Source of the DNA: Komagataeibacter intermedius TF2
GTDB lineage: Bacteria > Pseudomonadota > Alphaproteobacteria > Acetobacterales > Acetobacteraceae
Length of the DNA: 64,000 nt
Direction: 5' to 3'
Assembly: GCF_000964425.1 (NCBI RefSeq)
Contig: NZ_BANF01000061.1
Coordinates: 1-64,000, forward strand
This document shows positions 1-64,000 of this stretch, piece after piece. The stretch's first letter is position 1. Each line of letters starts with the position of its first letter. The notes beneath the pieces are model-generated. The model was given only the letters and a program-made list of their open reading frames with translations. It was not told where the DNA came from and made no database searches. The position numbers were made by a program, and so were the translations under genes.

Positions 1-1442
1 GTGCGCGACAGGATGAAGGACGCGATCATGGCGAAGATGATGGCTTCGGCCATTGGCATGAACAGCCAGCCCGCGACACCCGTCAGCTGGAACAGCGGCA
101 TCCACACGATACAGATACATAATGTGGACACAAAGGTGGGGATAACAATCTGGTTGGCGGCATCGATGATGGCCGTTTCCAGATCCTTTTCCATTTCCAG
201 ATGGGCATCGATGTTCTCGATCATGACAGTCGCGTCATCCACCAGGATACCGACCGCAAGCGCAAGCCCGCCCAGCGTCATGACGTTGATGGTCTGCCCC
301 GCCATGCCCAGCCCGATGACCGAACACAGCATGGCCAGCGGGATGGATGTGGCGATGATGACCGTCGATCGCCACGATCCGAGGAACAGAAGCACCACAA
401 GGCTGGTCAGCAGGGCGGCGGTGCCCATTTCCTGCACCACGTCACGCACCGCCTCCTTCACGAAGGTCGAGGCATCGCCCAGCACGGTAATATCCACCCC
501 CGGCGGCAGCGTGCGCACGATGGACGGCAGCAGCGCCTTGATCCCGCTGACCACCGACAGGGTGGAGGCGTCGCCACTTTTCATGATGACGATCAGCACC
601 GCCTGATGCCCCTTGACCAGCACCATGTTGGTCTGGGGCGGGCCACCGGCATGCACCCACGCCACGTCGCGCAGGTAGACGACGGCGTTGCCTTCCTGCT
701 TGATGGGCATGTTGTTGAAACTGTCTATTTCCTCGGGCGAGGCATTGGTCTGGACCATCCAGTCGAATGCGCCGATCTGCTGGTCACCGGCGGGCAGCAC
801 GATGTTCTGCTTGCCCAGCGCGTTGCCGATATCGGTCGCGGACAGGCCATGGGCCAGCAGCTTGCTCTGGTCCAGGTCGACCATGATATTGCCCGGCTGG
901 CCGCCATACGGGTTGGGAATGGCCGCCCCCGCCACCGAAACCAGCGCCGGCCGGATCAGGTTGGAGGACATGTCATAGATCTGCGACGCCGTCATGGAAT
1001 CGGATGACACCTGCAACGTCAGCACCGGTACGGATGATGCATTGTAGGTCAGCACCAGCGGCGGCGTCATGCCTGCGGGCATCTGCTTGATAACGGTCTG
1101 GGAGACGGAGGTGATCTGCGTCTGCGCCACGGCGGTATCGGTGCCGGGCTGGAAGAACACCTTCACGATGCCGCGCCCGTAATAGGACTGGCTTTCGATA
1201 TGTTCGATATTGTTGACCGTCGCGGTCAGCGCGCGTTCGTAATAATAGACGACGCGGCCCGACATGTCTTCGGGCATGAGGCCGGTATAGGTCCAGCAGA
1301 TCGCAACGACGGGAATGTTGATGCTGGGGAAAACGTCGGTTGGCGTGCGCAGCAGGCCACGGACACCGAATACGACAATAAGGATGGACAGGACGACGAA
1401 AGTATAGGGCCGCTTGAGCGCGGTAACGACGATACCGTTCAT
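1..1442 (-). CDS. RND-family efflux transporter, inner-membrane permease (C-terminus cut off by window edge)
   Basis: The first 480 residues of a proton-driven RND pump are present; the rest lies beyond position 1. The N-terminus has the usual first membrane helix (around residues 11-30), followed by a large periplasmic segment and then a run of helices after about residue 340. The TM4 motif GGLALAVGILVDDATV carries the paired aspartates of the proton relay. Full-length relatives are about 1,030-1,060 residues and export drugs, solvents or metals through a tripartite complex. No membrane fusion protein or outer-membrane factor is visible on this side, so partners must lie beyond the edge or elsewhere. 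It is the last visible gene behind a two-component pair on the same strand, 156 bp after the kinase, so that system is a plausible regulator. The substrate cannot be told. The ATG start at 1442 is the first that gives a complete TM1. Confidence 0.88.
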   Translation of the reverse strand, partial: MNGIVVTALKRPYTFVVLSILIVVFGVRGLLRTPTDVFPSINIPVVAICWTYTGLMPEDMSGRVVYYYERALTATVNNIEHIESQSYYGRGIVKVFFQPGTDTAVAQTQITSVSQTVIKQMPAGMTPPLVLTYNASSVPVLTLQVSSDSMTASQIYDMSSNLIRPALVSVAGAAIPNPYGGQPGNIMVDLDQSKLLAHGLSATDIGNALGKQNIVLPAGDQQIGAFDWMVQTNASPEEIDSFNNMPIKQEGNAVVYLRDVAWVHAGGPPQTNMVLVKGHQAVLIVIMKSGDASTLSVVSGIKALLPSIVRTLPPGVDITVLGDASTFVKEAVRDVVQEMGTAALLTSLVVLLFLGSWRSTVIIATSIPLAMLCSVIGLGMAGQTINVMTLGGLALAVGILVDDATVMIENIDAHLEMEKDLETAIIDAANQIVIPTFVSTLCICIVWMPLFQLTGVAGWLFMPMAEAIIFAMIASFILSR

Positions 1443-1598
1443 GCGTGGCCTGTTTCCATCCGCCCTGTCGGCAGACCGCCGGTTACGGATTCCGTGTCGC
1501 GCACGGACCCGGACAGGTGGTGTTCGTACATATCTCGTCTCCCCGTCTGTCCTTCTGGTGTTAATGGGGGCAGGACGGGTGGCAAATGAAATTTCAAT

Positions 1599-2996
1599 TT
1601 AGTTTCCGGTCTGGATCACGTTCGATGGCGGGAAAATGATGCTCATTGTCGCGCCGGGCAGGCTGTCATGCATGCGCGACGGCATGATGTCGAGCCGCGC
1701 GTGATGCAGCGCCAGAATGGCCGACACCAGGCTGAGACCAAGCCCGCTGCCGGGAATGTGGCGGCTTTTGTCCGAACGGTAGAAACGCCCCATGACGGCC
1801 TTGCGTTCCCCCGCCGGGATGCCGATTCCGGTATCGACAACCTGCAGCAGCGCGCAGTCCCCGCTCATGCGGGTGCGGATTTGCACCCACCCGCGTTCAG
1901 GCGTGAACTTTATGGCATTGTCCACCAGATTGGCCAGCACCTCGATCAGCAGGTCCCGGTCCCCCTGCACCTGCATCGGTCCGTCACCGGCCACGTGCGA
2001 CAGGCGGATGCCCTTGGTTTCGGCAATGGGCTCATACAGGTCCACGATATCAGTCACCAGCGCATCAAGGTCCACCGTGCCGAAGCCCGCGCGCCTGCGC
2101 CCGTTCTCGATCTCGCCAATGCGCAGCAGCGCGGTGATGATGGAAAAGGACTGGTCCAGATCGTCTATGGTGCGGGAAATGACATTGCGCAGCGCGGCCG
2201 CCGAATGATCGGCGTTCAGCGCGCGGTCAAGGCGGGCACGCACGCGCGCCAGGGGCGTGCGCAGGTCATGGGCGATGTCGTTGCCCACGTCGCGTATTTC
2301 ATCCAGCAGCTGCTCCAGCCGGTCCAGCATACGGTTGACGCTGCCCGCAAGGCGCTGGAGGTCGTCATTCTGCTTTCCCGCCGGCAGGCGTTCATGCAGG
2401 TCACCTTCCATGATCCGGTCGATGGCCTCATGCATGTCCTTCACGCGGGACAGGGCGCGATGACTGAGGATGATGCCCGTGACCAGCGCGAACAGGACGG
2501 TCGGCACGATCGAGACCAGCATGGAATGCCGCATCATCAGCCGCAGTTCGGTGCGCATGTGCCGGCTGCGCCCCAGCACCAGGTACCGTCCCCCCGGCAC
2601 GCTGACCGCCACCATGCGCAGCACCGTGGCGGAACCGCCGCCCATCGCCTCCGGCCCGATGACATGCACATGCCCGTCCGCCACCAGCCCGGTGGGCCAG
2701 GTATGCAGGTCACCCACGATATAATGCTGCTGCGTATCAAACAGCGTCGTGACATTCATGATGATGCGCAGGTCATCGGTGGCGCGGTCACGCACCTGCT
2801 GTTCCAGTTCGGCAGGGGTTTCGCGCTGCAGGATGCTGGCCTCGCGCAGCAGCAGCATGTCCGAACGCCGGGCCTCGAACACGTTGGCCTGGCTGTAGCC
2901 GAAAAAGAACTGCAACGCCGCCGAACCGATCATCGCCGCCACCACCGCCAGCGTCAGGCGGAAGGTGGCGGTGCGGAACAGTTCGTTACGAATCAC
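1599..2996 (-). CDS. Two-component sensor histidine kinase (HAMP, HisKA, HATPase)
   Basis: A membrane histidine kinase of 465 residues. It has TM1 at about residues 13-33, a periplasmic sensor region of roughly 120 residues without a recognisable ligand domain, TM2 at about 158-178, and a HAMP linker to about 230. The dimerisation H-box IAHDLRTPLARVRARL has phospho-acceptor His243. The ATP-binding domain shows the N box (LVDNAIKFTPERG), G1 (DTGIGIP) and G2 (GSGLGLSLV). The start codon lies inside the end of the response regulator gene (11-bp overlap), so the two are translationally coupled. The next gene downstream encodes an RND pump, as in envelope-stress or efflux regulating systems of the CpxA/EnvZ type. 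The signal it senses is unknown. Confidence 0.93.
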   Translation of the reverse strand: MIRNELFRTATFRLTLAVVAAMIGSAALQFFFGYSQANVFEARRSDMLLLREASILQRETPAELEQQVRDRATDDLRIIMNVTTLFDTQQHYIVGDLHTWPTGLVADGHVHVIGPEAMGGGSATVLRMVAVSVPGGRYLVLGRSRHMRTELRLMMRHSMLVSIVPTVLFALVTGIILSHRALSRVKDMHEAIDRIMEGDLHERLPAGKQNDDLQRLAGSVNRMLDRLEQLLDEIRDVGNDIAHDLRTPLARVRARLDRALNADHSAAALRNVISRTIDDLDQSFSIITALLRIGEIENGRRRAGFGTVDLDALVTDIVDLYEPIAETKGIRLSHVAGDGPMQVQGDRDLLIEVLANLVDNAIKFTPERGWVQIRTRMSGDCALLQVVDTGIGIPAGERKAVMGRFYRSDKSRHIPGSGLGLSLVSAILALHHARLDIMPSRMHDSLPGATMSIIFPPSNVIQTGN

Positions 2997-3723
2997 GCAG
3001 CATGAACCCCGCGCCGCGGATGCTCTGGATCAGGGGCGGCCTGCCGCTTTCATCGATCTTGCGGCGCAGCTTGCCGATATGCACGTCAACCAGGTTGGTC
3101 TGGGGAATGAAGCGGTAATTCCACACATCCTCCAGCAGCATGTTACGCGTCAGCACCTGCCCCGGTCGGCGCATGAGGTATTCCAGCAGCCGGAATTCAC
3201 GTGGCAGCAGGTCAATAAGCACGCCATCGCGCGTGACCGTGCGCTCGATCAGGTCCATTTCCAGCGGGCCGACACGCAGCATGGTACGGCGCGACGTATC
3301 GGGCCGGCGCAGCAGCGCCTCCACCCGCGCGGCCAATTCCTCCATTGCAAAGGGCTTGGTCAGGTAATCATCGCCCCCCGCCTTCAGCCCGCTGACCCTG
3401 TCATCCACCGCGGAAAGGGCGGACAGCACCAGCACCGGCACATGGACCTTGCGCTCGCGCAGGGTCTCGATCAGCGTCAGCCCGTCCAGTTCGGGCAGCA
3501 TGCGGTCCACGATCATGACATCGAAATGCGCGTTCAGTCCCATGGACAGGCCGGCGGCGCCTGACTCCTCATGCTGGACATGGAACTGGCGGCTTTCGAG
3601 TTCCTCCACCACTTCCTGCGCGATCTTGCTGTCATCCTCCACCAGCAGGACACGCGGCGCGGCCCCGCCCGTAGGGGGAACGGGCACGGTTTCGGGACGG
3701 TGGGTTTCGGACGGAACGCTCAT
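2986..3723 (-). CDS. Two-component response regulator, OmpR/PhoB family
   Basis: A 245-residue regulator with a receiver domain (about residues 24-140) and a C-terminal winged-helix DNA-binding domain (about 150-245). The acidic pocket is Glu29/Asp30/Asp31 (LLVEDD), the phospho-acceptor is Asp73 (MIVDRMLPELDG), and the conserved lysine is Lys123 (DDYLTKPF). The ATG at 3723 was chosen because it directly precedes the receiver fold; the reading frame stays open further upstream but runs into rmuC in another frame. The first 20 or so residues are a proline-rich extension not usual in the family. The gene overlaps the start of the sensor kinase gene and would form a phosphorelay with it. Confidence 0.93.
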   Translation of the reverse strand: MSVPSETHRPETVPVPPTGGAAPRVLLVEDDSKIAQEVVEELESRQFHVQHEESGAAGLSMGLNAHFDVMIVDRMLPELDGLTLIETLRERKVHVPVLVLSALSAVDDRVSGLKAGGDDYLTKPFAMEELAARVEALLRRPDTSRRTMLRVGPLEMDLIERTVTRDGVLIDLLPREFRLLEYLMRRPGQVLTRNMLLEDVWNYRFIPQTNLVDVHIGKLRRKIDESGRPPLIQSIRGAGFMLRDS

Positions 3724-3772
3724 GATCCCCTTTATGCAGCGCGGGCCGGAACACGGCCAATTAAAATCGTTT

Positions 3773-5113
3773 TCAGCTACGCCCCATGCCCCCGACCCCT
3801 TCCCGCGACCATGTGGGCGCCATGTCGGCCTGCGCGCCGCCGCCATCGTCCATGGCGGGCGGTAGGGGAAAGCCGTCATCGCCGGCGGGTGCGGCGTGAG
3901 TATCCACATCCAGTTCGCGCAGCCTGCGGGTGACAAGCCCCGTGCGCCTGCGGGCTTCGTCGATGGAGGATGACATGGCCGACGCATTCCGGGCCAGTTT
4001 TTCCAGCACCCCGTCCATGCGCAGCATTTCCTGGCGCGTGGCCCCCAGCAGGCGCGCGATGTCATCGGTGCGCCGTTCCAGCGCCAGCGTGACGTAACCA
4101 AGGTGAATGGTCCGCAGCATGGCGGGCATCAGCCCCGGCCCCATCACGATGACGCGATAGGTCCGGCCGATTTCGTCCAGCAGGCCGGGAATCCGCGCCA
4201 CCTCGGCATACAGTCCGTCGGTGGGCAGGTACAGGACGGCGAATTCAACCGTGACGGGCGGCACGATATATTTGGTCGCGATCTTGCGGGCCTCGATACG
4301 CAGGGTGGTTTCCAGCGCGCGACGCGCGGCGCGTTCGGCATCGGGGTTGCAGTCCTCCACCGCCTGCAAAAGGCGCTCATAGGCTTCGGTCGGGAATTTG
4401 GAATCAATGGCCAGCACTGGCGGCACGGTGGCGCGCACCGGCATGCGCACGGCGAATTCCACGACCTCGCGGCTGTCATCGCGCAGGCGGCGGTTGGTTT
4501 CATACGCCCCTTCGGGCAGCACATCGTCCAGAATGCTGCGCAACTGCGCCTCGCCCCACCCGCCCCGTGTCTTGACGTTGGAAAACAGGCGCTTGAGGTC
4601 ACCCACCTGCGCGGTCATGGCCGAAACCTCGCCCATGGCCTTCTGCATGGCAGCAATCTGTTCCAGCACGCGCTGGAAGGATGTCTGCATCTGTTTTTCA
4701 ACGGCCTGATGCAGGCGTTCATTCACGGCGGCGCGCAGTTCATCGCTCTGCCGCCTGCCCTCTTCCGCCATTTCGCGCAGGGATTCGGACTGCGTCACCC
4801 GCATGTCCGCAAGGTCGCGGCCCATCATGCGGGCGATGCGGTTGAAGGTTTCGGTCATTTCCTGGTGCCGCTGGTCCAGCCGCGCTGACAGCGCGCGTTC
4901 GATGTCCGCCATGCGGGCGCGCTGGGCTTCATTTTCAGCCACGCGGGCCGCGGTCTCACGCTCCATCATCACACACAGCCGCGCCAGCTGGTCCGCTTCC
5001 CCCTGCCCCGCCATAAGCGAAAGACGGCGCAGCACGATCAGGGACACCAGGCACGAGACGGCGGCAAACACCACCCCGAGCCATAAAAGCGCAGATCCGG
5101 ACATGTCGGACAT
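3773..5113 (-). CDS. rmuC: DNA recombination protein RmuC
   Basis: RmuC-family protein of 446 residues, the usual length. An N-terminal membrane helix (about residues 6-28) is followed by a long coiled coil (about 35-190) and then the conserved nuclease-like domain with the family signatures LKRLFSNVKTRGGWGE, VLAIDSKFPTEAYERLL and YLPTDGLYAEVARIPGL. RmuC limits inversions at short inverted repeats and is predicted to belong to the PD-(D/E)xK nuclease fold; the AIDSKFP stretch is the core of that fold. The ATG at 5113 begins just before the membrane helix; an earlier in-frame start at 5185 would add 24 residues without family resemblance. It lies 49 bp upstream of the response regulator on the same strand, so the four minus-strand genes may share transcription, though a functional link is not evident. 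Confidence 0.93.
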   Translation of the reverse strand: MSDMSGSALLWLGVVFAAVSCLVSLIVLRRLSLMAGQGEADQLARLCVMMERETAARVAENEAQRARMADIERALSARLDQRHQEMTETFNRIARMMGRDLADMRVTQSESLREMAEEGRRQSDELRAAVNERLHQAVEKQMQTSFQRVLEQIAAMQKAMGEVSAMTAQVGDLKRLFSNVKTRGGWGEAQLRSILDDVLPEGAYETNRRLRDDSREVVEFAVRMPVRATVPPVLAIDSKFPTEAYERLLQAVEDCNPDAERAARRALETTLRIEARKIATKYIVPPVTVEFAVLYLPTDGLYAEVARIPGLLDEIGRTYRVIVMGPGLMPAMLRTIHLGYVTLALERRTDDIARLLGATRQEMLRMDGVLEKLARNASAMSSSIDEARRRTGLVTRRLRELDVDTHAAPAGDDGFPLPPAMDDGGGAQADMAPTWSREGVGGMGRS

Positions 5114-5354
5114 GGTTGATGATTTCCCATCAGATAGAACAAAACATGTCCGTGCCCTGTAATGCCGGGGATGTAAAGCCATCATGTTTTTTTGGAATAT
5201 CTGGCAACCGTGATATGCAGCAACCGTAACGTTCCGCCTTTCACCTGATTTTCAGGTTCGCATGGCGCCAAAACCCACTAGCGTGCCCCGGCATGCCTTC
5301 ACCCCGCCCGTTCGCGGTGCCGGAAACCGAACCGTTCTTGAGGACCCATCCACC

Positions 5355-6719
5355 ATGCCCGAGGAAACGCCGACCTGCCCGCAAGCCCGACCGGCGCGGC
5401 GCGGATCCCTGTTTCGCAGCCTGTATGCACAGGTTGTCATCGCGGTCGTGGCGGGCATCGTGCTGGGCTATGCCTGCCCGCATGCGGCCGTGACGCTGAA
5501 GCCGCTGGGCGACGGATTCATCCGGCTGGTCAAGATGGTGATCCCGCCGGTCATCTTCCTGACGGTGGTGACGGGTGTCGCCAGCCTGTCCGATCTGGGA
5601 CAGGCGGGGCGGCTTGCGGGCAAGGCAATGGTGTATTTCCTCACCTTTTCCTCCCTGGCGCTGGTGGTGGGCATGGTCATGGCCAACATCGTGCAACCCG
5701 GCGCGCATATCCACGCCGACCCCGCGACGCTGGATACCCATGCGGTGGCGGCCTATACCGCGCGTGCGCAGGCCCATTCGTTCAGTGACTTCCTGCTCAA
5801 CATCATTCCCGACACGGTAGTCAGCGCCTTTGTGTCCGGTGATATCCTGCAGGTGCTGCTGATCGCCATCCTGTTCAGCGTCAGCCTGTCGCACATGGGG
5901 GCGAAGGGACAGGCCATCCTGACGCTGCTCAAGCAGCTGACACAACTGGTGTTCGGGGTGGTGCGGCTGGTCATGTATGCCGCCCCCATCGGCGCGCTGG
6001 GGGCCATGGCGTTCACCATCGGGCGGTTTGGCATCGGGTCCGTGCTGCACCTCGCCTTCCTGGTGGCGACGTTCTATGCCACGTCCGCGCTGTTCGTGGT
6101 GGTGGTGCTGGGGGCGGTCGCGCGGTGGAACGGCTTCCGCATCCTGCCGCTGCTGGCCTACCTGCGTGAGGAACTGCTGATCGTGCTGGGCACCAGTTCG
6201 TCTGAATCGGCGCTGCCCAGCCTCATGACCCGGATGGAAAACGCCGGCTGCGCGCCCTCCGTCGTGGGACTGGTGGTGCCGATGGGCTATTCCTTCAACC
6301 TTGACGGCACCAACATCTACATGTCGCTGTCGGCGCTGTTCATTGCGCAGGCGACGGACGTGCATCTGGGACTGGGGCAGCAGATCAGCCTGCTGCTGGT
6401 CGCCATGATCAGTTCCAAGGGCGCCGCGGGCGTCACGGGGGCGGGCTTCGTCACCCTTGCCGCAACGCTGGCGGTAGTGCCGGACGTGCCGGTGGCGGGC
6501 ATGGGACTGATTCTGGGCATTGACCGTTTCATGTCGGAATGCCGGTCACTGACCAACATCATCGGCAACGCGGTGGCCACCATCGTGCTGGCCCGCTGGG
6601 AAGGTGCGCTGGATACCGACCGCCTGGCCGCCGCCCTGTCGGGCCGCATCAGCGATGAAGATGCGGATACCCCCATCATCGCCAGCACGACCGCCCTGCC
6701 CGAGCACCCGTCCCGTTAG
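5355..6719 (+). CDS. Dicarboxylate/amino acid:cation symporter (DctA/GltP family)
   Basis: A 454-residue carrier of the DAACS family, importing C4-dicarboxylates or acidic amino acids with protons or sodium. Family hallmarks are the [20 protein letters not shown] stretch after TM2, the serine-rich re-entrant loop [14 protein letters not shown], the TM7 motif [13 protein letters not shown] and the second hairpin loop [21 protein letters not shown]. The motif [19 protein letters not shown] at the last helix carries the substrate-binding arginine and asparagine. SRSLTN-type sequences are common in DctA, but substrate cannot be fixed from sequence. The start at 5355 avoids a long proline/arginine-rich upstream extension and has AGGAC nearby. 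A second organic-acid type transporter follows 63 bp downstream, which suggests a transport operon. Confidence 0.92.
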
Positions 6720-6782
6720 GTCGCGCGCGGCATATACCTTTCCTTCCCCTGACGCTCCTTTTGCATCCATAGGTTGCCCATC

Positions 6783-8084
6783 ATGCCTGTTTTCACGATC
6801 CAGACCGGCGCACTGACCACCGCGCAGAGAATACGAAGCATTATTGCGGGCTCGTCCGGAAATCTGATCGAATATTACGATTGGTACGTCTATGCGGCAT
6901 TTTCCATGTATTTTGCCCATGATTTCTTTCCCAAGGGCAACCAGACGACAGAACTCCTGCGCAGTGCGGCGGTGTTCGCCATCGGCTTCCTCATGCGGCC
7001 TGTGGGCGGGTGGCTCATGGGGCTCATGGCGGACCGGCATGGACGGCGCGCGGCGCTGAGCGTTTCCATCGTCGCCATGTGCGCAGGCTCGCTGGCCATT
7101 GCCGCCTGCCCGACCTATGACCGCATTGGCATTGCGGCACCCTGCGTCCTGTTGCTGGCGCGCCTGCTGCAGGGGCTGAGCCTGGGGGGCGAATACGGGG
7201 CCAGCGCCACGTACCTGTCGGAAATCGCACCGCCCGCGCAACGCGGGTTTTATGCCAGTTTCCAGTACGTCACGCTGGTCATGGGGCAGCTTCTGGCGCT
7301 TGTGGTGCTGCTGATCCTGCAGTTTGTCCTGCTCACGCCCGCGCAGCTTGGGACATGGGGCTGGCGCGTTCCATTCTGCATCGGCGCGCTGCTGGCGCTG
7401 TCCATCCTGTGGTTCCGGCGTGGCATGGCGGAAAGCGAACAGTTCAATACAGCCAGCCATGACCCCGCGGCCCATGGCGGCCTGCGCGTGCTGCTGCGCC
7501 ACCCGCGCGAGGTACTGGGTGTATGCGGCCTGACGCTGGGGGGCACGGTCGCGTTCTATACGTTCACCATCTACATGCAGAAATACCTGGTCAACACGTC
7601 CGGGCTGAGCAGGGAACAGTCCACGCTGGTGTCCACCGCGTCGCTGGTTGTGTTCGCCATGCTCCAGCCCGCTTTTGGCGCATTGTCGGACCGGGTGGGC
7701 CGCAGGCGGCTGCTGCTGTCCTTTGGCGTTATTGGCTGTCTTGCGACCGTCCCGCTCATGCAGGCGCTGTCGTGCGTGCAGTCGCCACTGGCGGCGTTTG
7801 GCCTGGTGACGGCGGCCCTGATCGGGATTTCGGGCTATACGTCCATCAACGCGGTGGTCAAGGCGGAACTGTTCCCCACGCGCATCCGCGCGCTGGGGGT
7901 GGCGCTGCCCTATGCGCTGACCGTCTCGATCTTTGGCGGCACGGCGGAATACGTGGCCCTGTGGTTCAAGCAGATCGGGCATGAAGGGCTGTTTTACTGG
8001 TACGTGACCGGATGCATCGCCTGTTCGCTGCTGACCGTGCTGTTCGTGCTGCCCGGTCATGACCGCATCACGCAGGACCACTAG
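6783..8084 (+). CDS. MFS transporter, metabolite:H+ symporter (MHS) family, KgtP/ProP-like
   Basis: A 433-residue major facilitator with twelve predicted helices. The N-terminal NLIEYYDWYVYAAFSMYFA is characteristic of the MHS family (alpha-ketoglutarate permease KgtP, ShiA, ProP, citrate carriers). The loop motif between TM2 and TM3 (GLMADRHGRRAALSVSI) and its half-repeat (GALSDRVGRRRLLLS) are both present, and the LQGLSLGGEYGAS stretch fits sugar-porter-like and MHS carriers. Likely substrates are organic acids such as 2-oxoglutarate, consistent with the DctA-type carrier directly upstream. The ATG at 6783 is preferred over a TTG at 6774. A two-hairpin repeat follows the stop codon and may terminate the transcript. 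Confidence 0.9.
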   Translation: MPVFTIQTGALTTAQRIRSIIAGSSGNLIEYYDWYVYAAFSMYFAHDFFPKGNQTTELLRSAAVFAIGFLMRPVGGWLMGLMADRHGRRAALSVSIVAMCAGSLAIAACPTYDRIGIAAPCVLLLARLLQGLSLGGEYGASATYLSEIAPPAQRGFYASFQYVTLVMGQLLALVVLLILQFVLLTPAQLGTWGWRVPFCIGALLALSILWFRRGMAESEQFNTASHDPAAHGGLRVLLRHPREVLGVCGLTLGGTVAFYTFTIYMQKYLVNTSGLSREQSTLVSTASLVVFAMLQPAFGALSDRVGRRRLLLSFGVIGCLATVPLMQALSCVQSPLAAFGLVTAALIGISGYTSINAVVKAELFPTRIRALGVALPYALTVSIFGGTAEYVALWFKQIGHEGLFYWYVTGCIACSLLTVLFVLPGHDRITQDH

Positions 8085-8093
8085 AAAACAAAA

Positions 8094-8170
8094 GTCCGGG
8101 GTGCCGCCTTTTTAGAAAAAGGTGGCATTCTTCAGACGTTGTTTGGAAAAAGCTTCACCAAAAAACGTCC
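8094..8170. repeat. Dispersed two-hairpin intergenic repeat, copy A
   Basis: The 112-bp gap between two convergent genes holds a pair of inverted repeats. The first (8102-8127) has arms TGCCGCCTTTTT and AAAAAGGTGGCA around a 2-nt loop, with a single G.U mismatch. The second (8136-8168) has arms ACGTTGTTTGG and CCAAAAAACGT enclosing an AAAAAGCTTCA loop. The same two-part design recurs at about 26541-26619 and, inverted, at about 57090-57174. T-rich and A-rich arms would allow termination from both directions. Confidence 0.75.
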
Positions 8171-8196
8171 TGCTGTTTTACAGGCCGCCCGCACCC

Positions 8197-11100
8197 TCAG
8201 TGAATATGCATGAGGTTGCGCAGGAAGCCGGGCAGCAGCATGGCGTACGGGTTCACATGCACCGCCGGGTTATCCATCGGCCCCGTGACCTGATAGGTGG
8301 CGGACACGACGCCACCATTCTTTTCCGGGCTGAACAGCCAGCCCAGCAGCCCCGGCAGATGTCCCGGCGCCGCGTTCACGGCAAAGGCGGGGATGATGGT
8401 GCCATCAAGGTTGAGCGTCTTCTTCTCCAGGTTCACGTCACCTGATACCGTGGCCCCGAGGGACGCATTGCTGACCAGCCCGTCGGCAATATGGATATTG
8501 CCTTCATCCAGCGTGACGGGCGCATCCAGCTGTTCAACCTGGAAGCTGGGCGCATGCGGCGCACGCAGCCAGCCGTAGATCGAGGCATTGTTGGCCATAC
8601 GCACGACCGCCGGCACGTTGCGCAGCACGAACGGCCCCATATGCACCTTGCCCGAGAAGGGAGCTGTCGCGACACTGTCGTCAAAGCTGCCGGTAATGTC
8701 GGTCACGCCGCCCTGCATTTCATCGGTCACCTTCATGTCCTGCAGCAGCGTGCCAAGGCTGGCCACATGCACGTCCAGCACGCGCGTATTGCCCTGTGGG
8801 GTCAGGTGCGCCTCGGCAGCGACCGGCCCTTCCACCGTCATGACGCCGCGTGTCAGGCGCACGCCATTGGTTTCCAGATGGCTGTGCACGTTCGTCAGCG
8901 TATCTTTCGGGCTGTAATACAGGGTGCGGGCATCCACATTCAGGTCCCACCTGCGCCCCGGTGGCCCCTTGACGCGGCCACTGGCCATTTCGGGAACATG
9001 GTAGCCACTGCCGCCCTGCTGGCTGGCCACCTTGGCGGATGCGGTATCATCGCCTGCGGTCTGGAAGGAAACCAGCGGCGACAGGTCCAGCACCTTTGCC
9101 GCGACATTTACCCCGATCGGGTCACTGTCGCGCACCGGCAGCGTCACCGACGCATTGCCCATGGACCGCCCGACATGGAAGCCACGCAGGATCAGGCGGC
9201 GCGCGACGCCGGATGCGGTTTCGGCATGGCCATCGATCAGCAGGTCAGGCCCAACGGCGCGGATATTTTCGATGCTGGAAATCTGGCCATGGTCAAGGTC
9301 CAGTTCGACGGAGGCATTCGCCTCCTGCCCCACCTTCTTGGACCAGATGGGAATAGCCAGCGCCGCACGGTCAAGGTCAAGGTCGATATCCACCTGCGCC
9401 CTGCCGCCCACGTAACGGTCGTAATCCACATCCAGCTGGGCGCTGCCCGAAAAATGCTCGCCCATCTCGAAACCGGCGCGCCGCACCCCTTCTGGCGTGA
9501 CATGGCCCTGCAGGCTGGCGCTTTCCACCGCATGAACCATCGGCCCGCTGCGGAAATCCATGGTATAGATCACGCTTGAGGGAATACCCGCCAGCACCCC
9601 GGTCCCCTGCAGCAGCAGGCCGTTGATCGTGGCGTCGATCCCAAGGTTGCCGTTATCCAGCGGCCGCCCCACCACCACATTGCCCAGATGGACCTGCCCC
9701 AGGTCGGTATGGCTGCGCAGGTCGATCTGGTCCAGCCGCACATGCGCATCCAGCGGCAGCGCGATATGCAGCGATACATTGGCCCGCCCTTCGGGGTGGG
9801 TGAAGGACATGGGATGGCGCGACAGCACGTTCAGCCGCGGTTCGGCCAGCAGCGCCAGCACATCGCGCGCATTCCCCAGCAGGGTGACGTTGATGTCCCC
9901 CACCTGCACCTTTTCATTCAGGCCCGTAATCCGCATGGAACCGGGTCCGACCTCGATCCGGCCTGTCCCGGTGGCGTCAACATGGCGGTTCGCAAGGTCC
10001 ACCAGCTGATAGGCATGGCCGAAGCGGATCATGATTTCGTCCGGGCCATCGAATGTCAGATGGGCATCCATGTCATGCATGGGCGGGATGGGACGCAGCC
10101 AGTGCAGTTCCATATGGTCAGCATCAATCGTCCCCCCAAGCGAGACGAGGTCCAGTCCGCCCCAGTCCCTGTGGCTGGACAGCCCCATGTTGACCTGCAG
10201 TTCCTGCACGTGTCCTTCGGGAATGTTCTGCGTCACCCACCGCCGCGCACCCTTCATGGCGCGGGGGGGCCAGAAATCACCCAGCGTCGCGAAATCCAGT
10301 GACCGTGCGCGCGCCGCGACATTCAGCGCCACCGCCTTTGGATGCAGCAGGGATGCCGATTTCAGGTCCGCCGTGGCGTCCAGCGTGGGACCGCTGCCAT
10401 CATCGGCCGCATGGCCCGGCGCGCGCAGGTGCAGTTCCAGCCGCTTCAGCATGACATGCAGCGGACCATCAAACGGCGCGTTACCCGGCCCCGGTCCCAG
10501 CACGCCCACCAGGTCGGCCTCCCCTTCGCCCACAAGGAACTGCCCGGCCTTGCGTGTCGTGACCTTTCCGTTGCCCGCATTCAGGTGCAGCGTGAAATCA
10601 CGCGGCATGAGGAAAGGCACGTCCCGCCCGCCATTGCGGAAGGCGACCTGCAGCTGTCCCCCCACCGGCAGGCCCAGCGGTTCGACTTCCTTCTGTCCCG
10701 GCGCAAAGGCTGCGGGGCTGATCGGATCAAGCTGCAGGGTCCAGTTCACCTGCCCCGGCCCGACGCGATCGCCCGTGCCATGCACCACCAGCCGTTCGCC
10801 ATTCCCCTCCAGCCCGAGGCGGACATCACCCGTAATGCCCTTCTGCCCGGACTCGGTCACGACCTTCAGCCGGGCATCGGCTTCACCCAGCCGCCATGTG
10901 CGCCCGGTCATGCGATCGGCAAAATTGACATGGGTGTCGGATATGACCGCCTGCCGCAGCGCCGTCAGGTCCACTGGGGCCGGTTCCTCGGGTTTGGTCG
11001 AGGGGTATGGTGTGTCCGGCCCAAGGTCCAGGCCGAATTTCCCCTGGCTGTTGCGCGCAAGTTTCAGCCGCCCATGCGAGGCGGAGAGTTCAAGTATCCG

Positions 11101-11526
11101 CACACTGCCATGAAACAGCGCCGGGCTGTCCAGCGTCAGCCGACCCCGGCGCAGGGTATCGGCAACCTGCCCGTCACGACGCTGGATCCGCACGTCCTCC
11201 ACCCATATGACCAGGGGCGCGCGCAGCCCCTCATGCACGGCGTTCCACCCCATGCGCACATGCCCTGCGGACAGGGAGCCGATGATGTCCTGATGCCGCA
11301 GGCCGTGGGCAACCGGCAGCGGCATGAGCAGGCTGACCACCGGCGTCACATCCAGCGGCCCGGCAGACAGCCGCACCGTCAGTACCAGCAGCAGCACGGC
11401 AGGCAGCGTAATGCACAGCAGCACCAGCCAGATCACCACGCGGCCAGCGGCCATCACCGCGCGGCGCACGCGGCCGGGACTGGACACGGGGTCCGTGGCG
11501 GGAGAGGGTTGACCTGCTTCCGTCAT
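8197..11526 (-). CDS. YhdP/AsmA-like protein (DUF3971 and AsmA C-terminal regions)
   Basis: A very large envelope protein of 1,109 residues with one N-terminal membrane helix (about residues 26-50) and a long periplasmic part rich in beta strands. The segment ARRWVTQNIPEGHVQ and the C-terminal ...DGLVSNASLGATVSGDVNLE... resemble the DUF3971/AsmA_C regions of YhdP. YhdP, TamB and YdbH form bridge-like grooves that carry phospholipids from inner to outer membrane in E. coli; the same role is inferred here, not seen. The ATG at 11526 is chosen over a GTG three codons upstream. It is transcribed away from glnE across a 65-bp gap, so the two promoters must overlap. Assignment to the AsmA superfamily is firm; which member is less certain. 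Confidence 0.85.
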   Translation of the reverse strand: MTEAGQPSPATDPVSSPGRVRRAVMAAGRVVIWLVLLCITLPAVLLLVLTVRLSAGPLDVTPVVSLLMPLPVAHGLRHQDIIGSLSAGHVRMGWNAVHEGLRAPLVIWVEDVRIQRRDGQVADTLRRGRLTLDSPALFHGSVRILELSASHGRLKLARNSQGKFGLDLGPDTPYPSTKPEEPAPVDLTALRQAVISDTHVNFADRMTGRTWRLGEADARLKVVTESGQKGITGDVRLGLEGNGERLVVHGTGDRVGPGQVNWTLQLDPISPAAFAPGQKEVEPLGLPVGGQLQVAFRNGGRDVPFLMPRDFTLHLNAGNGKVTTRKAGQFLVGEGEADLVGVLGPGPGNAPFDGPLHVMLKRLELHLRAPGHAADDGSGPTLDATADLKSASLLHPKAVALNVAARARSLDFATLGDFWPPRAMKGARRWVTQNIPEGHVQELQVNMGLSSHRDWGGLDLVSLGGTIDADHMELHWLRPIPPMHDMDAHLTFDGPDEIMIRFGHAYQLVDLANRHVDATGTGRIEVGPGSMRITGLNEKVQVGDINVTLLGNARDVLALLAEPRLNVLSRHPMSFTHPEGRANVSLHIALPLDAHVRLDQIDLRSHTDLGQVHLGNVVVGRPLDNGNLGIDATINGLLLQGTGVLAGIPSSVIYTMDFRSGPMVHAVESASLQGHVTPEGVRRAGFEMGEHFSGSAQLDVDYDRYVGGRAQVDIDLDLDRAALAIPIWSKKVGQEANASVELDLDHGQISSIENIRAVGPDLLIDGHAETASGVARRLILRGFHVGRSMGNASVTLPVRDSDPIGVNVAAKVLDLSPLVSFQTAGDDTASAKVASQQGGSGYHVPEMASGRVKGPPGRRWDLNVDARTLYYSPKDTLTNVHSHLETNGVRLTRGVMTVEGPVAAEAHLTPQGNTRVLDVHVASLGTLLQDMKVTDEMQGGVTDITGSFDDSVATAPFSGKVHMGPFVLRNVPAVVRMANNASIYGWLRAPHAPSFQVEQLDAPVTLDEGNIHIADGLVSNASLGATVSGDVNLEKKTLNLDGTIIPAFAVNAAPGHLPGLLGWLFSPEKNGGVVSATYQVTGPMDNPAVHVNPYAMLLPGFLRNLMHIH

Positions 11527-11591
11527 GCCGCCCACGCTATGCCATCACGCGAAGCTGCGTGACTTTTCAGCCCCTTACCGGACCGTTCGCC

Positions 11592-14500
11592 ATGGACCAG
11601 CCTGCCCTGCCCCCCCTCGTGCCGCATCCATCGTGGCATGGCTGCACATGGCCCCATGCGGCCGATACGCGTGCGGCCCGCATCCTGCGTGAAAACCTGA
11701 CGGATGCCTGCGCGCGCGCAGGGCTGCCCGACATTGCGGCGATACCCGGACTGGGGCCGCTGCTGGATGCCATCGGGGGAAACAGTCCCTACCTGTCCGA
11801 CCTGGCGCTGCGCGACACGGTGGCCTTTGCCAACCTGCTGGGCGATGGAGCGGATGCGTGCGTGCGGCGCATCCTGTCGGGCCTGGAGGCCCTGCCGCCC
11901 GAAACCGCCCGCGCGGAGGTCATGGCTGCATTGCGCATTGCCAAACGACAGGCGGCGCTGGCCATTGCGCTGGCCGATATCGGCGGCGCATGGACGCTGG
12001 AACAGGTCACCCTCGCGCTGAGCCAGCTGGCCGAGAACGCACTGGGGGCCGCGGTCAGACATCTGCTGCTGCATGCACATGACACCGGGCGGCTGCGCCT
12101 GCGTAACCCCGAAACCCCGTGCCGGGGCAGCGGCTTCGTGGTTCTGGCAATGGGGAAGCTGGGCGCGCGGGAACTGAACTACTCCTCGGACATAGACCTG
12201 ATCATCCTGTATGATCCGGACCGTCACCCCGGCAACGGGGAACTGCGGCATACCTTTGTGCGCATGACTAGCGATCTTGTCACGCTTATGGAAGCGCGTG
12301 ATGCAAATGGTTACGTTTTCCGCATGGACCTGCGGCTGCGCCCGGACCCGTCCGCCACCCCTGCCGCCGTGTCCTTTCCCGCCGCCATCCAGTATTACGA
12401 AAGCATGGGCCGCACATGGGAACGCGCGGCCATGACCAAGGCCCGGCCCGTCGCGGGGGACATCACGGCGGGACGCCGTTTTCTCAAAAGCATTCATCCG
12501 TTCGTATGGCGCCGCCATCTGGATTTCGCGGTGATTGACGATCTGCATGACATGAAAGCACGGATCGACCGCCACCGTAACGCGGGACATGCCAACCTGG
12601 GCAGCCTGCCACCCGAATTCATCCGCGATCCGGATGCAGCCACGGGCTGGCTGCTGGGGCAGAACGTCAAGCTGGGACAGGGCGGCATACGGGAAGTGGA
12701 ATTTGTGGCCCAGGCGCTGCAACTGGTATGGGGCGGCAGGCGGCCCGAACTGCGTGACCCCACGACGCTGGGCGCATTGCGCAGGCTGCGCCGCGCGGGC
12801 CTGCTGGAACGTGAGCAGTCCGCAATACTGGCCCGCAATTACCGCATGCTGCGACAGGCCGAACACCGGCTGCAGATGCGCATGGACCACCAGACCCATA
12901 CCCTGCCGGATACACGTGACGGATTCGCGCGCTTCGCCACATTCATGCTGGCATCGGGTGCGGGGGATCTGGCCTGTGGCATGCTGTCGGTCATGCAGCG
13001 TTCGCGCCGCACCTTCGACCTGCAGTTTGCCGAAAATGATGCGCAGGACATCACCATCGCCCCCGAAGATGCCGATGCCGCCGACCGGCTGCTCGAACAT
13101 GGCTTTCCCGCAGCTGACATAAGCGACGCCCTTGTCATCCTGAACCGGTGGGAGGGCAACCGCCTGCGCGCGCTGCGCTCGGACCGGGCGCGCAAGCTGC
13201 TGCGTCGGCTGCTGCCCGCCATCATGACGGAAATAGGCAACCGCCGGCAGCCGCTGACCGTGCTGCGACGGTTTGACGCGCTGCTGGAACGCCAGTGGGC
13301 GGGGGTGCAGTTCCTGTCGCTGCTGGAACGCAATCCCGCGCTGATCCACCGCATCGTCACGGTGCTGGACTGCGCGCCATTCCTGGCGGACCATCTGGCG
13401 CAGACGCCCTCCGCGCTGGACGGGCTGCTGGACATGGATGCCGGTCCCGGCGCACTGGGCACCGCCACGGCGCTGGTGCGGCGGCATATCGCGGGCGCAC
13501 GGTCGGCCGAACAGGTGCTGCCGGTGCTGCGCGGCCTTGTCTGTGGCGAGGAATTCCGCCTGTCGGTCGCACGCCTTGAACACCGCATGAGCGAGGAACG
13601 CGCCGCCCGCGCCCGCACGGCCATGGCGGAAACGGTGATACGTGGCCTGCTGCGCGTGGTCAGTGCCGAACACCGGCGTCGCCACGGCACGGTGCCCGGC
13701 GGGTCCATGTCGGTCGTAGCACTGGGCAAGGCGGGATCGTGTGAAATGATGCCGGGATCGGACCTTGACCTCATGCTGGTGTTCGACCACCCGGCCGATG
13801 CAGGGGAAAGCGTCGTCCCCGCCACCACACCGGCCGATGGCCTGCCGCCCCGCCCGCTGGCGGCCGGCACGTATTATGTCCGGCTGGCGCATGCCTTTGT
13901 CGCGGCCCTGACCGCGCCGGGGCGCGAGGGACCATTGTACGAGGTGGACATGCGGCTGCGTCCGTCGGGGTCCAAGGGGCCGGTTGCCGTCTCGCTGTCC
14001 GCCTTCCGCCGCTATCACGCGGAATCCGCATGGACATGGGAACGCATGGCCCTGACCCGTGCGCGCGTCGTGGCGGGACCGCCGCGCCTGAATGGCGAAC
14101 TGCGCGCGGCCATTGCCACGGCACTGGGCCACGGCGCCCGCACAGCGCAGGAACGCAACCAGATCATTCATGACGTGCGCCACATGCGCGAGCGCCTTGC
14201 CCGTGAACGCCCCGCCACCAGCCCGTGGGACATCAAACGCCGTCGCGGCGGGCTTATGGATGTGGAATTCGTGGCCCAGGGGCTGCAACTGCTGACGACG
14301 CACCCCGCCAGCCGCAGCCAGTCCACCCGCCTGGCCCTGCTGCGGCTGGCGCATGGGGGGGAAATCGCCCCGGCCGGTGCACGCCTGCTGCGGCGCGCCG
14401 ACCTGTTCTGGCGGGCGTTGCAGGGACTGATCCGCATCATTTGCGGCAGCGATATACCTGACACCATCCCCGCCGCCAGCCTTGAAATCCTGACGGGTGA

Positions 14501-14606
14501 ATTCCGCGTGGCGGATGCGGACAGACTGCTTGCGCGCATGGACCGCATGGCCGCCGATGTGCGGGAGGTATTCGACCGGCTGCTTCCGCCCACCGCGGAC
14601 ACATAA
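11592..14606 (+). CDS. glnE: Bifunctional glutamine synthetase adenylyltransferase / adenylyl-removing enzyme
   Basis: GlnE of 1,004 residues from this start; the family is about 950-1,000. It adenylylates glutamine synthetase to lower its activity and removes the AMP again, under control of PII and glutamine. Two nucleotidyltransferase domains are visible: the first at about residue 178 (VVLAMGKLGARELNYSSDID) and the second at about 702 (VVALGKAGSCEMMPGSDLD), each with the G-S-D-x-D metal-binding pattern or its SSDID equivalent. Both are followed by a helical GlnD/PII-binding-like segment with the QGGIREVEFVAQ and RGGLMDVEFVAQ signatures. A GTG at 11559 would add eleven residues and cannot be excluded. 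All catalytic aspartates appear intact. Confidence 0.95.
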   Translation: MDQPALPPLVPHPSWHGCTWPHAADTRAARILRENLTDACARAGLPDIAAIPGLGPLLDAIGGNSPYLSDLALRDTVAFANLLGDGADACVRRILSGLEALPPETARAEVMAALRIAKRQAALAIALADIGGAWTLEQVTLALSQLAENALGAAVRHLLLHAHDTGRLRLRNPETPCRGSGFVVLAMGKLGARELNYSSDIDLIILYDPDRHPGNGELRHTFVRMTSDLVTLMEARDANGYVFRMDLRLRPDPSATPAAVSFPAAIQYYESMGRTWERAAMTKARPVAGDITAGRRFLKSIHPFVWRRHLDFAVIDDLHDMKARIDRHRNAGHANLGSLPPEFIRDPDAATGWLLGQNVKLGQGGIREVEFVAQALQLVWGGRRPELRDPTTLGALRRLRRAGLLEREQSAILARNYRMLRQAEHRLQMRMDHQTHTLPDTRDGFARFATFMLASGAGDLACGMLSVMQRSRRTFDLQFAENDAQDITIAPEDADAADRLLEHGFPAADISDALVILNRWEGNRLRALRSDRARKLLRRLLPAIMTEIGNRRQPLTVLRRFDALLERQWAGVQFLSLLERNPALIHRIVTVLDCAPFLADHLAQTPSALDGLLDMDAGPGALGTATALVRRHIAGARSAEQVLPVLRGLVCGEEFRLSVARLEHRMSEERAARARTAMAETVIRGLLRVVSAEHRRRHGTVPGGSMSVVALGKAGSCEMMPGSDLDLMLVFDHPADAGESVVPATTPADGLPPRPLAAGTYYVRLAHAFVAALTAPGREGPLYEVDMRLRPSGSKGPVAVSLSAFRRYHAESAWTWERMALTRARVVAGPPRLNGELRAAIATALGHGARTAQERNQIIHDVRHMRERLARERPATSPWDIKRRRGGLMDVEFVAQGLQLLTTHPASRSQSTRLALLRLAHGGEIAPAGARLLRRADLFWRALQGLIRIICGSDIPDTIPAASLEILTGEFRVADADRLLARMDRMAADVREVFDRLLPPTADT

Positions 14607-14672
14607 GCGCGCGGGACGCATGGCGACGGTTCCCGAACGCGACGGGGCGGTGCATGATCGTCCCCATTCCAC

Positions 14673-14712
14673 GGCTGCATGCATCCCCCCAACGGGGCCG
14701 ACGCATGCAGCC
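14673..14712. repeat. Perfect 10-bp inverted repeat between glnE and the peroxiredoxin gene
   Basis: The arms GGCTGCATGC (14673-14682) and GCATGCAGCC (14703-14712) are exact complements around a 20-nt loop. There is no T tract, so it is not a standard terminator. It ends 8 bases before the GAGG ribosome binding site of the peroxiredoxin gene, so it could act as a leader structure or a protein site. Confidence 0.5.
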
Positions 14713-14730
14713 AGATCAGCGAGGCAGGTC

Positions 14731-15237
14731 ATGAGCAACACGACACCCCCCTTTCCCGAACCCGGCAGCACCGTTCCCGATTTCAGCATGCCCGCAAGCC
14801 ACGGCCGCACGGTCAGCCTGCATGCACTGCTGGGGCATCCGTTCGTCCTGTATTTCTATCCCAAGGCCAATACATCGGGCTGCACGAAGGAAGCGTGTGA
14901 ATTCCAGGCCGCGCTGGCGGACCTGCATAAAGACGGCGTAACCGTCATCGGGGTTTCACGCGATGACATGCCCGCGATTGAAAAATTCGCAGCCGACCAT
15001 GGCCTGACCTTCCCGCTTGCGTCCGACACTGACGGCACGGTGACCGAGGCCTATGGCGTATGGGTGGAAAAATCCATGTACGGCCGCAAATACATGGGCA
15101 TTGAACGCGCGACCTTCCTGGTCGATGCCACGGGGCATCTGGTTCAGGCATGGCGCAAGGTCAAGGTCACGAACCACGTCGCCGCCGTGCGCAAGGCCAT
15201 TGCGACCCTGACGCTACAGGCGGCGACCGGCGGCTAG
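14731..15237 (+). CDS. bcp: Thioredoxin-dependent thiol peroxidase (BCP/PrxQ-type peroxiredoxin)
   Basis: A 168-residue cytosolic peroxiredoxin that reduces hydrogen and organic peroxides using thioredoxin. The active-site stretch SGCTKEACEF places the peroxidatic cysteine at Cys51 and the resolving cysteine five residues later at Cys56, the arrangement of the BCP/PrxQ class. The surrounding YFYPKANTSGC is the family signature. The ATG at 14731 follows a GAGGCAGG ribosome binding site; the frame remains open upstream, but that part overlaps glnE. The gene stops one base before the end of a convergent small secreted-protein gene, so the two transcripts must overlap at their 3' ends. Confidence 0.93.
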   Translation: MSNTTPPFPEPGSTVPDFSMPASHGRTVSLHALLGHPFVLYFYPKANTSGCTKEACEFQAALADLHKDGVTVIGVSRDDMPAIEKFAADHGLTFPLASDTDGTVTEAYGVWVEKSMYGRKYMGIERATFLVDATGHLVQAWRKVKVTNHVAAVRKAIATLTLQAATGG

Positions 15238-15238
15238 A

Positions 15239-15541
15239 TCAGTAATACGGCCGACCCGGTCCGCCATAAGGGCCATAGACCACCACGGGCGGCGGCGGAG
15301 GCGGCGGTGCGTAATAGGCCATGGGCGGCGCCGGACGGTAATACATCGGCGGCGGCGGAGGGGGCGGCGGCCCGTAGGCATCAACCATGGCGCCCGCCAC
15401 GGCACCGCCGACAAGGCCGCCAACCAGCCCGCCGACAAACGCATCGCCACCACCGCGCCCGTGGGCCTGCGCCTGCGGGGTGGCGACCGCCAGCCCCGCA
15501 AGAACCAGAAGCCCTGCTGCGATACGTCCTGTCTTCTTCAT
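15239..15541 (-). CDS. Small secreted glycine-zipper/proline-rich protein, unknown function
   Basis: A 100-residue protein I do not recognise by name. It has a signal peptide (MKKTGRIAAG to about AQA, residue 27), a glycine-zipper stretch (GGLVGGLVGGAVAGAMVDA) and a C-terminal half made of two polyproline runs of 7-8 residues separated by tyrosine-rich segments, ending GPYGGPGRPYY. Glycine zippers of this kind occur in outer-membrane lipoproteins and membrane-inserting peptides; there is no lipobox cysteine here. The polyproline-tyrosine tail would be extended and probably interacts with the cell wall or another protein. The composition is simple but the signal peptide makes it look real. It overlaps no other gene and converges on the peroxiredoxin gene. 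Confidence 0.7.
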   Translation of the reverse strand: MKKTGRIAAGLLVLAGLAVATPQAQAHGRGGGDAFVGGLVGGLVGGAVAGAMVDAYGPPPPPPPPMYYRPAPPMAYYAPPPPPPPVVVYGPYGGPGRPYY

Positions 15542-15678
15542 CAACCTGTTCCCGTTACTGGTCCTGATCTGGCGGGGTGAAGCCTCCCGCCGGACTCATG
15601 TAAACAGCACCGTGATGGCGATTTACGGGCAGGTGCTGCCCTTTTCGTGCCATAAAGCGTACCGGGCCGGTCCCCGGT

Positions 15679-16287
15679 TCAGGGATGGGCCGCGTGCAGT
15701 TCCTTCAGCCCCGGCGGGACGGTGAACACGCTTTCATCCTGTGGCGTACGCGCAACCGATGATGCTTCGACCATCACCTTGCCGTCACGGATGACTTCCA
15801 TCATCACGCCGTCATCGGTGTAGCAGATCTCGCTTGAACGCTGGTCGGTATCCTGTGTCTGCCACAGGGCGCAGGGTATTCCCGCAACCCTGGACACACC
15901 CGTGCGCAGCCACGTGCCCTGCGCGCGCTGGCCCATCTGCACGTTGGCGGCGCCCGGCGCCGGGATGACCGTCTTTATCTTCTGGCCCGGATTCACCACC
16001 GTCAGGGTTCCGGCATGATAGTCGGTAATCATGTAGGTGCTGGCATTGGCCGGGTCCACGCGCTGCATCATGCGGCTGGCGGACCAGCGCATGCGCTGGC
16101 TCATGACCTCGCTCGTGTCATGGGGGGGATAGATGGTGTAGGTCACGTCCACATCAACCTGCGGGGTGACATAGGGGCTCTGGGGATCGGGATCAGCGGC
16201 GGAGGCATGGCCTGCACCCGCCATTCCCGCCACCAGCAGACAGGCCGCCACTACCATACGGCGGCCGCCATGCGCACATCGTGTCAC
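15679..16287 (-). CDS. Exported protein, DUF4412-like, first of two tandem paralogues
   Basis: A 202-residue protein with an N-terminal signal peptide ending at about GHASA. The mature part begins with alternating beta strands (VDVDVTYTIYPP, RMRWSASRMMQRVD, STYMITDYHAGTLTVVNP) of the kind seen in LolA-like or DUF4412 proteins. Two cysteines, in GIPCALWQT and SSEICYTDDGVMMEV, may form a disulfide. The GTG at 16287 is preferred because AAGGA lies 9 bases upstream and it gives a clean signal peptide; an ATG at 16257 would shorten that peptide. The next gene encodes a protein with the same strand order and the matching segments VAGVACTQWDV and ATACVTDDGVVLQEI. Function unknown; a lipid-binding periplasmic fold is only an inference. 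Confidence 0.75.
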   Translation of the reverse strand: MTRCAHGGRRMVVAACLLVAGMAGAGHASAADPDPQSPYVTPQVDVDVTYTIYPPHDTSEVMSQRMRWSASRMMQRVDPANASTYMITDYHAGTLTVVNPGQKIKTVIPAPGAANVQMGQRAQGTWLRTGVSRVAGIPCALWQTQDTDQRSSEICYTDDGVMMEVIRDGKVMVEASSVARTPQDESVFTVPPGLKELHAAHP

Positions 16288-16328
16288 TTCATGTAATCCT
16301 TGCAAAACTCGTACTGGGTCAAACGGCG

Positions 16329-17021
16329 TCAGTCACCCTTCCTGTCCGCATCCTTGCGGGCAGGCGGCGTGCCGGGCGGCGGCGGCGGGTCGATCTTGCG
16401 GTACCCCTCCGGCGGCTGGAACATGCTGTCGGGGATGGGGCCGTACACAACCTTCGTCGCCTCCAGCCTGCCTTTCAGCCCGTCGCCATCCACACCGATT
16501 TCCTGCAGCACCACGCCATCATCGGTCACGCAGGCGGTGGCGCTGCCCTGATCCGTCGTGACATCCCACTGCGTGCAGGCCACGCCGGCCACGGTGGAAG
16601 CGCCCTTGCGCACGAAGGTCATGGACAGGTCGAGCAGGAAGGGATTGCGGATGCCATAACGGGCATCAAGCTGGCTGTACACCTTCTGCGGGTTGATGAT
16701 GATCGTGACCTGGCGGCTCATGCGGTTGAGGATCGTCTCCCCCATGCCCTGCGGGCTGTCGATTCGCATCAGGCCGCCGTTATAGGCGAACCATGTGCGC
16801 ACGGCCTTGGGTTCGGGCACGCCGTCGGGCTGCACGTTATAGTCCACCTGCACGTCCCGGGTGGGGGTCAGCGGGGGATGAACGCTGGCCGGGTCATCCG
16901 CCCGTGCGGCGGGAATGTCATGACCGGACGCAATCCCCATGGCCACCGCCGTCATGCCCAGCCGCAGCGCGCCCGCCCTTGTCCACTGCCATCGCGGGCG
17001 GGCCGTTCCATGCTTCATCAT
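16329..17021 (-). CDS. Exported protein, DUF4412-like, second tandem paralogue
   Basis: A 230-residue exported protein with a long, arginine-containing N-region (MMKHGTARPRWQW) before a hydrophobic segment that ends near PAARADD. Key segments match its downstream neighbour: DVQVDYNVQPDG against VDVDVTYTIYPP, VAGVACTQWDVTTDQGS against VAGIPCALWQTQDTDQ, and CVTDDGVVLQEI against CYTDDGVMMEV. The C-terminus ends in a proline-rich, charged tail (IDPPPPPGTPPARKDADRKG) missing from the paralogue. A ribosome binding site AGGGGAAGC precedes the start. The two genes are 41 bp apart and probably cotranscribed. I cannot give a function; tandem duplication of a secreted beta-rich protein suggests related but separate ligands. 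Confidence 0.77.
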   Translation of the reverse strand: MMKHGTARPRWQWTRAGALRLGMTAVAMGIASGHDIPAARADDPASVHPPLTPTRDVQVDYNVQPDGVPEPKAVRTWFAYNGGLMRIDSPQGMGETILNRMSRQVTIIINPQKVYSQLDARYGIRNPFLLDLSMTFVRKGASTVAGVACTQWDVTTDQGSATACVTDDGVVLQEIGVDGDGLKGRLEATKVVYGPIPDSMFQPPEGYRKIDPPPPPGTPPARKDADRKGD

Positions 17022-17088
17022 GCTTCCCCTTGCTCATCTGCCACGACGGAACCCTGCATGGCCGGTCATGTCAACCGCCCGCTCCGCA

Positions 17089-17748
17089 TCACGAACGCAG
17101 GGCACGGATGGCGGCCTCCAGTTCCGTTACGCGATCATTTCCAATCCATGTCGCCTGTTCGCGCACCGCATGGCCAAGCTGGCGCATGTAGTCGCGCGCC
17201 GGGATTTCCACCCCGCCAAAGCTGGCCAGATGATCGGTGCCGAACTGCGTATCCAGAACGCTGTATCCCCCCAGCCGCAGGCGCGCGACAAGGTGGACAA
17301 GCGCGACCTTGGATGCATCACGCATGCGGCTGAACATGCTTTCACCAAAGAACGCCGCCCCGATCGCCACCCCATACAGGCCACCGACCAGCCTGCCGTC
17401 ATGGCGCACCTCCACGCTGTGGGCGTAGCCCATGTCATGCAACTGGCAGAACAGGCTGCGGATGCGTGGGCTGATCCATGTCGTCTCCCGCCCTGGCGCC
17501 GGTTCCGCGCAGCCATCCATGACGGCGGGGAAATCCTGATCTGCCACCACCGCAAAGCGCGCCGACAGCACCGTGCGCATGAGCCTGCGGCTGACATGAA
17601 ATCCGTCCAGCGGCAGGACACCACGCATTTCGGGGCAGAACCATTCCAGTTCGTCCGACATGGCGTCGGGCGCCATGGGAAACAGCCCCGCCATGTAGGC
17701 ACGCAGCATAAGTTCCGGCGTAATGGGAACCGTCTCTTGACCCGTCAT
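17089..17748 (-). CDS. aat: Leucyl/phenylalanyl-tRNA--protein transferase
   Basis: Aat adds leucine or phenylalanine from aminoacyl-tRNA to N-terminal Arg or Lys of proteins, creating an N-degron read by ClpS. The 219-residue product has the family motifs [16 protein letters not shown] at the N-terminus, [38 protein letters not shown], and [20 protein letters not shown], spanning the whole GNAT-like fold. The ATG at 17748 begins at the expected place; the longer open frame to 17826 overlaps the divergent gene's promoter. ClpS and ClpA, the downstream partners, are encoded in this window at 53.7-56.7 kb, so the tail-first degradation pathway is complete apart from ClpP. Confidence 0.95.
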
Positions 17749-17831
17749 GTTCTTAGGATAACCCTTCCGCATGCTTTCATGGGCATAACGTCCCATCGCA
17801 TGCCCCCGTTTGGCAGGAGAAACCACCCCAT

Positions 17832-18806
17832 ATGTCCGATACCCGTCCCCGCCTGTTACTGACCCAGCGCCAGACCAGCACGGTCATGCAGCGCATTGAA
17901 CAGGATTTTAACATACCCGCCGTGCCCGAACGTCAACTGACAACGCGCGAACTGCTGGATACGGCACGTGCGTTCCAGCCACAGGCGATCCTGATTTCCA
18001 CCGGCCTGCCGCTGCGTGGCGATGACGTGCTGCTGCTGCCCGACAGCGTGAAGGTCGTGGCTACCGTAAGCGTCGGCACGGACCATCTGGACATTCCCGC
18101 CCTGCATGCGCGTGGCATCGTGGTGACCAATACGCCCGACGTGCTGACCGAATGCAATGCGGACATGGCCATCCTGCTGATGCTGGCGGCGGCACGGCGG
18201 GCGAGTGAATATGGCGCGCTGATGCGCAGGGGGTGGGGCCGGTCGCTGGCCATGGACGAACTGCTGGGCACGCGCATAAGCGGCAAGCGGCTGGGCATTG
18301 TCGGCATGGGCCGCATTGGCCGGGCCGTGGCGAAGCGTGCGCGCGGCTTCGACATGAACGTGATGTATTCCAACCGCCGCCGCCTGCCTGCCGACCAGGA
18401 AGCCGGGGCGACCTATTTCAGCACCGTGACCGACATGCTGCCGCATTGCGACATCCTGAGCCTGCACATGCCCGCCAGCCCCGAGACCGATGGCATGATC
18501 AATGCGGACCTGCTGTCACGCCTGCCGCGCGGGGCGATTTTCATCAATGCGGCGCGTGGGGCGCTGGTGGATGAAGATGCGCTGATCGATGCCCTGCGCA
18601 GCGGCCAGCTTGCCGCCGCCGGGCTGGATGTCTACCGCAACGAACCCAATCCCGACCCGCGCTTCCTTGAACTGCCCAATGTCTTCCTGACCCCCCATGT
18701 GGGCAGCGCGACGGTGGAAACACGCACCGACATGGGCATGCTGGCGGTAGACAACGTGGACGCCGTGCTGAATGGCCGCGATGCGCTGACGCCGGTCCGG
18801 GCCTGA
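17832..18806 (+). CDS. D-2-hydroxyacid dehydrogenase (glyoxylate/hydroxypyruvate reductase type)
   Basis: A 324-residue NAD(P)-dependent oxidoreductase of the D-isomer 2-hydroxyacid dehydrogenase family. The Rossmann motif is GMGRIG (residues 158-163). The catalytic triad is Arg242 ([13 protein letters not shown]), Glu271 (YRNEPNPDP) and His289 (FLTPHVGSA). The substrate-side motif [11 protein letters not shown] is that of glyoxylate/hydroxypyruvate reductases (GyaR/GhrB), so reduction of glyoxylate to glycolate or hydroxypyruvate to glycerate is likely; 2-ketogluconate reductase (TkrA-like) is a close alternative and would suit a sugar-acid-producing acetic acid bacterium. AGGAG 10 bases upstream supports the start. 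Confidence 0.9.
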
Positions 18807-18837
18807 TGGCGATGCAACAGCGGAAAGGGACAGGATC

Positions 18838-19026
18838 ATGATCGGACTGCCCGGCGTTTTTGTCGTATTCGCGCTGATCACGCTGCTGCTGCAGTATCTT
18901 GTCCCCCGTTACCACGGGGTACTGGATACACTGCTGGGGTTTTACGCGCTGTTCGCGCTGGTGGCCGCAATCATCGAACTGCGCGCCCACCCGAAACCCG
19001 CGCCCGGCGTGCCGGACAGATCATGA
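18838..19026 (+). CDS. Small two-helix membrane protein, unknown function
   Basis: A 62-residue protein with two predicted membrane helices (about residues 5-22 and 31-46) and a short charged C-terminal tail. I do not recognise it. The start at 18838 has ACAGGATC just upstream and sits 31 bp behind the dehydrogenase, so the two are probably cotranscribed. Codon positions show the same strong G/C bias as neighbours, which supports it being a real gene. A hairpin that looks like a terminator follows the stop codon. Confidence 0.65.
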   Translation: MIGLPGVFVVFALITLLLQYLVPRYHGVLDTLLGFYALFALVAAIIELRAHPKPAPGVPDRS

Positions 19027-19030
19027 AGAC

Positions 19031-19074
19031 GTTTCCGGCGCCGCCTTTTCAAAACAAAGACGGCACCGGAAAAC
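19031..19074. terminator. Hairpin between convergent genes, partial relative of the two-hairpin repeat (copy D)
   Basis: Arms GTTTCCGGCGCCG (19031-19043) and CGGCACCGGAAAAC (19061-19074) pair with one bulge and one G.U, enclosing a CCTTTTCAAAACAAAGA loop. The arm core GCCGCCTTTT is shared with the first hairpin of copies A and C, but the second hairpin is missing. It lies between the convergent small membrane protein and EcsC-family genes. Confidence 0.5.
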
Positions 19075-19089
19075 CCCTGTTCCCATCAA

Positions 19090-19941
19090 TCAGCTTTCGC
19101 GCATCTGCGCGGCCGCATGGGTCTTCAGGTCAATCGCGGTGCGACGGACTTCGGGTCCGTATTCGCGTTCCAGCCGACGGATGGTGAAATGCGCCTGCGC
19201 CACCGCACGGTAATGCGACAGGAACGCGACATTCAGCGACGCCCCGCACAGCGCACCGGCCACCGGCATCATCTGCAACGCGAATTTACGTGACAGGCCC
19301 AGCCCGTAATGGGTCGCGACCTCACTGACCAGCATGACGACCGGACGGCCACGCAGCATGGCGCGGGCGGAGAAATAACCCAGTTCGTTATCTTCGCCCT
19401 GTCCCTGCCCTTTTGACGCACCAAAGGGAAAGGCACGCAGCGCGAACACTTCCAGGCAGGCTGCGCGCGCCTCTTCCTGCGACAGGTCTTCACCCTGTTC
19501 GCGCGCGATGCGGGCGATTTCACGCATGATGGTCAGGGTGGTGAAACTGACATCCGCCATAAGCCCGGGCAGGCCGGTAAAGCCACCCACAGCCCCCGAT
19601 ACCGTGACGGCGGCCTTCAGGGCCGGGTCACGCCAGGCCGCCCCGTCATCAGGGGCGGCGGATACGTCACGGGGGCGGTCCATGCCGACAACCGCCAGAT
19701 CGAAGGCGCGGCGGATGGCGGTTTCGGCCGTGGCCTGCAGCCGCGCCTGCAGCGCCGGGGCCAGACCCAGCGTGCGCATGCCCAGCATGGCCGCCTGCCC
19801 CACGGCCCCACCCATGAGGTCGGCAAGGCGCACCAGCACGCCGCGCCCTGACTCGACCCGTTCCAGCGCCTGCTGGAGTTCAGTGATACACGCGCTGTCC
19901 AGCGTCAGCGGCGCCAGTTCGTTTGAGGAACCTGCACTCAT
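19090..19941 (-). CDS. EcsC family protein
   Basis: A 283-residue protein matching the EcsC family over its full length. The amphipathic central region (AVGGFTGLPGLMADVSFTTLTIMREIARIA) and FALRAFPFG, ARAMLRGRPVVMLVSEVATHYG and KFALQMMPVAGALCGASLN are conserved parts of the family. EcsC was named from the Bacillus ecsABC ABC-transporter operon, but stand-alone proteobacterial copies like this one have no assigned role. Two glycine/alanine-rich segments may insert into membranes. It has no transporter genes beside it. The start at 19941 is the first methionine before family similarity. Confidence 0.85.
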   Translation of the reverse strand: MSAGSSNELAPLTLDSACITELQQALERVESGRGVLVRLADLMGGAVGQAAMLGMRTLGLAPALQARLQATAETAIRRAFDLAVVGMDRPRDVSAAPDDGAAWRDPALKAAVTVSGAVGGFTGLPGLMADVSFTTLTIMREIARIAREQGEDLSQEEARAACLEVFALRAFPFGASKGQGQGEDNELGYFSARAMLRGRPVVMLVSEVATHYGLGLSRKFALQMMPVAGALCGASLNVAFLSHYRAVAQAHFTIRRLEREYGPEVRRTAIDLKTHAAAQMRES

Positions 19942-20122
19942 TACAATGCCCTTCGCCTGATCTTCCGTACCTTACGGACTGGTGCGCCCAGTCCGGCCAT
20001 GATGGCCGGACACGGGCAACCGCCCGCAACACCCATGCGGCAGTTCCCACCGTTTCAGCACCATGATGCCGTTCTTGCAACGTGCATCACCATGCCCACA
20101 GCCATGAAACGTGGCATGGGGC

Positions 20123-20536
20123 CTAGCTGTTCCAGCCACCCATCCGGCACAGGTGGCGCCAGTGCGCATCCGAAACCGGCACGACGGACAGCCGCGACTG
20201 CCGGATCAACGCCAGATCCGCAAGGTCCGGGTCGGCCTTCATCGCCGCCAGCGTGACCGGTTGCGGCATGGGACCGATGGCGCGCACGTCGACACAGACC
20301 CATTTGCCATCCGCCGCCGTGGGGTCGGGATAGGCGTCCCGCACCACCTCGACCACGCCCACGATCTCCCGGCCCACGTTGGAGTGATAGAAGAACGCCC
20401 GGTCGCCCACCCTCATGGCCGCCAGGTTTTTCTTCGCCTGATGGTTGCGCACGCCAGTCCACGGTTCAACGCCGTTTTCCACCTGCTCGGACCATGAAAA
20501 GGCATCGGGCTCGGACTTGATCAGCCAGTACGCCAT
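20123..20536 (-). CDS. EVE domain protein (modified-nucleotide binding fold)
   Basis: A 137-residue stand-alone EVE domain. The N-terminal MAYWLIKSEPDAFSW and the following GVRNHQAKKNLAAMRVGDRAFFYHSN are the family signature; the aromatic cage residues lie in these segments. EVE domains are relatives of PUA/YTH domains and are thought to recognise modified bases in DNA or RNA. The ATG at 20536 directly precedes YWLIKSEP. It lies 10 bp after the YciI-like gene on the same strand, and the pair is likely one transcript. This pairing of YciI and EVE genes is common in alphaproteobacteria. Confidence 0.92.
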   Translation of the reverse strand: MAYWLIKSEPDAFSWSEQVENGVEPWTGVRNHQAKKNLAAMRVGDRAFFYHSNVGREIVGVVEVVRDAYPDPTAADGKWVCVDVRAIGPMPQPVTLAAMKADPDLADLALIRQSRLSVVPVSDAHWRHLCRMGGWNS

Positions 20537-20546
20537 GACCGTTTTT

Positions 20547-20840
20547 TTACTCCACCCGAAGCCCATCACGAAAAACTGAACGGAACGGACGGATCACCAC
20601 GCTCTCGAACAGGTCAACCTTCGCATACGGGTCTTCCGCCGCGAATCCTTCCGCCGCGGCGCGGTCGGCCACGTCCACCACCAGCAGGCTGCCACAGGGG
20701 CGGTTTTCCGCGTCCAGCAGCGGGCCGCCATGAACAATGTGGCGCTTCCACCGTTCCAGATACGCCAGGTGGCGTTCGCGCGTTGCCTTGCGGGTTTCAA
20801 GGCTGGCGGGCCTGTCGGTACAAATGATCGCAAACAGCAT
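20547..20840 (-). CDS. YciI family protein
   Basis: A 97-residue ferredoxin-like-fold protein of the YciI family. It shows the conserved His-Leu region (RERHLAYLERWKRHIVHGGPL) with the histidine and the later aspartate (AAEDPYAKVDLFESVVIRPFR) that form the putative active site. YciI proteins are small enzymes or ligand-binding proteins with poorly known substrates. The ATG at 20840 follows an excellent ribosome binding site (AGGAGGAGAAAAC); the longer open frame upstream has no support. It leads a two-gene unit with the EVE protein and is divergent from the ccm operon. Confidence 0.9.
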   Translation of the reverse strand: MLFAIICTDRPASLETRKATRERHLAYLERWKRHIVHGGPLLDAENRPCGSLLVVDVADRAAAEGFAAEDPYAKVDLFESVVIRPFRSVFRDGLRVE

Positions 20841-21016
20841 GTTTTCTCCTCCTGTGGGCCAACCGTACCATGATGGGACAGGACTGGCCGTGTCTTTTTT
20901 AACGCGATAGTGTAGAGCAGGAAAACGCAAGCCCCCACCCACACCGGGGGGATGGCACGAATTTCTTGACCGTTTTCATCGCAGGGACAGGTGCCCCGGG
21001 CACGGATGGATCAACC

Positions 21017-21820
21017 TTGAACGCAACGCAGAGCCTTACCGCACGAACCGGTAACCTTTTTCACCGTTACGCCAATCCCGGCCGTTTCCTGCGCATGGGG
21101 GCGAAGCTGCAGCCATGGCTGACATGGCCCGCGCTGGTGCTGTCCGCCGCCGGAATCGTATGGGGACTGTTCTTCTCCCCCGCCGACTGGCAGCAGGGCG
21201 ACAGCGTGCGCATTATGTACGTGCATGTGCCGACCGCGTGGCTGGCCTCGTCCGGTTACATGGGGCTGGCGGTGTGTTCGCTGCTGTCACTGGTCTGGCG
21301 GCACCCGCTGGCGGACCTGGCTGCGGTGGAAATCGGGCCGGTGGGTGCGGCCATCACCGCGGTCTGCCTTGCCACCGGATCGCTGTGGGGCAAGCCGATG
21401 TGGGGCACGTGGTGGGTATGGGATGCCCGGCTGACATCCGTTCTGGTGCTGTTTTTCCTGTATCTGGGCCATATCGCGCTGATCCGTGCGTTCGATGAAC
21501 CACAGCGTGGCTACCGCGCCGCCGCCATACTGGGGCTGGCGGGCGCGGTTGACCTGCCGATCATCAAGTTCAGCGTACAGTGGTGGAATACCCTGCACCA
21601 GCCCGACAGCATCACGGTTACGGGGGCGCCGACCATGTCCACCTCCATGCTGTGGCCGCTGGGCCTGACCACGCTGGGCTTTACGCTGGGGTTTGGCGCG
21701 ATCGTGCTGGCCCGCCTGCGCGCATCGGTCATGGAAAGCCGCATCCGCACGATCCTGGCCGCCAGCCGTGGCCGCCAGTCCGCCAGTCCCGCACCCCAGC
21801 CTGACAGTGCCGCCGTATGA
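21017..21820 (+). CDS. ccmC: Heme exporter protein C (cytochrome c maturation)
   Basis: CcmC is an inner-membrane protein with six helices that, with CcmAB, loads heme onto CcmE. The tryptophan-rich heme-handling loop is visible as GKPMWGTWWVWDARLTS, flanked by the two external histidines in the YVHVPTAWLAS loop and the later WWNTLHQPDS loop. The start is uncertain: no ATG precedes the first helix, so a TTG at 21017 with GGATGGATC upstream was chosen (267 residues); another TTG lies at 20966. It is the first gene of a seven-gene operon ccmCDEFGHI. The ATPase CcmA and permease CcmB are not next to it and must be encoded elsewhere. Confidence 0.92.
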   Translation: MNATQSLTARTGNLFHRYANPGRFLRMGAKLQPWLTWPALVLSAAGIVWGLFFSPADWQQGDSVRIMYVHVPTAWLASSGYMGLAVCSLLSLVWRHPLADLAAVEIGPVGAAITAVCLATGSLWGKPMWGTWWVWDARLTSVLVLFFLYLGHIALIRAFDEPQRGYRAAAILGLAGAVDLPIIKFSVQWWNTLHQPDSITVTGAPTMSTSMLWPLGLTTLGFTLGFGAIVLARLRASVMESRIRTILAASRGRQSASPAPQPDSAAV

Positions 21821-21963
21821 CCCACCTGCCCTATATCCTGGCCGCCTATGGCCTGACGCTTGGCGTTGCGACGGTACTGTCCGTCAACGCCGCCGTCCGC
21901 CTGCGCAGGGCGCGCAGACGCCTGTCCGCCATTGAACAGCCCCGGACACGCCAGCCGTCATGA
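21817..21963 (+). CDS. ccmD: Heme exporter protein D
   Basis: A 48-residue protein with one membrane helix (about residues 8-28) and a basic cytoplasmic tail (RLRRARRRLS), exactly the CcmD pattern. The beginning MTHLPYILAAYGLTL matches the family's 'aYi..aY.vt' core. It helps release heme-loaded CcmE from CcmABC. The ATG overlaps the ccmC stop (ATGA) and its own stop overlaps the ccmE start in the same way. Position between ccmC and ccmE confirms the call. Confidence 0.92.
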   Translation: MTHLPYILAAYGLTLGVATVLSVNAAVRLRRARRRLSAIEQPRTRQPS

Positions 21964-22490
21964 CCCGCAAAAGCCGACGCCTGTGGCTGGTGGTGGCATG
22001 CATGATCGGACTTGGGTCCGCTGCTGCCCTCACCCTCAACGCCTTTTCATCCAATATCGTCTTTTTCATGGCCCCGTCGCAGGTCCATGCCAAGCCGCCG
22101 CCGGCTGACCGCACCATCCGCCTTGGCGGCATGGTCGTGGCCGGCAGCGTGCGGCGCGAGAAGGTGAAGGATTCACCCGTCAACCTGTTTGACGTAACCG
22201 ACGGGCAGGCCGCCGTGACCGTACGGTATGAAGGCATCCTGCCCGACCTGTTCCGCGAGGGGCAGAGCGTGGTTGCCGTGGGCACCGTCAGCCCCGACGG
22301 CACCTTCCGCGCCAGCGAGGTGCTGGCCAAGCATGACGAGACCTACATGCCCAAGGAAGTGGCCGAAGAACTGCGCCGCAGCGGCAAGTGGGACCCCCGT
22401 TTCGGCAAGGCCCCCGATGCGGCCAGCTGGAACACCATGACGGCGTCCGACACGAAAAAACCGGCCACCCCGACACCTGACGGAAACTGA
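21960..22490 (+). CDS. ccmE: Cytochrome c maturation heme chaperone CcmE
   Basis: A 176-residue heme chaperone with one N-terminal membrane helix (about residues 9-28) and a periplasmic OB-fold. The covalent heme-binding histidine is His125 in VLAKHDETYMP, with the heme-contact tyrosine at Tyr129. RLGGMVVAGSV and VRYEGILPDLFREGQ are family motifs. It takes heme from CcmC and hands it to CcmF. The C-terminal 40 residues are flexible and rich in threonine and lysine. It overlaps ccmD by four bases. Confidence 0.97.
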   Translation: MTRKSRRLWLVVACMIGLGSAAALTLNAFSSNIVFFMAPSQVHAKPPPADRTIRLGGMVVAGSVRREKVKDSPVNLFDVTDGQAAVTVRYEGILPDLFREGQSVVAVGTVSPDGTFRASEVLAKHDETYMPKEVAEELRRSGKWDPRFGKAPDAASWNTMTASDTKKPATPTPDGN

Positions 22491-22498
22491 CATCCGCA

Positions 22499-24478
22499 AT
22501 GAACCCGGAACTTGGAAATTTTGCACTGGCGCTGGCATGCTGCATGGCCGCCGGACAGGCCATCCTGCCCCTGATCGGGGCCAACCGGCGTGACGCGCGC
22601 CTGATGGCGCTGGCGCCTGCGCTGGCGGTGGGGCAGATGATCGCCCTGATCACTTCCTTTGCGTGCCTGATCCACGCGGCCATCACCAATGACTTTTCCG
22701 TGCAGAACGTGGCCGCCAACAGCGCGGTCAGCAAGCCGCTGCTGTACAAGATCACCGGCGTATGGGGCAACCATGAGGGATCGGTCCTGCTGTGGGCGAT
22801 GATCCTGTCGATCTGCGGTGGCGCCGTGGCGCTGTTCGGTCGCAACCTGCCATCCGCCCTGCAGGCGCGCGTGATCGCGGTGCTGGGCGGGGTTGCGGCG
22901 GGCTTTGAACTGTTCTGCCTGACCACGTCCAACCCGTTCGCCCGCGTATGGCCCGCGCCGCTGGATGGACAGGGCATGAACCCGCTGCTGCAGGACCCCG
23001 GCCTCGCGTTCCATCCGCCCATTCTCTACACCGGCTATGTCGGCTTTGCCGTGCCGTTCGCATTCGCCATCGCCGCCCTGATCGAGGGGCGAGTGGATGC
23101 GGCATGGGGCCGGTGGGTGCGGCCGTGGGCGGTGGCGGCATGGTGCTTCCTGACCTGCGGCATCGCCATGGGGTCGTGGTGGTCGTACTACGTGCTGGGC
23201 TGGGGTGGGTACTGGTTCTGGGACCCGGTGGAGAACGCCTCGCTGATTCCGTGGCTGACGGGCACGGCGCTGGTTCACTCCGCCATTGTGGTGGAAAAAC
23301 GCGAGGCGCTGAAGATCTGGACCGTGCTGCTGGCCATCGGCACGTTCTCGTTCTCGCTGTCCGGCACGTTCCTCGTACGGTCGGGCATCCTCAATTCCGT
23401 GCATGCCTTCGCCAATGACCCCGCGCGTGGCGTGTTCATCCTTGGCCTGCTCGCACTTGTCATTGGCGGATCGCTGCTGCTGTTCGCCATCCGCGCGCCG
23501 CAACTGACCACGGGGGGGCTGTTTTCGCCCGTATCGCGTGAGGGACTGCTGGTCCTGAACAACATCCTGCTGTGCTCGATCTGCGCGGTGGTGCTGACGG
23601 GCACGATGTACCCGCCCTTCATGTCGCTGCTGTTCGGCAAGACGATTTCGGTCGGCAAGCCGTTCTTTGACGCCACCACCATTCCGCTGGCCATACCGCT
23701 TATGGTGTTCATGGGGTTTGGCCCGATGGTGCCGTGGAAGCGGGCACAGATGTGGCCGGTGCTGCGCCGCCTGTGGTGGGCGGCCTGTGTGGCGCTGGTG
23801 GCGCTGGTTTTCGCGACCTTCCGCATGCGTGACATCCTGCCGGTGCTGGCAACCGCGACCGCCGTGTGGGTGATCTGTTCCAGCATCGCCGATATTGCCG
23901 AGCGGCTGCGCCTGTTCCGACAGCCGCTGGCGCAGAGCTGGCAACGCGCCCGCAGCCTGCCGCGCGCGGTGTTCGGCGCGGCGCTGGCCCATGCGGGCGT
24001 TGGCATTGTCGTGCTGGGCATTGCCGGCATGTCGCAGGCGGCCCACCGTATTGTGGAAGTGCATGTGGGCGAGAGCGAGATGCTGGCCGGTGACAGCTGG
24101 ACGCTGACCGACGTGCATCCGGCGGAAGGCCCGAACTACAGCGCGCTGGTCGCGACCATCGAGGTCCGCCATAACGGCCGCCTGATCACGACGCTGCATC
24201 CTTCCAAGCGCACATTCGCCAGCCAGCACCAGACCACCACGGAAGTCGCGATCCATACCAATCTGATGGCTGACATCTATGGCGTGCTGGGCGACAAGCA
24301 TGGGGATGACGCCAACCCGACCTACGTGCTGCGCCTGCATTACAACCCGCTGGCGCCGTGGATGTGGCTGGGCGGGCTGATCATGGCCTTTGGCGGGGCG
24401 CTGTCGCTGTCCGACCGGCGCGTGCGCGTCGGTGCGCCACGCCGGGCGAAAACCGTTGATGTGGTGGTGGCGCAATGA
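22499..24478 (+). CDS. ccmF: Cytochrome c heme lyase CcmF
   Basis: A 659-residue multi-spanning membrane protein with about 15 helices that attaches heme to apocytochrome c. The heme-handling WWD domain is WGGYWFWDPVENASLIPWL, preceded by the GSWWSYYVLGWG stretch. Conserved periplasmic histidines occur in VWGNHEGSVLLWAM and in the GTALVHSAIV region. The C-terminal periplasmic domain (after about residue 500) is complete. It lies 8 bp after ccmE and overlaps the start of the thioredoxin-like ccmG by four bases. Confidence 0.97.
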   Translation: MNPELGNFALALACCMAAGQAILPLIGANRRDARLMALAPALAVGQMIALITSFACLIHAAITNDFSVQNVAANSAVSKPLLYKITGVWGNHEGSVLLWAMILSICGGAVALFGRNLPSALQARVIAVLGGVAAGFELFCLTTSNPFARVWPAPLDGQGMNPLLQDPGLAFHPPILYTGYVGFAVPFAFAIAALIEGRVDAAWGRWVRPWAVAAWCFLTCGIAMGSWWSYYVLGWGGYWFWDPVENASLIPWLTGTALVHSAIVVEKREALKIWTVLLAIGTFSFSLSGTFLVRSGILNSVHAFANDPARGVFILGLLALVIGGSLLLFAIRAPQLTTGGLFSPVSREGLLVLNNILLCSICAVVLTGTMYPPFMSLLFGKTISVGKPFFDATTIPLAIPLMVFMGFGPMVPWKRAQMWPVLRRLWWAACVALVALVFATFRMRDILPVLATATAVWVICSSIADIAERLRLFRQPLAQSWQRARSLPRAVFGAALAHAGVGIVVLGIAGMSQAAHRIVEVHVGESEMLAGDSWTLTDVHPAEGPNYSALVATIEVRHNGRLITTLHPSKRTFASQHQTTTEVAIHTNLMADIYGVLGDKHGDDANPTYVLRLHYNPLAPWMWLGGLIMAFGGALSLSDRRVRVGAPRRAKTVDVVVAQ

Positions 24479-25047
24479 GCGGCCAGCCGTCTTCCCCCAC
24501 CCGCCGCCGCCTGCTGATGGCGGCCCCGCTGGTTGTTGCTGGCGGGGTGGGCGTGGGGTTCTGGCGCATGCTGTCGGGCATGACAAAGGGATCTTTCGAC
24601 CCGCATGACATTCATGCCCCGGCGCTGAACCGCCCGGTGCCGGATTTCGCCCTGCCGGACCAGGCGCCGGGACAGGGCTTTTCCGCGCAGGACCTGCGTG
24701 CGCTGAAATCCCCGGTGCTGGTGAACTATTTCGCGTCATGGTGCATTCCGTGTGTTGCCGAAATGCCGGTGCTGAACGCGCTGAAGGAACGGCTGCCGAT
24801 CTGGGGCATTGCGTACAAGGACAAGCCCGAACACGCGCTGGGCTTCGTGCAGCGCGCGGGTAATCCCTATGCCCGCATTGCTGCCGACCGTGACGGGCTG
24901 GCTGCGATTGACTGGGGTGTGTCCGGCGTGCCGGAAACCTTCCTGATCGGCCCGGGCGGCGTAATCCGCTGGCATACGGCATCGCCCATTACCGAAACCA
25001 TGATCACCAGCACGATCATGCCGCTGGCGGACAGCCTGAAGCCATGA
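24475..25047 (+). CDS. ccmG: Thiol:disulfide interchange protein CcmG/DsbE
   Basis: A membrane-anchored thioredoxin-fold protein of 190 residues that keeps apocytochrome c cysteines reduced. The N-terminal helix (about residues 13-30) anchors it; the active site is Cys90-Ile-Pro-Cys93 within NYFASWCIPCVAEMP, and the cis-proline loop is GVSGVPETFLI. The conserved acidic residue region follows as usual for DsbE. The CIPC dipeptide differs from the common CPTC or CVPC of the family but keeps the redox cysteines. It starts within the ccmF stop codon and ends overlapping ccmH by four bases. Confidence 0.95.
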   Translation: MSGQPSSPTRRRLLMAAPLVVAGGVGVGFWRMLSGMTKGSFDPHDIHAPALNRPVPDFALPDQAPGQGFSAQDLRALKSPVLVNYFASWCIPCVAEMPVLNALKERLPIWGIAYKDKPEHALGFVQRAGNPYARIAADRDGLAAIDWGVSGVPETFLIGPGGVIRWHTASPITETMITSTIMPLADSLKP

Positions 25048-25523
25048 AAACACATTCCCTGCGCCGTTATGGCGTAATTGCCCTGCTGGCCTGCCTGCTG
25101 TTTGCCCCGTTTGTGGCGATGGCGGTGGACGACCCGTCGGAAATGCTGCCCGACCCGGCGCAGGAACAGCGCGCCGAGGCCATCGGGTCGCAGTTGCGCT
25201 GCCTTGTGTGCCAGAACGAGTCGATCGAGGACAGCAGCGCCGACCTGGCCCGTGACCTGCGCCACGTCGTGCGCGAACACGTGGCCAGGGGCGAAAGCAA
25301 CCGGCAGATCATGGACTGGATGGTCAACCGCTATGGCAACTTCATTCGCCTCAGGCCACCGCTGACCGTTGGCACGCTGCTGCTGTGGGTCATGCCGCTG
25401 CTGGCCCTGTGCATTGGCATTGGCGTGGCGTGGTGGACATTCCGCAGGCCCCGCACGGTAACGCCCACGCCCCTGACGGACGAGGAACGCCGCCGTCTGT
25501 CCGACCTGACCGAAACACGCTGA
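25044..25523 (+). CDS. ccmH: Cytochrome c-type biogenesis protein CcmH (thiol-reducing subunit)
   Basis: A 159-residue protein with a signal sequence (MKTHSLRR... to about AVDD), a small three-helix domain with the redox motif LRCLVCQNESIEDS (Cys53 and Cys56), and a C-terminal membrane helix (about residues 111-131). It works with CcmG and CcmF to reduce and present the CxxCH site. The conserved DLRHVVREHVARGESNRQI and MVNRYGNFIRLRPP segments follow. This is the short alphaproteobacterial form; the TPR part is a separate gene, ccmI, downstream. Confidence 0.96.
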   Translation: MKTHSLRRYGVIALLACLLFAPFVAMAVDDPSEMLPDPAQEQRAEAIGSQLRCLVCQNESIEDSSADLARDLRHVVREHVARGESNRQIMDWMVNRYGNFIRLRPPLTVGTLLLWVMPLLALCIGIGVAWWTFRRPRTVTPTPLTDEERRRLSDLTETR

Positions 25524-25530
25524 GAGTTAC

Positions 25531-26253
25531 ATGATCTGGATTGGTATCTGCCTGCTTGGCGTGATCGCACTGCTGCCCGCGCTGATCTCGTTCCGCCGCA
25601 CGACCCTGTTGCGGGATGAACGCGAAACGGCGCTTGTCCTGCATCAGGCGCAGCTTGCGGAACTGGAGCGAGATCTGGTCGAGGGCATGATCGCGCCCTC
25701 CGAACATGACAGTGCGCGGCTGGAAATCCAGCGGCGCCTGCTGGGCACGGACATGCTGCCTGCCTTCGTCGCGGGACAGGGGGCGTCCACCGGGGTCATT
25801 ACCGCAGCCCTGATCGCGCTGCCGGTTGCCGCCATCGGACTGTATCTGACGGTCGGGCATCCGTCGCTTCCGGCCCAGCCACTGGCCCCGCGCCTTGTGG
25901 CGCTACAGCATGAAGACCACCGCAATGATGCGATCATCGACCGCCTGCGCGACCAGCTGAAACAGATCCCGGCCGGTGATCCCAGCCTGTTTCAGGGCTA
26001 CGTGCTGCTGGGTCAGGCCGAAGCCGGGCGCGACCATTACGCCGCTGCGGCGCAGGCATGGCGCAGCGCCATAGAGCAGCGCTTCGACCCCGAAGTCGCC
26101 GCCCGTGCGGCGGAAGCGCAGATGATGGCCGATGGCGGCCATATCTCGCCCGAGACGGCGGATCTGTACCGCCGCGCGCTGGATGCGGCCCCGCCAAATG
26201 CACCGTGGCGCATGACGGTGCAGCAGCGCATTGCGCAGTCCGAACATCAATAA
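25531..26253 (+). CDS. ccmI: Cytochrome c-type biogenesis protein CcmI (TPR apocytochrome chaperone)
   Basis: A 240-residue protein with two membrane helices (about residues 3-20 and 89-109) and a C-terminal TPR domain. The loop between the helices is coiled-coil-like and charged (ALVLHQAQLAELERDLVEG), typical of CcmI. The TPR region (about residues 150-235) contains FQGYVLLGQAEAGRDHYAAA and binds the C-terminal helix of apocytochromes. It is the last ccm gene, 7 bp after ccmH. No terminator is visible between it and sdhAF4. Confidence 0.92.
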   Translation: MIWIGICLLGVIALLPALISFRRTTLLRDERETALVLHQAQLAELERDLVEGMIAPSEHDSARLEIQRRLLGTDMLPAFVAGQGASTGVITAALIALPVAAIGLYLTVGHPSLPAQPLAPRLVALQHEDHRNDAIIDRLRDQLKQIPAGDPSLFQGYVLLGQAEAGRDHYAAAAQAWRSAIEQRFDPEVAARAAEAQMMADGGHISPETADLYRRALDAAPPNAPWRMTVQQRIAQSEHQ

Positions 26254-26324
26254 CGCGCTATCCCGGCGCCCGTGAAGGCGTTTTGGGCTTGCCAGTTTCA
26301 TGGCGTTGGGCGGAAACTGATGCC

Positions 26325-26504
26325 ATGAGCAAGGACAACACCCCCTCCCCCGCCCCTGTCGCCGGTACGGCGCAGGACGAAGCGGCCAAGGAAGCCGCGC
26401 TGCTGAAACAGCCTGCCGAGGCAGATGAAGTCGGTGGCCCCAAGGGGCCAGAGCCGACCCGTTATGGTGACTGGACAGTCAAGGGACGGTGCGTGGATTT
26501 CTGA
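26325..26504 (+). CDS. Succinate dehydrogenase assembly factor 4 family protein (DUF1674)
   Basis: A 59-residue soluble protein whose C-terminus EVGGPKGPEPTRYGDWTVKG and RCVDF end is the signature of the SdhAF4/DUF1674 family. In mitochondria and bacteria this family binds flavinylated SdhA and promotes succinate dehydrogenase assembly. The N-terminal half is low-complexity and disordered. It is read in the same direction as ccmI with a 71-bp gap. The start at 26325 is the only ATG giving the expected length. The linkage to ccm genes fits a respiratory-complex maturation theme, but no sdh genes are in this window. Confidence 0.88.
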   Translation: MSKDNTPSPAPVAGTAQDEAAKEAALLKQPAEADEVGGPKGPEPTRYGDWTVKGRCVDF

Positions 26505-26540
26505 GAGAGCATCTCAAAACAATCCACCGGTAAAAATTAA

Positions 26541-26619
26541 AAGTTTCCGGGTGCCGCTTTTTTTAAAAAGGCAGCGTTTTTCGAAGCTTTTTGAAAAACG
26601 CTTCACCAAAGGCTTCTTA
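26541..26619. repeat. Dispersed two-hairpin intergenic repeat, copy B
   Basis: Same orientation as copy A. The first, imperfect hairpin (about 26550-26575) keeps the GGGTGCCGCTTTTT...AAAAAGGCAGC core. The second has exact 9-bp arms GCGTTTTTC (26574-26582) and GAAAAACGC (26593-26601) around GAAGCTTTTT, followed by CTTCACCAAAG as in copy A. It fills the gap between sdhAF4 and the convergent membrane-protein gene. Confidence 0.72.
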
Positions 26620-26649
26620 CAGTCCCTGACCAACGCCCGGGGGTGGGGA

Positions 26650-27171
26650 TCAGCCGATTTCATTGGGCAGCGGGCCACGACCGAAGGATGTCTGTCGCGC
26701 GCGGTGCCCCGGCGGCGGCACATTGCATGAAATCAGGTAGATCCCGGCAACAAATACAAGCTGCGACAGGGAATTGAACCACAGCGCCAGTTCATACGCC
26801 CGGTCCGCCGTAACCGCCTGATAGAAGGCATAGGCCGCGAACGGAATGGAAATGGGCCGCATGCCCGCCAGCATGACGCGCAGCGGATTCTGGTATCCCG
26901 GTTTTACCAGCCTGCGCATGCGGTGGATGCCGATATAGAAGATCACCTCGAAAAACCAGCCGAGCACGTTTGTGATCAGGTTATCCAGCGTCATGCCCTC
27001 CAGCACCAGCAGGGCGGAAATGGACGCGGCCGACAGCACGATGGACCCGACCTGAAAGCTCATGCCCATTTCCATGGCCGTCAGGCGTTCAGGCAGGGCA
27101 TCGGCAAAAGGCTGGAAAACCCGGTCCAGCAGCCAGGCGTCAAACTGGTTGACGCGATTACCAAATGACAT
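26650..27171 (-). CDS. Four-helix integral membrane protein, unknown function
   Basis: A 173-residue protein with predicted helices at about 37-57, 66-86, 104-124 and 133-153, and a positively charged, proline/glycine-rich tail. I do not recognise a named family. The start at 27171 has GGAA five bases upstream; an ATG at 27192 is possible. It lies 54 bp after the serine hydrolase on the same strand and is convergent with sdhAF4. Codon bias matches neighbours, so it is very probably a real gene. Confidence 0.72.
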   Translation of the reverse strand: MSFGNRVNQFDAWLLDRVFQPFADALPERLTAMEMGMSFQVGSIVLSAASISALLVLEGMTLDNLITNVLGWFFEVIFYIGIHRMRRLVKPGYQNPLRVMLAGMRPISIPFAAYAFYQAVTADRAYELALWFNSLSQLVFVAGIYLISCNVPPPGHRARQTSFGRGPLPNEIG

Positions 27172-27225
27172 GACAGTTCCCAGTATCCTCATATCGATCG
27201 TGGCGCAGGCGCATCCGCCGTTCCA

Positions 27226-28398
27226 TCATGCGCCACAGGCGGCGGCGACCACCGCATCGGGATACACCCCCGCCATTCCGGCCACCGCGGTATTGCTGAG
27301 CATGACGATGCTCATGCCACGCGCACGATCCACCACCCATTGATGCCCGTACACGCCCCCCCATGTAAAACTGCCGGGGCTGAGGGGCGTGCGCGCCACC
27401 GCCGGGTCCGCTATGATCGCCGCCCCATAACCGAAGCGCCGCCCCCGCGCCAGTGGCCCCATATCAATATCGCCAATGGCGTTCTGACCAAACAGCATGG
27501 CGGATGCGGGGGACAGCATCCCTTCGCCACCAATGCGCACGGCTTCAAGGAATGCAAGAAACTCCGCAGCCGTCCCCACCATGCCCGCGCCGCCGGATGG
27601 ATAGGACGCGGGATTGCGGATGCGGTCGGGGGCGAAGCGGATTTCCCCCACCCCGCCGCCGGGCAGCAGGCGCGACAGGGCATATTCCACCCCCATGCGG
27701 ATGGGAACCGGTCGGGCATCAGCATAGCAGGCGGCAGGGGACTGCAATGGCGTCAGCATGAAACCGCTGTCCCGCCACCCCAGCGGCGCGCCGACATACC
27801 GCCGCACCGCCGCGGGCAGCGACAGGCCGGACGCCTTTTCAATCACCCCGCCCATAACATCCAGCCCCAGCGAATAGGCCCATCCCTGACCCGGCGCGAA
27901 GATCAGCCGCGTTGACGCCAGCCGGGCCAGATTATCCGCCAGCGACAGTCCCGGTTCCGCAATGCCGTCGGATACACCCACGCGGGTATAAGGATTGTCA
28001 TCACGCGGGAACGAAAATCCATAGCTCAGGCCACTGGTATGAGTCAGCAGCTGGTGCAGCGTGATTTCGCACGCGCGCCCATCGGGCAGGGCGGGACGGA
28101 AATGCGGCAGGTACCGCGTAACCGCGGCATGCAGGTCCAGCAGCCCTTCCTCCGCCATGGCCAGGGCGACGGCGGTCACCACCGGCTTGGTCAGGGATGC
28201 AAGGCGGAACAGGGTATCGACCTGCATTGGCAGGCCGCTTTCCCGGTCGGCCTGGCCCGCGGCTTCCGCCACCACGACCTCTCCATCCACCGCCACCATG
28301 ACCACGGCACCGACCAGACGGGACGTCTCCACGGCCGCATCCATGACCTGACGGATACGTTCGCGCATATGGGCCTTATCCACCGAGACATGGGACAT
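27226..28398 (-). CDS. Serine hydrolase, beta-lactamase class C / esterase EstB-like
   Basis: A 390-residue protein of the beta-lactamase-related (class C-like) serine hydrolase family. The nucleophile motif SxxK is SLTK in FRLASLTKPVVTAV; the second-motif tyrosine is in GWAYSLGLDVMGG (YSL rather than YSN), and the C-terminal third motif is replaced by WGGVYGHQW, as in carboxylesterases of this family rather than true beta-lactamases. There is no signal peptide, which also argues for a cytoplasmic esterase or lactone/amide hydrolase. QLLTHTSGLSYGF is a family hallmark. It is divergent from the M16 peptidase gene with an 84-bp gap holding both promoters. Confidence 0.9.
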   Translation of the reverse strand: MSHVSVDKAHMRERIRQVMDAAVETSRLVGAVVMVAVDGEVVVAEAAGQADRESGLPMQVDTLFRLASLTKPVVTAVALAMAEEGLLDLHAAVTRYLPHFRPALPDGRACEITLHQLLTHTSGLSYGFSFPRDDNPYTRVGVSDGIAEPGLSLADNLARLASTRLIFAPGQGWAYSLGLDVMGGVIEKASGLSLPAAVRRYVGAPLGWRDSGFMLTPLQSPAACYADARPVPIRMGVEYALSRLLPGGGVGEIRFAPDRIRNPASYPSGGAGMVGTAAEFLAFLEAVRIGGEGMLSPASAMLFGQNAIGDIDMGPLARGRRFGYGAAIIADPAVARTPLSPGSFTWGGVYGHQWVVDRARGMSIVMLSNTAVAGMAGVYPDAVVAAACGA

Positions 28399-28482
28399 GG
28401 TTCGATCCTTATAAGGGATGGTTATGACAGGCAGGGGCCGCGTGAACTGGTCGCCATGACCAAAGCAGCGTAGTCTGGGGAT

Positions 28483-31179
28483 ATGATAGCACGCCTGTTT
28501 TCCAAAACATTATGCCTCTCCCTCCTGTTATGTGGCAGTTGCCTGGTACCGCCCATGGCCCGCGCGGCATCGTCCGCTTCCGCCCCTGCCCAGCCTGAAA
28601 CGCCGTTGCAGGCCACCCTGCCCAACGGGCTGCGCGTGGTGATCGTGCCGGACCGGCTGGCCCCGGTTGTCAGCACCGAAATCAACTATCTGGTGGGGTC
28701 CGCCGCCGCGCCTGCGGGCTTTCCCGGCACGGCGCATGCATTGGAACACATGATGTTCCGTGGCAGCAAGGGGCTGGACCGGGACCAGATGGCGGCCATC
28801 GGCGCGCGACTGGGGGGCGATTATAATGCGGACACCACGGAAAACGTAACGCAGTTCTTTTATACCGCACCTGCAGACAACCTTGATGTCCTGCTGCGTA
28901 TCGAAGCCCTGCGCATGAATGGCCTGACCCTTGCGGCCGAGGACTGGGCACACGAACGCGGCGCGATCGAGCAGGAAGTCTCGCGCGATCTGTCCAGCCC
29001 CGGCTATGTCTATCTGGCGCGGTTGCAGTCCATCCTGTTCGCCGGCACGCCCTATGCACATGACGCGCTGGGCAGCCGTCCGTCCTTTGACCGGACAGAT
29101 ACGGCCCTGCTGCGCCGTTTCTACCGGCAGTGGTACGCGCCCAACAACGCCATCCTTGTCATTGCGGGTGACGTGGATGCCGCGCGCACGCTGGCGATGG
29201 TGCGCGAAACCTTTGGCGCGATCCCCGCACGCAGGCTGCCGGCCCGCCCGGAAATCCACCCCGGTCCCGTTCATGCGCAGACCCTGCAGTTCCCGACCGA
29301 TTACCCGGTGGGCCTTGTCGCCATCGCCAGTCGCATGCCGGGCCAGAACAGCCATGATTATGCCACCGCACGCATCCTGTCCGACGTACTGTGCAGCCAG
29401 CGTGGCGCATTATACGATCTGGTGCCGCAGGGACGCGCGCTACTGTCGAGCTTCGATTTCGTGACCAAGGCGGATGCCGGCATCGGCATTGCAATCGCGG
29501 CCTTCCCCAAGGGGACCAGCCCCGCCCCGCTGGAGGCCCGCATGCGCGACATCCTGCGTAGCTTGCGTGAAAACGGCGTGCCGTCAGACCTGGTCGATGC
29601 AGCCCGGCGCAAGGAACTGGCGCAGCTGGGCTTTGCCGCAAACAGCATTTCCGGCCTTGCGGAAAGCTGGTCGGAAGCACAGGCGATAATGGGCCTGCAA
29701 TCGCCCGATGACGAAGCTGCCGCCTTTGCCGCCGTCACACCCGAAGATGTCAACCGCCTGGCGCGTGAGGTGCTGGACCCGCAACAGGCCATTACCGCCA
29801 TCCTGACCCCGCGCGATGGCGGCCACCCGGTTGCGGACAAGGGATTTGGCGGCGCGGAATCCTTTGCCAGCACACCAGATCACCCTGTTACCCTGCCCCG
29901 CTGGGCCAATGACAGCCTGCTGGCCCTGCGTCCGCCCGAGGCATCGGTCCAGCCAGCGCAGTACACCCTGCCCAATGGTCTGCACCTGATCGTGCGCCCG
30001 GCATCCGTCAGCCATACCATCAACGTGTACGGCACCATCCGCCAGAATGAGGACATGCAGGAACCATCAGACAAGGAAGGCATTGCCGATATTACGGATG
30101 AACTGTTCCGCTATGGCAGCACGACGCACGACCGCGTCGGACTGCAGAAGGCGCTGGACGACATTGCCGCAACCGAAAGCGCCGGGGCCGATTTCAGCCT
30201 GAACGTACTGACGCCCGATTTTGACCGCGGCCTGGACCTGCTGGCGGAAAACGAACTGCATCCCGCCCTGCCCGAACAGGGGTTCAAGGTGGTGCGGGGC
30301 AATACGGCGGCATCCCTGTCCGGCCTGCTGCATTCACCCGAATACCTGTTCCAGCGCGCCATGCAGGGCGCAGTATCCCCTGCGGGCGACCCGTCATTAC
30401 GGCAGGCACGACCGGAAGGGGTGATGAAACTGACGCTGGCGGACTGCCGTGCCTTCTGGAAAGCGGCCTACAGGCCGGACCTGGCCACCATCGTCATTAC
30501 CGGCGATATTACGCCCGCTGCCGCCTACCGCGCGGTCTTGCGCACATTCGGCGCATGGCGGGCCAGTGGCCCCACGCCCGTGGTTGACCTGCCCCCGCGG
30601 CCCGACAGCCATACCAGTGTGATGAAGGTGCCCGACCCGTCCAGCACGCAGGCCACTGTCTCGCTGCCTGAAAGCCTGTCGCTGAACGTGGCCGATCCCG
30701 ACCATTTCGCGCTCAACCTTGGCAATGAAATCCTTGGGTCCGGTTTTTCATCGCGCCTGTATCGCGACCTGCGGGTACGCAGCGGCTATGTCTATACCGT
30801 GCGCAGCCACCTGACATGGAAACGCCACCGCAGCGCCTACAGCATTTCCTTTGGCGCGGACCCTGACAAGGTCGCGGCGGCGCGCAATGCCGCCATTCAT
30901 GACATAACGGCCATGCAGGAACAGCCCGTCAGCGAAGACGAACTGGCCATGGCGCGCGCGGGCATGCTGCGCGGACTGGCCCTGCAATCCGCCAGCCTGG
31001 ACACCATTGCGGCGGCTTACCTGCATTTCAGTGATCTTGGCCTGCCACTGGACCAGAACGACATCGCGGCCCGGGCCTATTACACGCTGGACGCCATCGC
31101 GATACGCGACGCCTTTCGCAAATGGATACGTCCCGCCGACCTGGCTGAAATCATCAAGGGGCCGCCTGACGCGCCTTAA
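28483..31179 (+). CDS. Exported M16 family zinc metallopeptidase (two-repeat, PqqL/PMPB-like)
   Basis: An 898-residue periplasmic or surface peptidase. A signal peptide ends near PMARA (residue 28). The first half-domain has the inverted zinc motif HALEH (His85, Glu88, His89) with the distal ligand Glu165 in HERGAIEQEVSRD. The second M16 half (from about residue 480, LPNGLHLIVRP) lacks the motif and forms the other side of the clamshell, with FSSRLYRDLRVRSGYVYTV as the usual substrate-binding R/Y stretch. Single-chain relatives include pitrilysin-like and PqqL peptidases, which degrade peptides inside a closed chamber. No PQQ genes are nearby, so a PqqL name is not justified. A hairpin follows the stop codon. 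Confidence 0.93.
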   Translation: MIARLFSKTLCLSLLLCGSCLVPPMARAASSASAPAQPETPLQATLPNGLRVVIVPDRLAPVVSTEINYLVGSAAAPAGFPGTAHALEHMMFRGSKGLDRDQMAAIGARLGGDYNADTTENVTQFFYTAPADNLDVLLRIEALRMNGLTLAAEDWAHERGAIEQEVSRDLSSPGYVYLARLQSILFAGTPYAHDALGSRPSFDRTDTALLRRFYRQWYAPNNAILVIAGDVDAARTLAMVRETFGAIPARRLPARPEIHPGPVHAQTLQFPTDYPVGLVAIASRMPGQNSHDYATARILSDVLCSQRGALYDLVPQGRALLSSFDFVTKADAGIGIAIAAFPKGTSPAPLEARMRDILRSLRENGVPSDLVDAARRKELAQLGFAANSISGLAESWSEAQAIMGLQSPDDEAAAFAAVTPEDVNRLAREVLDPQQAITAILTPRDGGHPVADKGFGGAESFASTPDHPVTLPRWANDSLLALRPPEASVQPAQYTLPNGLHLIVRPASVSHTINVYGTIRQNEDMQEPSDKEGIADITDELFRYGSTTHDRVGLQKALDDIAATESAGADFSLNVLTPDFDRGLDLLAENELHPALPEQGFKVVRGNTAASLSGLLHSPEYLFQRAMQGAVSPAGDPSLRQARPEGVMKLTLADCRAFWKAAYRPDLATIVITGDITPAAAYRAVLRTFGAWRASGPTPVVDLPPRPDSHTSVMKVPDPSSTQATVSLPESLSLNVADPDHFALNLGNEILGSGFSSRLYRDLRVRSGYVYTVRSHLTWKRHRSAYSISFGADPDKVAAARNAAIHDITAMQEQPVSEDELAMARAGMLRGLALQSASLDTIAAAYLHFSDLGLPLDQNDIAARAYYTLDAIAIRDAFRKWIRPADLAEIIKGPPDAP

Positions 31180-31204
31180 TGCCACGAACCGGCCAAAAAA
31201 ACAT

Positions 31205-31232
31205 GAACGGGGCGGGTTGGCCTGCCCCGTTC
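31205..31232 (+). terminator. Hairpin after the M16 peptidase gene
   Basis: Arms GAACGGGGC and GCCCCGTTC enclose a GGGTTGGCCT loop, starting 26 bases after the stop codon. The T tract behind it is weak (TTC AGG TT), but a run of seven A precedes it, so termination of opposing transcription is also possible. Confidence 0.55.
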
Positions 31233-31291
31233 TTCAGGTTATGAACCAGACAGGACAAATTCGACGTAGATGGTTTCTTGTTACAGTTTAC

Positions 31292-31306
31292 TGAAATTTT
31301 ATTTCA
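31292..31306. promoter_or_regulatory. 15-bp palindrome upstream of the AT-rich small gene
   Basis: TGAAAT-TTT-ATTTCA is a perfect inverted repeat 39 bases before the 31345 start codon. A TTGTTA hexamer (31278-31283) lies just upstream, but no good -10 box is evident. A repressor site is possible; chance in AT-rich sequence cannot be excluded. Confidence 0.35.
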
Positions 31307-31344
31307 AGACAGAATAAAACCGATTTCAGAAGGACTTTTCAGTT

Positions 31345-31632
31345 ATGGATATCCCCGCTACGCAAGATGAAGTCGTTGGCTCGTGGTTATCCAGTTCGCA
31401 CCGGTTCTATATTTCCTATGTTTCGCAAAAAAACGAATGGCATATCTTTCGTGTGACCGTAAAACACATCCTGACCATGTTCGGTATCAGACCATCACGG
31501 CAGGCACGGACATCGTGTGGCGATTTTTATGTAAAGGACGATGAACTGAAAGACATGACGGACAAACACTTTGTCCGTCACATCATGCACCTGTCCGACA
31601 AGGCTTCCTATCAGGAATACGGCCTTCGCTGA
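31345..31632 (+). CDS. AT-rich orphan small protein (95 residues)
   Basis: I do not recognise this protein. It is basic in its middle and acidic/amide-rich elsewhere, has no signal peptide and no membrane helix, and one cysteine. AAGGA lies 10 bases upstream of the ATG. Its base composition is far lower in G+C than the adjacent peptidase and bcsC genes, and the 165 bp before it are AT-rich too. It sits convergently at the 3' end of the cellulose synthase operon. It may be a recently acquired gene or a remnant; the clean start, ribosome binding site and stop favour a real gene. Confidence 0.55.
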   Translation: MDIPATQDEVVGSWLSSSHRFYISYVSQKNEWHIFRVTVKHILTMFGIRPSRQARTSCGDFYVKDDELKDMTDKHFVRHIMHLSDKASYQEYGLR

Positions 31633-31752
31633 CCTGCCTGGCAGGCGGGTATGCCACCCGTCCCGGCGGTGACGGAAAACAGTAATAAGGTTTCACCAGA
31701 AACGTCCGGAAGACCTGCAGGACGTGTTGCAGGCAGACCGTTCAGACACGCC

Positions 31753-34700
31753 TTAATGGGACGGGGCATAATGGATCATGAAGATCCCGTGCACTTCATC
31801 CCAGCTTCCGGAACGGGAATATCCCCCCTCCAGCCCCATGCGCCATCCGGGTGTCAGCTGGTAGATCATGCGTGCCTGTACATTTCCCGCCAGACCGCCG
31901 GTCGACAGCCCGGCATAGGTCTGGTGCCCCTGAACGCCACGCCCCCCCAACGGGAAGACCGCAGTCGGGTCCTGCGTATAATGCTGGTAGCCCGCTTCCC
32001 CCTTAAACATCCATGACCACCGGCCGGAATGTCCGTCATAGGTCACCGGCACCAGCGCCGCCATGAAGGCGCGGGGGGAGAAGTATCCCCCCTGTCCCCA
32101 CGTGAAATAATACGTGTTCCGCTTGTAGCCGAAATAGACCAGGTCAAGCCCGAGCCGCAGGTGCTGGGTGTCGCGCCCCTTCCATATCTGCGCCGATCCG
32201 CCCGCGCCGGCTTCCGCTTCATGGTTGGCGACCGTATTGGTTCCCTTCATGACGGCATAGCCGCCGCCAGCATAGACATTATAGGCCTGCGTGCCCCATT
32301 CCAGCTGGCCATGCCCCCGGTTGCGGGTCACGCCGCCCCAGACCTGTCCCGTGCCCGGATCACGCGCCCCGGCATAGGACAGCAGGCTGTCGATTACGGC
32401 GCGCCGCTCCCCCGTCACGCGCAGGGTCAGGTTGCGCGTCAGTTGCGGGGCCAGTTCGATCCCGCCCACGACGTTTGACGTGGTAAAGCCCAGCGGGGTC
32501 GAGCCGACATCCGCCGTTATCCAGTCATATTTGTAGCGCACCCCCACTGCGACACCCCCAACGGCGCCGGGCATATGGAAACCGGGCCGCACGCCATTTG
32601 CCGCCACCGTTCCATATTGCTGCGCATTGGCTGGCTGCGCCAGCGCGTTACCCGACAGCAGCACGCTGGGCATGATGGAAAAGGACACCGTCTGCCGGGT
32701 GGATGATAACGGGATGGTCGCCGTCATCGGAATATTGATCGATGTCAGGTGGCCCAGCCCGCTCTGCCCGGAACGGTCGCGGATCTCGACATTGCCATCC
32801 GCCTGTGGCGCAAGGGCGCGGGACAGGTAGCCCGCCTGCCGGTCCAGTGTCTGCACCGGTGTCAGTCGTGGATCATAGGTATAGGTTTCGGGCATGGCCA
32901 CGCCGGACCCGACGATAAAGGGAAGGCTGGCATCGGGCCGTTCGTCACGTGCGCGCGTGCGTCCTTCTGCACAGCCGGGGTCAAGGCGCATGGCGGAATT
33001 CATCTGTTCCTCCAGCGAGCCGGATGTCGCGCAGTCCAGCATGCGGGCATGGCGCAGGTCACCCAGCTGCCGCCGTTCCCGCCCGGCATGGCCGTCCAGT
33101 TCCGCCTGGATTTCCCATGTATCACCCCATTTCGGGTGATGATCCATAAGGGATGCGGCCATGTCACGCGCGACATGATCCTGTCCCACGGCCAGTGCGT
33201 CGCGGGCGACGGTGGCCTGCACCACCCTGTCATCCGGCTTCAGGTGCAGGGCCCGCATGTCGAAATCCAGCGCCTGCCGCGAATGGTGACGGACATTTTC
33301 CACCCGTCCCCGCGCCAGCAGAAGCGCCACGGAATCCGGGTTCTGCGCCAGTAGCGGATCAATGACCTTTTCAGCCAGGTCGGGTCGGCCCGCCACGTCG
33401 TACTGGTCCGCACGGGTAACGACAATGCTTTCGCGTATCTGCTGGCGGGCGTCACGCTGCTGCGGTGTCAGGTCCAGCCCTTCCGCATCCAGCCGGTCCA
33501 TGACACGCTGCGCGGCAGAGGGATCACCCAGTTGCACGAACGTGCCGCCATAAGCCAGCGCCTGATCCACCCCCAGCGTACCGCCCGCCTGCGCCATGGC
33601 CCGGTCCAGCACCGCAATGGCCTGCGCATTCGACGCATGGCGACGCAACATGGCGTCCACCACCATCTGTCCGCGCATGCCGTCGGGATCGGGGGCGACC
33701 GGCATGTCCTGCAGCATGGCCACGGCCTGCGCATCACTGGCGGGCAGCGCCTGAAGCCGTTTCCACAATGTCACCAGCGCCACGCCACGCGCCATGTCGG
33801 GCGTTATGGCGGCAGGCGGCATATGCGCCAGCAGCGCCGCGGCCCCGGACATGTCATGTGTCTGCATGGCAAACGCGAAACAGGCCTGAAGCGCATCCGT
33901 GCGCCGGGGCGCGGTGTCACAGAAATGCTGCATCAGCGTCTGGGCGCGATCCGTCTGGCCCAGCGCCACCAGCGCCTGGGCCAGATGCAGGTGGTCCCAC
34001 CCGTTATCCGGCAGCTGCCGCAATGCCTGTTCCAGCAGGGTCGCGCGCAGGCGTGGGTCGGTTGTCGCCTGTGCGCGGGCCTGCAGCAGCAGGCCCTCCA
34101 GCACGGGCAGGCGCGCGAAATGCACGGCGCGCAGCCTGTCGATCTGCCGGGCGGCTTCATCCAGCCTGCCTTCACGGATCAGGATGCCAGCAAGCCCGGC
34201 TTCCGCCGAAGGGTTGCCCGGCGAGAGGCGCAGCAGGTCCGTCCAGGCCACTTTCGCGGCCGACCAGTCATGCCGCGCCTCCAGTATGATGGCGCGGACC
34301 TGAACGGTATCGGCGATCTGGCCGTGCCTTTTTTCAATTTCTGACAACAGGGCCCATGCACGGTCATATTCGTGATGCGACACCAGTTGCCACATCTGCG
34401 GCAGCGCGGGGTCATTTTCCGGGGCGTCAAGGGCCGCAAGCGCCCTGTGGATTTCGACATTGGCCGGATCCAGCGCCACGGCCTGCGTCAGCAGCGCCCG
34501 GGCCTTTGTCATGTCGCCGCGCCGTTGCGCGACAAGGCCCAGCCCCTCGGTCGCGGCGGCACGGACGGATGGCTCCGCCACACAATCCTGGAACGCAGCG
34601 TCCGCCTGATCCAGATTGTCATGCGCCAGCGCCGTAAACCCCGCATTGACCCGCTGCATGCGCTCGATCTGCTGCATGCGCTGGCTGATCACCGTGTCAT

Positions 34701-35535
34701 CGGGGTGAATATCCAGCCATGCCCGGTAATAGGGCGCGGCCTGCGGGTCTACCCCCATCCAGTCCAGCGTCCGGCGCCAGACCTGAACCGCTTCATCACG
34801 GATCATGGACGACGTATCGGGCGATGTCGCAAGCGCGCGCATGTCGGCCAGTGCTTCGGGCCGGGAAACGGGCCGGTATCCCAGCGACTGATCCAGGGCG
34901 ATGCGGGCTTCCATGTCGTGCGGCCCGATGGACAGCAGGGTTCTCAGCCGCCGCACGGCGTCGGCATACCCCAATGGGGCCCCCGACAGGACGCGGTCAT
35001 ATTCCACCTCCAGCATGGGGGATAGCAGGGGCTGGGGAAACAGGGCGCGATACTGGAACATCGCCTGCGTGGCATGCCCGGCATCCGCCGTGGCGCGGGC
35101 ATGCGAAAGGGCCACCCTGTCAACCGGCGGCTGCGCGATCCATTGCTGCAGGGCCGCAATCTGTTCGGGGGACCCATGCGCGTTTTCAAGCCTGAGCAAG
35201 GTCTGGCGCGCGGCGGCGGGATCGCCCTGATGCACCTGTACCGCGCCCAGCATCAGCAGGGCCTCGATATTGTCCGACTGGATCTGCAGCGCACGCTGCA
35301 GGGCATGCAGGGCGTGCGTGTCCTCGTTATGATTGATCCAGAAATACCCTTCCTCGATCTGCTGGTTGACGATCCCCTCGGCATAGCTGACCGATGGGGG
35401 CACAGCGGCCCGTGCCGCGCCCATCGTCCCCAGCATGCCAAGCGCGCCCGCCAGCATGACGCGCCTGCACGCCGCTGCAAGGCTGGTGCCAGAAGAAAGA
35501 AACTGCCGGTACGGCACGGAAGGGTCAGGGTGCAT
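31753..35535 (-). CDS. bcsC: Cellulose synthase outer-membrane export subunit BcsC
   Basis: A 1,260-residue BcsC. A signal peptide (to about AARA, residue 44) is followed by a long array of TPR helices (about residues 50-920; for example ALLMLGAVQVHQGDPAAARQ and AGFTALAHDNLDQADAAF) and a C-terminal outer-membrane beta-barrel (about 930-1260), which ends in an aromatic-rich strand typical of porins. It forms the periplasmic scaffold and outer-membrane pore for the glucan chain. The start lies 15 bp after the bcsAB stop, so the genes form one operon. No bcsD, bcsX, bcsY, bcsZ or ccpA-like gene is associated; in Komagataeibacter this two-gene layout is that of the third (bcs3-type) operon. Confidence 0.95.
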   Translation of the reverse strand: MHPDPSVPYRQFLSSGTSLAAACRRVMLAGALGMLGTMGAARAAVPPSVSYAEGIVNQQIEEGYFWINHNEDTHALHALQRALQIQSDNIEALLMLGAVQVHQGDPAAARQTLLRLENAHGSPEQIAALQQWIAQPPVDRVALSHARATADAGHATQAMFQYRALFPQPLLSPMLEVEYDRVLSGAPLGYADAVRRLRTLLSIGPHDMEARIALDQSLGYRPVSRPEALADMRALATSPDTSSMIRDEAVQVWRRTLDWMGVDPQAAPYYRAWLDIHPDDTVISQRMQQIERMQRVNAGFTALAHDNLDQADAAFQDCVAEPSVRAAATEGLGLVAQRRGDMTKARALLTQAVALDPANVEIHRALAALDAPENDPALPQMWQLVSHHEYDRAWALLSEIEKRHGQIADTVQVRAIILEARHDWSAAKVAWTDLLRLSPGNPSAEAGLAGILIREGRLDEAARQIDRLRAVHFARLPVLEGLLLQARAQATTDPRLRATLLEQALRQLPDNGWDHLHLAQALVALGQTDRAQTLMQHFCDTAPRRTDALQACFAFAMQTHDMSGAAALLAHMPPAAITPDMARGVALVTLWKRLQALPASDAQAVAMLQDMPVAPDPDGMRGQMVVDAMLRRHASNAQAIAVLDRAMAQAGGTLGVDQALAYGGTFVQLGDPSAAQRVMDRLDAEGLDLTPQQRDARQQIRESIVVTRADQYDVAGRPDLAEKVIDPLLAQNPDSVALLLARGRVENVRHHSRQALDFDMRALHLKPDDRVVQATVARDALAVGQDHVARDMAASLMDHHPKWGDTWEIQAELDGHAGRERRQLGDLRHARMLDCATSGSLEEQMNSAMRLDPGCAEGRTRARDERPDASLPFIVGSGVAMPETYTYDPRLTPVQTLDRQAGYLSRALAPQADGNVEIRDRSGQSGLGHLTSINIPMTATIPLSSTRQTVSFSIMPSVLLSGNALAQPANAQQYGTVAANGVRPGFHMPGAVGGVAVGVRYKYDWITADVGSTPLGFTTSNVVGGIELAPQLTRNLTLRVTGERRAVIDSLLSYAGARDPGTGQVWGGVTRNRGHGQLEWGTQAYNVYAGGGYAVMKGTNTVANHEAEAGAGGSAQIWKGRDTQHLRLGLDLVYFGYKRNTYYFTWGQGGYFSPRAFMAALVPVTYDGHSGRWSWMFKGEAGYQHYTQDPTAVFPLGGRGVQGHQTYAGLSTGGLAGNVQARMIYQLTPGWRMGLEGGYSRSGSWDEVHGIFMIHYAPSH

Positions 35536-35550
35536 TGATCGATTTTTCTG

Positions 35551-38500
35551 TTACAGATTGCCGGTCAGGTCATCATTGAGAACCCGCTTACGGCTGCGCG
35601 CGCGCAGCACGGACATGGCGCAGGACGTACCGGCGACACTGCCGATGACACCCAGCAGGTACAGCAGGAACGGATGTCCCCCCAGATACCAGTCGGGCCA
35701 CATCCATGCCGGCATGTACCCCTCCGTATAGGCGCTGGCGGTGCGGTAATTATCCAGCCGCGCCCCGTGCCGCACCACCATGTCCCCCTGGAAGCGTTCG
35801 CCCCGGGCCGGGTCGCGCAGGTCCCCCGCCATGGCCGACAGCGCATCGGGCGTCGCCCCCAGCAGCGCCACGACCGAGTGATGCGGCGCGAATGGCGACT
35901 GCGCGGCAATCAGCGCCCCCTCATCCAGGCTGCCCGGCGGGTTGCCCGCCTCCATCCCGACCAGATGGCGCATCCATTGCCCTGCCTTCACGCTCCATGT
36001 CCCGCCAGTGCGGTAACCCGCCCGCGCCAGCGCCTGCGACGCCGCGCCAAGCCGGTCGAAGGGCGAGATGACCAGCATGTCCCCGGCCTGTTCGCCCCCT
36101 GCGTGCATGTCCGTCGTATCGACATGCAGGCCGGTGACCGGATACTGGTCCACCGCGCCAAGGAAACCCATAAGGTCCAGAAAGGCGCCCTGCGTTGCGG
36201 GTGCCGGGTCTGGCGGCAGCAGGACGGTCGTCTGCGACATATCCGCCATGCGCGAAAACGGAAAGCCCGACATGGCGAACAGCTTCACACTGGGCAGGAC
36301 TGCCAGATGCCGCGACGCCGACAGGTCGATTGTCGAGGACGGATCAAGCCCGACCTCACTGACGGCAGGCCCCTGCCCCCCGCTGGTCCGGGCGCGGACA
36401 TCAAAATAGACCGACAGGACATTCTGTTCCTTCAGCACCCATGACGGCAGTTCCACATCATGTTCAACCAGCCCGTCATGCCTGCCGAACGGATTGAACG
36501 ACCACGAAACCAGCGGATAGGAATGGAGGAACATGCCATTGAGCATGACGTCCACCTCGGAATGTTGGCGATCCACCAGCGCGCCGGGGGGCGCCATGAC
36601 CCGCAGGCGCGCGATAAAGGGCTTCGAACGCCATGTATGCAGGTCGGGCGGCACGGCGAACGGAATATCGACCACCATGGGGTCAAGCCCTGCCCGATGC
36701 AGCTGCGTATCGGGCAGCAGGTCGCCAAGGCGCACCGGATGATCCGTCGGCAGAAGGCCCGGGGCGTCATATGGCCTGCGCGCAGGGGGCGTCACGTCGG
36801 GCGCTGCGGCGTGCGTACCATCAATCTGGAGCTGTGGCGCGCCCAGAACCAGCGCGCGCGCCGCCGTGGCCACATCCGTATCCGTGCGTCCACTGACCAC
36901 AAGCACGGTGCCGAACACGTCATGCGGATTGGGGATTTCAGCCACGACCGGTCCCGCGGGCGCGTTTCCCCACGGCCCCGGCAGCCCGACCCCGACCACG
37001 ATGGCATTGCCCGGCCCGGACAGTGCGGGCGCAACCGCGAAGTGAATACGCCGGTCATGCAGTTTCATGCCCAGCCATGAGGCCACCATGCCGCCCGCCG
37101 CCTGCACCCGCGTGCTGGCGGCAGGCGCCAGCACGAATGTCACGGGGGCGGTTCCCGCCATGCCACGATCCACCAACGGGTATGGCAGGGCAGACAGCAG
37201 CCGGTGCGGCACGAGCTGGACCGTTGTAAACGACAGCGTGGAGTCCGGATCAATGGCCACCTGCAGCCCTGTCGCCTTCATGGGCATGCCCCCATCCGCA
37301 GGCGGCTGCGCATCAGGACCACATGCACCGGACGGGAAGGTGGCGCCCGCCCCCTGTCGCGCGATCAGGCGGAAATTGAAGCGGTTGCGCGTATCGAACA
37401 GCAGCGCGCTGACCGGCAGGTCCACAGGCCCGAACCGGCCATTGCCCTGCGTGCAGACGACGCCCACGGGCTGGTCATTCAGCATGACGGCAATCGCCGC
37501 CTGCCCTGTCGTCGGGGACAGGCTGACGCTGCCGGACAGGCTGAGCCGCGCACTGCGGATGATCTTGTCCCGGCCTACATCCGCGTCCATCCCGTATATC
37601 GGGGCCATGGCGCGCAGCAGCATCGGCTGGAACTGGCCCAGCTGGGTAAAGGTCCGGCTGACCGTCACCGGTGTCCGGGACACATGCGCTGCATCGGCCT
37701 GCGTCATATGTTCATCATCAAACACCGCAACGGCATTATCCCCATCCCTGTCCGCGACAGGGGTGCCCGCGCCCGTTGGCACGGCGGCGGGGGCTGCCGG
37801 AACCTGCGCCCATGCCGTCATGCCTGTCGCCAGCATCAGGCACAGCGCCATGATCCCGGCTGCCGCCCCGCGCGGGCGGCGGGTCGGCTGTATGACCAGG
37901 CGTTCCTTGGGCAGGACGGCTTCCTTTTCCATATCCGTAACGACCGGGCCGGTTTCCGGGGCCTGTTTCGTTTCCCCATCCCGGGGGGATGGCCGGAACA
38001 GCGCAAGGATGCTGAGCAGGACGGTATAAAAACTGCGTACCGGGTTGTCGGGCGGGAAATCGGACCATTGCGCCCAGGCGTCGTCCCGGCCGAAGACCAG
38101 TTCCACCACCTGTTCTTCCTGCGCCAGCCCGTCTATCGCCCATTTCAGGCGCACGGTGCTGTCCGTCCGCGCAATGACAACCGCGCGCACGGCCGCGGGG
38201 CCACCGGCCAGCGTCCAGCTGACGGTCACGCCATGCCCGACCGGGAACCGGTCCGCTGCATGCAGGCTGACACAGCACCCCCCCATGGAGACGTCACGGG
38301 TATGACAGGCGAACTGCTGGTGGTCATCGGTAGCCAGATGCACGGGCAGCTTCGCCTGCACGCGGTGACAGGTGCGCCGCTGCCGGGTTTCCCGCGCCAC
38401 CGCGATCGAACCCATGACAATGGTCAGGCTGAACAGGATCCACAGGCTGTTCATGGCCATGGCGCGGAACACCAGCGTTTCGTGATAATGCACGCACGCC

Positions 38501-40038
38501 GACCACACCCCCATGCCCAGCCCCGTCACAAGCGCCATGGCGATGATGATGTTGGGATAGACCGCACGCCAGTCGAAATACCCGTGTTCCAGCAGGCCGC
38601 CCTTGTCAGTGACGTTGAACTTGCCCTTGTGCGGCGCGATCAGGGTAATGAAGGTCATGCGCACCAGAAAAGGCGCCAGCACGGTTTCGTACAGCTCGCT
38701 CCAGAATGAATAACGCCACCGTCCCTGCAGGCGCGACATGGTCATGGTCGTATGAAACAGATGCGGCAGGGCATAGACCGCCAGTTCATACGGTGACGCC
38801 GCGATCATGGTCACGCCCAGAAACAGGTACCCCAGCGGCGCCAGCAGGAACAGCAGGCGCGATACCGAAAACAGGTAATGCGTGGCGGCCGCGAAATAGC
38901 ATATCCGCTGTGTCAGCTTCAGCCCCGGCCCGGTCAGCGGATTGTCGATACGCAGCATCTGGAACATGCCACGCGCCCAGCGCATGCGCTGGCCGATCTG
39001 CATGCCCAGGGTTTCCGTCTCCAGCCCCGCCGCCATTGGTTCACGCAGATAGGCCGAGCCCCACCCCTGACGCTGCATGCGCAGGGCGGTGTGGGCGTCC
39101 TCGGTCACCGTTTCGGTGGCGAACCCGTTGATCGACATGATGGCCTTGCGCCGCAGCACCGCGCACGACCCGCAGAAGAATGTCGCGTTCCAGTAATCGT
39201 TCCCGTCCTGCAGCAGTCCGTAGAACAGGTTCGTCTCGGGCGGGATTCCGCGCCCGCGGCTCATGTTGCGCTGGAACGGGTCGGGCGAATAGAAATGATG
39301 GGGCGTCTGCAGCAGCGCAAGGTTCGGGTCCGCCACCATCCACCCGATCGTCTTTTTCAGGAAGCTGCGGACCGGGACGTGATCACAGTCGAAAATGGCA
39401 ATCAGGTCACCCGTCGTGATCTCCAGCGCATGGTTCAGGTTGCCGGCCTTCGCATGGTTGTTGTGCATGCGGGTGATGTAGCCGGCACCGGACTGGTGCG
39501 CGAAATCCCGGAACGCGGCGCGCCTGCCGTCATCAAGGATATAGACATTCAGCCTGTCTGCAGGCCAGTCCAGCGCAAGGCAGCCCAGCACCGTAGTGCG
39601 GACAATGGACAGGTCCTCGTTATAGGTCGGGACATAGACATCGATCACCGGCCAGCGCGACGTGTCATCCGGCAGGGGATGGACCGTCCGCCGCAGCGGC
39701 CACGCAAGCTGGAAATAGGTCAGGCCGACGCGGATGGTCGTATAGATTTCCCCCAGCGCCAGCACCAGTACCATGATGGTCTGCAACACACCGGAAAAAT
39801 CGAGCGTCGAGGTAAAACGCCACACCAGATACCGGGTGGAGACAAAAATGGACAGGAACATAAGGAAACAGCGCGACCAGCGTTCATGATGCCGCCGCAC
39901 GATAAAAAACAGTACGACACCCCCAATCGCGACGAATAGCTGCCGGTCGGTTGGCAGATACGTCAGACTGGAGACAAGCAGGAAAACGACAAACACAAGC
40001 GCCAGAAGACCTGTGTATACTGATTTTTTATTTACCAT
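35551..40038 (-). CDS. bcsAB: Fused cellulose synthase catalytic and periplasmic subunit BcsAB
   Basis: A 1,495-residue fusion. Residues 1-720 are BcsA: membrane helices at both ends of a GT2 domain with DDG (169-171), DCD (217-219), TED (312-314) and QRMRW (350-354), all catalytic or acceptor-binding motifs intact. The PilZ domain follows, with RxxxR (Arg555, Arg559) and DVSMGG (582-587), so c-di-GMP activation is expected. Around residue 721-745 a signal-like helix (GIMALCLMLATGMTAWA) leads into the periplasmic BcsB part, which ends in a membrane anchor (about 1465-1485). It polymerises UDP-glucose into beta-1,4-glucan and threads it outward. The start codon lacks a clear ribosome binding site, and the upstream region is AT-rich. 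Confidence 0.96.
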   Translation of the reverse strand: MVNKKSVYTGLLALVFVVFLLVSSLTYLPTDRQLFVAIGGVVLFFIVRRHHERWSRCFLMFLSIFVSTRYLVWRFTSTLDFSGVLQTIMVLVLALGEIYTTIRVGLTYFQLAWPLRRTVHPLPDDTSRWPVIDVYVPTYNEDLSIVRTTVLGCLALDWPADRLNVYILDDGRRAAFRDFAHQSGAGYITRMHNNHAKAGNLNHALEITTGDLIAIFDCDHVPVRSFLKKTIGWMVADPNLALLQTPHHFYSPDPFQRNMSRGRGIPPETNLFYGLLQDGNDYWNATFFCGSCAVLRRKAIMSINGFATETVTEDAHTALRMQRQGWGSAYLREPMAAGLETETLGMQIGQRMRWARGMFQMLRIDNPLTGPGLKLTQRICYFAAATHYLFSVSRLLFLLAPLGYLFLGVTMIAASPYELAVYALPHLFHTTMTMSRLQGRWRYSFWSELYETVLAPFLVRMTFITLIAPHKGKFNVTDKGGLLEHGYFDWRAVYPNIIIAMALVTGLGMGVWSACVHYHETLVFRAMAMNSLWILFSLTIVMGSIAVARETRQRRTCHRVQAKLPVHLATDDHQQFACHTRDVSMGGCCVSLHAADRFPVGHGVTVSWTLAGGPAAVRAVVIARTDSTVRLKWAIDGLAQEEQVVELVFGRDDAWAQWSDFPPDNPVRSFYTVLLSILALFRPSPRDGETKQAPETGPVVTDMEKEAVLPKERLVIQPTRRPRGAAAGIMALCLMLATGMTAWAQVPAAPAAVPTGAGTPVADRDGDNAVAVFDDEHMTQADAAHVSRTPVTVSRTFTQLGQFQPMLLRAMAPIYGMDADVGRDKIIRSARLSLSGSVSLSPTTGQAAIAVMLNDQPVGVVCTQGNGRFGPVDLPVSALLFDTRNRFNFRLIARQGAGATFPSGACGPDAQPPADGGMPMKATGLQVAIDPDSTLSFTTVQLVPHRLLSALPYPLVDRGMAGTAPVTFVLAPAASTRVQAAGGMVASWLGMKLHDRRIHFAVAPALSGPGNAIVVGVGLPGPWGNAPAGPVVAEIPNPHDVFGTVLVVSGRTDTDVATAARALVLGAPQLQIDGTHAAAPDVTPPARRPYDAPGLLPTDHPVRLGDLLPDTQLHRAGLDPMVVDIPFAVPPDLHTWRSKPFIARLRVMAPPGALVDRQHSEVDVMLNGMFLHSYPLVSWSFNPFGRHDGLVEHDVELPSWVLKEQNVLSVYFDVRARTSGGQGPAVSEVGLDPSSTIDLSASRHLAVLPSVKLFAMSGFPFSRMADMSQTTVLLPPDPAPATQGAFLDLMGFLGAVDQYPVTGLHVDTTDMHAGGEQAGDMLVISPFDRLGAASQALARAGYRTGGTWSVKAGQWMRHLVGMEAGNPPGSLDEGALIAAQSPFAPHHSVVALLGATPDALSAMAGDLRDPARGERFQGDMVVRHGARLDNYRTASAYTEGYMPAWMWPDWYLGGHPFLLYLLGVIGSVAGTSCAMSVLRARSRKRVLNDDLTGNL

Positions 40039-40138
40039 TATCGATCATTCACTAATAAAATCAGATTTGTTGGTTTTATTATTGATTTTTATTTTTTCTC
40101 ATTTCAGCGGGGCGTCTGAAATATGTCCTGTCCGTTTA

Positions 40139-40161
40139 ATTGACCTCTCTGTTTTGTCAAT
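40139..40161. promoter_or_regulatory. Inverted repeat ATTGAC-N11-GTCAAT upstream of bcsAB
   Basis: The 6-bp arms (40139-40144 and 40156-40161) are exact complements, spaced by one and a half helical turns. The minus-strand reading of the right arm is TTGACA, so it may also be a -35 box, though no good -10 follows. Center lies about 110 bp before the bcsAB start. Confidence 0.3.
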
Positions 40162-40402
40162 ATCTTTAAAAAAAACAGACAATATTGATGCCACAATTAT
40201 GGAAATCGCTCATCATAAAGGATAATATTCCTAATATATTCCGTTCTGTTCCATTTCTATAGCCTCAGCTATGCTACTCATTCTTATTCTGGATGCACGC
40301 GTTTGCTTCAACACTACCGGGGAACCACCTGGTATCCATAACCTGCCTGAATATGTTCAGATACAATCAGAGGTAGAAAAGTATTTTCTGGATTACAACC
40401 GC

Positions 40403-40417
40403 TTGCCATAATGGCAA
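40403..40417. promoter_or_regulatory. Operator-like palindrome upstream of bcsAB
   Basis: TTGCCAT and ATGGCAA flank a single central base. The site begins about 22 bases past the TATAAT box in the minus-strand direction, a typical repressor position. The binding protein is unknown. Confidence 0.35.
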
Positions 40418-40510
40418 ATGAAATAAATATAAAACTATATTATACCCGTATGGGCGCGCTGGCAGGACGCTGCTGACGACCGATCCCCGACGGTTCATGA
40501 ACGACATAAA

Positions 40511-40544
40511 AAAGGGGGAGGTGCATTGCTGCACCTCCCCCTTT
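40511..40544 (-). terminator. Rho-independent terminator of rpsA
   Basis: A perfect 14-bp stem (AAAGGGGGAGGTGC and GCACCTCCCCCTTT) with a small loop is followed on the minus strand by six T residues (40508-40513). It lies 52 bp after the rpsA stop codon and separates rpsA from the bcs region. Confidence 0.9.
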
Positions 40545-40595
40545 CCGGCACGGCGTCCGGCCTGCGTCAAACAGGCCAGACAGTTCCGTCTGGTA

Positions 40596-42311
40596 TCAGT
40601 TCTCGGCGTTACGACGACGGATCGCGGCACCCAGAATGTCACCCAGCGAAGCCCCGCTATCGGACGAACCGTAGTCGGAGATGGCCTGCTTGTCTTCCTC
40701 GACCTCACGGCCGCGGATGGTCAGGGCCAGCTTGCGGGCTGCGCGGTCAACCGACACGACCTTCGCATCGACGCGTTCACCAACGGCGAAACGCTCCGGA
40801 CGCTGGTCAGCCTTGTCACGGGCCAGTTCCGCACGGCGGATGAAGCCGGTCAGGACATCGTCAACCTTCACCTCGATGCCGTTCGACTGAACAGCGGTGA
40901 CGATGCAGGTCACGATCGCGCCCTTCTGCACCTTGCTCAGCGTGTCAGCAGCGGGGTCTTCCTGCAGCTGCTTGATGCCCAGCGAGATACGTTCCTTCTC
41001 CACGTCCACATCCAGCACCTTGGCCTTCACGACCTGGCCCTTTTCGTAGTGGCTCATGGCGACTTCGCCCGGCTCGTCCCAGGACAGGTCGGACATGTGA
41101 ACCATGCCGTCGATATCTGCGGACAGGCCGATGAACAGGCCGAATTCGGTGATGTTGCGGATCTCGCCTTCCACCACGGAACCAACCTTGTGTTCCTCGG
41201 CGAACTGCTCCCACGGGTTGCGCTGCACCTGCTTCAGGCCCAGCGAGATGCGACGCTTCGCGCTGTCCACATCCAGAACCATCACGTCGACTTCCTGCGA
41301 AGTGGCGACGATCTTGCCCGGATGGACGTTCTTCTTCGTCCAGGACATTTCGGACACGTGCACCAGACCCTCGACGCCCGGCTCCAGCTCCACGAATGCA
41401 CCGTAGTCGGTGATGTTCGTGACGCGACCGGTGTAGCGGGCACCCGGCGGGTACTTGATCGCCACGTTTTCCCACGGGTCAGCCTCAAGCTGCTTCATGC
41501 CCAGCGAGATACGCTGCGTGTCGGGGTTGAAGCGGATGACCTGCACGCGGACCGGCTGGCCGATCTGCAGGGCTTCGGACGGGTGGTTGATGCGCTTCCA
41601 TGCGATATCGGTCACATGCAGCAGGCCATCGACGCCGCCGAGGTCCACGAACGCACCGTAATCGGTGATGTTCTTGACCACGCCATCAAGGATCATGCCT
41701 TCCTTCAGGCCCTGGATCAGCTCGCTGCGCTGTTCCGCACGGGTCTCTTCCAGAACCGCACGACGCGACACGACGATGTTGCCACGCGCACGATCCATCT
41801 TCAGGATCTGGAACGGCTGGGGCACACCCATCAGCGGGGTCACGTCGCGCACGGGGCGGATGTCCACCTGGCTGCCGGGCAGGAACGCCATCGCGCCGCC
41901 CAGGTCAACGGTGAAGCCACCCTTGACGCGGCCATAGATGGTGCCGTTGACGCGCTGGTTGTTCTCGAACGCCTTTTCAAGGTTCGACCAGGCTTCCTCG
42001 CGGCGGGCCTTTTCACGCGACAGGACGATGGACCCGTCACGGTCTTCGTACCGCTCGACAAACAGTTCGATAACGTCACCCGGCTTGACATCGGGGGTCA
42101 CACCCGGCGGGCCGAATTCCTTCAGGGCGACGCGCCCTTCGCTTTTCAGGCCGACATCGACGATCGCGTATTCATCCGTCAGGCGGACGACGCGACCGGT
42201 GACAACGGAACCGTCAAACGCGGAGTCGCGACCAAGGGTTTCCTCAAGAAGGGCGGCAAAGTCCTCGCCACCCTTATGGTCGGCGACGGGCTGTGTTGTG
42301 GCTGAAGCCAT
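40596..42311 (-). CDS. rpsA: 30S ribosomal protein S1
   Basis: S1 of 571 residues with six S1 RNA-binding repeats, the usual count. Repeats are recognisable by KGG/DYGAFVDLGGVDGLLHVTDI, DYGAFVELEPGVEGLVHVSE and EFGLFIGLSADIDGMVHMSD in series. The first two repeats bind the ribosome, the others mRNA. It is the third gene of aroA-cmk-rpsA, an order conserved widely in proteobacteria; ihfB, which often follows rpsA, is not present here. A strong terminator follows. Start at 42311 matches the family N-terminus. Confidence 0.98.
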   Translation of the reverse strand: MASATTQPVADHKGGEDFAALLEETLGRDSAFDGSVVTGRVVRLTDEYAIVDVGLKSEGRVALKEFGPPGVTPDVKPGDVIELFVERYEDRDGSIVLSREKARREEAWSNLEKAFENNQRVNGTIYGRVKGGFTVDLGGAMAFLPGSQVDIRPVRDVTPLMGVPQPFQILKMDRARGNIVVSRRAVLEETRAEQRSELIQGLKEGMILDGVVKNITDYGAFVDLGGVDGLLHVTDIAWKRINHPSEALQIGQPVRVQVIRFNPDTQRISLGMKQLEADPWENVAIKYPPGARYTGRVTNITDYGAFVELEPGVEGLVHVSEMSWTKKNVHPGKIVATSQEVDVMVLDVDSAKRRISLGLKQVQRNPWEQFAEEHKVGSVVEGEIRNITEFGLFIGLSADIDGMVHMSDLSWDEPGEVAMSHYEKGQVVKAKVLDVDVEKERISLGIKQLQEDPAADTLSKVQKGAIVTCIVTAVQSNGIEVKVDDVLTGFIRRAELARDKADQRPERFAVGERVDAKVVSVDRAARKLALTIRGREVEEDKQAISDYGSSDSGASLGDILGAAIRRRNAEN

Positions 42312-42373
42312 GAGCTACTCGTAAATCCTGTACCCCTGTGCCACGCATGGGTGGACAGGGACAATCCTGCGCC

Positions 42374-42395
42374 CCCGCATGCCCGCGCATGCGGG
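42374..42395 (-). promoter_or_regulatory. Leader hairpin upstream of rpsA
   Basis: CCCGCATG and CATGCGGG form an exact 8-bp stem with a 6-base loop, 63-84 bases before the rpsA start. S1 genes are autoregulated through leader structure in other bacteria, so this may be a binding site for the protein; that is inference. Confidence 0.4.
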
Positions 42396-42475
42396 ACATA
42401 TTGGGAACGGCTTGCCCGGCGGATATGCCACGACACGGTCGCGGCGCGCCTGACGGCCAATATTGAAACGCCATA

Positions 42476-42500
42476 CCCCGCGCCACGCGGGCGCGTGGGG
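42476..42500 (-). promoter_or_regulatory. Second leader hairpin upstream of rpsA
   Basis: CCCCGCGC pairs with GCGTGGGG (one G.U) around a 9-base loop, 165-189 bases before the rpsA start codon and about 88 bases after the cmk stop. No T tract follows, so it is unlikely to be a terminator. Confidence 0.35.
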
Positions 42501-42587
42501 CATATACCGTTGAGCACAGACACCCTATGGGCGGCGCATGTCAATAAAAACCCGCGATATGGGGCCGGGTTCCCGCATAAAATCGTC

Positions 42588-43229
42588 CTAGCGCGTCATG
42601 CGCGCCACGATCCGCAGTGCTTCGGCCAGCACGTCATCCGCGCTCAGGCCGTCGGTCTCGATGCGCACGGCGTCCCCGGCCGCGCGCAGGGGGGCGACGG
42701 CGCGTTCTGAATCGGCCCGGTCCCGCGCCGCGATTTCGCGCTCGACGCGGGTGATCTGCTCTTCGCGGTCGGGTGCGGCGGGATCGGTCGCAAGCTGCTC
42801 CCACCGCCGCGTGGCCCGCGTGCGCGGGGAAGCCGTGATGAACAGCTTGACCGAAGCATCGGGGAAAATGACGGTCCCGATATCGCGGCCATCCAGCACC
42901 GCACCATGCTCGCCTGCAAAACGGCGCTGCACGTCAACCAGCACGCGGCGCACGGCGGGCTGTGCCGCGACAAGGCTGGCCGCGCGATCGACCTCGGGCA
43001 CGCGCAGGTCGGTCCGGCTGAGGTCCTCCAGCCCGACACTGGCGGCAAATTCCTCTGCCGCACCCTGTGCGGGGTCACGGCCCGCATCGATCATCCGCCG
43101 TCCCGTCGCGCGGTACAGCAGGCCCGTATCGAGATATGGCAGGTCCAGCGCCTGCGCCAGCCGCTTCGCAAGGGTGCCCTTACCCGCAGCCGCAGGGCCA
43201 TCGACCGCTATGACCAGCCGCCGGGTCAT
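42588..43229 (-). CDS. cmk: Cytidylate kinase
   Basis: A 213-residue (d)CMP kinase. The P-loop is DGPAAAGKGTLAKRLA at the N-terminus, followed by PYLDTGLLYRATGRRMI. The LDGRDIGTVIFPDASVKLFI stretch and the arginine-rich lid (RTRATRRWEQL) are family features. It overlaps aroA by four bases and is followed after 276 bp by rpsA; the order aroA-cmk-rpsA is common. Confidence 0.97.
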   Translation of the reverse strand: MTRRLVIAVDGPAAAGKGTLAKRLAQALDLPYLDTGLLYRATGRRMIDAGRDPAQGAAEEFAASVGLEDLSRTDLRVPEVDRAASLVAAQPAVRRVLVDVQRRFAGEHGAVLDGRDIGTVIFPDASVKLFITASPRTRATRRWEQLATDPAAPDREEQITRVEREIAARDRADSERAVAPLRAAGDAVRIETDGLSADDVLAEALRIVARMTR

Positions 43230-44578
43230 GCCGCAAGCCCGGCGCCGATGCTGTTCATGAGCGTGATGAAACCGGGGAAACTGGTATCGATGAACGCGGT
43301 ATCATCAACGGAAACCGGCTTTTGCGCCGCAAGGCCCATGACGATCGCGCTCATGGCCAGGCGATGGTCCATGCGCGTCTGGACCAGTCCGCCACCGGGG
43401 ATCGCGCCCCCCGTGCCATGCACGATCATGTCATCACCCACGACCTCGACCCTCACGCCATTGGCTTCCAGCAGGGCGACAGTGGCGGCAAGGCGGTCGC
43501 TTTCCTTCACGCGCAGTTCCTCCAGCCCGCGAAAGCGCGACTGCCCCGTGGCGTGGGCCGCGACCACCGCAAGGATGGGGTATTCGTCAATCATGGACGG
43601 TGCGCGGGTGGCGGGTACGTCCACGCCATGCAGGGCGCCTGCGGTGGCGGTGATGTCGCCCACGGGTTCGCCCCCTTCCACGCGTTCGTTGCTGATGACC
43701 AGATCGGCGCCCATTTCCTTCAGCGAGGTGAACAGCCCGGTCCGTAGCGGGTTCAGTCCCACGCCGCGCACGCTGACCGCCGAGCCCGGCACCAGCAGGG
43801 CCGCCGCCAGCACGAAGGCCGCCGATGACGGATCGCCCGGCACCACGATATCACGCGCGACCAGTTCGGGCCTGCCCTGCACGGTAATGACCCGGCCACC
43901 CGCCCCCATGGGTTCGACATGCACGGTCGCACCGAAATGGCGCAGCATGTTTTCGGTATGGTCACGGGTTGCCACGGGTTCTTCCACCCGGGTCTCGCCC
44001 TGTGCATTCAGCCCCGCCAGCAGCACGGCCGACTTCACCTGCGCTGACGCAACCGGCAGGCGGTAGGACAGCGGCGGCGGATTGGCATTTCCCTGTATGG
44101 CCAGCGGCAGGCGCCCGCCCTGACGCGACAGGAACACGGCGCCCGTCGCCGCCAGCGGGTCCATCACCCGCTTCATCGGGCGGCCACGCAGGCTGGCATC
44201 GCCCGTCATGACGGAGGTGAAGCCGTGGCTGGCCAGAATGCCCGACAGCAGCCGCGCCGCCGTGCCCGAATTGCCCATGTCCAGCACGTCCGCCGGTTCG
44301 TGCAGCCCGTCCAGACCGCACCCCCGCACCGTCCAGTTCCCCGCGCCCGTGCGGGTGATGTCCGCCCCCAGCGCGCGCATGGCGTCGGCGGTGCGCAGCA
44401 CGTCCTCGCCTTCCAGCAGGCCGGTGATGTGGGTCGTGCCACGTGCAAGGGCCGCGAACATCAGCGAACGGTGGCTGATTGATTTGTCACCCGGAACCTG
44501 GACCGAACCGGAAAGGGGCGCGCGCGGGGCATGGACCGTCAGCGCACGGACGGAAGATTGGACATGATCGGTTTTCAT
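43226..44578 (-). CDS. aroA: 3-phosphoshikimate 1-carboxyvinyltransferase (EPSP synthase), class II-like
   Basis: EPSP synthase of 450 residues, sixth step of the shikimate pathway. PGDKSISHRS binds shikimate-3-phosphate; SAQVKSAVLLAGLNAQGE, RDHTENML, SMIDEYPILAV and RVKESDRLAA are as in the class II enzymes typified by Agrobacterium CP4. In the PEP-site loop (LDMGNSGTAARL) residue 105 is glycine, while the CP4 enzyme has alanine at the equivalent position. Overlaps cmk by four bases. Divergent from the TIGR02300 gene. Confidence 0.97.
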   Translation of the reverse strand: MKTDHVQSSVRALTVHAPRAPLSGSVQVPGDKSISHRSLMFAALARGTTHITGLLEGEDVLRTADAMRALGADITRTGAGNWTVRGCGLDGLHEPADVLDMGNSGTAARLLSGILASHGFTSVMTGDASLRGRPMKRVMDPLAATGAVFLSRQGGRLPLAIQGNANPPPLSYRLPVASAQVKSAVLLAGLNAQGETRVEEPVATRDHTENMLRHFGATVHVEPMGAGGRVITVQGRPELVARDIVVPGDPSSAAFVLAAALLVPGSAVSVRGVGLNPLRTGLFTSLKEMGADLVISNERVEGGEPVGDITATAGALHGVDVPATRAPSMIDEYPILAVVAAHATGQSRFRGLEELRVKESDRLAATVALLEANGVRVEVVGDDMIVHGTGGAIPGGGLVQTRMDHRLAMSAIVMGLAAQKPVSVDDTAFIDTSFPGFITLMNSIGAGLAA

Positions 44579-44756
44579 ACGCCATCCAATTCCGTATTCC
44601 GGGTGGCAAAGTCAATCGCAGATCGGCATGATCGCCCTGCCGGCGCATGCCCCGGTGTTTGACATTCCGCCTACAAACTGGCATGGGGCTGCGCCTTTTG
44701 CCACTTCCGGATATCGTGGCTTCATTCATAATCAAAACAGGATCGACAGGTTCAAG

Positions 44757-45095
44757 ATGGCTCAGTCCAACCTCGGCACCAAACGTGTCTGTGTCTCCTG
44801 CAGCGCCCGTTTCTACGATCTGAACAAGAATCCGGCCGTCTGCCCCAAATGCGGCGCTGAACAGCCCGTGGAACTGCCCCGCGTCCGTCGCCCGGTGGAA
44901 GCTGCCCCCGAATCCAAGCCCAAGACGGCTGACAACGCGCTCGAAAACGACGTCGATGTCGATCTGGACACCGACGCCGAGGATGACGATGACACCGTCC
45001 TGCCCGACGACGCGGGCCTTGATGACGACGATGACGACGACATCAGCAGCGCCGACATCGACGTAAAAACCGACAAGGACGACCACGACAACTGA
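44757..45095 (+). CDS. TIGR02300 family protein (FYDLN acid domain)
   Basis: A 112-residue protein with an N-terminal zinc-ribbon-like part (CVSCSARFYDLNKNP...CPKCG; four cysteines) and a highly acidic tail with a run of seven aspartates (LDDDDDDDISS). This is the alphaproteobacterial TIGR02300 family named for its FYDLN motif. Function is unknown; the family usually lies next to aroA, as here, where it is divergent. The ribosome binding site is weak (AGGTTCAAG). A clear terminator follows. Confidence 0.93.
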   Translation: MAQSNLGTKRVCVSCSARFYDLNKNPAVCPKCGAEQPVELPRVRRPVEAAPESKPKTADNALENDVDVDLDTDAEDDDDTVLPDDAGLDDDDDDDISSADIDVKTDKDDHDN

Positions 45096-45102
45096 CCTGA
45101 CC

Positions 45103-45134
45103 CGGCCCGGAGCACACTGCCCCGGGCCGTTTTT
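45103..45134 (+). terminator. Rho-independent terminator after the TIGR02300 gene
   Basis: CGGCCCGG and CCGGGCCG form an 8-bp perfect stem followed by five T residues (45130-45134). It overlaps the very end of the region before folB on the opposite strand. Confidence 0.88.
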
Positions 45135-45137
45135 GCA

Positions 45138-45539
45138 TCAGGTGGCGGGGTTGCGGCGTTCGATCTCGACCCCGACCGATTCGGCATCGTCGAAAATGTC
45201 GAGCTTTTCCACGCAGACACGCGTGATGCGGACACGCCTGTCCGCCAGCACGCCGGCTGCGATTCGTTCGGCCAGCGTTTCCACCAGCGCGACGTGCCCC
45301 TGCGCCACCAGTTCGCGCACCAGCAGCACCACACGTTCATATGATACCGTGCGTCCCAGGTCATCCGGCCCCACGTCCAGCGTCGCACTGTCCGGCACGC
45401 CAAAGGCCACGTTGACCCGGATACGCTGGGTCACCCCCTGTTCATGTTCAAACACGCCGATATGGGCATCCAGCACCATATTGCGCACAAACAGGCAGCG
45501 CAGGGGCTGCGACCCGTTCCATGACGGCAGCACGGACAT
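45138..45539 (-). CDS. folB: Dihydroneopterin aldolase
   Basis: A 133-residue FolB: converts 7,8-dihydroneopterin to 6-hydroxymethyl-dihydropterin and glycolaldehyde in folate synthesis. The active-site glutamate lies in DAHIGVFEHEQGVTQRIRVN, and SYERVVLLVRELVAQGHVALVETLAERIA is the second conserved block with the catalytic tyrosine and later VCVEKLDIFDDAESVGVEIER. The ATG at 45539 gives the family length; longer frames upstream have no support. It follows the FolM-like reductase gene by 23 bp. Confidence 0.95.
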   Translation of the reverse strand: MSVLPSWNGSQPLRCLFVRNMVLDAHIGVFEHEQGVTQRIRVNVAFGVPDSATLDVGPDDLGRTVSYERVVLLVRELVAQGHVALVETLAERIAAGVLADRRVRITRVCVEKLDIFDDAESVGVEIERRNPAT

Positions 45540-45562
45540 GATGTTTCCTGTCGGTTGGGTGT

Positions 45563-46348
45563 TCAGGCGGGACGCGACGCCGGGGACCACTGCATATGCT
45601 GCCCCCCGTCCAGGGCGAGCATCTGCCCCGTCACGGACGGCAGGCACAACAGCGAAAGCGCCGCACGCGCGATTTCATCCGGCGTCGCCCCATATCCCAG
45701 CGGGACGGAGGCGCATTGCCGGGCAAACTGTTCCGCCGTCTGTCTGGGCGTGGGCAGCACCGGCCCCGGACCAATGGCGTTGACCCGGATCCGGCGCGGC
45801 GCCAGCGCCAGCGCCATGGTCTGGGTCAGTGTCCATAACGCGGCCTTGGACACCGTATAGCTGACAAAATGCGGGGTCAGCGACCACACGCGTTCATCCA
45901 GCATGTTCAGTACCATGCCCTCGCCCCCCTGCGGCAACAGGCGGGCGAATTCCTGAATCAGGACAAAGGGCGCACGGGTATTGGGTTCCATATGGGCATC
46001 CCATCCCGCCCGCGTGGCATCATCCCATTCATCGCGGCGGAAGGTGCTGGCATTGTTCACCAGCACGCCCACCGGCCCCAGCGCCTGCGTGACAGCAGGC
46101 AGCAGGGGCAGGACCGATTCCTCCCGCGACAGGTCAGCCTGAACGACATGGGCCCTGCGGCCAAGCGCGCGGATGTCCGATGCCGTCCGGTCGGCGGCGC
46201 TGGCGGATTCGTTGTAATGGATGGCAATGTCAAAACCAGCACGCGCCAGTTCCAGCGCAATGGCGCGGCCAAGACGGGCAGCGCCCCCCGTCACCAGCGC
46301 CACGCGCGGGATGTCGGGCGACACCGGCCATAAGACCGGCCCGGTCAT
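45563..46348 (-). CDS. SDR-family oxidoreductase, pteridine reductase/FolM-like
   Basis: A 261-residue short-chain dehydrogenase. The cofactor motif is TGGAARLG, where the usual glycine is replaced by arginine, as in pteridine reductases and FolM. The NNAS, and YTVSKAALWTLT motif with the catalytic tyrosine and lysine, are present; C-terminal LPSVTGQMLALDGGQH closes the fold. FolM-type enzymes reduce dihydrofolate or dihydromonapterin with NADPH. Lying 23 bp from folB and four bases into recR supports a pterin role. Substrate assignment is inferred from context and the TGxxxRLG motif. Confidence 0.83.
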   Translation of the reverse strand: MTGPVLWPVSPDIPRVALVTGGAARLGRAIALELARAGFDIAIHYNESASAADRTASDIRALGRRAHVVQADLSREESVLPLLPAVTQALGPVGVLVNNASTFRRDEWDDATRAGWDAHMEPNTRAPFVLIQEFARLLPQGGEGMVLNMLDERVWSLTPHFVSYTVSKAALWTLTQTMALALAPRRIRVNAIGPGPVLPTPRQTAEQFARQCASVPLGYGATPDEIARAALSLLCLPSVTGQMLALDGGQHMQWSPASRPA

Positions 46349-46941
46349 GCTGGCCTGCGCGCCATGATGGCGGCAGCCAGCGTGCCATCATCCAGCACAT
46401 CCAGCGCGCCGCCCACCGGCACGCCCTGCCCTACTCGGCTGACCTGCACGTCGAATCGGGCAAGACGTTCATGCAGCCAGTGCATGGTGGTCGCCCCTTC
46501 CACCGTGGTACCCAGCGCAAGGATCACTTCGCGCACGCCGCCTGCGGCGATCCGGTCGAACAGGGGCTGCACGTTCAGGTCATCCGGTCCCATGCCGGAC
46601 AGGGCGGACAGCGTGCCGCCCAGCACCTGGTACACGCCCCGATGCACGCCCGCACGTTCCAGCGCCCACAGGTCGCCCACGTTTTCCACCACGCAGACCA
46701 GCCCGTCATCACGCGCCGGGTCCGCGCAGATGCCGCATGGGTCGGTGGTGTCAAGGTTGCCGCAGGTCGAACAGGTCCGCACGGCGCGGGCCGCCTGTTC
46801 CATTGCCTCGGCAAGGGGCAGCATCCGTGCATGGGGCTGGCGCAGCAGGGCAAGGGCCGCACGCCGGGCGGACCGCGGCCCCAGCCCCGGCAGGCGGCCC
46901 AACAGGGTCACCAGCCGGTCAATTTCGCCCCTGCCGCTCAT
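46345..46941 (-). CDS. recR: Recombination protein RecR
   Basis: A 198-residue RecR with an N-terminal helix-hairpin-helix (LLGRLPGLGPRSARRAALALL), a zinc finger with cysteines in CSTCGNLDTTDPCGIC, and a Toprim domain (VCVVENVGDLWALERAG). It loads RecA on gaps with RecFO. It follows the ybaB gene by 22 bp, as in the conserved dnaX-ybaB-recR unit. Its stop overlaps the next reductase gene by four bases. Confidence 0.97.
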   Translation of the reverse strand: MSGRGEIDRLVTLLGRLPGLGPRSARRAALALLRQPHARMLPLAEAMEQAARAVRTCSTCGNLDTTDPCGICADPARDDGLVCVVENVGDLWALERAGVHRGVYQVLGGTLSALSGMGPDDLNVQPLFDRIAAGGVREVILALGTTVEGATTMHWLHERLARFDVQVSRVGQGVPVGGALDVLDDGTLAAAIMARRPA

Positions 46942-46963
46942 TCATGTTCCCCGGCGTTGTGGA

Positions 46964-47287
46964 TCAGAACGGGAATTTCATCCCGCCCGGCAGGCTCAGG
47001 CCGCCCGTGACCTTCTTCATTTCCTCGCTGGCGGTGGCGTCCAGCTTCTTGCGGGCATCAGCGCTAGCCGCAAGGATCAGATCCTGCAGCATTTCCATCT
47101 CGGCCGGGTCCGCCAGCTTGGGGTCGATACGGATCGCCTTCATGTCGCCCTTGCCGTTCATGGTGATGGTCACCATGCCCGCGCCCGCGCTGCCTTCAAT
47201 CGTCATGTCTTCCAGCTTGGCCTGCATTTCTTCCATGCGGGCCTGCATCTGCGTGGCCTGTTTCATCAGGCCGGCAAGATTTTTCAT
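46964..47287 (-). CDS. YbaB/EbfC family nucleoid-associated protein
   Basis: A 107-residue dimeric DNA-binding protein: [20 protein letters not shown] forms the coiled helix pair and [22 protein letters not shown] the beta sheet. Lies between dnaX and recR as in most bacteria. It binds DNA as a tweezer-like dimer and alters gene expression. Confidence 0.96.
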
Positions 47288-47302
47288 GTTCAGTTCCTCT
47301 CT

Positions 47303-49318
47303 TCAGGCAAAATCATCTGCATCCAGATCGTCCTCTTCTACCAGATCGGCATCAAGAGGCGCGAATTCGAGATCCGGCGCCAAATTCTGGACCGCCATTT
47401 CTTCCGGCGGCAGGCCGTAATCATCAAGCGCATGGTCCGTAACCTCGCCAAGGCGGGCCGTGGGGAAAACCTGCATCGCGGCCTGTACCAGCGGGTGGGC
47501 CTGCGCCGCCGCGCGGTGAAGCTGGATGATCTCCGCCCCCTGTTCGGCCAGGGTCGCCTCACCTTCCGCATCCGACTGGCGGACCTGCCATGCAGGATCG
47601 CCGGTGCCTTCGCGCAGTATGGTTTCCAGCCGCCGGGCCAGACCTGGCAGGCTGTTGCGTTCGACACGGATCTCGATCAGGGGCGGGGCAAAGGACACCA
47701 GATGCGTCGCATGCCGCAGGTGGCCATGCAGCATGGCGTCCCGGCCAGAGACGAACGCCACGGTCTCGCGCCATGTCCGCGGCGGGGCAAGCGGTTCCGG
47801 CGCGGGGGCGGTTTCCTCCACCCTGCCGGTCCGGGGTGCTGCGGGACGGGGCGTGCCTTCAACCCGCATGCCGCCATTGGCCACCATGCGGATCGCGCCG
47901 CCATCGCCCCCTGCGGGCGGACCACCGGCCACGGGCGGCGTGGAAACCGCCGGGCCGGACACGTCATTGCCCCCGCCCGCAGGTTCCGGCACGTGCAGGG
48001 GGGCCGCTGCCGCATCCTGCCCCAGCATCCTGCGCACAAGATCACCCGGTGGCGGCAGGTCGGCCACGTAACACAGGCGGATCAGCACCATTTCGGCCGC
48101 CTGCCTGCGATCAGGGGCCTGCTCCACTTCCGACAGGCCCTTGAGCAGCATCTGCCATGTCCGCCCCAGCACCGGCACCGGCACACGTTCGGCCAGAGCA
48201 GCGCCCCGCTGGCGTTCGGCTTCGGGCAGTTCGGGATTGTCGCGCAGCGCCGGAATCGCCTTGATACGCGACACCGTGTGCACCAGTTCCAGCACATCCC
48301 CCAGCATCACGCCCAGGTCACCGCCACGCACATAGACATCCGCCGTAATGGCCAGCGCCCGGTCGGGCCGGCCCTCCAGCACTGCATCCAGCAGGTCGAA
48401 CACCAGCCCGCGATCCGCCAGCCCCAGCATGCCCGCGACAAGGTCCATGCCAATGGGGGCGGCATCCGTGCCGCCTTCCCCATCCAGCGTGCCCTGGGCA
48501 ATGGCCTGATCCAGCAGCGACAGCCCGTCACGCACCGACCCGTCCGCAGCCCGTGCGATCAGTGACAGGGCATCGGGGGAAAAGCGGACATGTTCGGCCT
48601 GCGCCACGCGGTCGAAATGCGCGGCCAGTTCCACCTGCGGCACACGGCGCAGGGCAAAGGTCTGGCACCGTGACAGGACAGTAACCGGCACCTTGCGCAG
48701 TTCGGTGGTCGCAAAAATGAAGGTAACCTGCGCGGGCGGTTCCTCCAGCGTCTTGAGCAATGCATTGAACGCATTGCGCGAGAGCATGTGCACTTCATCG
48801 ATGATGAACACCTTCATGCGTCCCTGCATGGGACGGAATCGGGTGGCTTCGATAATCTCGCGCACATCATCGACACCGGTGCGCGACGCGGCATCCATTT
48901 CCAGCACATCGGGGTGCCGGTCCGCCAGGATGGCGACACAGTTGGGGCAGACGCCACACGGGTCGGCCGTGGGGCCGCCCGTGCCATCCGGCCCGGTGCA
49001 GTTCAGGGCACGCGCGATGATCCGCGCCGTAGTGGTCTTGCCCACGCCGCGCACGCCCGTCAGCATGAATGCATGCGCAACACGGCCCAGCGCAAAGGCG
49101 TTGCGCAGGATGCGGACGGTGGTTTCCTGTCCGATCAGGTCATCAAAGGTGGTGGGGCGATATTTCCGGGCCAGTACCCGGTAGGGCGCGGCAGGGGCGG
49201 CATCCGGCATGGCCGGTGCGGGCGGCTGCGGTGCGTCACCAAAAAGTCCGGGGCCGTCTGCGGGCGGCGCAGGCAGCCCGGCCTCCTCGGAACGATCCTG
49301 ATCCGACGGGACGGTCAT
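47303..49318 (-). CDS. dnaX: DNA polymerase III subunit gamma/tau
   Basis: A 671-residue clamp-loader subunit. The Walker A motif is GVRGVGKTT (residues 88-96), with zinc-binding cysteines in CGVCPNCVAI and the sensor/Walker B region VFIIDEVHMLSRNAFNALLK. After about residue 400 the tau region begins with a proline/glycine-rich linker (about 430-530). The reading frame is continuous and I saw no A-rich slippery site of the E. coli kind that would give a separate gamma form. The ATG at 49318 is chosen over an earlier in-frame start at 49372. The SRP RNA gene lies just upstream on the same strand. Confidence 0.97.
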   Translation of the reverse strand: MTVPSDQDRSEEAGLPAPPADGPGLFGDAPQPPAPAMPDAAPAAPYRVLARKYRPTTFDDLIGQETTVRILRNAFALGRVAHAFMLTGVRGVGKTTTARIIARALNCTGPDGTGGPTADPCGVCPNCVAILADRHPDVLEMDAASRTGVDDVREIIEATRFRPMQGRMKVFIIDEVHMLSRNAFNALLKTLEEPPAQVTFIFATTELRKVPVTVLSRCQTFALRRVPQVELAAHFDRVAQAEHVRFSPDALSLIARAADGSVRDGLSLLDQAIAQGTLDGEGGTDAAPIGMDLVAGMLGLADRGLVFDLLDAVLEGRPDRALAITADVYVRGGDLGVMLGDVLELVHTVSRIKAIPALRDNPELPEAERQRGAALAERVPVPVLGRTWQMLLKGLSEVEQAPDRRQAAEMVLIRLCYVADLPPPGDLVRRMLGQDAAAAPLHVPEPAGGGNDVSGPAVSTPPVAGGPPAGGDGGAIRMVANGGMRVEGTPRPAAPRTGRVEETAPAPEPLAPPRTWRETVAFVSGRDAMLHGHLRHATHLVSFAPPLIEIRVERNSLPGLARRLETILREGTGDPAWQVRQSDAEGEATLAEQGAEIIQLHRAAAQAHPLVQAAMQVFPTARLGEVTDHALDDYGLPPEEMAVQNLAPDLEFAPLDADLVEEDDLDADDFA

Positions 49319-49397
49319 TGATGCATCCGGGCTGGAGAAGTGGCGATCGCGCGTAAAGCGCCATGGCGACACGGAAACTTTCGGGTGGAAGACCGGC

Positions 49398-49490
49398 CAT
49401 AACCCGGACGAAACTCACTATGGCTGCTTCCTTCCGGACCTGACCAGGTTAGCAAGGTATCCGTCTACAACCGATCTCCCGAGCGGGTTC
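49398..49490 (-). ncRNA. ffs: Signal recognition particle RNA (small bacterial 4.5S type)
   Basis: The minus strand reads the diagnostic apical loop GGTCAGGTCCGGAAGGAAGC around 49422-49443, flanked by long complementary arms. The ends GAACCCG (near 49490) and CGGGTT (near 49401) pair, giving a hairpin of about 93 nt, the usual small SRP RNA size. It binds Ffh to target membrane proteins. Exact ends are uncertain by several bases. Position just before dnaX is common. Confidence 0.93.
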
Positions 49491-49549
49491 TAACACATAC
49501 ACCCGCCCCATGCACAAGGGGGCGACGGAAAAAATCGCACCCCTTCCCC

Positions 49550-51325
49550 CTATTCCCCGACAGCGGCACCTGACTGGTGGCGCATGTCCGCCCCACCATA
49601 ATAACGGGCCTGTCCGGCCCTGCCGATCCGCGAGCCACCCGAAAGGATGCTTTCGGCCAGTCCCCACGGGGCATGTTCCTCGATATGGTAGCCTTCGCGC
49701 GTCAGGGTGCGCACCACGGCGGGCGACAGCGCGCCGTGTTCCACCTGCACCACATCGGGCTGCCACTGTTCGTGGATACGTGGCAGGTCAACCGCCTGCT
49801 GCACATCCAGCCCGTAATCGACCATGCCCGTCAGCACCGACAGGATGATGGTGGGAATACGTGATCCACCCGGGCTGCCCACCACGATGACCGGCTGCCC
49901 CGCGCGGGAAACAATGGTGGGGGCCATGGATGAAAGCGGCGTCTTGCCCGGGGCAATGGCGTTGGCGACACTGCCAACAATGCCGAACATGTTCGGCGCG
50001 CCCGGACGGCTGGAAAAATCATCCATTTCATCATTCATCACGATGCCGGTGCGGCCCGCGACGACCCCCGCCCCGAACCAGCCATTCAGCGTATAGGTCA
50101 CGGCCACCGCCGTGCCGTCCTGGTCCGCGATGGAATAATGGGTGGTTTCTTCCTTCTCGGGTTCCGCAACACCCGGGTGCAGGCTGGCAGATGACACGGC
50201 ATGGTCCAGCGGCAGGGCCTGACGGATCTGCTGCGCATAGGCCGGATCAATCAGGTGCGCGACCGGATTGTTCACGAAGGCCGGATCGCCCAGATCCTGC
50301 CGGTCGGCATAGGCGTGGCGCATGGCCTCGACCTCACGCTGCACGCCTGCTGCCGTGTGCAGCCCCAGGGCATGCAGGTCATAACCGGACAGGATGTTCA
50401 GCATTTCGCACAATGCAACGCCCCCCCCGCTGGGCGGCGGCGCGGTATCGATGTGATAGCCACGGTATTCACATGACAGCGGCGCCATCATGCGCGTGTG
50501 GTAACTGGTGAAATCCCTGCGCGATAGGATTCCGCCGCCCCTGCGGCTGCTTTTGACAATTTCCTTCGCAACCGGGCCATCATAGAACGCCCGTGCGCCA
50601 TCGCGGGCAATCCGTTCCAGCGTGCGGGCCAGATCGGCCTGCACCAGCCGTTCGCCCGCAGCCAGCGGCGTACCATCGGGGTGAAGGAAGATCTTGCGCG
50701 CATATGGATCCTTTGCAAAGGCCGCCGTCGCGGTATGCAGCAGGTCAACATCGCTCTGCTTCAGAATAAAGCCATCACGCGCAAGGGCGATGGCCGGGGC
50801 CATGACATCGGCACGCGACAGCCTGCCCCAGCGGCTATGCACCTCCTCCATCCCCGCTACGGTGCCCGGCACGGCCACCGACCGCCAGCCTGCGGTGGAT
50901 GCCCCGGCAATGACCTGACCCGATGCATCCTGGTACATGGTGGGCGTCGCGGCCCCCGGCGCATGTTCGCGGAAATCAACAAAGGTGGCATGTCCATCCG
51001 GCGTGCGCAGGGTCATGAATCCCCCGCCACCGATATTGCCCGCAGCGGGATAGACCACGGCCAGCGCGTAGCCCACGGCGACGGCGGCATCCACCGCATT
51101 GCCGCCACGCGCCAGGATGTCCGCGCCCGCGTGGGACGCGAGGTCCTGCGCACTGACCACCATCGCATGCTGTCCCGGCGTGGGGGCCAGCCCGACAGCC
51201 TGCCCGGTCCGTGTCGTCTCAAAAGCCAGCGGGTCGCTTGCCGCGGCCTGTCCCGCATCCGGCGCGGCCGCCACAAGGCACGCAAAAAGGGCGGCGCTGT
51301 ACCGCAGGCTACGGGAAAAGGACAT
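49550..51325 (-). CDS. ggt: Gamma-glutamyltranspeptidase (exported)
   Basis: A 591-residue proenzyme with a signal peptide (to about GQAAA, residue 28). It cleaves itself before the catalytic threonine, here in EKEETTHYSIADQDG, giving large and small subunits. Other motifs are GGNAVDAAVAVGYALAVVYP, GNIGGGGFM and the GSPGGSRIPT stretch of the oxyanion region. It hydrolyses glutathione or gamma-glutamyl peptides in the periplasm. The ATG at 51325 has CGGAG upstream. The next gene upstream on the same strand is methionine aminopeptidase, 73 bp away. Confidence 0.95.
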   Translation of the reverse strand: MSFSRSLRYSAALFACLVAAAPDAGQAAASDPLAFETTRTGQAVGLAPTPGQHAMVVSAQDLASHAGADILARGGNAVDAAVAVGYALAVVYPAAGNIGGGGFMTLRTPDGHATFVDFREHAPGAATPTMYQDASGQVIAGASTAGWRSVAVPGTVAGMEEVHSRWGRLSRADVMAPAIALARDGFILKQSDVDLLHTATAAFAKDPYARKIFLHPDGTPLAAGERLVQADLARTLERIARDGARAFYDGPVAKEIVKSSRRGGGILSRRDFTSYHTRMMAPLSCEYRGYHIDTAPPPSGGGVALCEMLNILSGYDLHALGLHTAAGVQREVEAMRHAYADRQDLGDPAFVNNPVAHLIDPAYAQQIRQALPLDHAVSSASLHPGVAEPEKEETTHYSIADQDGTAVAVTYTLNGWFGAGVVAGRTGIVMNDEMDDFSSRPGAPNMFGIVGSVANAIAPGKTPLSSMAPTIVSRAGQPVIVVGSPGGSRIPTIILSVLTGMVDYGLDVQQAVDLPRIHEQWQPDVVQVEHGALSPAVVRTLTREGYHIEEHAPWGLAESILSGGSRIGRAGQARYYGGADMRHQSGAAVGE

Positions 51326-51398
51326 GTTGGCTCCGTTATTGATAATCCGTTCCGGCGCTGCCTTCCCCCGAACCACCCGTTGCGGGGGAAGGCAGTCC

Positions 51399-52205
51399 CT
51401 ATGCGACCGGGTAAGGCGGGCAGGTATAGCCCGCGGGCGAAAGGGTGAAGACCTCGCACCCCTCTTCCGTCACGCCCAGCATGTGTTCGAACTGGGCCGA
51501 CAGGGAACGGTCGCGGGTGACGGCGGTCCAGCCATCTTCAAGGATCTTCACGTCGGGACGGCCGGTATTGAGCATCGGCTCGATGGTGAAGAACATGCCC
51601 GGACGCAGGACCAGCCCCTCACCGGGGCGGCCGTAATGCAGCACGTTGGGGGGCGCATGGAAGGTGCGTCCGATCCCGTGACCGCAGAAATCCTGCACCA
51701 CGGAAAAACGGCGTGCCTCGGCATAGGTCTGGATGATGTGCCCGATATCTCCCAGCGTCGCCCCCGGCCGCACGGCGTCGATGGACAGCATGAGGGATTC
51801 GTACGTCGCTTCGATCAGCTTCTGCGCCTTTATGGGCACCTTGCCGACGGTGTACATACGGCTAGTATCGCCATACCAGCCATCAAGGATAACGGTCACG
51901 TCGATATTCAGGATGTCGCCATCCTTCAGTTCCCGCTCACCCGGTATGCCGTGGCAGACGACATGGTTGATCGAGATGCAGCTGGATGCGGGATACCCCC
52001 GGTAGCCCAGCGTTGCGGGCACCGAGCCATTGGCGATCATGAAATCGTGGATCAGCCTGTCCAGCGCGCCCGTGGTGACCCCGGCGCGCACATGCGGCGT
52101 GATCATGTCCAGCGTCCGTGCGGCAAGCTGGCCTGCGGCACGCATCCCGGCAAAATCCTCCGGGGAGTGGATCTGCACCCCGCCGCCGCGCATATCGCCT
52201 TCCAT
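51399..52205 (-). CDS. map: Type I methionine aminopeptidase
   Basis: A 268-residue metal-dependent aminopeptidase that removes initiator methionine. Metal ligands are the two aspartates in DGDILNIDVTVILDGWYGDTSRMY, His in CGHGIGRTFH and the two glutamates in FTIEPML and the C-terminal QFEHMLGVTEEG. CISINHVVCHGIPG is the substrate-binding part. AAGGA seven bases upstream supports the ATG at 52205; a start 27 bases upstream is possible. Confidence 0.97.
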   Translation of the reverse strand: MEGDMRGGGVQIHSPEDFAGMRAAGQLAARTLDMITPHVRAGVTTGALDRLIHDFMIANGSVPATLGYRGYPASSCISINHVVCHGIPGERELKDGDILNIDVTVILDGWYGDTSRMYTVGKVPIKAQKLIEATYESLMLSIDAVRPGATLGDIGHIIQTYAEARRFSVVQDFCGHGIGRTFHAPPNVLHYGRPGEGLVLRPGMFFTIEPMLNTGRPDVKILEDGWTAVTRDRSLSAQFEHMLGVTEEGCEVFTLSPAGYTCPPYPVA

Positions 52206-52342
52206 GGCGTTATCCTTTCCTGTGTTCGACACATGACCACCCGCCCGCAGTCATGAAGGGGACAACAGGAACACGGCTGGCACGCCTGCCAGCCGCACCG
52301 GATGGATGATGATGCCTTCTATACAGCGCCCACATCGCGCTG

Positions 52343-53476
52343 TCAGCTTCGCGCCTTCGCATGGGTATGCGTGGCATGGGCGACATGTCCCATCCCAACC
52401 AGATGCACATGGGCGCGCACTGCCGTGGGGTGGATATGCGCGACCGTGCCATGTCCACGCCGGATGCGGGCGTAGCCTGCAGGAATCGTGGGGGCTTCGG
52501 CCACCTCGTCAGGCTGCACGGGGTTCAGCCGCGCGCTGGCGAGACGTACGTTGTGCGTGCTGCCATGCCGCGCCACCACGGTCCCGCCCCCCGCACGCGC
52601 CAGCAGCAGCGGACGCATGGCGGGACGGGCGACAGGTGCGACACCTTCCGCCTGGAAGCTGCTGTCAAGCAGGGCGGTCATGGTCGCGTTGCGGCGGCTG
52701 TTGGACTTCGCCCCCATCACCACGCCGATCAGTCGCACATTGTCACGCACGGCGGATGTCACGAGGTTATGCCCCGCTTCACCGGTATAGCCGGTCTTCA
52801 GCCCGTCCGCGCCGGGATAGGCACCCAGCATCGGGTCATGGTTGGGCACTTCATGCCCATGGAAATAGAATCCGGGCACCGCGAAATAATGATAGTACTC
52901 GCCGTAATCCACGATCAGGTGCCGCGCCAGCACCGCAAGGTCGCGGGCGGATGTCATCTGTTCCGGATTCGGCAGGCCGGAAGCATTGCGGAAAACGGTG
53001 TCATACATGCCAAGACGACCTGCCTCGCGCGTCATCATCGCGGCGAAGCGGGTTTCATCGCCACCGCCCAGGAATTCACCCAGCGCGCAGGCGGCGTCAT
53101 TGGCGGATTTGGTGACCAGCGCCAGCACGGCCTGTTCCACCGTCAGGGTGCTGCCGGGCCGCAGGCCCAGCTTGGACGGTTCCATGGATGCCGCGTGCAC
53201 CGATACCGGCATGTCCTGATCCAGCGTGACCTGCCCCGTCCGCACGGCCTTGAAAGTCAGGTACAGCGTCATAAGCTTTGTCAGGCTGGCAGGATAACGC
53301 CGCAGGTCGGGATCCTGCTGTGACAGGACAGCGCCGGTGCGGGCGTCAAGCACGATCGTGCTGACCTGACCGACATACTGGGCGCGGGCGGCATGCATGC
53401 CACCCAGACCGACACACAGGCCGACGGTCATGGTGACCTTCAGGCGGGAAAGGCGGGACAGGGGCATACGGCTCAT
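52343..53476 (-). CDS. D-alanyl-D-alanine carboxypeptidase (PBP5/6 family) with His-rich tail
   Basis: A 377-residue exported penicillin-binding protein of the S11 family. A signal peptide ends at about residue 33 (AARAQ). Active-site motifs are SLTK (YPASLTKLMTLYL), SAN (TKSANDAACALG) and KTG (GLKTGYTGEAGHN), so it should trim pentapeptides of cell-wall stems. The usual amphipathic membrane anchor at the end is not evident; instead the last 40 residues are rich in histidine (HGTVAHIHPTAVRAHVHLV ... HATHTHAKARS), an unusual tail that might bind metal. Divergent from clpS. Confidence 0.94.
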   Translation of the reverse strand: MSRMPLSRLSRLKVTMTVGLCVGLGGMHAARAQYVGQVSTIVLDARTGAVLSQQDPDLRRYPASLTKLMTLYLTFKAVRTGQVTLDQDMPVSVHAASMEPSKLGLRPGSTLTVEQAVLALVTKSANDAACALGEFLGGGDETRFAAMMTREAGRLGMYDTVFRNASGLPNPEQMTSARDLAVLARHLIVDYGEYYHYFAVPGFYFHGHEVPNHDPMLGAYPGADGLKTGYTGEAGHNLVTSAVRDNVRLIGVVMGAKSNSRRNATMTALLDSSFQAEGVAPVARPAMRPLLLARAGGGTVVARHGSTHNVRLASARLNPVQPDEVAEAPTIPAGYARIRRGHGTVAHIHPTAVRAHVHLVGMGHVAHATHTHAKARS

Positions 53477-53619
53477 GGAATGGTGAAACCTGCGCGTGCA
53501 ATAACATTCATACGGCTTCCGAGCGCACGGTAATTATCCGGCACCCCTCCATCCATTCATGGGTTGCTTGGCTGCAACCATTCTAAAAGAAAGGTTTTCT
53601 ATTCGTCCAGAGCGTATTT

Positions 53620-53646
53620 CCATCCCCGCCCCATGCGGGGGAATGG
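53620..53646. promoter_or_regulatory. Hairpin in the dacA-like/clpS divergent gap
   Basis: CCATCCCCGC and GCGGGGGAATGG pair with one bulge around CCCAT, about 92-118 bp before clpS. It may be a leader structure or nothing more than GC-rich chance. The remaining gap (53477-53725) contains no gene; a run of TTGCTT and TAAAAG about 15 bases apart could be a promoter. Confidence 0.3.
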
Positions 53647-53737
53647 ATGGCACGGGGCGCGGACTGAAAAAAAATCCTTGTCACCCTGCTGCGCCACCCC
53701 TTTCAACCGACGGCAAAGTTCCAATATGGTACCTGTC

Positions 53738-54169
53738 ATGTCTGCTATTGCTCGCGCTTCCCTTCCCCGCCCCGTGTCGTCGCCCGAAATGGGCGGCACG
53801 TACCCGCACGGACATGGCGGCAACACGCCGCCACGCCGCAACGGCGGGCAGGATTCCCCCCCCGGCAATGATGACGGCATGATCGACGTGGTCATCCGCA
53901 CCCGCCCACAGACCCGCAAACCGGCGATGTACAAGGTGCTGATGCTGAACGACGATTACACACCCATGGAATTCGTGGTGCATGTGCTGGAGCGTTTTTT
54001 CCAGAAAAACCGCGAGGAAGCGACCGACATCATGCTGCATGTTCACAAACGTGGCGTCGGCGTGTGCGGGGTCTTTACGTATGAGGTTGCGGAAACCAAA
54101 GTAACACAGGTGATGGACCTGGCGCGCCAGAACCAGCACCCGCTGCAATGCACCATCGAAAAGGACTGA
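53738..54169 (+). CDS. clpS: ATP-dependent Clp protease adaptor ClpS
   Basis: A 143-residue adaptor that delivers N-degron proteins to ClpAP. The core (from about residue 55) has the N-degron-binding pocket in [23 protein letters not shown], with the conserved Asn-Asp pair and Met of the pocket, followed by [23 protein letters not shown]. The N-terminal 50 residues are a glycine/proline-rich extension, longer than in E. coli. An ATG four codons upstream is also possible. It lies 161 bp before clpA. Confidence 0.95.
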
Positions 54170-54330
54170 TCCCACGGACAAGCGCATCTTGCAGCCCCCA
54201 CCGCGATCCGATCGCGTTCCATGGCATTTTGTGCTGGCATTTCCGCCACAACGGGGCAAGGATTGTCCAGACTTACCGGTTATGATCTCCGGGGCCCGGG
54301 TGGCCCCTCTTGAAAAAGGAGCGTCTCGGC

Positions 54331-56661
54331 ATGTTGTCACGTAATCTTGAACAGACGCTTCACCGTGCGCTGACACTGGCCGGCGACCGCCGGCACGAAT
54401 ACGCAACGCTTGAACACCTCCTGCTTGCCCTGATCGATGACCCGGATGCCGTGACGGTATTCCGCGCCTGCGGGGTGGACCTGACCAAGCTGCGCACCGA
54501 CCTGACCGACTTCCTTGACAAGGACCTCGCGGGACTCGCCGCCGACCGTACCGTCGACCCCAAGCCCACCGCCGCCTTCCAGCGTGTGATCCAGCGCGCC
54601 GCGATCCATGTGCAGTCCACCGGACGGGACGAAGTGACGGGCGCCAACGTGCTGGTCGCCCTGTTTGCCGAACGCGAAAGCCATGCCGTCTATTTCCTGC
54701 AGCTGCAGGACATGACGCGGCTGGATGCGGTCAACTTCATCTCCCACGGGATTGCCAAGGCGCCTGACCGCTCCACGCGCAGGCCCGTCGCGGGCAGCGC
54801 CCCCGAAGGGAATGAAAACGAGGAACGCGGCAAGACCGGGCAGAAAAGCCAGGATGCGCTGTCCACCTACTGCACCAACCTCAACGAGAAGGCGCAGGAA
54901 GGCAAGGTCGACCCGCTGATCGGCCGCGACTCCGAAATCGAGCGCACGATCCAGATCCTGTGCCGCCGCACCAAGAACAACCCGCTGTACGTGGGCGACC
55001 CCGGCGTTGGCAAGACCGCCATTGCCGAAGGGCTGGCCAAGCGCATTGTCGAGGGTGACGTGCCTGAAGTGCTGCTCAACGCCACGATCTATTCGCTGGA
55101 CATGGGCGCGCTGCTGGCGGGCACCCGCTACCGTGGCGATTTCGAGGAACGGCTGAAGGCGGTCGTGACCGAACTCGACAACAATCCCGGCTCCATCCTG
55201 TTCATTGACGAAATCCACACCGTCATTGGCGCGGGTGCGACGTCGGGCGGGGCCATGGATGCGTCCAACCTGCTCAAGCCCGCGCTGGCTGCCGGCACGC
55301 TGCGGTGCATGGGTTCGACCACCTACAAGGAATACCGCCAGCATTTTGAAAAGGACCGCGCGCTGGTACGCCGGTTCCAGAAGATCGATGTTGCGGAACC
55401 GACGGTCGACGATGCGGTGCAGATCCTGCGCGGCCTGAAGGTCAATTACGAAAAGCACCACAAGGTGCGGTACACCGATGATGCGATCCGTGGCGCGGTG
55501 GAACTGTCCGCCAAGTACATCCACGACCGCAAGCTGCCTGACAAGGCCATCGACGTCATTGACGAAGTTGGCGCATCACGCATGCTGGTGCCCGAAAACC
55601 GCCGTCGCAAGACGGTCACGCTGAAGGACGTGGAAGATATCGTCGCCAAGATCGCGCGTATTCCGCCCAAAAGCGTGTCGTCCGATGACAAGGAAACCCT
55701 GCGTTCGCTGGAGCGTGACCTCAAGGGCATGGTCTATGGGCAGGACAAGGCGATCGAAGCCCTTACGGCTGCGATCAAGCTGTCGCGCGCTGGCCTGCGT
55801 GACCCGGAAAAGCCCATTGGCAACTACCTGTTCTCCGGCCCCACGGGTGTCGGCAAGACGGAAGTGGCCAAGCAGCTTGCCAGCACGCTGGGGATCGAGC
55901 TGATCCGCTTTGACATGTCGGAATACATGGAACGGCATTCGATCTCGCGCCTGATCGGTGCGCCGCCGGGCTATGTCGGTTTCGATCAGGGTGGCCTGCT
56001 GACCGACGCCATCGACCAGCACCCGCATGCGGTCCTGCTGCTTGATGAAATCGAGAAGGCGCACCAGGACCTGTATAACGTCCTGCTGCAGGTGATGGAC
56101 CATGGTCGGCTGACCGACCATAACGGCAAGACGGTCGATTTCCGCAACGTGGTCCTGATCATGACCACCAATGCAGGCGCTGCCGACCTGAGCAAGGAGG
56201 CGATCGGCTTCGGCCGCACCAGTCGCGAAGGCGAGGACGAGGATGCGATCAAGCGCCTGTTCACGCCGGAATTCCGCAACCGGCTAGATGCGATCATTCC
56301 GTTTGCCAACCTGTCGCCGCATGTGGTGGACCGGGTGGTGGAGAAGTTCATCTTCCAGCTTGAAGCCCAGCTGGCGGACCGCAACGTGATGATCGAAATC
56401 TCGTCCGCCGCGCGCGAATGGCTGGCGGAACGGGGATATGACCGCCTGTATGGCGCCCGCCCGCTGGGCCGCGTCATTCAGGAATACATCAAGAAGCCAC
56501 TGGCAGAAGAACTGCTGTTTGGCAGGCTGACCAAGGGGGGCGTGGCCAAGATCACGCTCAAGGACGGGAAGCTGGACTTTGAATACATCTCGCAGGCGGA
56601 AAATTCCTCCGCCGAAGGGGACGAAGGCGACAGCACGCGTGAAGCGGAAGCCGCCGACTGA
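54331..56661 (+). CDS. clpA: ATP-dependent Clp protease ATP-binding subunit ClpA
   Basis: A 776-residue AAA+ unfoldase with two ATPase modules. The N-terminal Clp repeats ([29 protein letters not shown]) bind ClpS. Walker A motifs are GDPGVGKTA in module 1 and GPTGVGKTE in module 2, with Walker B ILFIDEIH and [10 protein letters not shown]. The IGL-like loop for ClpP contact (about [10 protein letters not shown]) follows module 2 Walker regions. The ATG at 54331 has AAAGGAG upstream and is preferred to a TTG at 54310. A strong terminator follows. Confidence 0.98.
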
Positions 56662-56693
56662 TACCGGGCCCTTGCGGGTATTGACTGAAAATG

Positions 56694-56724
56694 ACAGGGA
56701 CCAGAAATGGTCCCTGTTTTTTTT
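56694..56724 (+). terminator. Rho-independent terminator after clpA
   Basis: ACAGGGACC and GGTCCCTGT form an exact 9-bp stem around AGAAAT, followed by eight T residues. It lies 32 bp after the clpA stop. Confidence 0.92.
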
Positions 56725-56749
56725 GTCTCCCTGCCCTGAAAGGAACCTT

Positions 56750-57073
56750 ATGCTGACGGCCGCCATTTATATTCCCGCTGCATTTGCCGAAATTGGCGGC
56801 TGCTTCTGTTTCTGGGCATGGATGCGCCTTGGCCGTTCGGCACTGGTACTGGTGCCGGGCTGCCTGTCGCTGATGGTGTTCGCATGGCTGCTGACATTCA
56901 GCCCGGCCGATAATGCGGGTCGGGCCTATGCCATTTATGGGGGGGTCTATATCGTCGCCAGCCTGATCTGGTCATGGCTGGTGGAAGGACTGCCGCCCGA
57001 CCGCTGGGATATCGGGGGGGCCGCGATCTGCATTGTCGGGGCCGCCATCATCCTGCTGGCTCCGCGCGGCTGA
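56750..57073 (+). CDS. YnfA family small multidrug-type membrane protein (UPF0060)
   Basis: A 107-residue protein with four predicted helices, matching UPF0060/Ynf[43 protein letters not shown] and [20 protein letters not shown]. YnfA resembles small multidrug-resistance (SMR) carriers, functioning as a dimer; transport role is inferred from the family. AAGGAACC precedes the start. It lies just after the clpA terminator, so it must use its own promoter. A two-hairpin repeat follows. Confidence 0.92.
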
Positions 57074-57089
57074 ACATCCTGTTGATAAG

Positions 57090-57174
57090 AAAACTTTTTG
57101 GTAAAGCTTTTCTCAAAAAGCCTCAGGAAATGCCGCCTTTAAAGAAAAGGCGGCACCCAAAACGTCCTTAAGAT
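57090..57174. repeat. Dispersed two-hairpin intergenic repeat, copy C (inverted orientation)
   Basis: Reverse complement of the copy A/B design. The strong hairpin (57131-57155) has exact 10-bp arms TGCCGCCTTT and AAAGGCGGCA; the other (57106-57121) pairs GCTTTT and AAAAGC. Flanking AACTTTTTGGTAAAGC and CACCCAAAACGTCCT match the edges of copies A and B. It lies between convergent ynfA and DUF3465 genes. Confidence 0.75.
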
Positions 57175-57187
57175 ATGAGGCAGCCCT

Positions 57188-57757
57188 TTACTGGTAACGG
57201 GTGCCGTTGACCGTCACATATCCCTCCACGGGCCAGGTCCGCCCGGTGCCATGATGGGTCCAGTCAATGCCCTGGCTGCGGGCATTATCGTAATAATACC
57301 GGCCCAGCACATCGGCCTGATCCCCCTTGGCCACCCACGGCCATGCGGGTGCAGACATACGATCCAGATCGGATACGATGCGAATGGACACGCCGTTTCC
57401 GACATCAACATAGAAATAACCATGCAGTCCGCTGCGGGTCCGTTTTGAGGCGGATACGGCGATCACACGACCACAGACATGCTCGACCCGGTCAGGCTGG
57501 TCCGCCTGCGAGGCTTCCGCCGCTTCGACATCTGCAAGGAATTTGCGATCATCGCAGGACTGCGGCACGGGGCTGGCGATGGCCTGGGTCTGCGCCCTGT
57601 CCTTCTCGCTGCCGGACTGCTGGTACTCTTCCCCGGCCTGTTCGCGTTTGTGGTGATGGTGACGGCGTGCTTCCGCCGGCGCCAGCAACGCCCCCTGCAC
57701 CGCAAGGACCGCCGCCAGCCCCATCACCCCACGTATATGCCAGCGCGTTGCCGCCAT
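57188..57757 (-). CDS. DUF3465-like exported protein
   Basis: A 189-residue exported protein. The hydrophobic leader (to about PAEARRHHHH, residue 37) begins it; a His4 and charged disordered stretch (about 34-60) follows. The C-terminal part (VCGRVIAVSASKRTRSGLHG ... GDQADVLGRYYYDN ... IDWTHHGTGRTWPVEGYV) matches DUF3465, whose conserved H/G and WTHH residues may bind metal. Function unknown. The ATG at 57757 is chosen over a longer frame. Confidence 0.78.
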   Translation of the reverse strand: MAATRWHIRGVMGLAAVLAVQGALLAPAEARRHHHHKREQAGEEYQQSGSEKDRAQTQAIASPVPQSCDDRKFLADVEAAEASQADQPDRVEHVCGRVIAVSASKRTRSGLHGYFYVDVGNGVSIRIVSDLDRMSAPAWPWVAKGDQADVLGRYYYDNARSQGIDWTHHGTGRTWPVEGYVTVNGTRYQ

Positions 57758-57812
57758 GACTGTTCTCCATTCACACAAGATCACAATCTTTTGCGGGGTG
57801 TGGGCGCGCCCG

Positions 57813-58742
57813 TCAATGAACGGCGTGGTGGGCGTCCTTCGGCGCTTCGGCTTCCAGCTGTCGACGGGCCTTTTCCATTTCCGCCGCCATGGCGGGATCG
57901 GATGCCGGCATCTTCAGGTGCAGCTTCTCCAGCGCGTCAATGATGGCTTCGATCACCACCAGCCGTTCAAACCATTTCTGGTCGGCCGGCACGACAAACC
58001 ACGGCGCATCCGGGTGGGCCGTACGCCGGATCGCGTCTTCATACGCGCTCTGGTAATCGTCCCAGTACTGCCGTTCGTGAATGTCGGAAGGCGAGAATTT
58101 CCAGTTCTTGGTCGGATGATCGATCCGGCGCAGGAACCGCCTGCGCTGCTCCTCCTTCGACAGGTGCAGGAAGAACTTCAGCACGACCGTGCCCTGACGC
58201 GCCATGTACTGCTCGAAATGGCTGATGTCCTGATAACGGTCGTGCCAGAATGTCGATTTCTTACGCAGGGGCCCGGGCAGGCATTCATGGTCCAGCAGTT
58301 CAGGATGCACGCGGGTGACCAGCACTTCCTCATAATGGCTGCGGTTGAAAATACCGATGCGCCCGGCGGCGGGCGCTGCCAGATGCTCGCGCCACAGATA
58401 GCCGTGCGACAGTTCAACCGGACCGGGCTGCTTGAACGATGTCACGCTGACGCCCTGCGGGTTGATACCGGACATGACATGCTTGATCACGCCATCCTTG
58501 CCACCCGCATCCAGCGCCTGCAGCACGACCAGAACGGACCATGTGCCATTGGCGTACAGCACGGATTGCAGTTGTGACAGGCGGCCAATGCGTTCCTTCA
58601 GCAGCCGCTTTCCGGTTTTCTTGTCCAGCCCGCAGGCCTCCGCCGCGCGCGTGGGGCAGGCCGCAAGGGAAAAACCATGTCCGTTGCGCACACAGAACTG
58701 ACGCGCCAGCCTGTTACTCATATCCTTGGTCTTGCGGGTCAT
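57813..58742 (-). CDS. ppk2: Polyphosphate kinase 2 family protein
   Basis: A 309-residue PPK2: transfers phosphate between polyphosphate and nucleotides (AMP, ADP or GDP). Walker A is DAGGKDG (residues 78-84) in LVVLQALDAGGKDGVIKHVM, followed by SGINPQGVSVTSFKQPGPVE and the HDRYQDISHFEQYM Walker B region. Additional family blocks are HPTKNWKFSPSDIHER and WFVVPADQKWFERLVVIE. The single PPK2 domain and length match class I or III members. It starts two bases after the YdfG-like stop and is probably cotranscribed. Confidence 0.93.
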   Translation of the reverse strand: MTRKTKDMSNRLARQFCVRNGHGFSLAACPTRAAEACGLDKKTGKRLLKERIGRLSQLQSVLYANGTWSVLVVLQALDAGGKDGVIKHVMSGINPQGVSVTSFKQPGPVELSHGYLWREHLAAPAAGRIGIFNRSHYEEVLVTRVHPELLDHECLPGPLRKKSTFWHDRYQDISHFEQYMARQGTVVLKFFLHLSKEEQRRRFLRRIDHPTKNWKFSPSDIHERQYWDDYQSAYEDAIRRTAHPDAPWFVVPADQKWFERLVVIEAIIDALEKLHLKMPASDPAMAAEMEKARRQLEAEAPKDAHHAVH

Positions 58743-58744
58743 GA

Positions 58745-59503
58745 TCAGTCCTTCATGCCCCGCGCTACCGCAAGGCCACCCGCCGCCTGACAGACGGGCA
58801 TCATCTCGATTTCATTGATATTGACGTGACGCGGCAGCGACAGGACCCAGGCCACCGTTTCGGCAATGTCCGTCGGCAGCAGCGGCTTCGTGCCTTCGTA
58901 CACCGCCTCGGCTTTCGCATTATCGCGCAGGCGCACCTGACTGAACTCGCTTCCCCCGCACAGGCCAGGTTCAAGGTTCGTCACGCGCACGTTATGCCCC
59001 AGCAGGTCGCAGCGCAGGTTGCGCGTGAACTGCCTGACAAACGCCTTGGTCGCACCATACACATTGCCCCCCGTATACGGATAGGTGCCAGCCGTGCTGC
59101 CAAGGGTGACGACATGCCCGCGTTCCCGCGCCACCATGCCGGGCAGCATGACGCGGGTCAGTTCGACCATGCCGGTCACGTTGGTGGAAATCATGGTCTG
59201 CCAGTTGGTGATATCCGCCTCCTGCGCCTTTTCCATACCCAGCGCCAGACCGGCATTGCTGACCAGAATATCCACGTCGCGCCATTCCTGCGGCAGGCTG
59301 CCGGGCAGGGCCGCGATGGCGTCCGCATCGTCCATGTCCAGCCTGAAGGGCAGCAGGTCCGGCCCCAGTTCCGCCGCCAGCGCATCCAGGCGTTCCTGCC
59401 TGCGGCCGGTTGCTATGACGCGGTATCCATCATGCACAAGGCGCTGGGCAATCGCCCTGCCGAATCCGGCGGTCGCACCGGTTACCATTGCGATCTGCTT
59501 CAT
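58745..59503 (-). CDS. SDR-family NADP-dependent 3-hydroxy acid dehydrogenase, YdfG-like
   Basis: A 252-residue short-chain dehydrogenase with TGATAGFG cofactor motif, VSNAGLALG, catalytic YGATKAF and LEPGLCGGSEFSQVRL; these and the full length match YdfG, which oxidises L-allo-threonine and 3-hydroxy acids with NADP. The gene ends two bases before PPK2. Divergent from yqgE. Confidence 0.93.
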   Translation of the reverse strand: MKQIAMVTGATAGFGRAIAQRLVHDGYRVIATGRRQERLDALAAELGPDLLPFRLDMDDADAIAALPGSLPQEWRDVDILVSNAGLALGMEKAQEADITNWQTMISTNVTGMVELTRVMLPGMVARERGHVVTLGSTAGTYPYTGGNVYGATKAFVRQFTRNLRCDLLGHNVRVTNLEPGLCGGSEFSQVRLRDNAKAEAVYEGTKPLLPTDIAETVAWVLSLPRHVNINEIEMMPVCQAAGGLAVARGMKD

Positions 59504-59632
59504 GGTCTGTCTCCTTCCTGCATGTCACGGCAGCCTTGCATATCGGGCGGCGTCCGTCATTGAGAACAATCAGCCTGTGGGTAACGTCTGAAATAGTTGC
59601 AAAGGAAAGCAAATCCGGTTCTATGGTTGTGT

Positions 59633-60217
59633 ATGGCTTCCTTCACGACAACTCCGGGCTGCAGCCTGACCGGCCACCTGCTGGTGGCCACCCCTGCCCT
59701 GACGGATCCCGCCTTTGCGCGCAGTGTCGTCTATCTGTGCGCCCATTCCCCCGAGGATGGGGCCATGGGCCTTGTTGTCAACCGCCGCCTGTCCCAGCCC
59801 GTCCTTGATGATGTACTCGAACAGCTTGGCATTGCCCCCGTGCCGCCACGCCGCCGCATCAACCTGTGCGCGGGTGGACCGATGGATAACGGGCGCGGAT
59901 TCGTGCTGCATACATCAGACTGGAGCGGCGATGGCAGCCTGCCGGTGGACCGCACCACCACCCTGACCGCCAGCCTGGACGTGCTGCGTGATATTGCCGA
60001 TGGCAATGGCCCGGCTCACGCACTGCTGGCCATGGGCCATGCCAGCTGGGAAGCGGGGCAGCTTGAAGAAGAGATGCTGCGCCATGATGCATGGATCGCA
60101 GCACCGGCCACCGAAAACATCGTGTTCGGACCAGACCACAACGCCAAGTGGCGGCAGGCGCTGGCCAGTGTGCATATCGACCCCGCATGGTACAGTTCCG
60201 CCCCCGGTCACGCCTGA
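59633..60217 (+). CDS. YqgE/AlgH family protein (DUF179)
   Basis: A 194-residue protein of the YqgE/AlgH family with LTGHLLVATPALTDPAFARS, EDGAMGLVVNR and GGPMDNGRGFVLHTSDW hallmarks. The family has a mixed alpha/beta fold; AlgH affects alginate in Pseudomonas but biochemical function is unknown. The ATG at 59633 gives the family N-terminus. Convergent with the TIGR01459 gene across 16 bp. Confidence 0.95.
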   Translation: MASFTTTPGCSLTGHLLVATPALTDPAFARSVVYLCAHSPEDGAMGLVVNRRLSQPVLDDVLEQLGIAPVPPRRRINLCAGGPMDNGRGFVLHTSDWSGDGSLPVDRTTTLTASLDVLRDIADGNGPAHALLAMGHASWEAGQLEEEMLRHDAWIAAPATENIVFGPDHNAKWRQALASVHIDPAWYSSAPGHA

Positions 60218-60233
60218 CCGCGGGCCGCGGCCC

Positions 60234-61109
60234 CTACCAGCGCAGGGACGGCACGCACGCAACCGGCGCAAGACCGGCGGCAGTGGCTTCTTCCACCGCA
60301 AGGTCGTAATCCGGATTGCGCCCCAGCTCCCAGTTCCCGCCAAGCATTTCCTGATGGATGCCACCCAGCACCCAGCAGCCGTCGATGCCTGCGGTGGCTG
60401 CCCCGCGCATGTCGGTCGCCAGCGCATCACCCAGCGCCAGCACGCGGTTGCGTGGTACATCCAGCAGTGACAGCGCCAGCCCGTACACCTCCGGATAGGG
60501 CTTGCCGATCCAGCGCACGTCACGGCCATGTTCCGCATACCAACTGGCCATCGCCCCCGCGCAGATCAGGCGCTGCGTGCCACGGATCACCTGCTGGTCG
60601 GGATTGGCGCAGATCATGGGCAGGCCATGGGCGGCACAACACCCAAGCAGCGGCAGGTAGGGGGCGATGTCTTCTTCCCCCAGTTCGGCATCCGGTCCGG
60701 TATTCAGCACGAAATCGGCATTGGCCGGGTCCGTGACCACATCAAGGTCCAGCCCGGCATAGACATCCACGTCCTTTTCCGGTCCCAGATGGATCATGCG
60801 CCGCCCCAGTGCGGCAAACCACGGATCATCACGGCTGGCCAGCATGCGGTGGGTGCATTCGCCACTGGTCATGATGGCGTCATACAGGTCGGCGCTGATG
60901 CCCATGCGGCGCAGGTTTGGCTCCACCGTTGCGGTCCGGCGTGGCGCATTGGACAGCAGCACGACACGACGACCGGCTTCGCGCAGGCGCTGCAGGCATT
61001 CCAGAACGCCGGGATAGGGCTGCACGCCATTATGCACCACACCCCACAGGTCGAGGATGTATCCGTCATAATCGCCATTCAGCGTGGACAGCCCGTCATG
61101 CCATTTCAT
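60234..61109 (-). CDS. TIGR01459 family HAD-type hydrolase
   Basis: A 291-residue HAD-superfamily subclass IIA phosphatase. Motif 1 is LDLWGVVHNG, where the usual second aspartate is replaced by Trp as typical of TIGR01459; motif 2 is LLSNAPRRTATV, and the late acidic motif LGDALATDMRGA. Substrate unknown. It overlaps pyrD by four bases, so the genes are cotranscribed. Confidence 0.92.
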   Translation of the reverse strand: MKWHDGLSTLNGDYDGYILDLWGVVHNGVQPYPGVLECLQRLREAGRRVVLLSNAPRRTATVEPNLRRMGISADLYDAIMTSGECTHRMLASRDDPWFAALGRRMIHLGPEKDVDVYAGLDLDVVTDPANADFVLNTGPDAELGEEDIAPYLPLLGCCAAHGLPMICANPDQQVIRGTQRLICAGAMASWYAEHGRDVRWIGKPYPEVYGLALSLLDVPRNRVLALGDALATDMRGAATAGIDGCWVLGGIHQEMLGGNWELGRNPDYDLAVEEATAAGLAPVACVPSLRW

Positions 61110-62182
61110 TTGAGCGCGCTACCCCTTGCATCCGCCAGTGTCTCGAAGCCCTGCGCACGCAGCGCACGCAGGGTTTCGGCCTTCAGCCGCGCGATGATGC
61201 CCGGCCCTTCGTAAACATAGGATGTGTAGATCTGCACGAGGTCGGCACCCGCGCGCACCCGGTCCACGATATCCGCGCCGGTCTCGATCCCGCCACAGGC
61301 CACCAGTGCGACGCGGCCAGCGGCCACAGTCGCCACGCGGGTCAGCATATCCTGCGCCAGCGCGCGCAGCGGGCGACCGGACAGGCCGCCGGCTTCGTCC
61401 GCATCCGGGCTGCGCAGTCCAGGCGGGCGTGAAAGGGTGGTGTTGGACACGATCAGCCCCTGCACACCCCCGGCAATCGCGGCCTCGACCACTGCCGCCA
61501 CGTCATCATGCGCGATATCAGGCGATATCTTGACCAGCAGTGGCGGCCGTTCGGGGTGGGCTGCACTGATGGCGTCCAGAATGCCCTTCAGGCGCGTCGC
61601 TTCCTGCAGGTCGCGCAGGCCCGGCGTATTGGGCGATGACAGGTTGATGACGATGTAGTCGGCATAATGCTTCACCCGCCCGACCAGCATGGGGTAATCG
61701 CGCTCGGGATCCGCACCAGTCTTGTTGATGCCAAGGTTCGCGCCCACCGGCACCTGCGCGCCCGGCGTACGGCGCGGTGACGATACGCGGTGCAGCCGCG
61801 CCATGCGCACGGCAAAACGGTCGATGCCCTGATTGTTGAACCCCATGCGGTTGATGATGGCGCGGTCTTCCGTCAGCCGGAACAGGCGTGGCTGCGGGTT
61901 GCCGGGCTGCGGGCGGGGGGTCACGGTCCCGGCTTCGACAAAACCGAAGCCCGAACGCGCCAGCGGGCGCACGACCAGCGCATTCTTGTCAAACCCGGCC
62001 GCCATGCCGATGGGATTGGGAAACCGCAGGCCCATGGCCCGTACCGACAGCGCCGGGTCATCATTGCCCGGGCAGGATACCCCGCCCAGACCAAGCTGCA
62101 GGGCATCCAGGGCGATACGATGGGCGGTCTCGGGCTCCAGACGCCGCATCAGGGGCAGGATCATACGCGACATAATATTCAT
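61106..62182 (-). CDS. pyrD: Quinone-dependent dihydroorotate dehydrogenase
   Basis: A 358-residue class 2 enzyme of pyrimidine synthesis that passes electrons to ubiquinone. The FMN-binding motif GMAAGFDKNA is clear, with NLGINKTG, YIVINLSSPNTPGLRDLQ (the catalytic Ser region) and LVACGGIETGADIVDRVRAG. The first 20 residues are the short membrane-associated helix of class 2. It overlaps the HAD gene by four bases. Confidence 0.97.
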   Translation of the reverse strand: MNIMSRMILPLMRRLEPETAHRIALDALQLGLGGVSCPGNDDPALSVRAMGLRFPNPIGMAAGFDKNALVVRPLARSGFGFVEAGTVTPRPQPGNPQPRLFRLTEDRAIINRMGFNNQGIDRFAVRMARLHRVSSPRRTPGAQVPVGANLGINKTGADPERDYPMLVGRVKHYADYIVINLSSPNTPGLRDLQEATRLKGILDAISAAHPERPPLLVKISPDIAHDDVAAVVEAAIAGGVQGLIVSNTTLSRPPGLRSPDADEAGGLSGRPLRALAQDMLTRVATVAAGRVALVACGGIETGADIVDRVRAGADLVQIYTSYVYEGPGIIARLKAETLRALRAQGFETLADARGSALK

Positions 62183-62227
62183 GACAGGAAGTGTTGCCGC
62201 AATTCAGCGCCGGGGGAAAGGGGGCAA

Positions 62228-63436
62228 CTAACCATGCGCGGGCTTTGTCGCGTCCACCGCCGCCGGTGCATCGGTGGGAAAGCGGATCAGGTAATAGGGC
62301 GGCACCCGCAGGTCATGGCCGCCATTCAGTCCACCCAGACGATTCCATTGCCCCAGCGTGCAGTACACCATGTCGCCATCAACGAATATCCCGTCGGGGG
62401 ACAGGATTCGCGGGTCATGCACCATGGTGTCGAACGTCCCGTCCGCATTGCGGCGGAAAATGGCGTCATGTTCGAAATTGGTGGTGTAGATCCGCCCCTT
62501 TGCATCATTCGCCAGACCATCAGCCACGCCCTTTTCCCCCAGATCGCGGATCCCGGCGGCAAGCTGCGCATCGGTTCTGGAAAAATCGGCCAGCAGGCCT
62601 GTAGGAATGCTGTACAGCCGCCTGCTGGTCAGGGGACTGTAATACAGCGTGCCGCTGTCGGGCGACAGGGTAATGCCGTCCACCCCACCCCAGACAAAGC
62701 CGGGTGGATGCTGCGGAGGATCAAACACCAGTGGCCGGCCCTCCACCACCGCCATGAACGGACGCTGCGCCTGAATGGAGGGATGGTCCGCCAGCACCCG
62801 GCGCTGCCGGCCTGTTGCAATATCCACCACCACAAGGGCGGGCGACAGGCCGAAGGAGGAATCGGTCACGTACACCGTGCCCTGCGCCCCATGAGTCAGA
62901 TCCACCCGCAGGTCGTTCATGTGGCTGTCCGGCAGCAGGGCTGGCGCACGCAGGATGATGCTGGCGAAAATCCGGTCCGTTTCGGGGTCGATGCCGATCA
63001 CTTTCGCCGCCCCCGGCGCCAGTGGCTGTCCCGCCAGCTTGCCATCATCAATGGCCCATAACCGTCCTCGCGCATCCGTCGTCATGCCATGCACCGACAT
63101 GAGCCGGATGCCCGGCGGCTGGTCGGACGGCATGCTGTGCGCCGCATCGGGATAGGGATACAGCTTCCCGCCCTTCAGTTCCGCAAGGGTCGCCCCGTGA
63201 TGATTGACCGCATGGCGGGGAAAACCGACAAATATGCGCCCATGGGTCACGGCGATGCCCGACGGACCGGGCCCGTCAAACCGGGCGACGATTTCAAACG
63301 GGCCGGACGATGCCACGCCATGGTCGCGGTTGGTGGCATCATGCGCCGGTTCCGCCGCACGGGCGATGCCGCCGATGCCAATGGTCAGTGGCAGGATGGC
63401 ACGGAACAGGTCACGCCTGTGCATGGACATGGTCAT
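62228..63436 (-). CDS. Major royal jelly/yellow-type beta-propeller protein, Tat-like export signal
   Basis: A 402-residue protein of the royal-jelly/SMP-30-like six-bladed propeller group. Its N-terminus MTMSMHRRDLFRAILPLTIG carries twin arginines before a hydrophobic segment, a Tat-like signal, suggesting export folded. Blades include GITLSPDSGTLYYSPL and LSPDGIFVDGDMVYCTLGQW. Such proteins may bind or hydrolyse lactones, and sugar-lactone chemistry suits acetic acid bacteria, but substrate is unknown. GGGGGAG upstream supports the ATG at 63436. It lies 87 bp after the cytochrome gene on the same strand. Confidence 0.85.
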   Translation of the reverse strand: MTMSMHRRDLFRAILPLTIGIGGIARAAEPAHDATNRDHGVASSGPFEIVARFDGPGPSGIAVTHGRIFVGFPRHAVNHHGATLAELKGGKLYPYPDAAHSMPSDQPPGIRLMSVHGMTTDARGRLWAIDDGKLAGQPLAPGAAKVIGIDPETDRIFASIILRAPALLPDSHMNDLRVDLTHGAQGTVYVTDSSFGLSPALVVVDIATGRQRRVLADHPSIQAQRPFMAVVEGRPLVFDPPQHPPGFVWGGVDGITLSPDSGTLYYSPLTSRRLYSIPTGLLADFSRTDAQLAAGIRDLGEKGVADGLANDAKGRIYTTNFEHDAIFRRNADGTFDTMVHDPRILSPDGIFVDGDMVYCTLGQWNRLGGLNGGHDLRVPPYYLIRFPTDAPAAVDATKPAHG

Positions 63437-63523
63437 CGTCTCCCCCGGATGCTGGCTGTTCCGCCATTCATGCAAGTCCAGGTGGCAAGGGCAATCAGCC
63501 CTGCCCCGGCCCGGACTTCACAA

Positions 63524-64000
63524 TCAGTTCATGGGCAGGGATGCGGGCGGGTGTTCGGGCGACAGCGTGCGCCGTATCCGTCCCACATCCGCAGTCGTTA
63601 CCCCGGGTGCGTCATTTCCCCATGCCGCGCGGATGAAGGTGACGGTATCCGCCACGGCCGCATCATCCATGCCTGCCGCGAAACCGGGCATGACAAAGGC
63701 CGAAGGCGCCTGACGCGTCGCGCGCAGGACATTCCCCTCCAGCACGATACGGATCAGGGAATCCGGCCTGGGGTCCATGACCACCGGGTTGCCCGCCAGT
63801 GGCGGGAAGGTGGTGGGATAGCCACGGCCATCAGTGCGGTGACAGGCAGCGCAACGGTCGACATAGGACCGCGCACCACGGGCGGACACGTTGCCTGCGC
63901 GCAGGGCGTCGGTTGCCGTGGGATCATAGGTCCAGCCCTGCGCAACCGGGGTTGCCGCGGGGGACAGGGTCTTGAGGTAACGCGCGATCGCCAGCCGGTC
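63524..64000 (-). CDS. Membrane-type cytochrome c, C-terminal part (N-terminus beyond window)
   Basis: The last 158 residues of a cytochrome c. The preceding domain ends IARYLKTLSP, and a heme site CAACH is in SYVDRCAACHRTDGRGYP, with the axial methionine in SAFVMPGFAAGM. ATAP-rich spacing and the three-heme pattern of which this is the last domain resemble cytochrome c subunits of alcohol, gluconate or sorbitol dehydrogenases. No dehydrogenase subunit is seen in this window. Confidence 0.85.
   Translation of the reverse strand, partial: DRLAIARYLKTLSPAATPVAQGWTYDPTATDALRAGNVSARGARSYVDRCAACHRTDGRGYPTTFPPLAGNPVVMDPRPDSLIRIVLEGNVLRATRQAPSAFVMPGFAAGMDDAAVADTVTFIRAAWGNDAPGVTTADVGRIRRTLSPEHPPASLPMN

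Follow-up and report, generated by a model that had tools for sequence, protein, structure and literature searches.

We analysed a stretch of 64,000 nucleotides from Komagataeibacter intermedius TF2 (the window), which carries a two-gene cellulose operon of bcs3 type at 31753-40038 on the minus strand, behind rpsA. Read along that strand, the order is aroA-cmk-rpsA, a hairpin, an AT-rich leader, bcsAB3 and bcsC3; the gene for an M16 peptidase and a small gene, orf95, lie beyond on the plus strand. The features, in window coordinates, are:

28483-31179, plus strand: M16 peptidase gene, the conserved right flank, convergent with rpsA
31205-31232, no strand assigned: hairpin behind the M16 gene, the right edge, with a run of A on the low side
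31345-31632, plus strand: orf95, a 95-aa gene at the far edge of the putative inserted block
31753-35535, minus strand: bcsC3, exporter with TPR and outer-membrane BCSC_C parts, 1260 aa if read from the first ATG
35551-40038, minus strand: bcsAB3, fused cellulose synthase catalytic subunit (GT2 plus PilZ) and BcsB, 1495 aa
40039-40513, no strand assigned: AT-rich leader between the rpsA hairpin and bcsAB3
40514-40541, minus strand: terminator-like hairpin of rpsA, the left edge of the putatively exchanged block, in a sequence type common to the three carriers only
40596-42311, minus strand: rpsA, the conserved left flank
42588-43229, minus strand: cmk
43226-44578, minus strand: aroA

Gene calls and Pfam/NCBIfam searches bear out the first-pass annotation of this DNA in describing an operon of only fused bcsAB and bcsC, the gene content that defines the bcs3 type. 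BcsAB3 has Glycos_transf_2, PilZ and BcsB domains and scores 812 bits against the CelA model TIGR03030 (cut-off 699), the bcsC3 product has TPR and BCSC_C domains, and the rpsA product is an equivalog match at 1008 bits. The bcsD, bcsZ, bcsH, bcsX and bcsY families were not found among the ten window proteins scanned.

The operon had been placed directly behind the rpsA terminator, between AT-rich borders, and both descriptions hold. The stretch with the rpsA hairpin folds with a z of -5.0 relative to shuffles; the value is -4.9 for that with the hairpin at 31205-31232, a candidate that could act as a minus-strand terminator. A scan for consensus terminators listed neither hairpin. The GC content is 0.476 at 31250-31749 and 0.380 at 40000-40499 compared with about 0.62-0.70 in most genes. 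At third codon positions the two bcs3 genes (GC3 0.79 and 0.76) resemble the five flanking genes (0.74-0.80), with orf95 poorer at 0.56. Because the bcs3 values of 0.76-0.79 are core-like, they point to a putative donor of the same kind. A promoter scan of 31150-40700 gave 8 promoter-like sites against 3.2 expected, among them a candidate at 40107-40078 on the minus strand, upstream of bcsAB3, with 9 of 12 matches. The window also contains a small SRP RNA at 49385-49479 on the minus strand (RF00169, 58.7 bits).

The small gene at the far border had likewise been pointed out, and orf95 is, on comparative grounds, a real gene because its homologues in the two other carriers of the operon at this place are 94% and 57% identical to it, with changes concentrated at third codon positions; dN/dS is about 0.10-0.17. 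It is confined to genomes with bcs3 behind rpsA (3 of the 19 genus genomes and, in a family sample of 200, K. intermedius TF2 itself), and by this distribution it is part of the presumed inserted block. The protein matched no Pfam or NCBIfam family, no plasmid and no phage, reached only E 0.33 against PHROGs, and gave a weak AlphaFold model (pLDDT 61.6).

BcsAB3 has the motifs YILDDG (166), FDCDH (216), TEDA (312), QRMRWA (350), RTCHR (555) and DVSMGG (582). The set DDG, DxD, TED, QxxRW and PilZ RxxxR/DxSxxG, which we take to mark a UDP-forming cellulose synthase, is present in all three carriers (G000, this genome; G007, K. oboediens; G001, K. diospyri); in the seven bcs3 copies found elsewhere, the RxxxR pattern of this check caught another place. 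Between K. intermedius and K. oboediens, bcs3 has a dN/dS of about 0.07-0.2, which together with the intact motifs suggests that the synthase may have been kept in use. The operon would encode a c-di-GMP-dependent UDP-glucose cellulose synthase with BcsA and BcsB as one polypeptide and its own BcsC porin. Because it lacks a BcsD, BcsZ and BcsH of its own, its product would most likely be a beta-1,4-glucan of non-crystalline form, which would cover the main bcs1 fibres or attach to them. The K. hansenii authors propose a product that is non-fibrous and binds to the main fibres; their text reports thinner fibres with a slightly lower Young's modulus after bcsAB3 deletion, a bcsAB3 transcript at about 15% of bcsAB1 and a protein undetected by proteomics (PMC10106347); the text on K. 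medellinensis describes basal expression of bcs3 (PMC6559206).

To place the locus in its genus we compared 19 Komagataeibacter genomes, several of them drafts. All 19 have rpsA, and three have bcs3 beside it: K. intermedius TF2, K. oboediens and K. diospyri, the nearest carrier contigs being those of K. oboediens LMG 18849 and K. diospyri MSKU 9. In the 16 remaining genomes the M16 gene stands directly opposite rpsA, across a gap of 0.1-0.9 kb (15 genomes) or 2.9 kb (G014). The same junction without bcs is found in the outgroup genera G090 (0.2 kb gap) and G060 (1.8 kb); among the other ten outgroup stretches, the M16 gene is about 8 kb from rpsA in one and absent from the stretch in nine. 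Because the slot between rpsA and the M16 gene is without bcs in 16 of the 19 genus genomes and in G090 and G060, the position of bcs3 there is, judged by gene order, derived, which upholds the earlier view of the operon as an added module. That view named the same rpsA-bcsAB order in distant relatives as evidence against it. In a family sample of 120 genomes, many of them draft assemblies (115 with RpsA, 40 with a BcsAB match at 1e-200), no bcsAB other than that of K. intermedius TF2 lay within 50 kb of rpsA among the matches scored (at most the best four candidates per genome), the next being that of G054 at about 53 kb.

The slot has the same flanks with different contents, and these contents do not track the species tree. 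In G014 the gap (L027:5890-8773) is AT-rich (GC 0.41) and holds a GtrII-type glucosyltransferase gene and a GT2/GtrB-like gene, another polysaccharide module in the slot used by bcs3. A palindromic repeat resembling AAGCTTTTTTCAAAAAGCTTC (at most 4 mismatches) occurs in 11 of the 16 non-carrier slots and is absent from that of the window, these 17 having been scanned; it is possibly a REP-type element of the genus. Similar repeats lie at window positions 26584 and 57104. In K. oboediens one part of the block is at the end of contig L129 and the other on contig L020 (1-417), with 7 overlapping bases at window 33421-33427, since bcsC3 is interrupted by an insertion element that we take to be IS21-like (IstA/IstB-like by eye).

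Seven more genomes of the genus have bcs3-like copies at other sites, with 61-67% identity. Their left-hand surroundings are mostly different, and to the right stands a 170-aa gene (four genomes), an aldehyde dehydrogenase gene (two) or the contig end (the seventh). For most pairs of these copies (one copy is truncated by a contig end), the similar stretch begins some 250-380 bases upstream. It stops close to the end of bcsC3, apart from G008 and G003, whose similarity runs on for about 2.4 kb. Beyond the operon, their leaders show no match of more than 30 bases to the leader in the rpsA slot. In K. intermedius TF2, where an empty counterpart of the other bcs3 site was sought, the sequences that flank this site elsewhere lie on separate contigs. 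The G003 copy lacks part of bcsAB3 and bcsC3, and such partial loss is described in the text on K. medellinensis bcs3 (PMC6559206). In both G008 and G003, bcs3 is closer than bcs1 to the five G017-type genomes (ratios 0.61-0.95), a second hint that bcs3 may travel.

The phylogeny that had been proposed as a check placed the BcsA of ten bcs3 copies in one clade (UFBoot 100), sister to bcs2/bcs4-like clades and apart from bcs1, in a tree of 55 sequences made from fetched copies, some hits of the genus scan being absent. We infer from gene content and the literature that the clade holding the window operon is that of the named bcs3 genes. K. intermedius TF2 has further bcsAB loci. One, on contig C918 (28107-32610, L042), is broken by an in-frame stop that leaves a small bcsB-like ORF, which probably explains the gene called 'bcsB_IIa' in the text on strain ENS15 (PMC9705422). 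Another, L041:14-4567 on contig C830, has a GC3 of 0.90 and a long branch relative to its relatives. A plasmid search with BcsAB3 matched 574 records, all below 60% identity, and gave no donor. A fused-type BcsAB relative with 41% identity lies on the Kozakia baliensis plasmid NZ_CP014677.1 (43272-47678).

The distribution of bcs3 in the slot is patchy and non-monophyletic. In a tree of the flank genes, three non-carriers split K. intermedius and K. oboediens from K. diospyri (UFBoot 100), and an independent tree of the bcs1 operon gives the same split (100). Both trees put K. diospyri with G014, G010 and G002, away from the other two carriers, and a single carrier clade is rejected (p-AU 0.0012).

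Most of the block is also more divergent than its surroundings. Between K. intermedius and K. diospyri, dS is 0.66 for BcsA3, 0.91 for BcsB3, 0.96 for BcsC3 and 1.75 for orf95, values near saturation, compared with 0.26-0.53 for M16, aroA, cmk, bla and bcs1 and 0.14 for rpsA. At the two remaining bcsAB loci of this pair, 19 of 20 windows give a dS of 0.36-0.70 and one gives 0.17; the first three BcsA3 windows (0.41-0.67) overlap these control loci. The BcsA3/BcsA1 dS ratio of the pair is 1.58, and pairs at one other site reach 1.99 and 1.69. The BcsA excess is, by this comparison, within the range of vertical pairs, leaving bcsA3 less clear than bcsB3, bcsC3 and orf95. Among 45 pairs, none has a higher BcsC dS ratio than this one (1.82). 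To judge from these values, bcs3 is apparently older than the species split.

The phylogenetic signal differs between the two sides of the rpsA stop. Counting gap-free positions in six genomes, in an alignment partly gapped just behind rpsA, we found 13 sites behind the rpsA stop that group the carriers and 4 that follow the species tree, against 1 and 14 in the bins covering rpsA (40600-42399; Fisher 8e-5 for the contrast). At the M16 edge, where K. oboediens contributes only the 3' half of the gene, the counts are 6 against 1 beyond the stop and 9 against 11 in the bin with the last part of M16; by these counts, this edge is the less clean of the two. At the rpsA stop, all three carriers read TGATACC and all 16 non-carriers TGATCC. 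A blastn comparison of closed with occupied slots (E 0.5) returned mostly the rpsA 3' end and hairpin, together with scattered matches of 12-33 bases that we take for chance. No donor genome was found.

We consider it probable that bcs3 is a derived occupant of the slot between convergent rpsA and M16 genes, that the block has moved between Komagataeibacter species by recombination in its flanks and that it serves to make a likely non-crystalline glucan. The block (rpsA hairpin, leader, bcsAB3, bcsC3 and orf95) would most likely move through homologous recombination within its conserved flanks, with transposition of its own the less likely route, and divergent bcs3 versions would come to occupy one slot in different species. 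We favour this route because the block has no marks of a mobile element, the carriers are not a clade, the sequence type behind rpsA is common to them and bcs3 is apparently older than the species split. The exchange may have happened more than once. The first-pass annotation had left the mode of entry open; the absence of mobile-element marks that it noted stands, and the choice now narrows towards flank recombination.

A single arrival is possible and clearly less likely. In this version the ancestor of the six-species group gained bcs3 in the slot one time, G010/G002 and G014 later lost it (in G014 gtr genes took its place), and the operon evolves fast. The slot, orientation, orf95 as partner and the sequence type behind rpsA are the same in all three carriers, as a single arrival would predict. 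Fast evolution fits the bcs3 proteins, which mostly change faster than those of bcs1 (BcsC dN ratios of 1.0-3.4 among the other-site copies and 3.6-5.7 between these and the slot copies); pairs at one of the other sites, with BcsA3 dS ratios of 1.69 and 1.99, fit it as well. However, it requires one gain and two scarless losses, with the non-carrier gaps yielding mostly the rpsA 3' end and hairpin in blastn, and the BcsC ratios between K. intermedius and K. diospyri (dN 5.7, dS 1.82) exceed those of the other-site pairs.

Arrival as a self-moving element (transposon, integrative element or prophage) is improbable. Insertion sequences are described as common in the genus and as often disrupting bcs genes in the texts of PMC13028821 and PMC8855687, but the block comprises bcsAB3, bcsC3 and orf95 only. 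The earlier observation that transposase and direct end repeats are lacking holds: we found no integrase or transposase in the block, no tRNA at the slot in the window scanned and no matching repeat pair at the two block ends, the only pairs being gene-internal and chance-like. The sequence type that the carriers share behind rpsA also argues against it.

An old, stable position, with rpsA-bcs3 already in the ancestor of the genus and since lost from nearly all its descendants, is very improbable; its only support is bcs3 at other sites in 7 of the 19 genomes, and it is contradicted by the junctions without bcs in 16 genus genomes and two outgroup genera and by the presence of bcs3 at two or more other sites.

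The first-pass annotation regarded this place as one 'where ihfB is usual', which is true of more distant family members and not of this genus. In 63 of the 115 family genomes with RpsA the best IHF-beta match is no more than 5 kb away from rpsA; this is so in none of the 26 nearest by RpsA score (Fisher 1e-11), with 'other contig' in a draft assembly scored as not near; seven of the 115 have no entry (five with only weak matches beyond those listed), and among the seven G083 and G087 have weak IHF-beta matches far from rpsA. The K. intermedius IHF-beta found no relative in the window or in stretches of 14-19.5 kb around rpsA from 18 congeners and 12 outgroup genera, in a search that recovered its control stretch. 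Because ihfB is near rpsA in none of the 26 nearest genomes and in none of these regions, its separation from rpsA is, on this evidence, older than the arrival of bcs3. That bcs3 displaced ihfB can be dismissed: the 63 genomes that would suggest it are distant, and K. intermedius TF2 has its own ihfB intact on contig C911, away from the window. The earlier observation is confirmed and its interpretation supported in part, for the added module and not for ihfB.

Returning to flank recombination, a broader form of this reading would make the rpsA-M16 interval a slot that trades surface-polysaccharide modules (bcs3 with orf95, and the O-antigen glucosylation-like gtr genes of G014), with at least two arrivals of long-diverged bcs3; we regard it as evenly balanced. 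For K. intermedius, this operon has already been published (PMC9705422). In the text, as distinct from the figures, of the Komagataeibacter cellulose papers PMC13028821, PMC8970348, PMC8855687, PMC6559206, PMC10106347, PMC6528568 and PMC9705422, we found no mention of rpsA next to bcs. The term rpsA has 0 occurrences in these texts, PMC8970348 not being included in that count; genes around the operon do appear in Fig. 2 of PMC9705422. A literature search for ribosomal protein S1 with cellulose synthase in Komagataeibacter found no paper. If correct, an accessory operon in an exchangeable slot would help to explain why closely related industrial producers do not all have the same cellulose synthases, and the empty rpsA-M16 junction would be a natural site at which to test insertion of such operons in harmless food bacteria.

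Residues 16-673 of BcsAB3 match BcsA chains and 735-1487 match BcsB chains (7LBY, 4HG6 and others, which we take to be BcsA and BcsB of E. coli and Rhodobacter); in structures of that type BcsA and BcsB are separate chains, whereas here they form one polypeptide. Among known operons, bcsIII of K. intermedius ENS15 has a fused bcsABIII, at 4488 bp exactly as long as the gene here, and a single adjoining bcsC. The latter, at 3705 bp, has the length that bcsC3 of the window would have if it began 26 codons later, at codon 27 (PMC9705422). ENS15 also has bcsAB2 and a small bcsB-like ORF, resembling the broken bcsAB on C918. The text of that paper names no neighbouring gene of bcsIII and compares no sites, and its authors propose bcs1 as the source of the extra operons, through duplication and deletion. 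The bcs3 operons of K. hansenii ATCC 53582 and K. medellinensis are likewise described as two-gene bcsAB3-bcsC3 units with low expression and a subtle fibre phenotype on deletion (PMC10106347, PMC6559206). We infer that the copies with 61-67% identity are these named K. hansenii and K. medellinensis bcs3 genes; they differ from the operon in the window in standing at other sites, without orf95 and behind leaders in which no similarity to the leader here was found.
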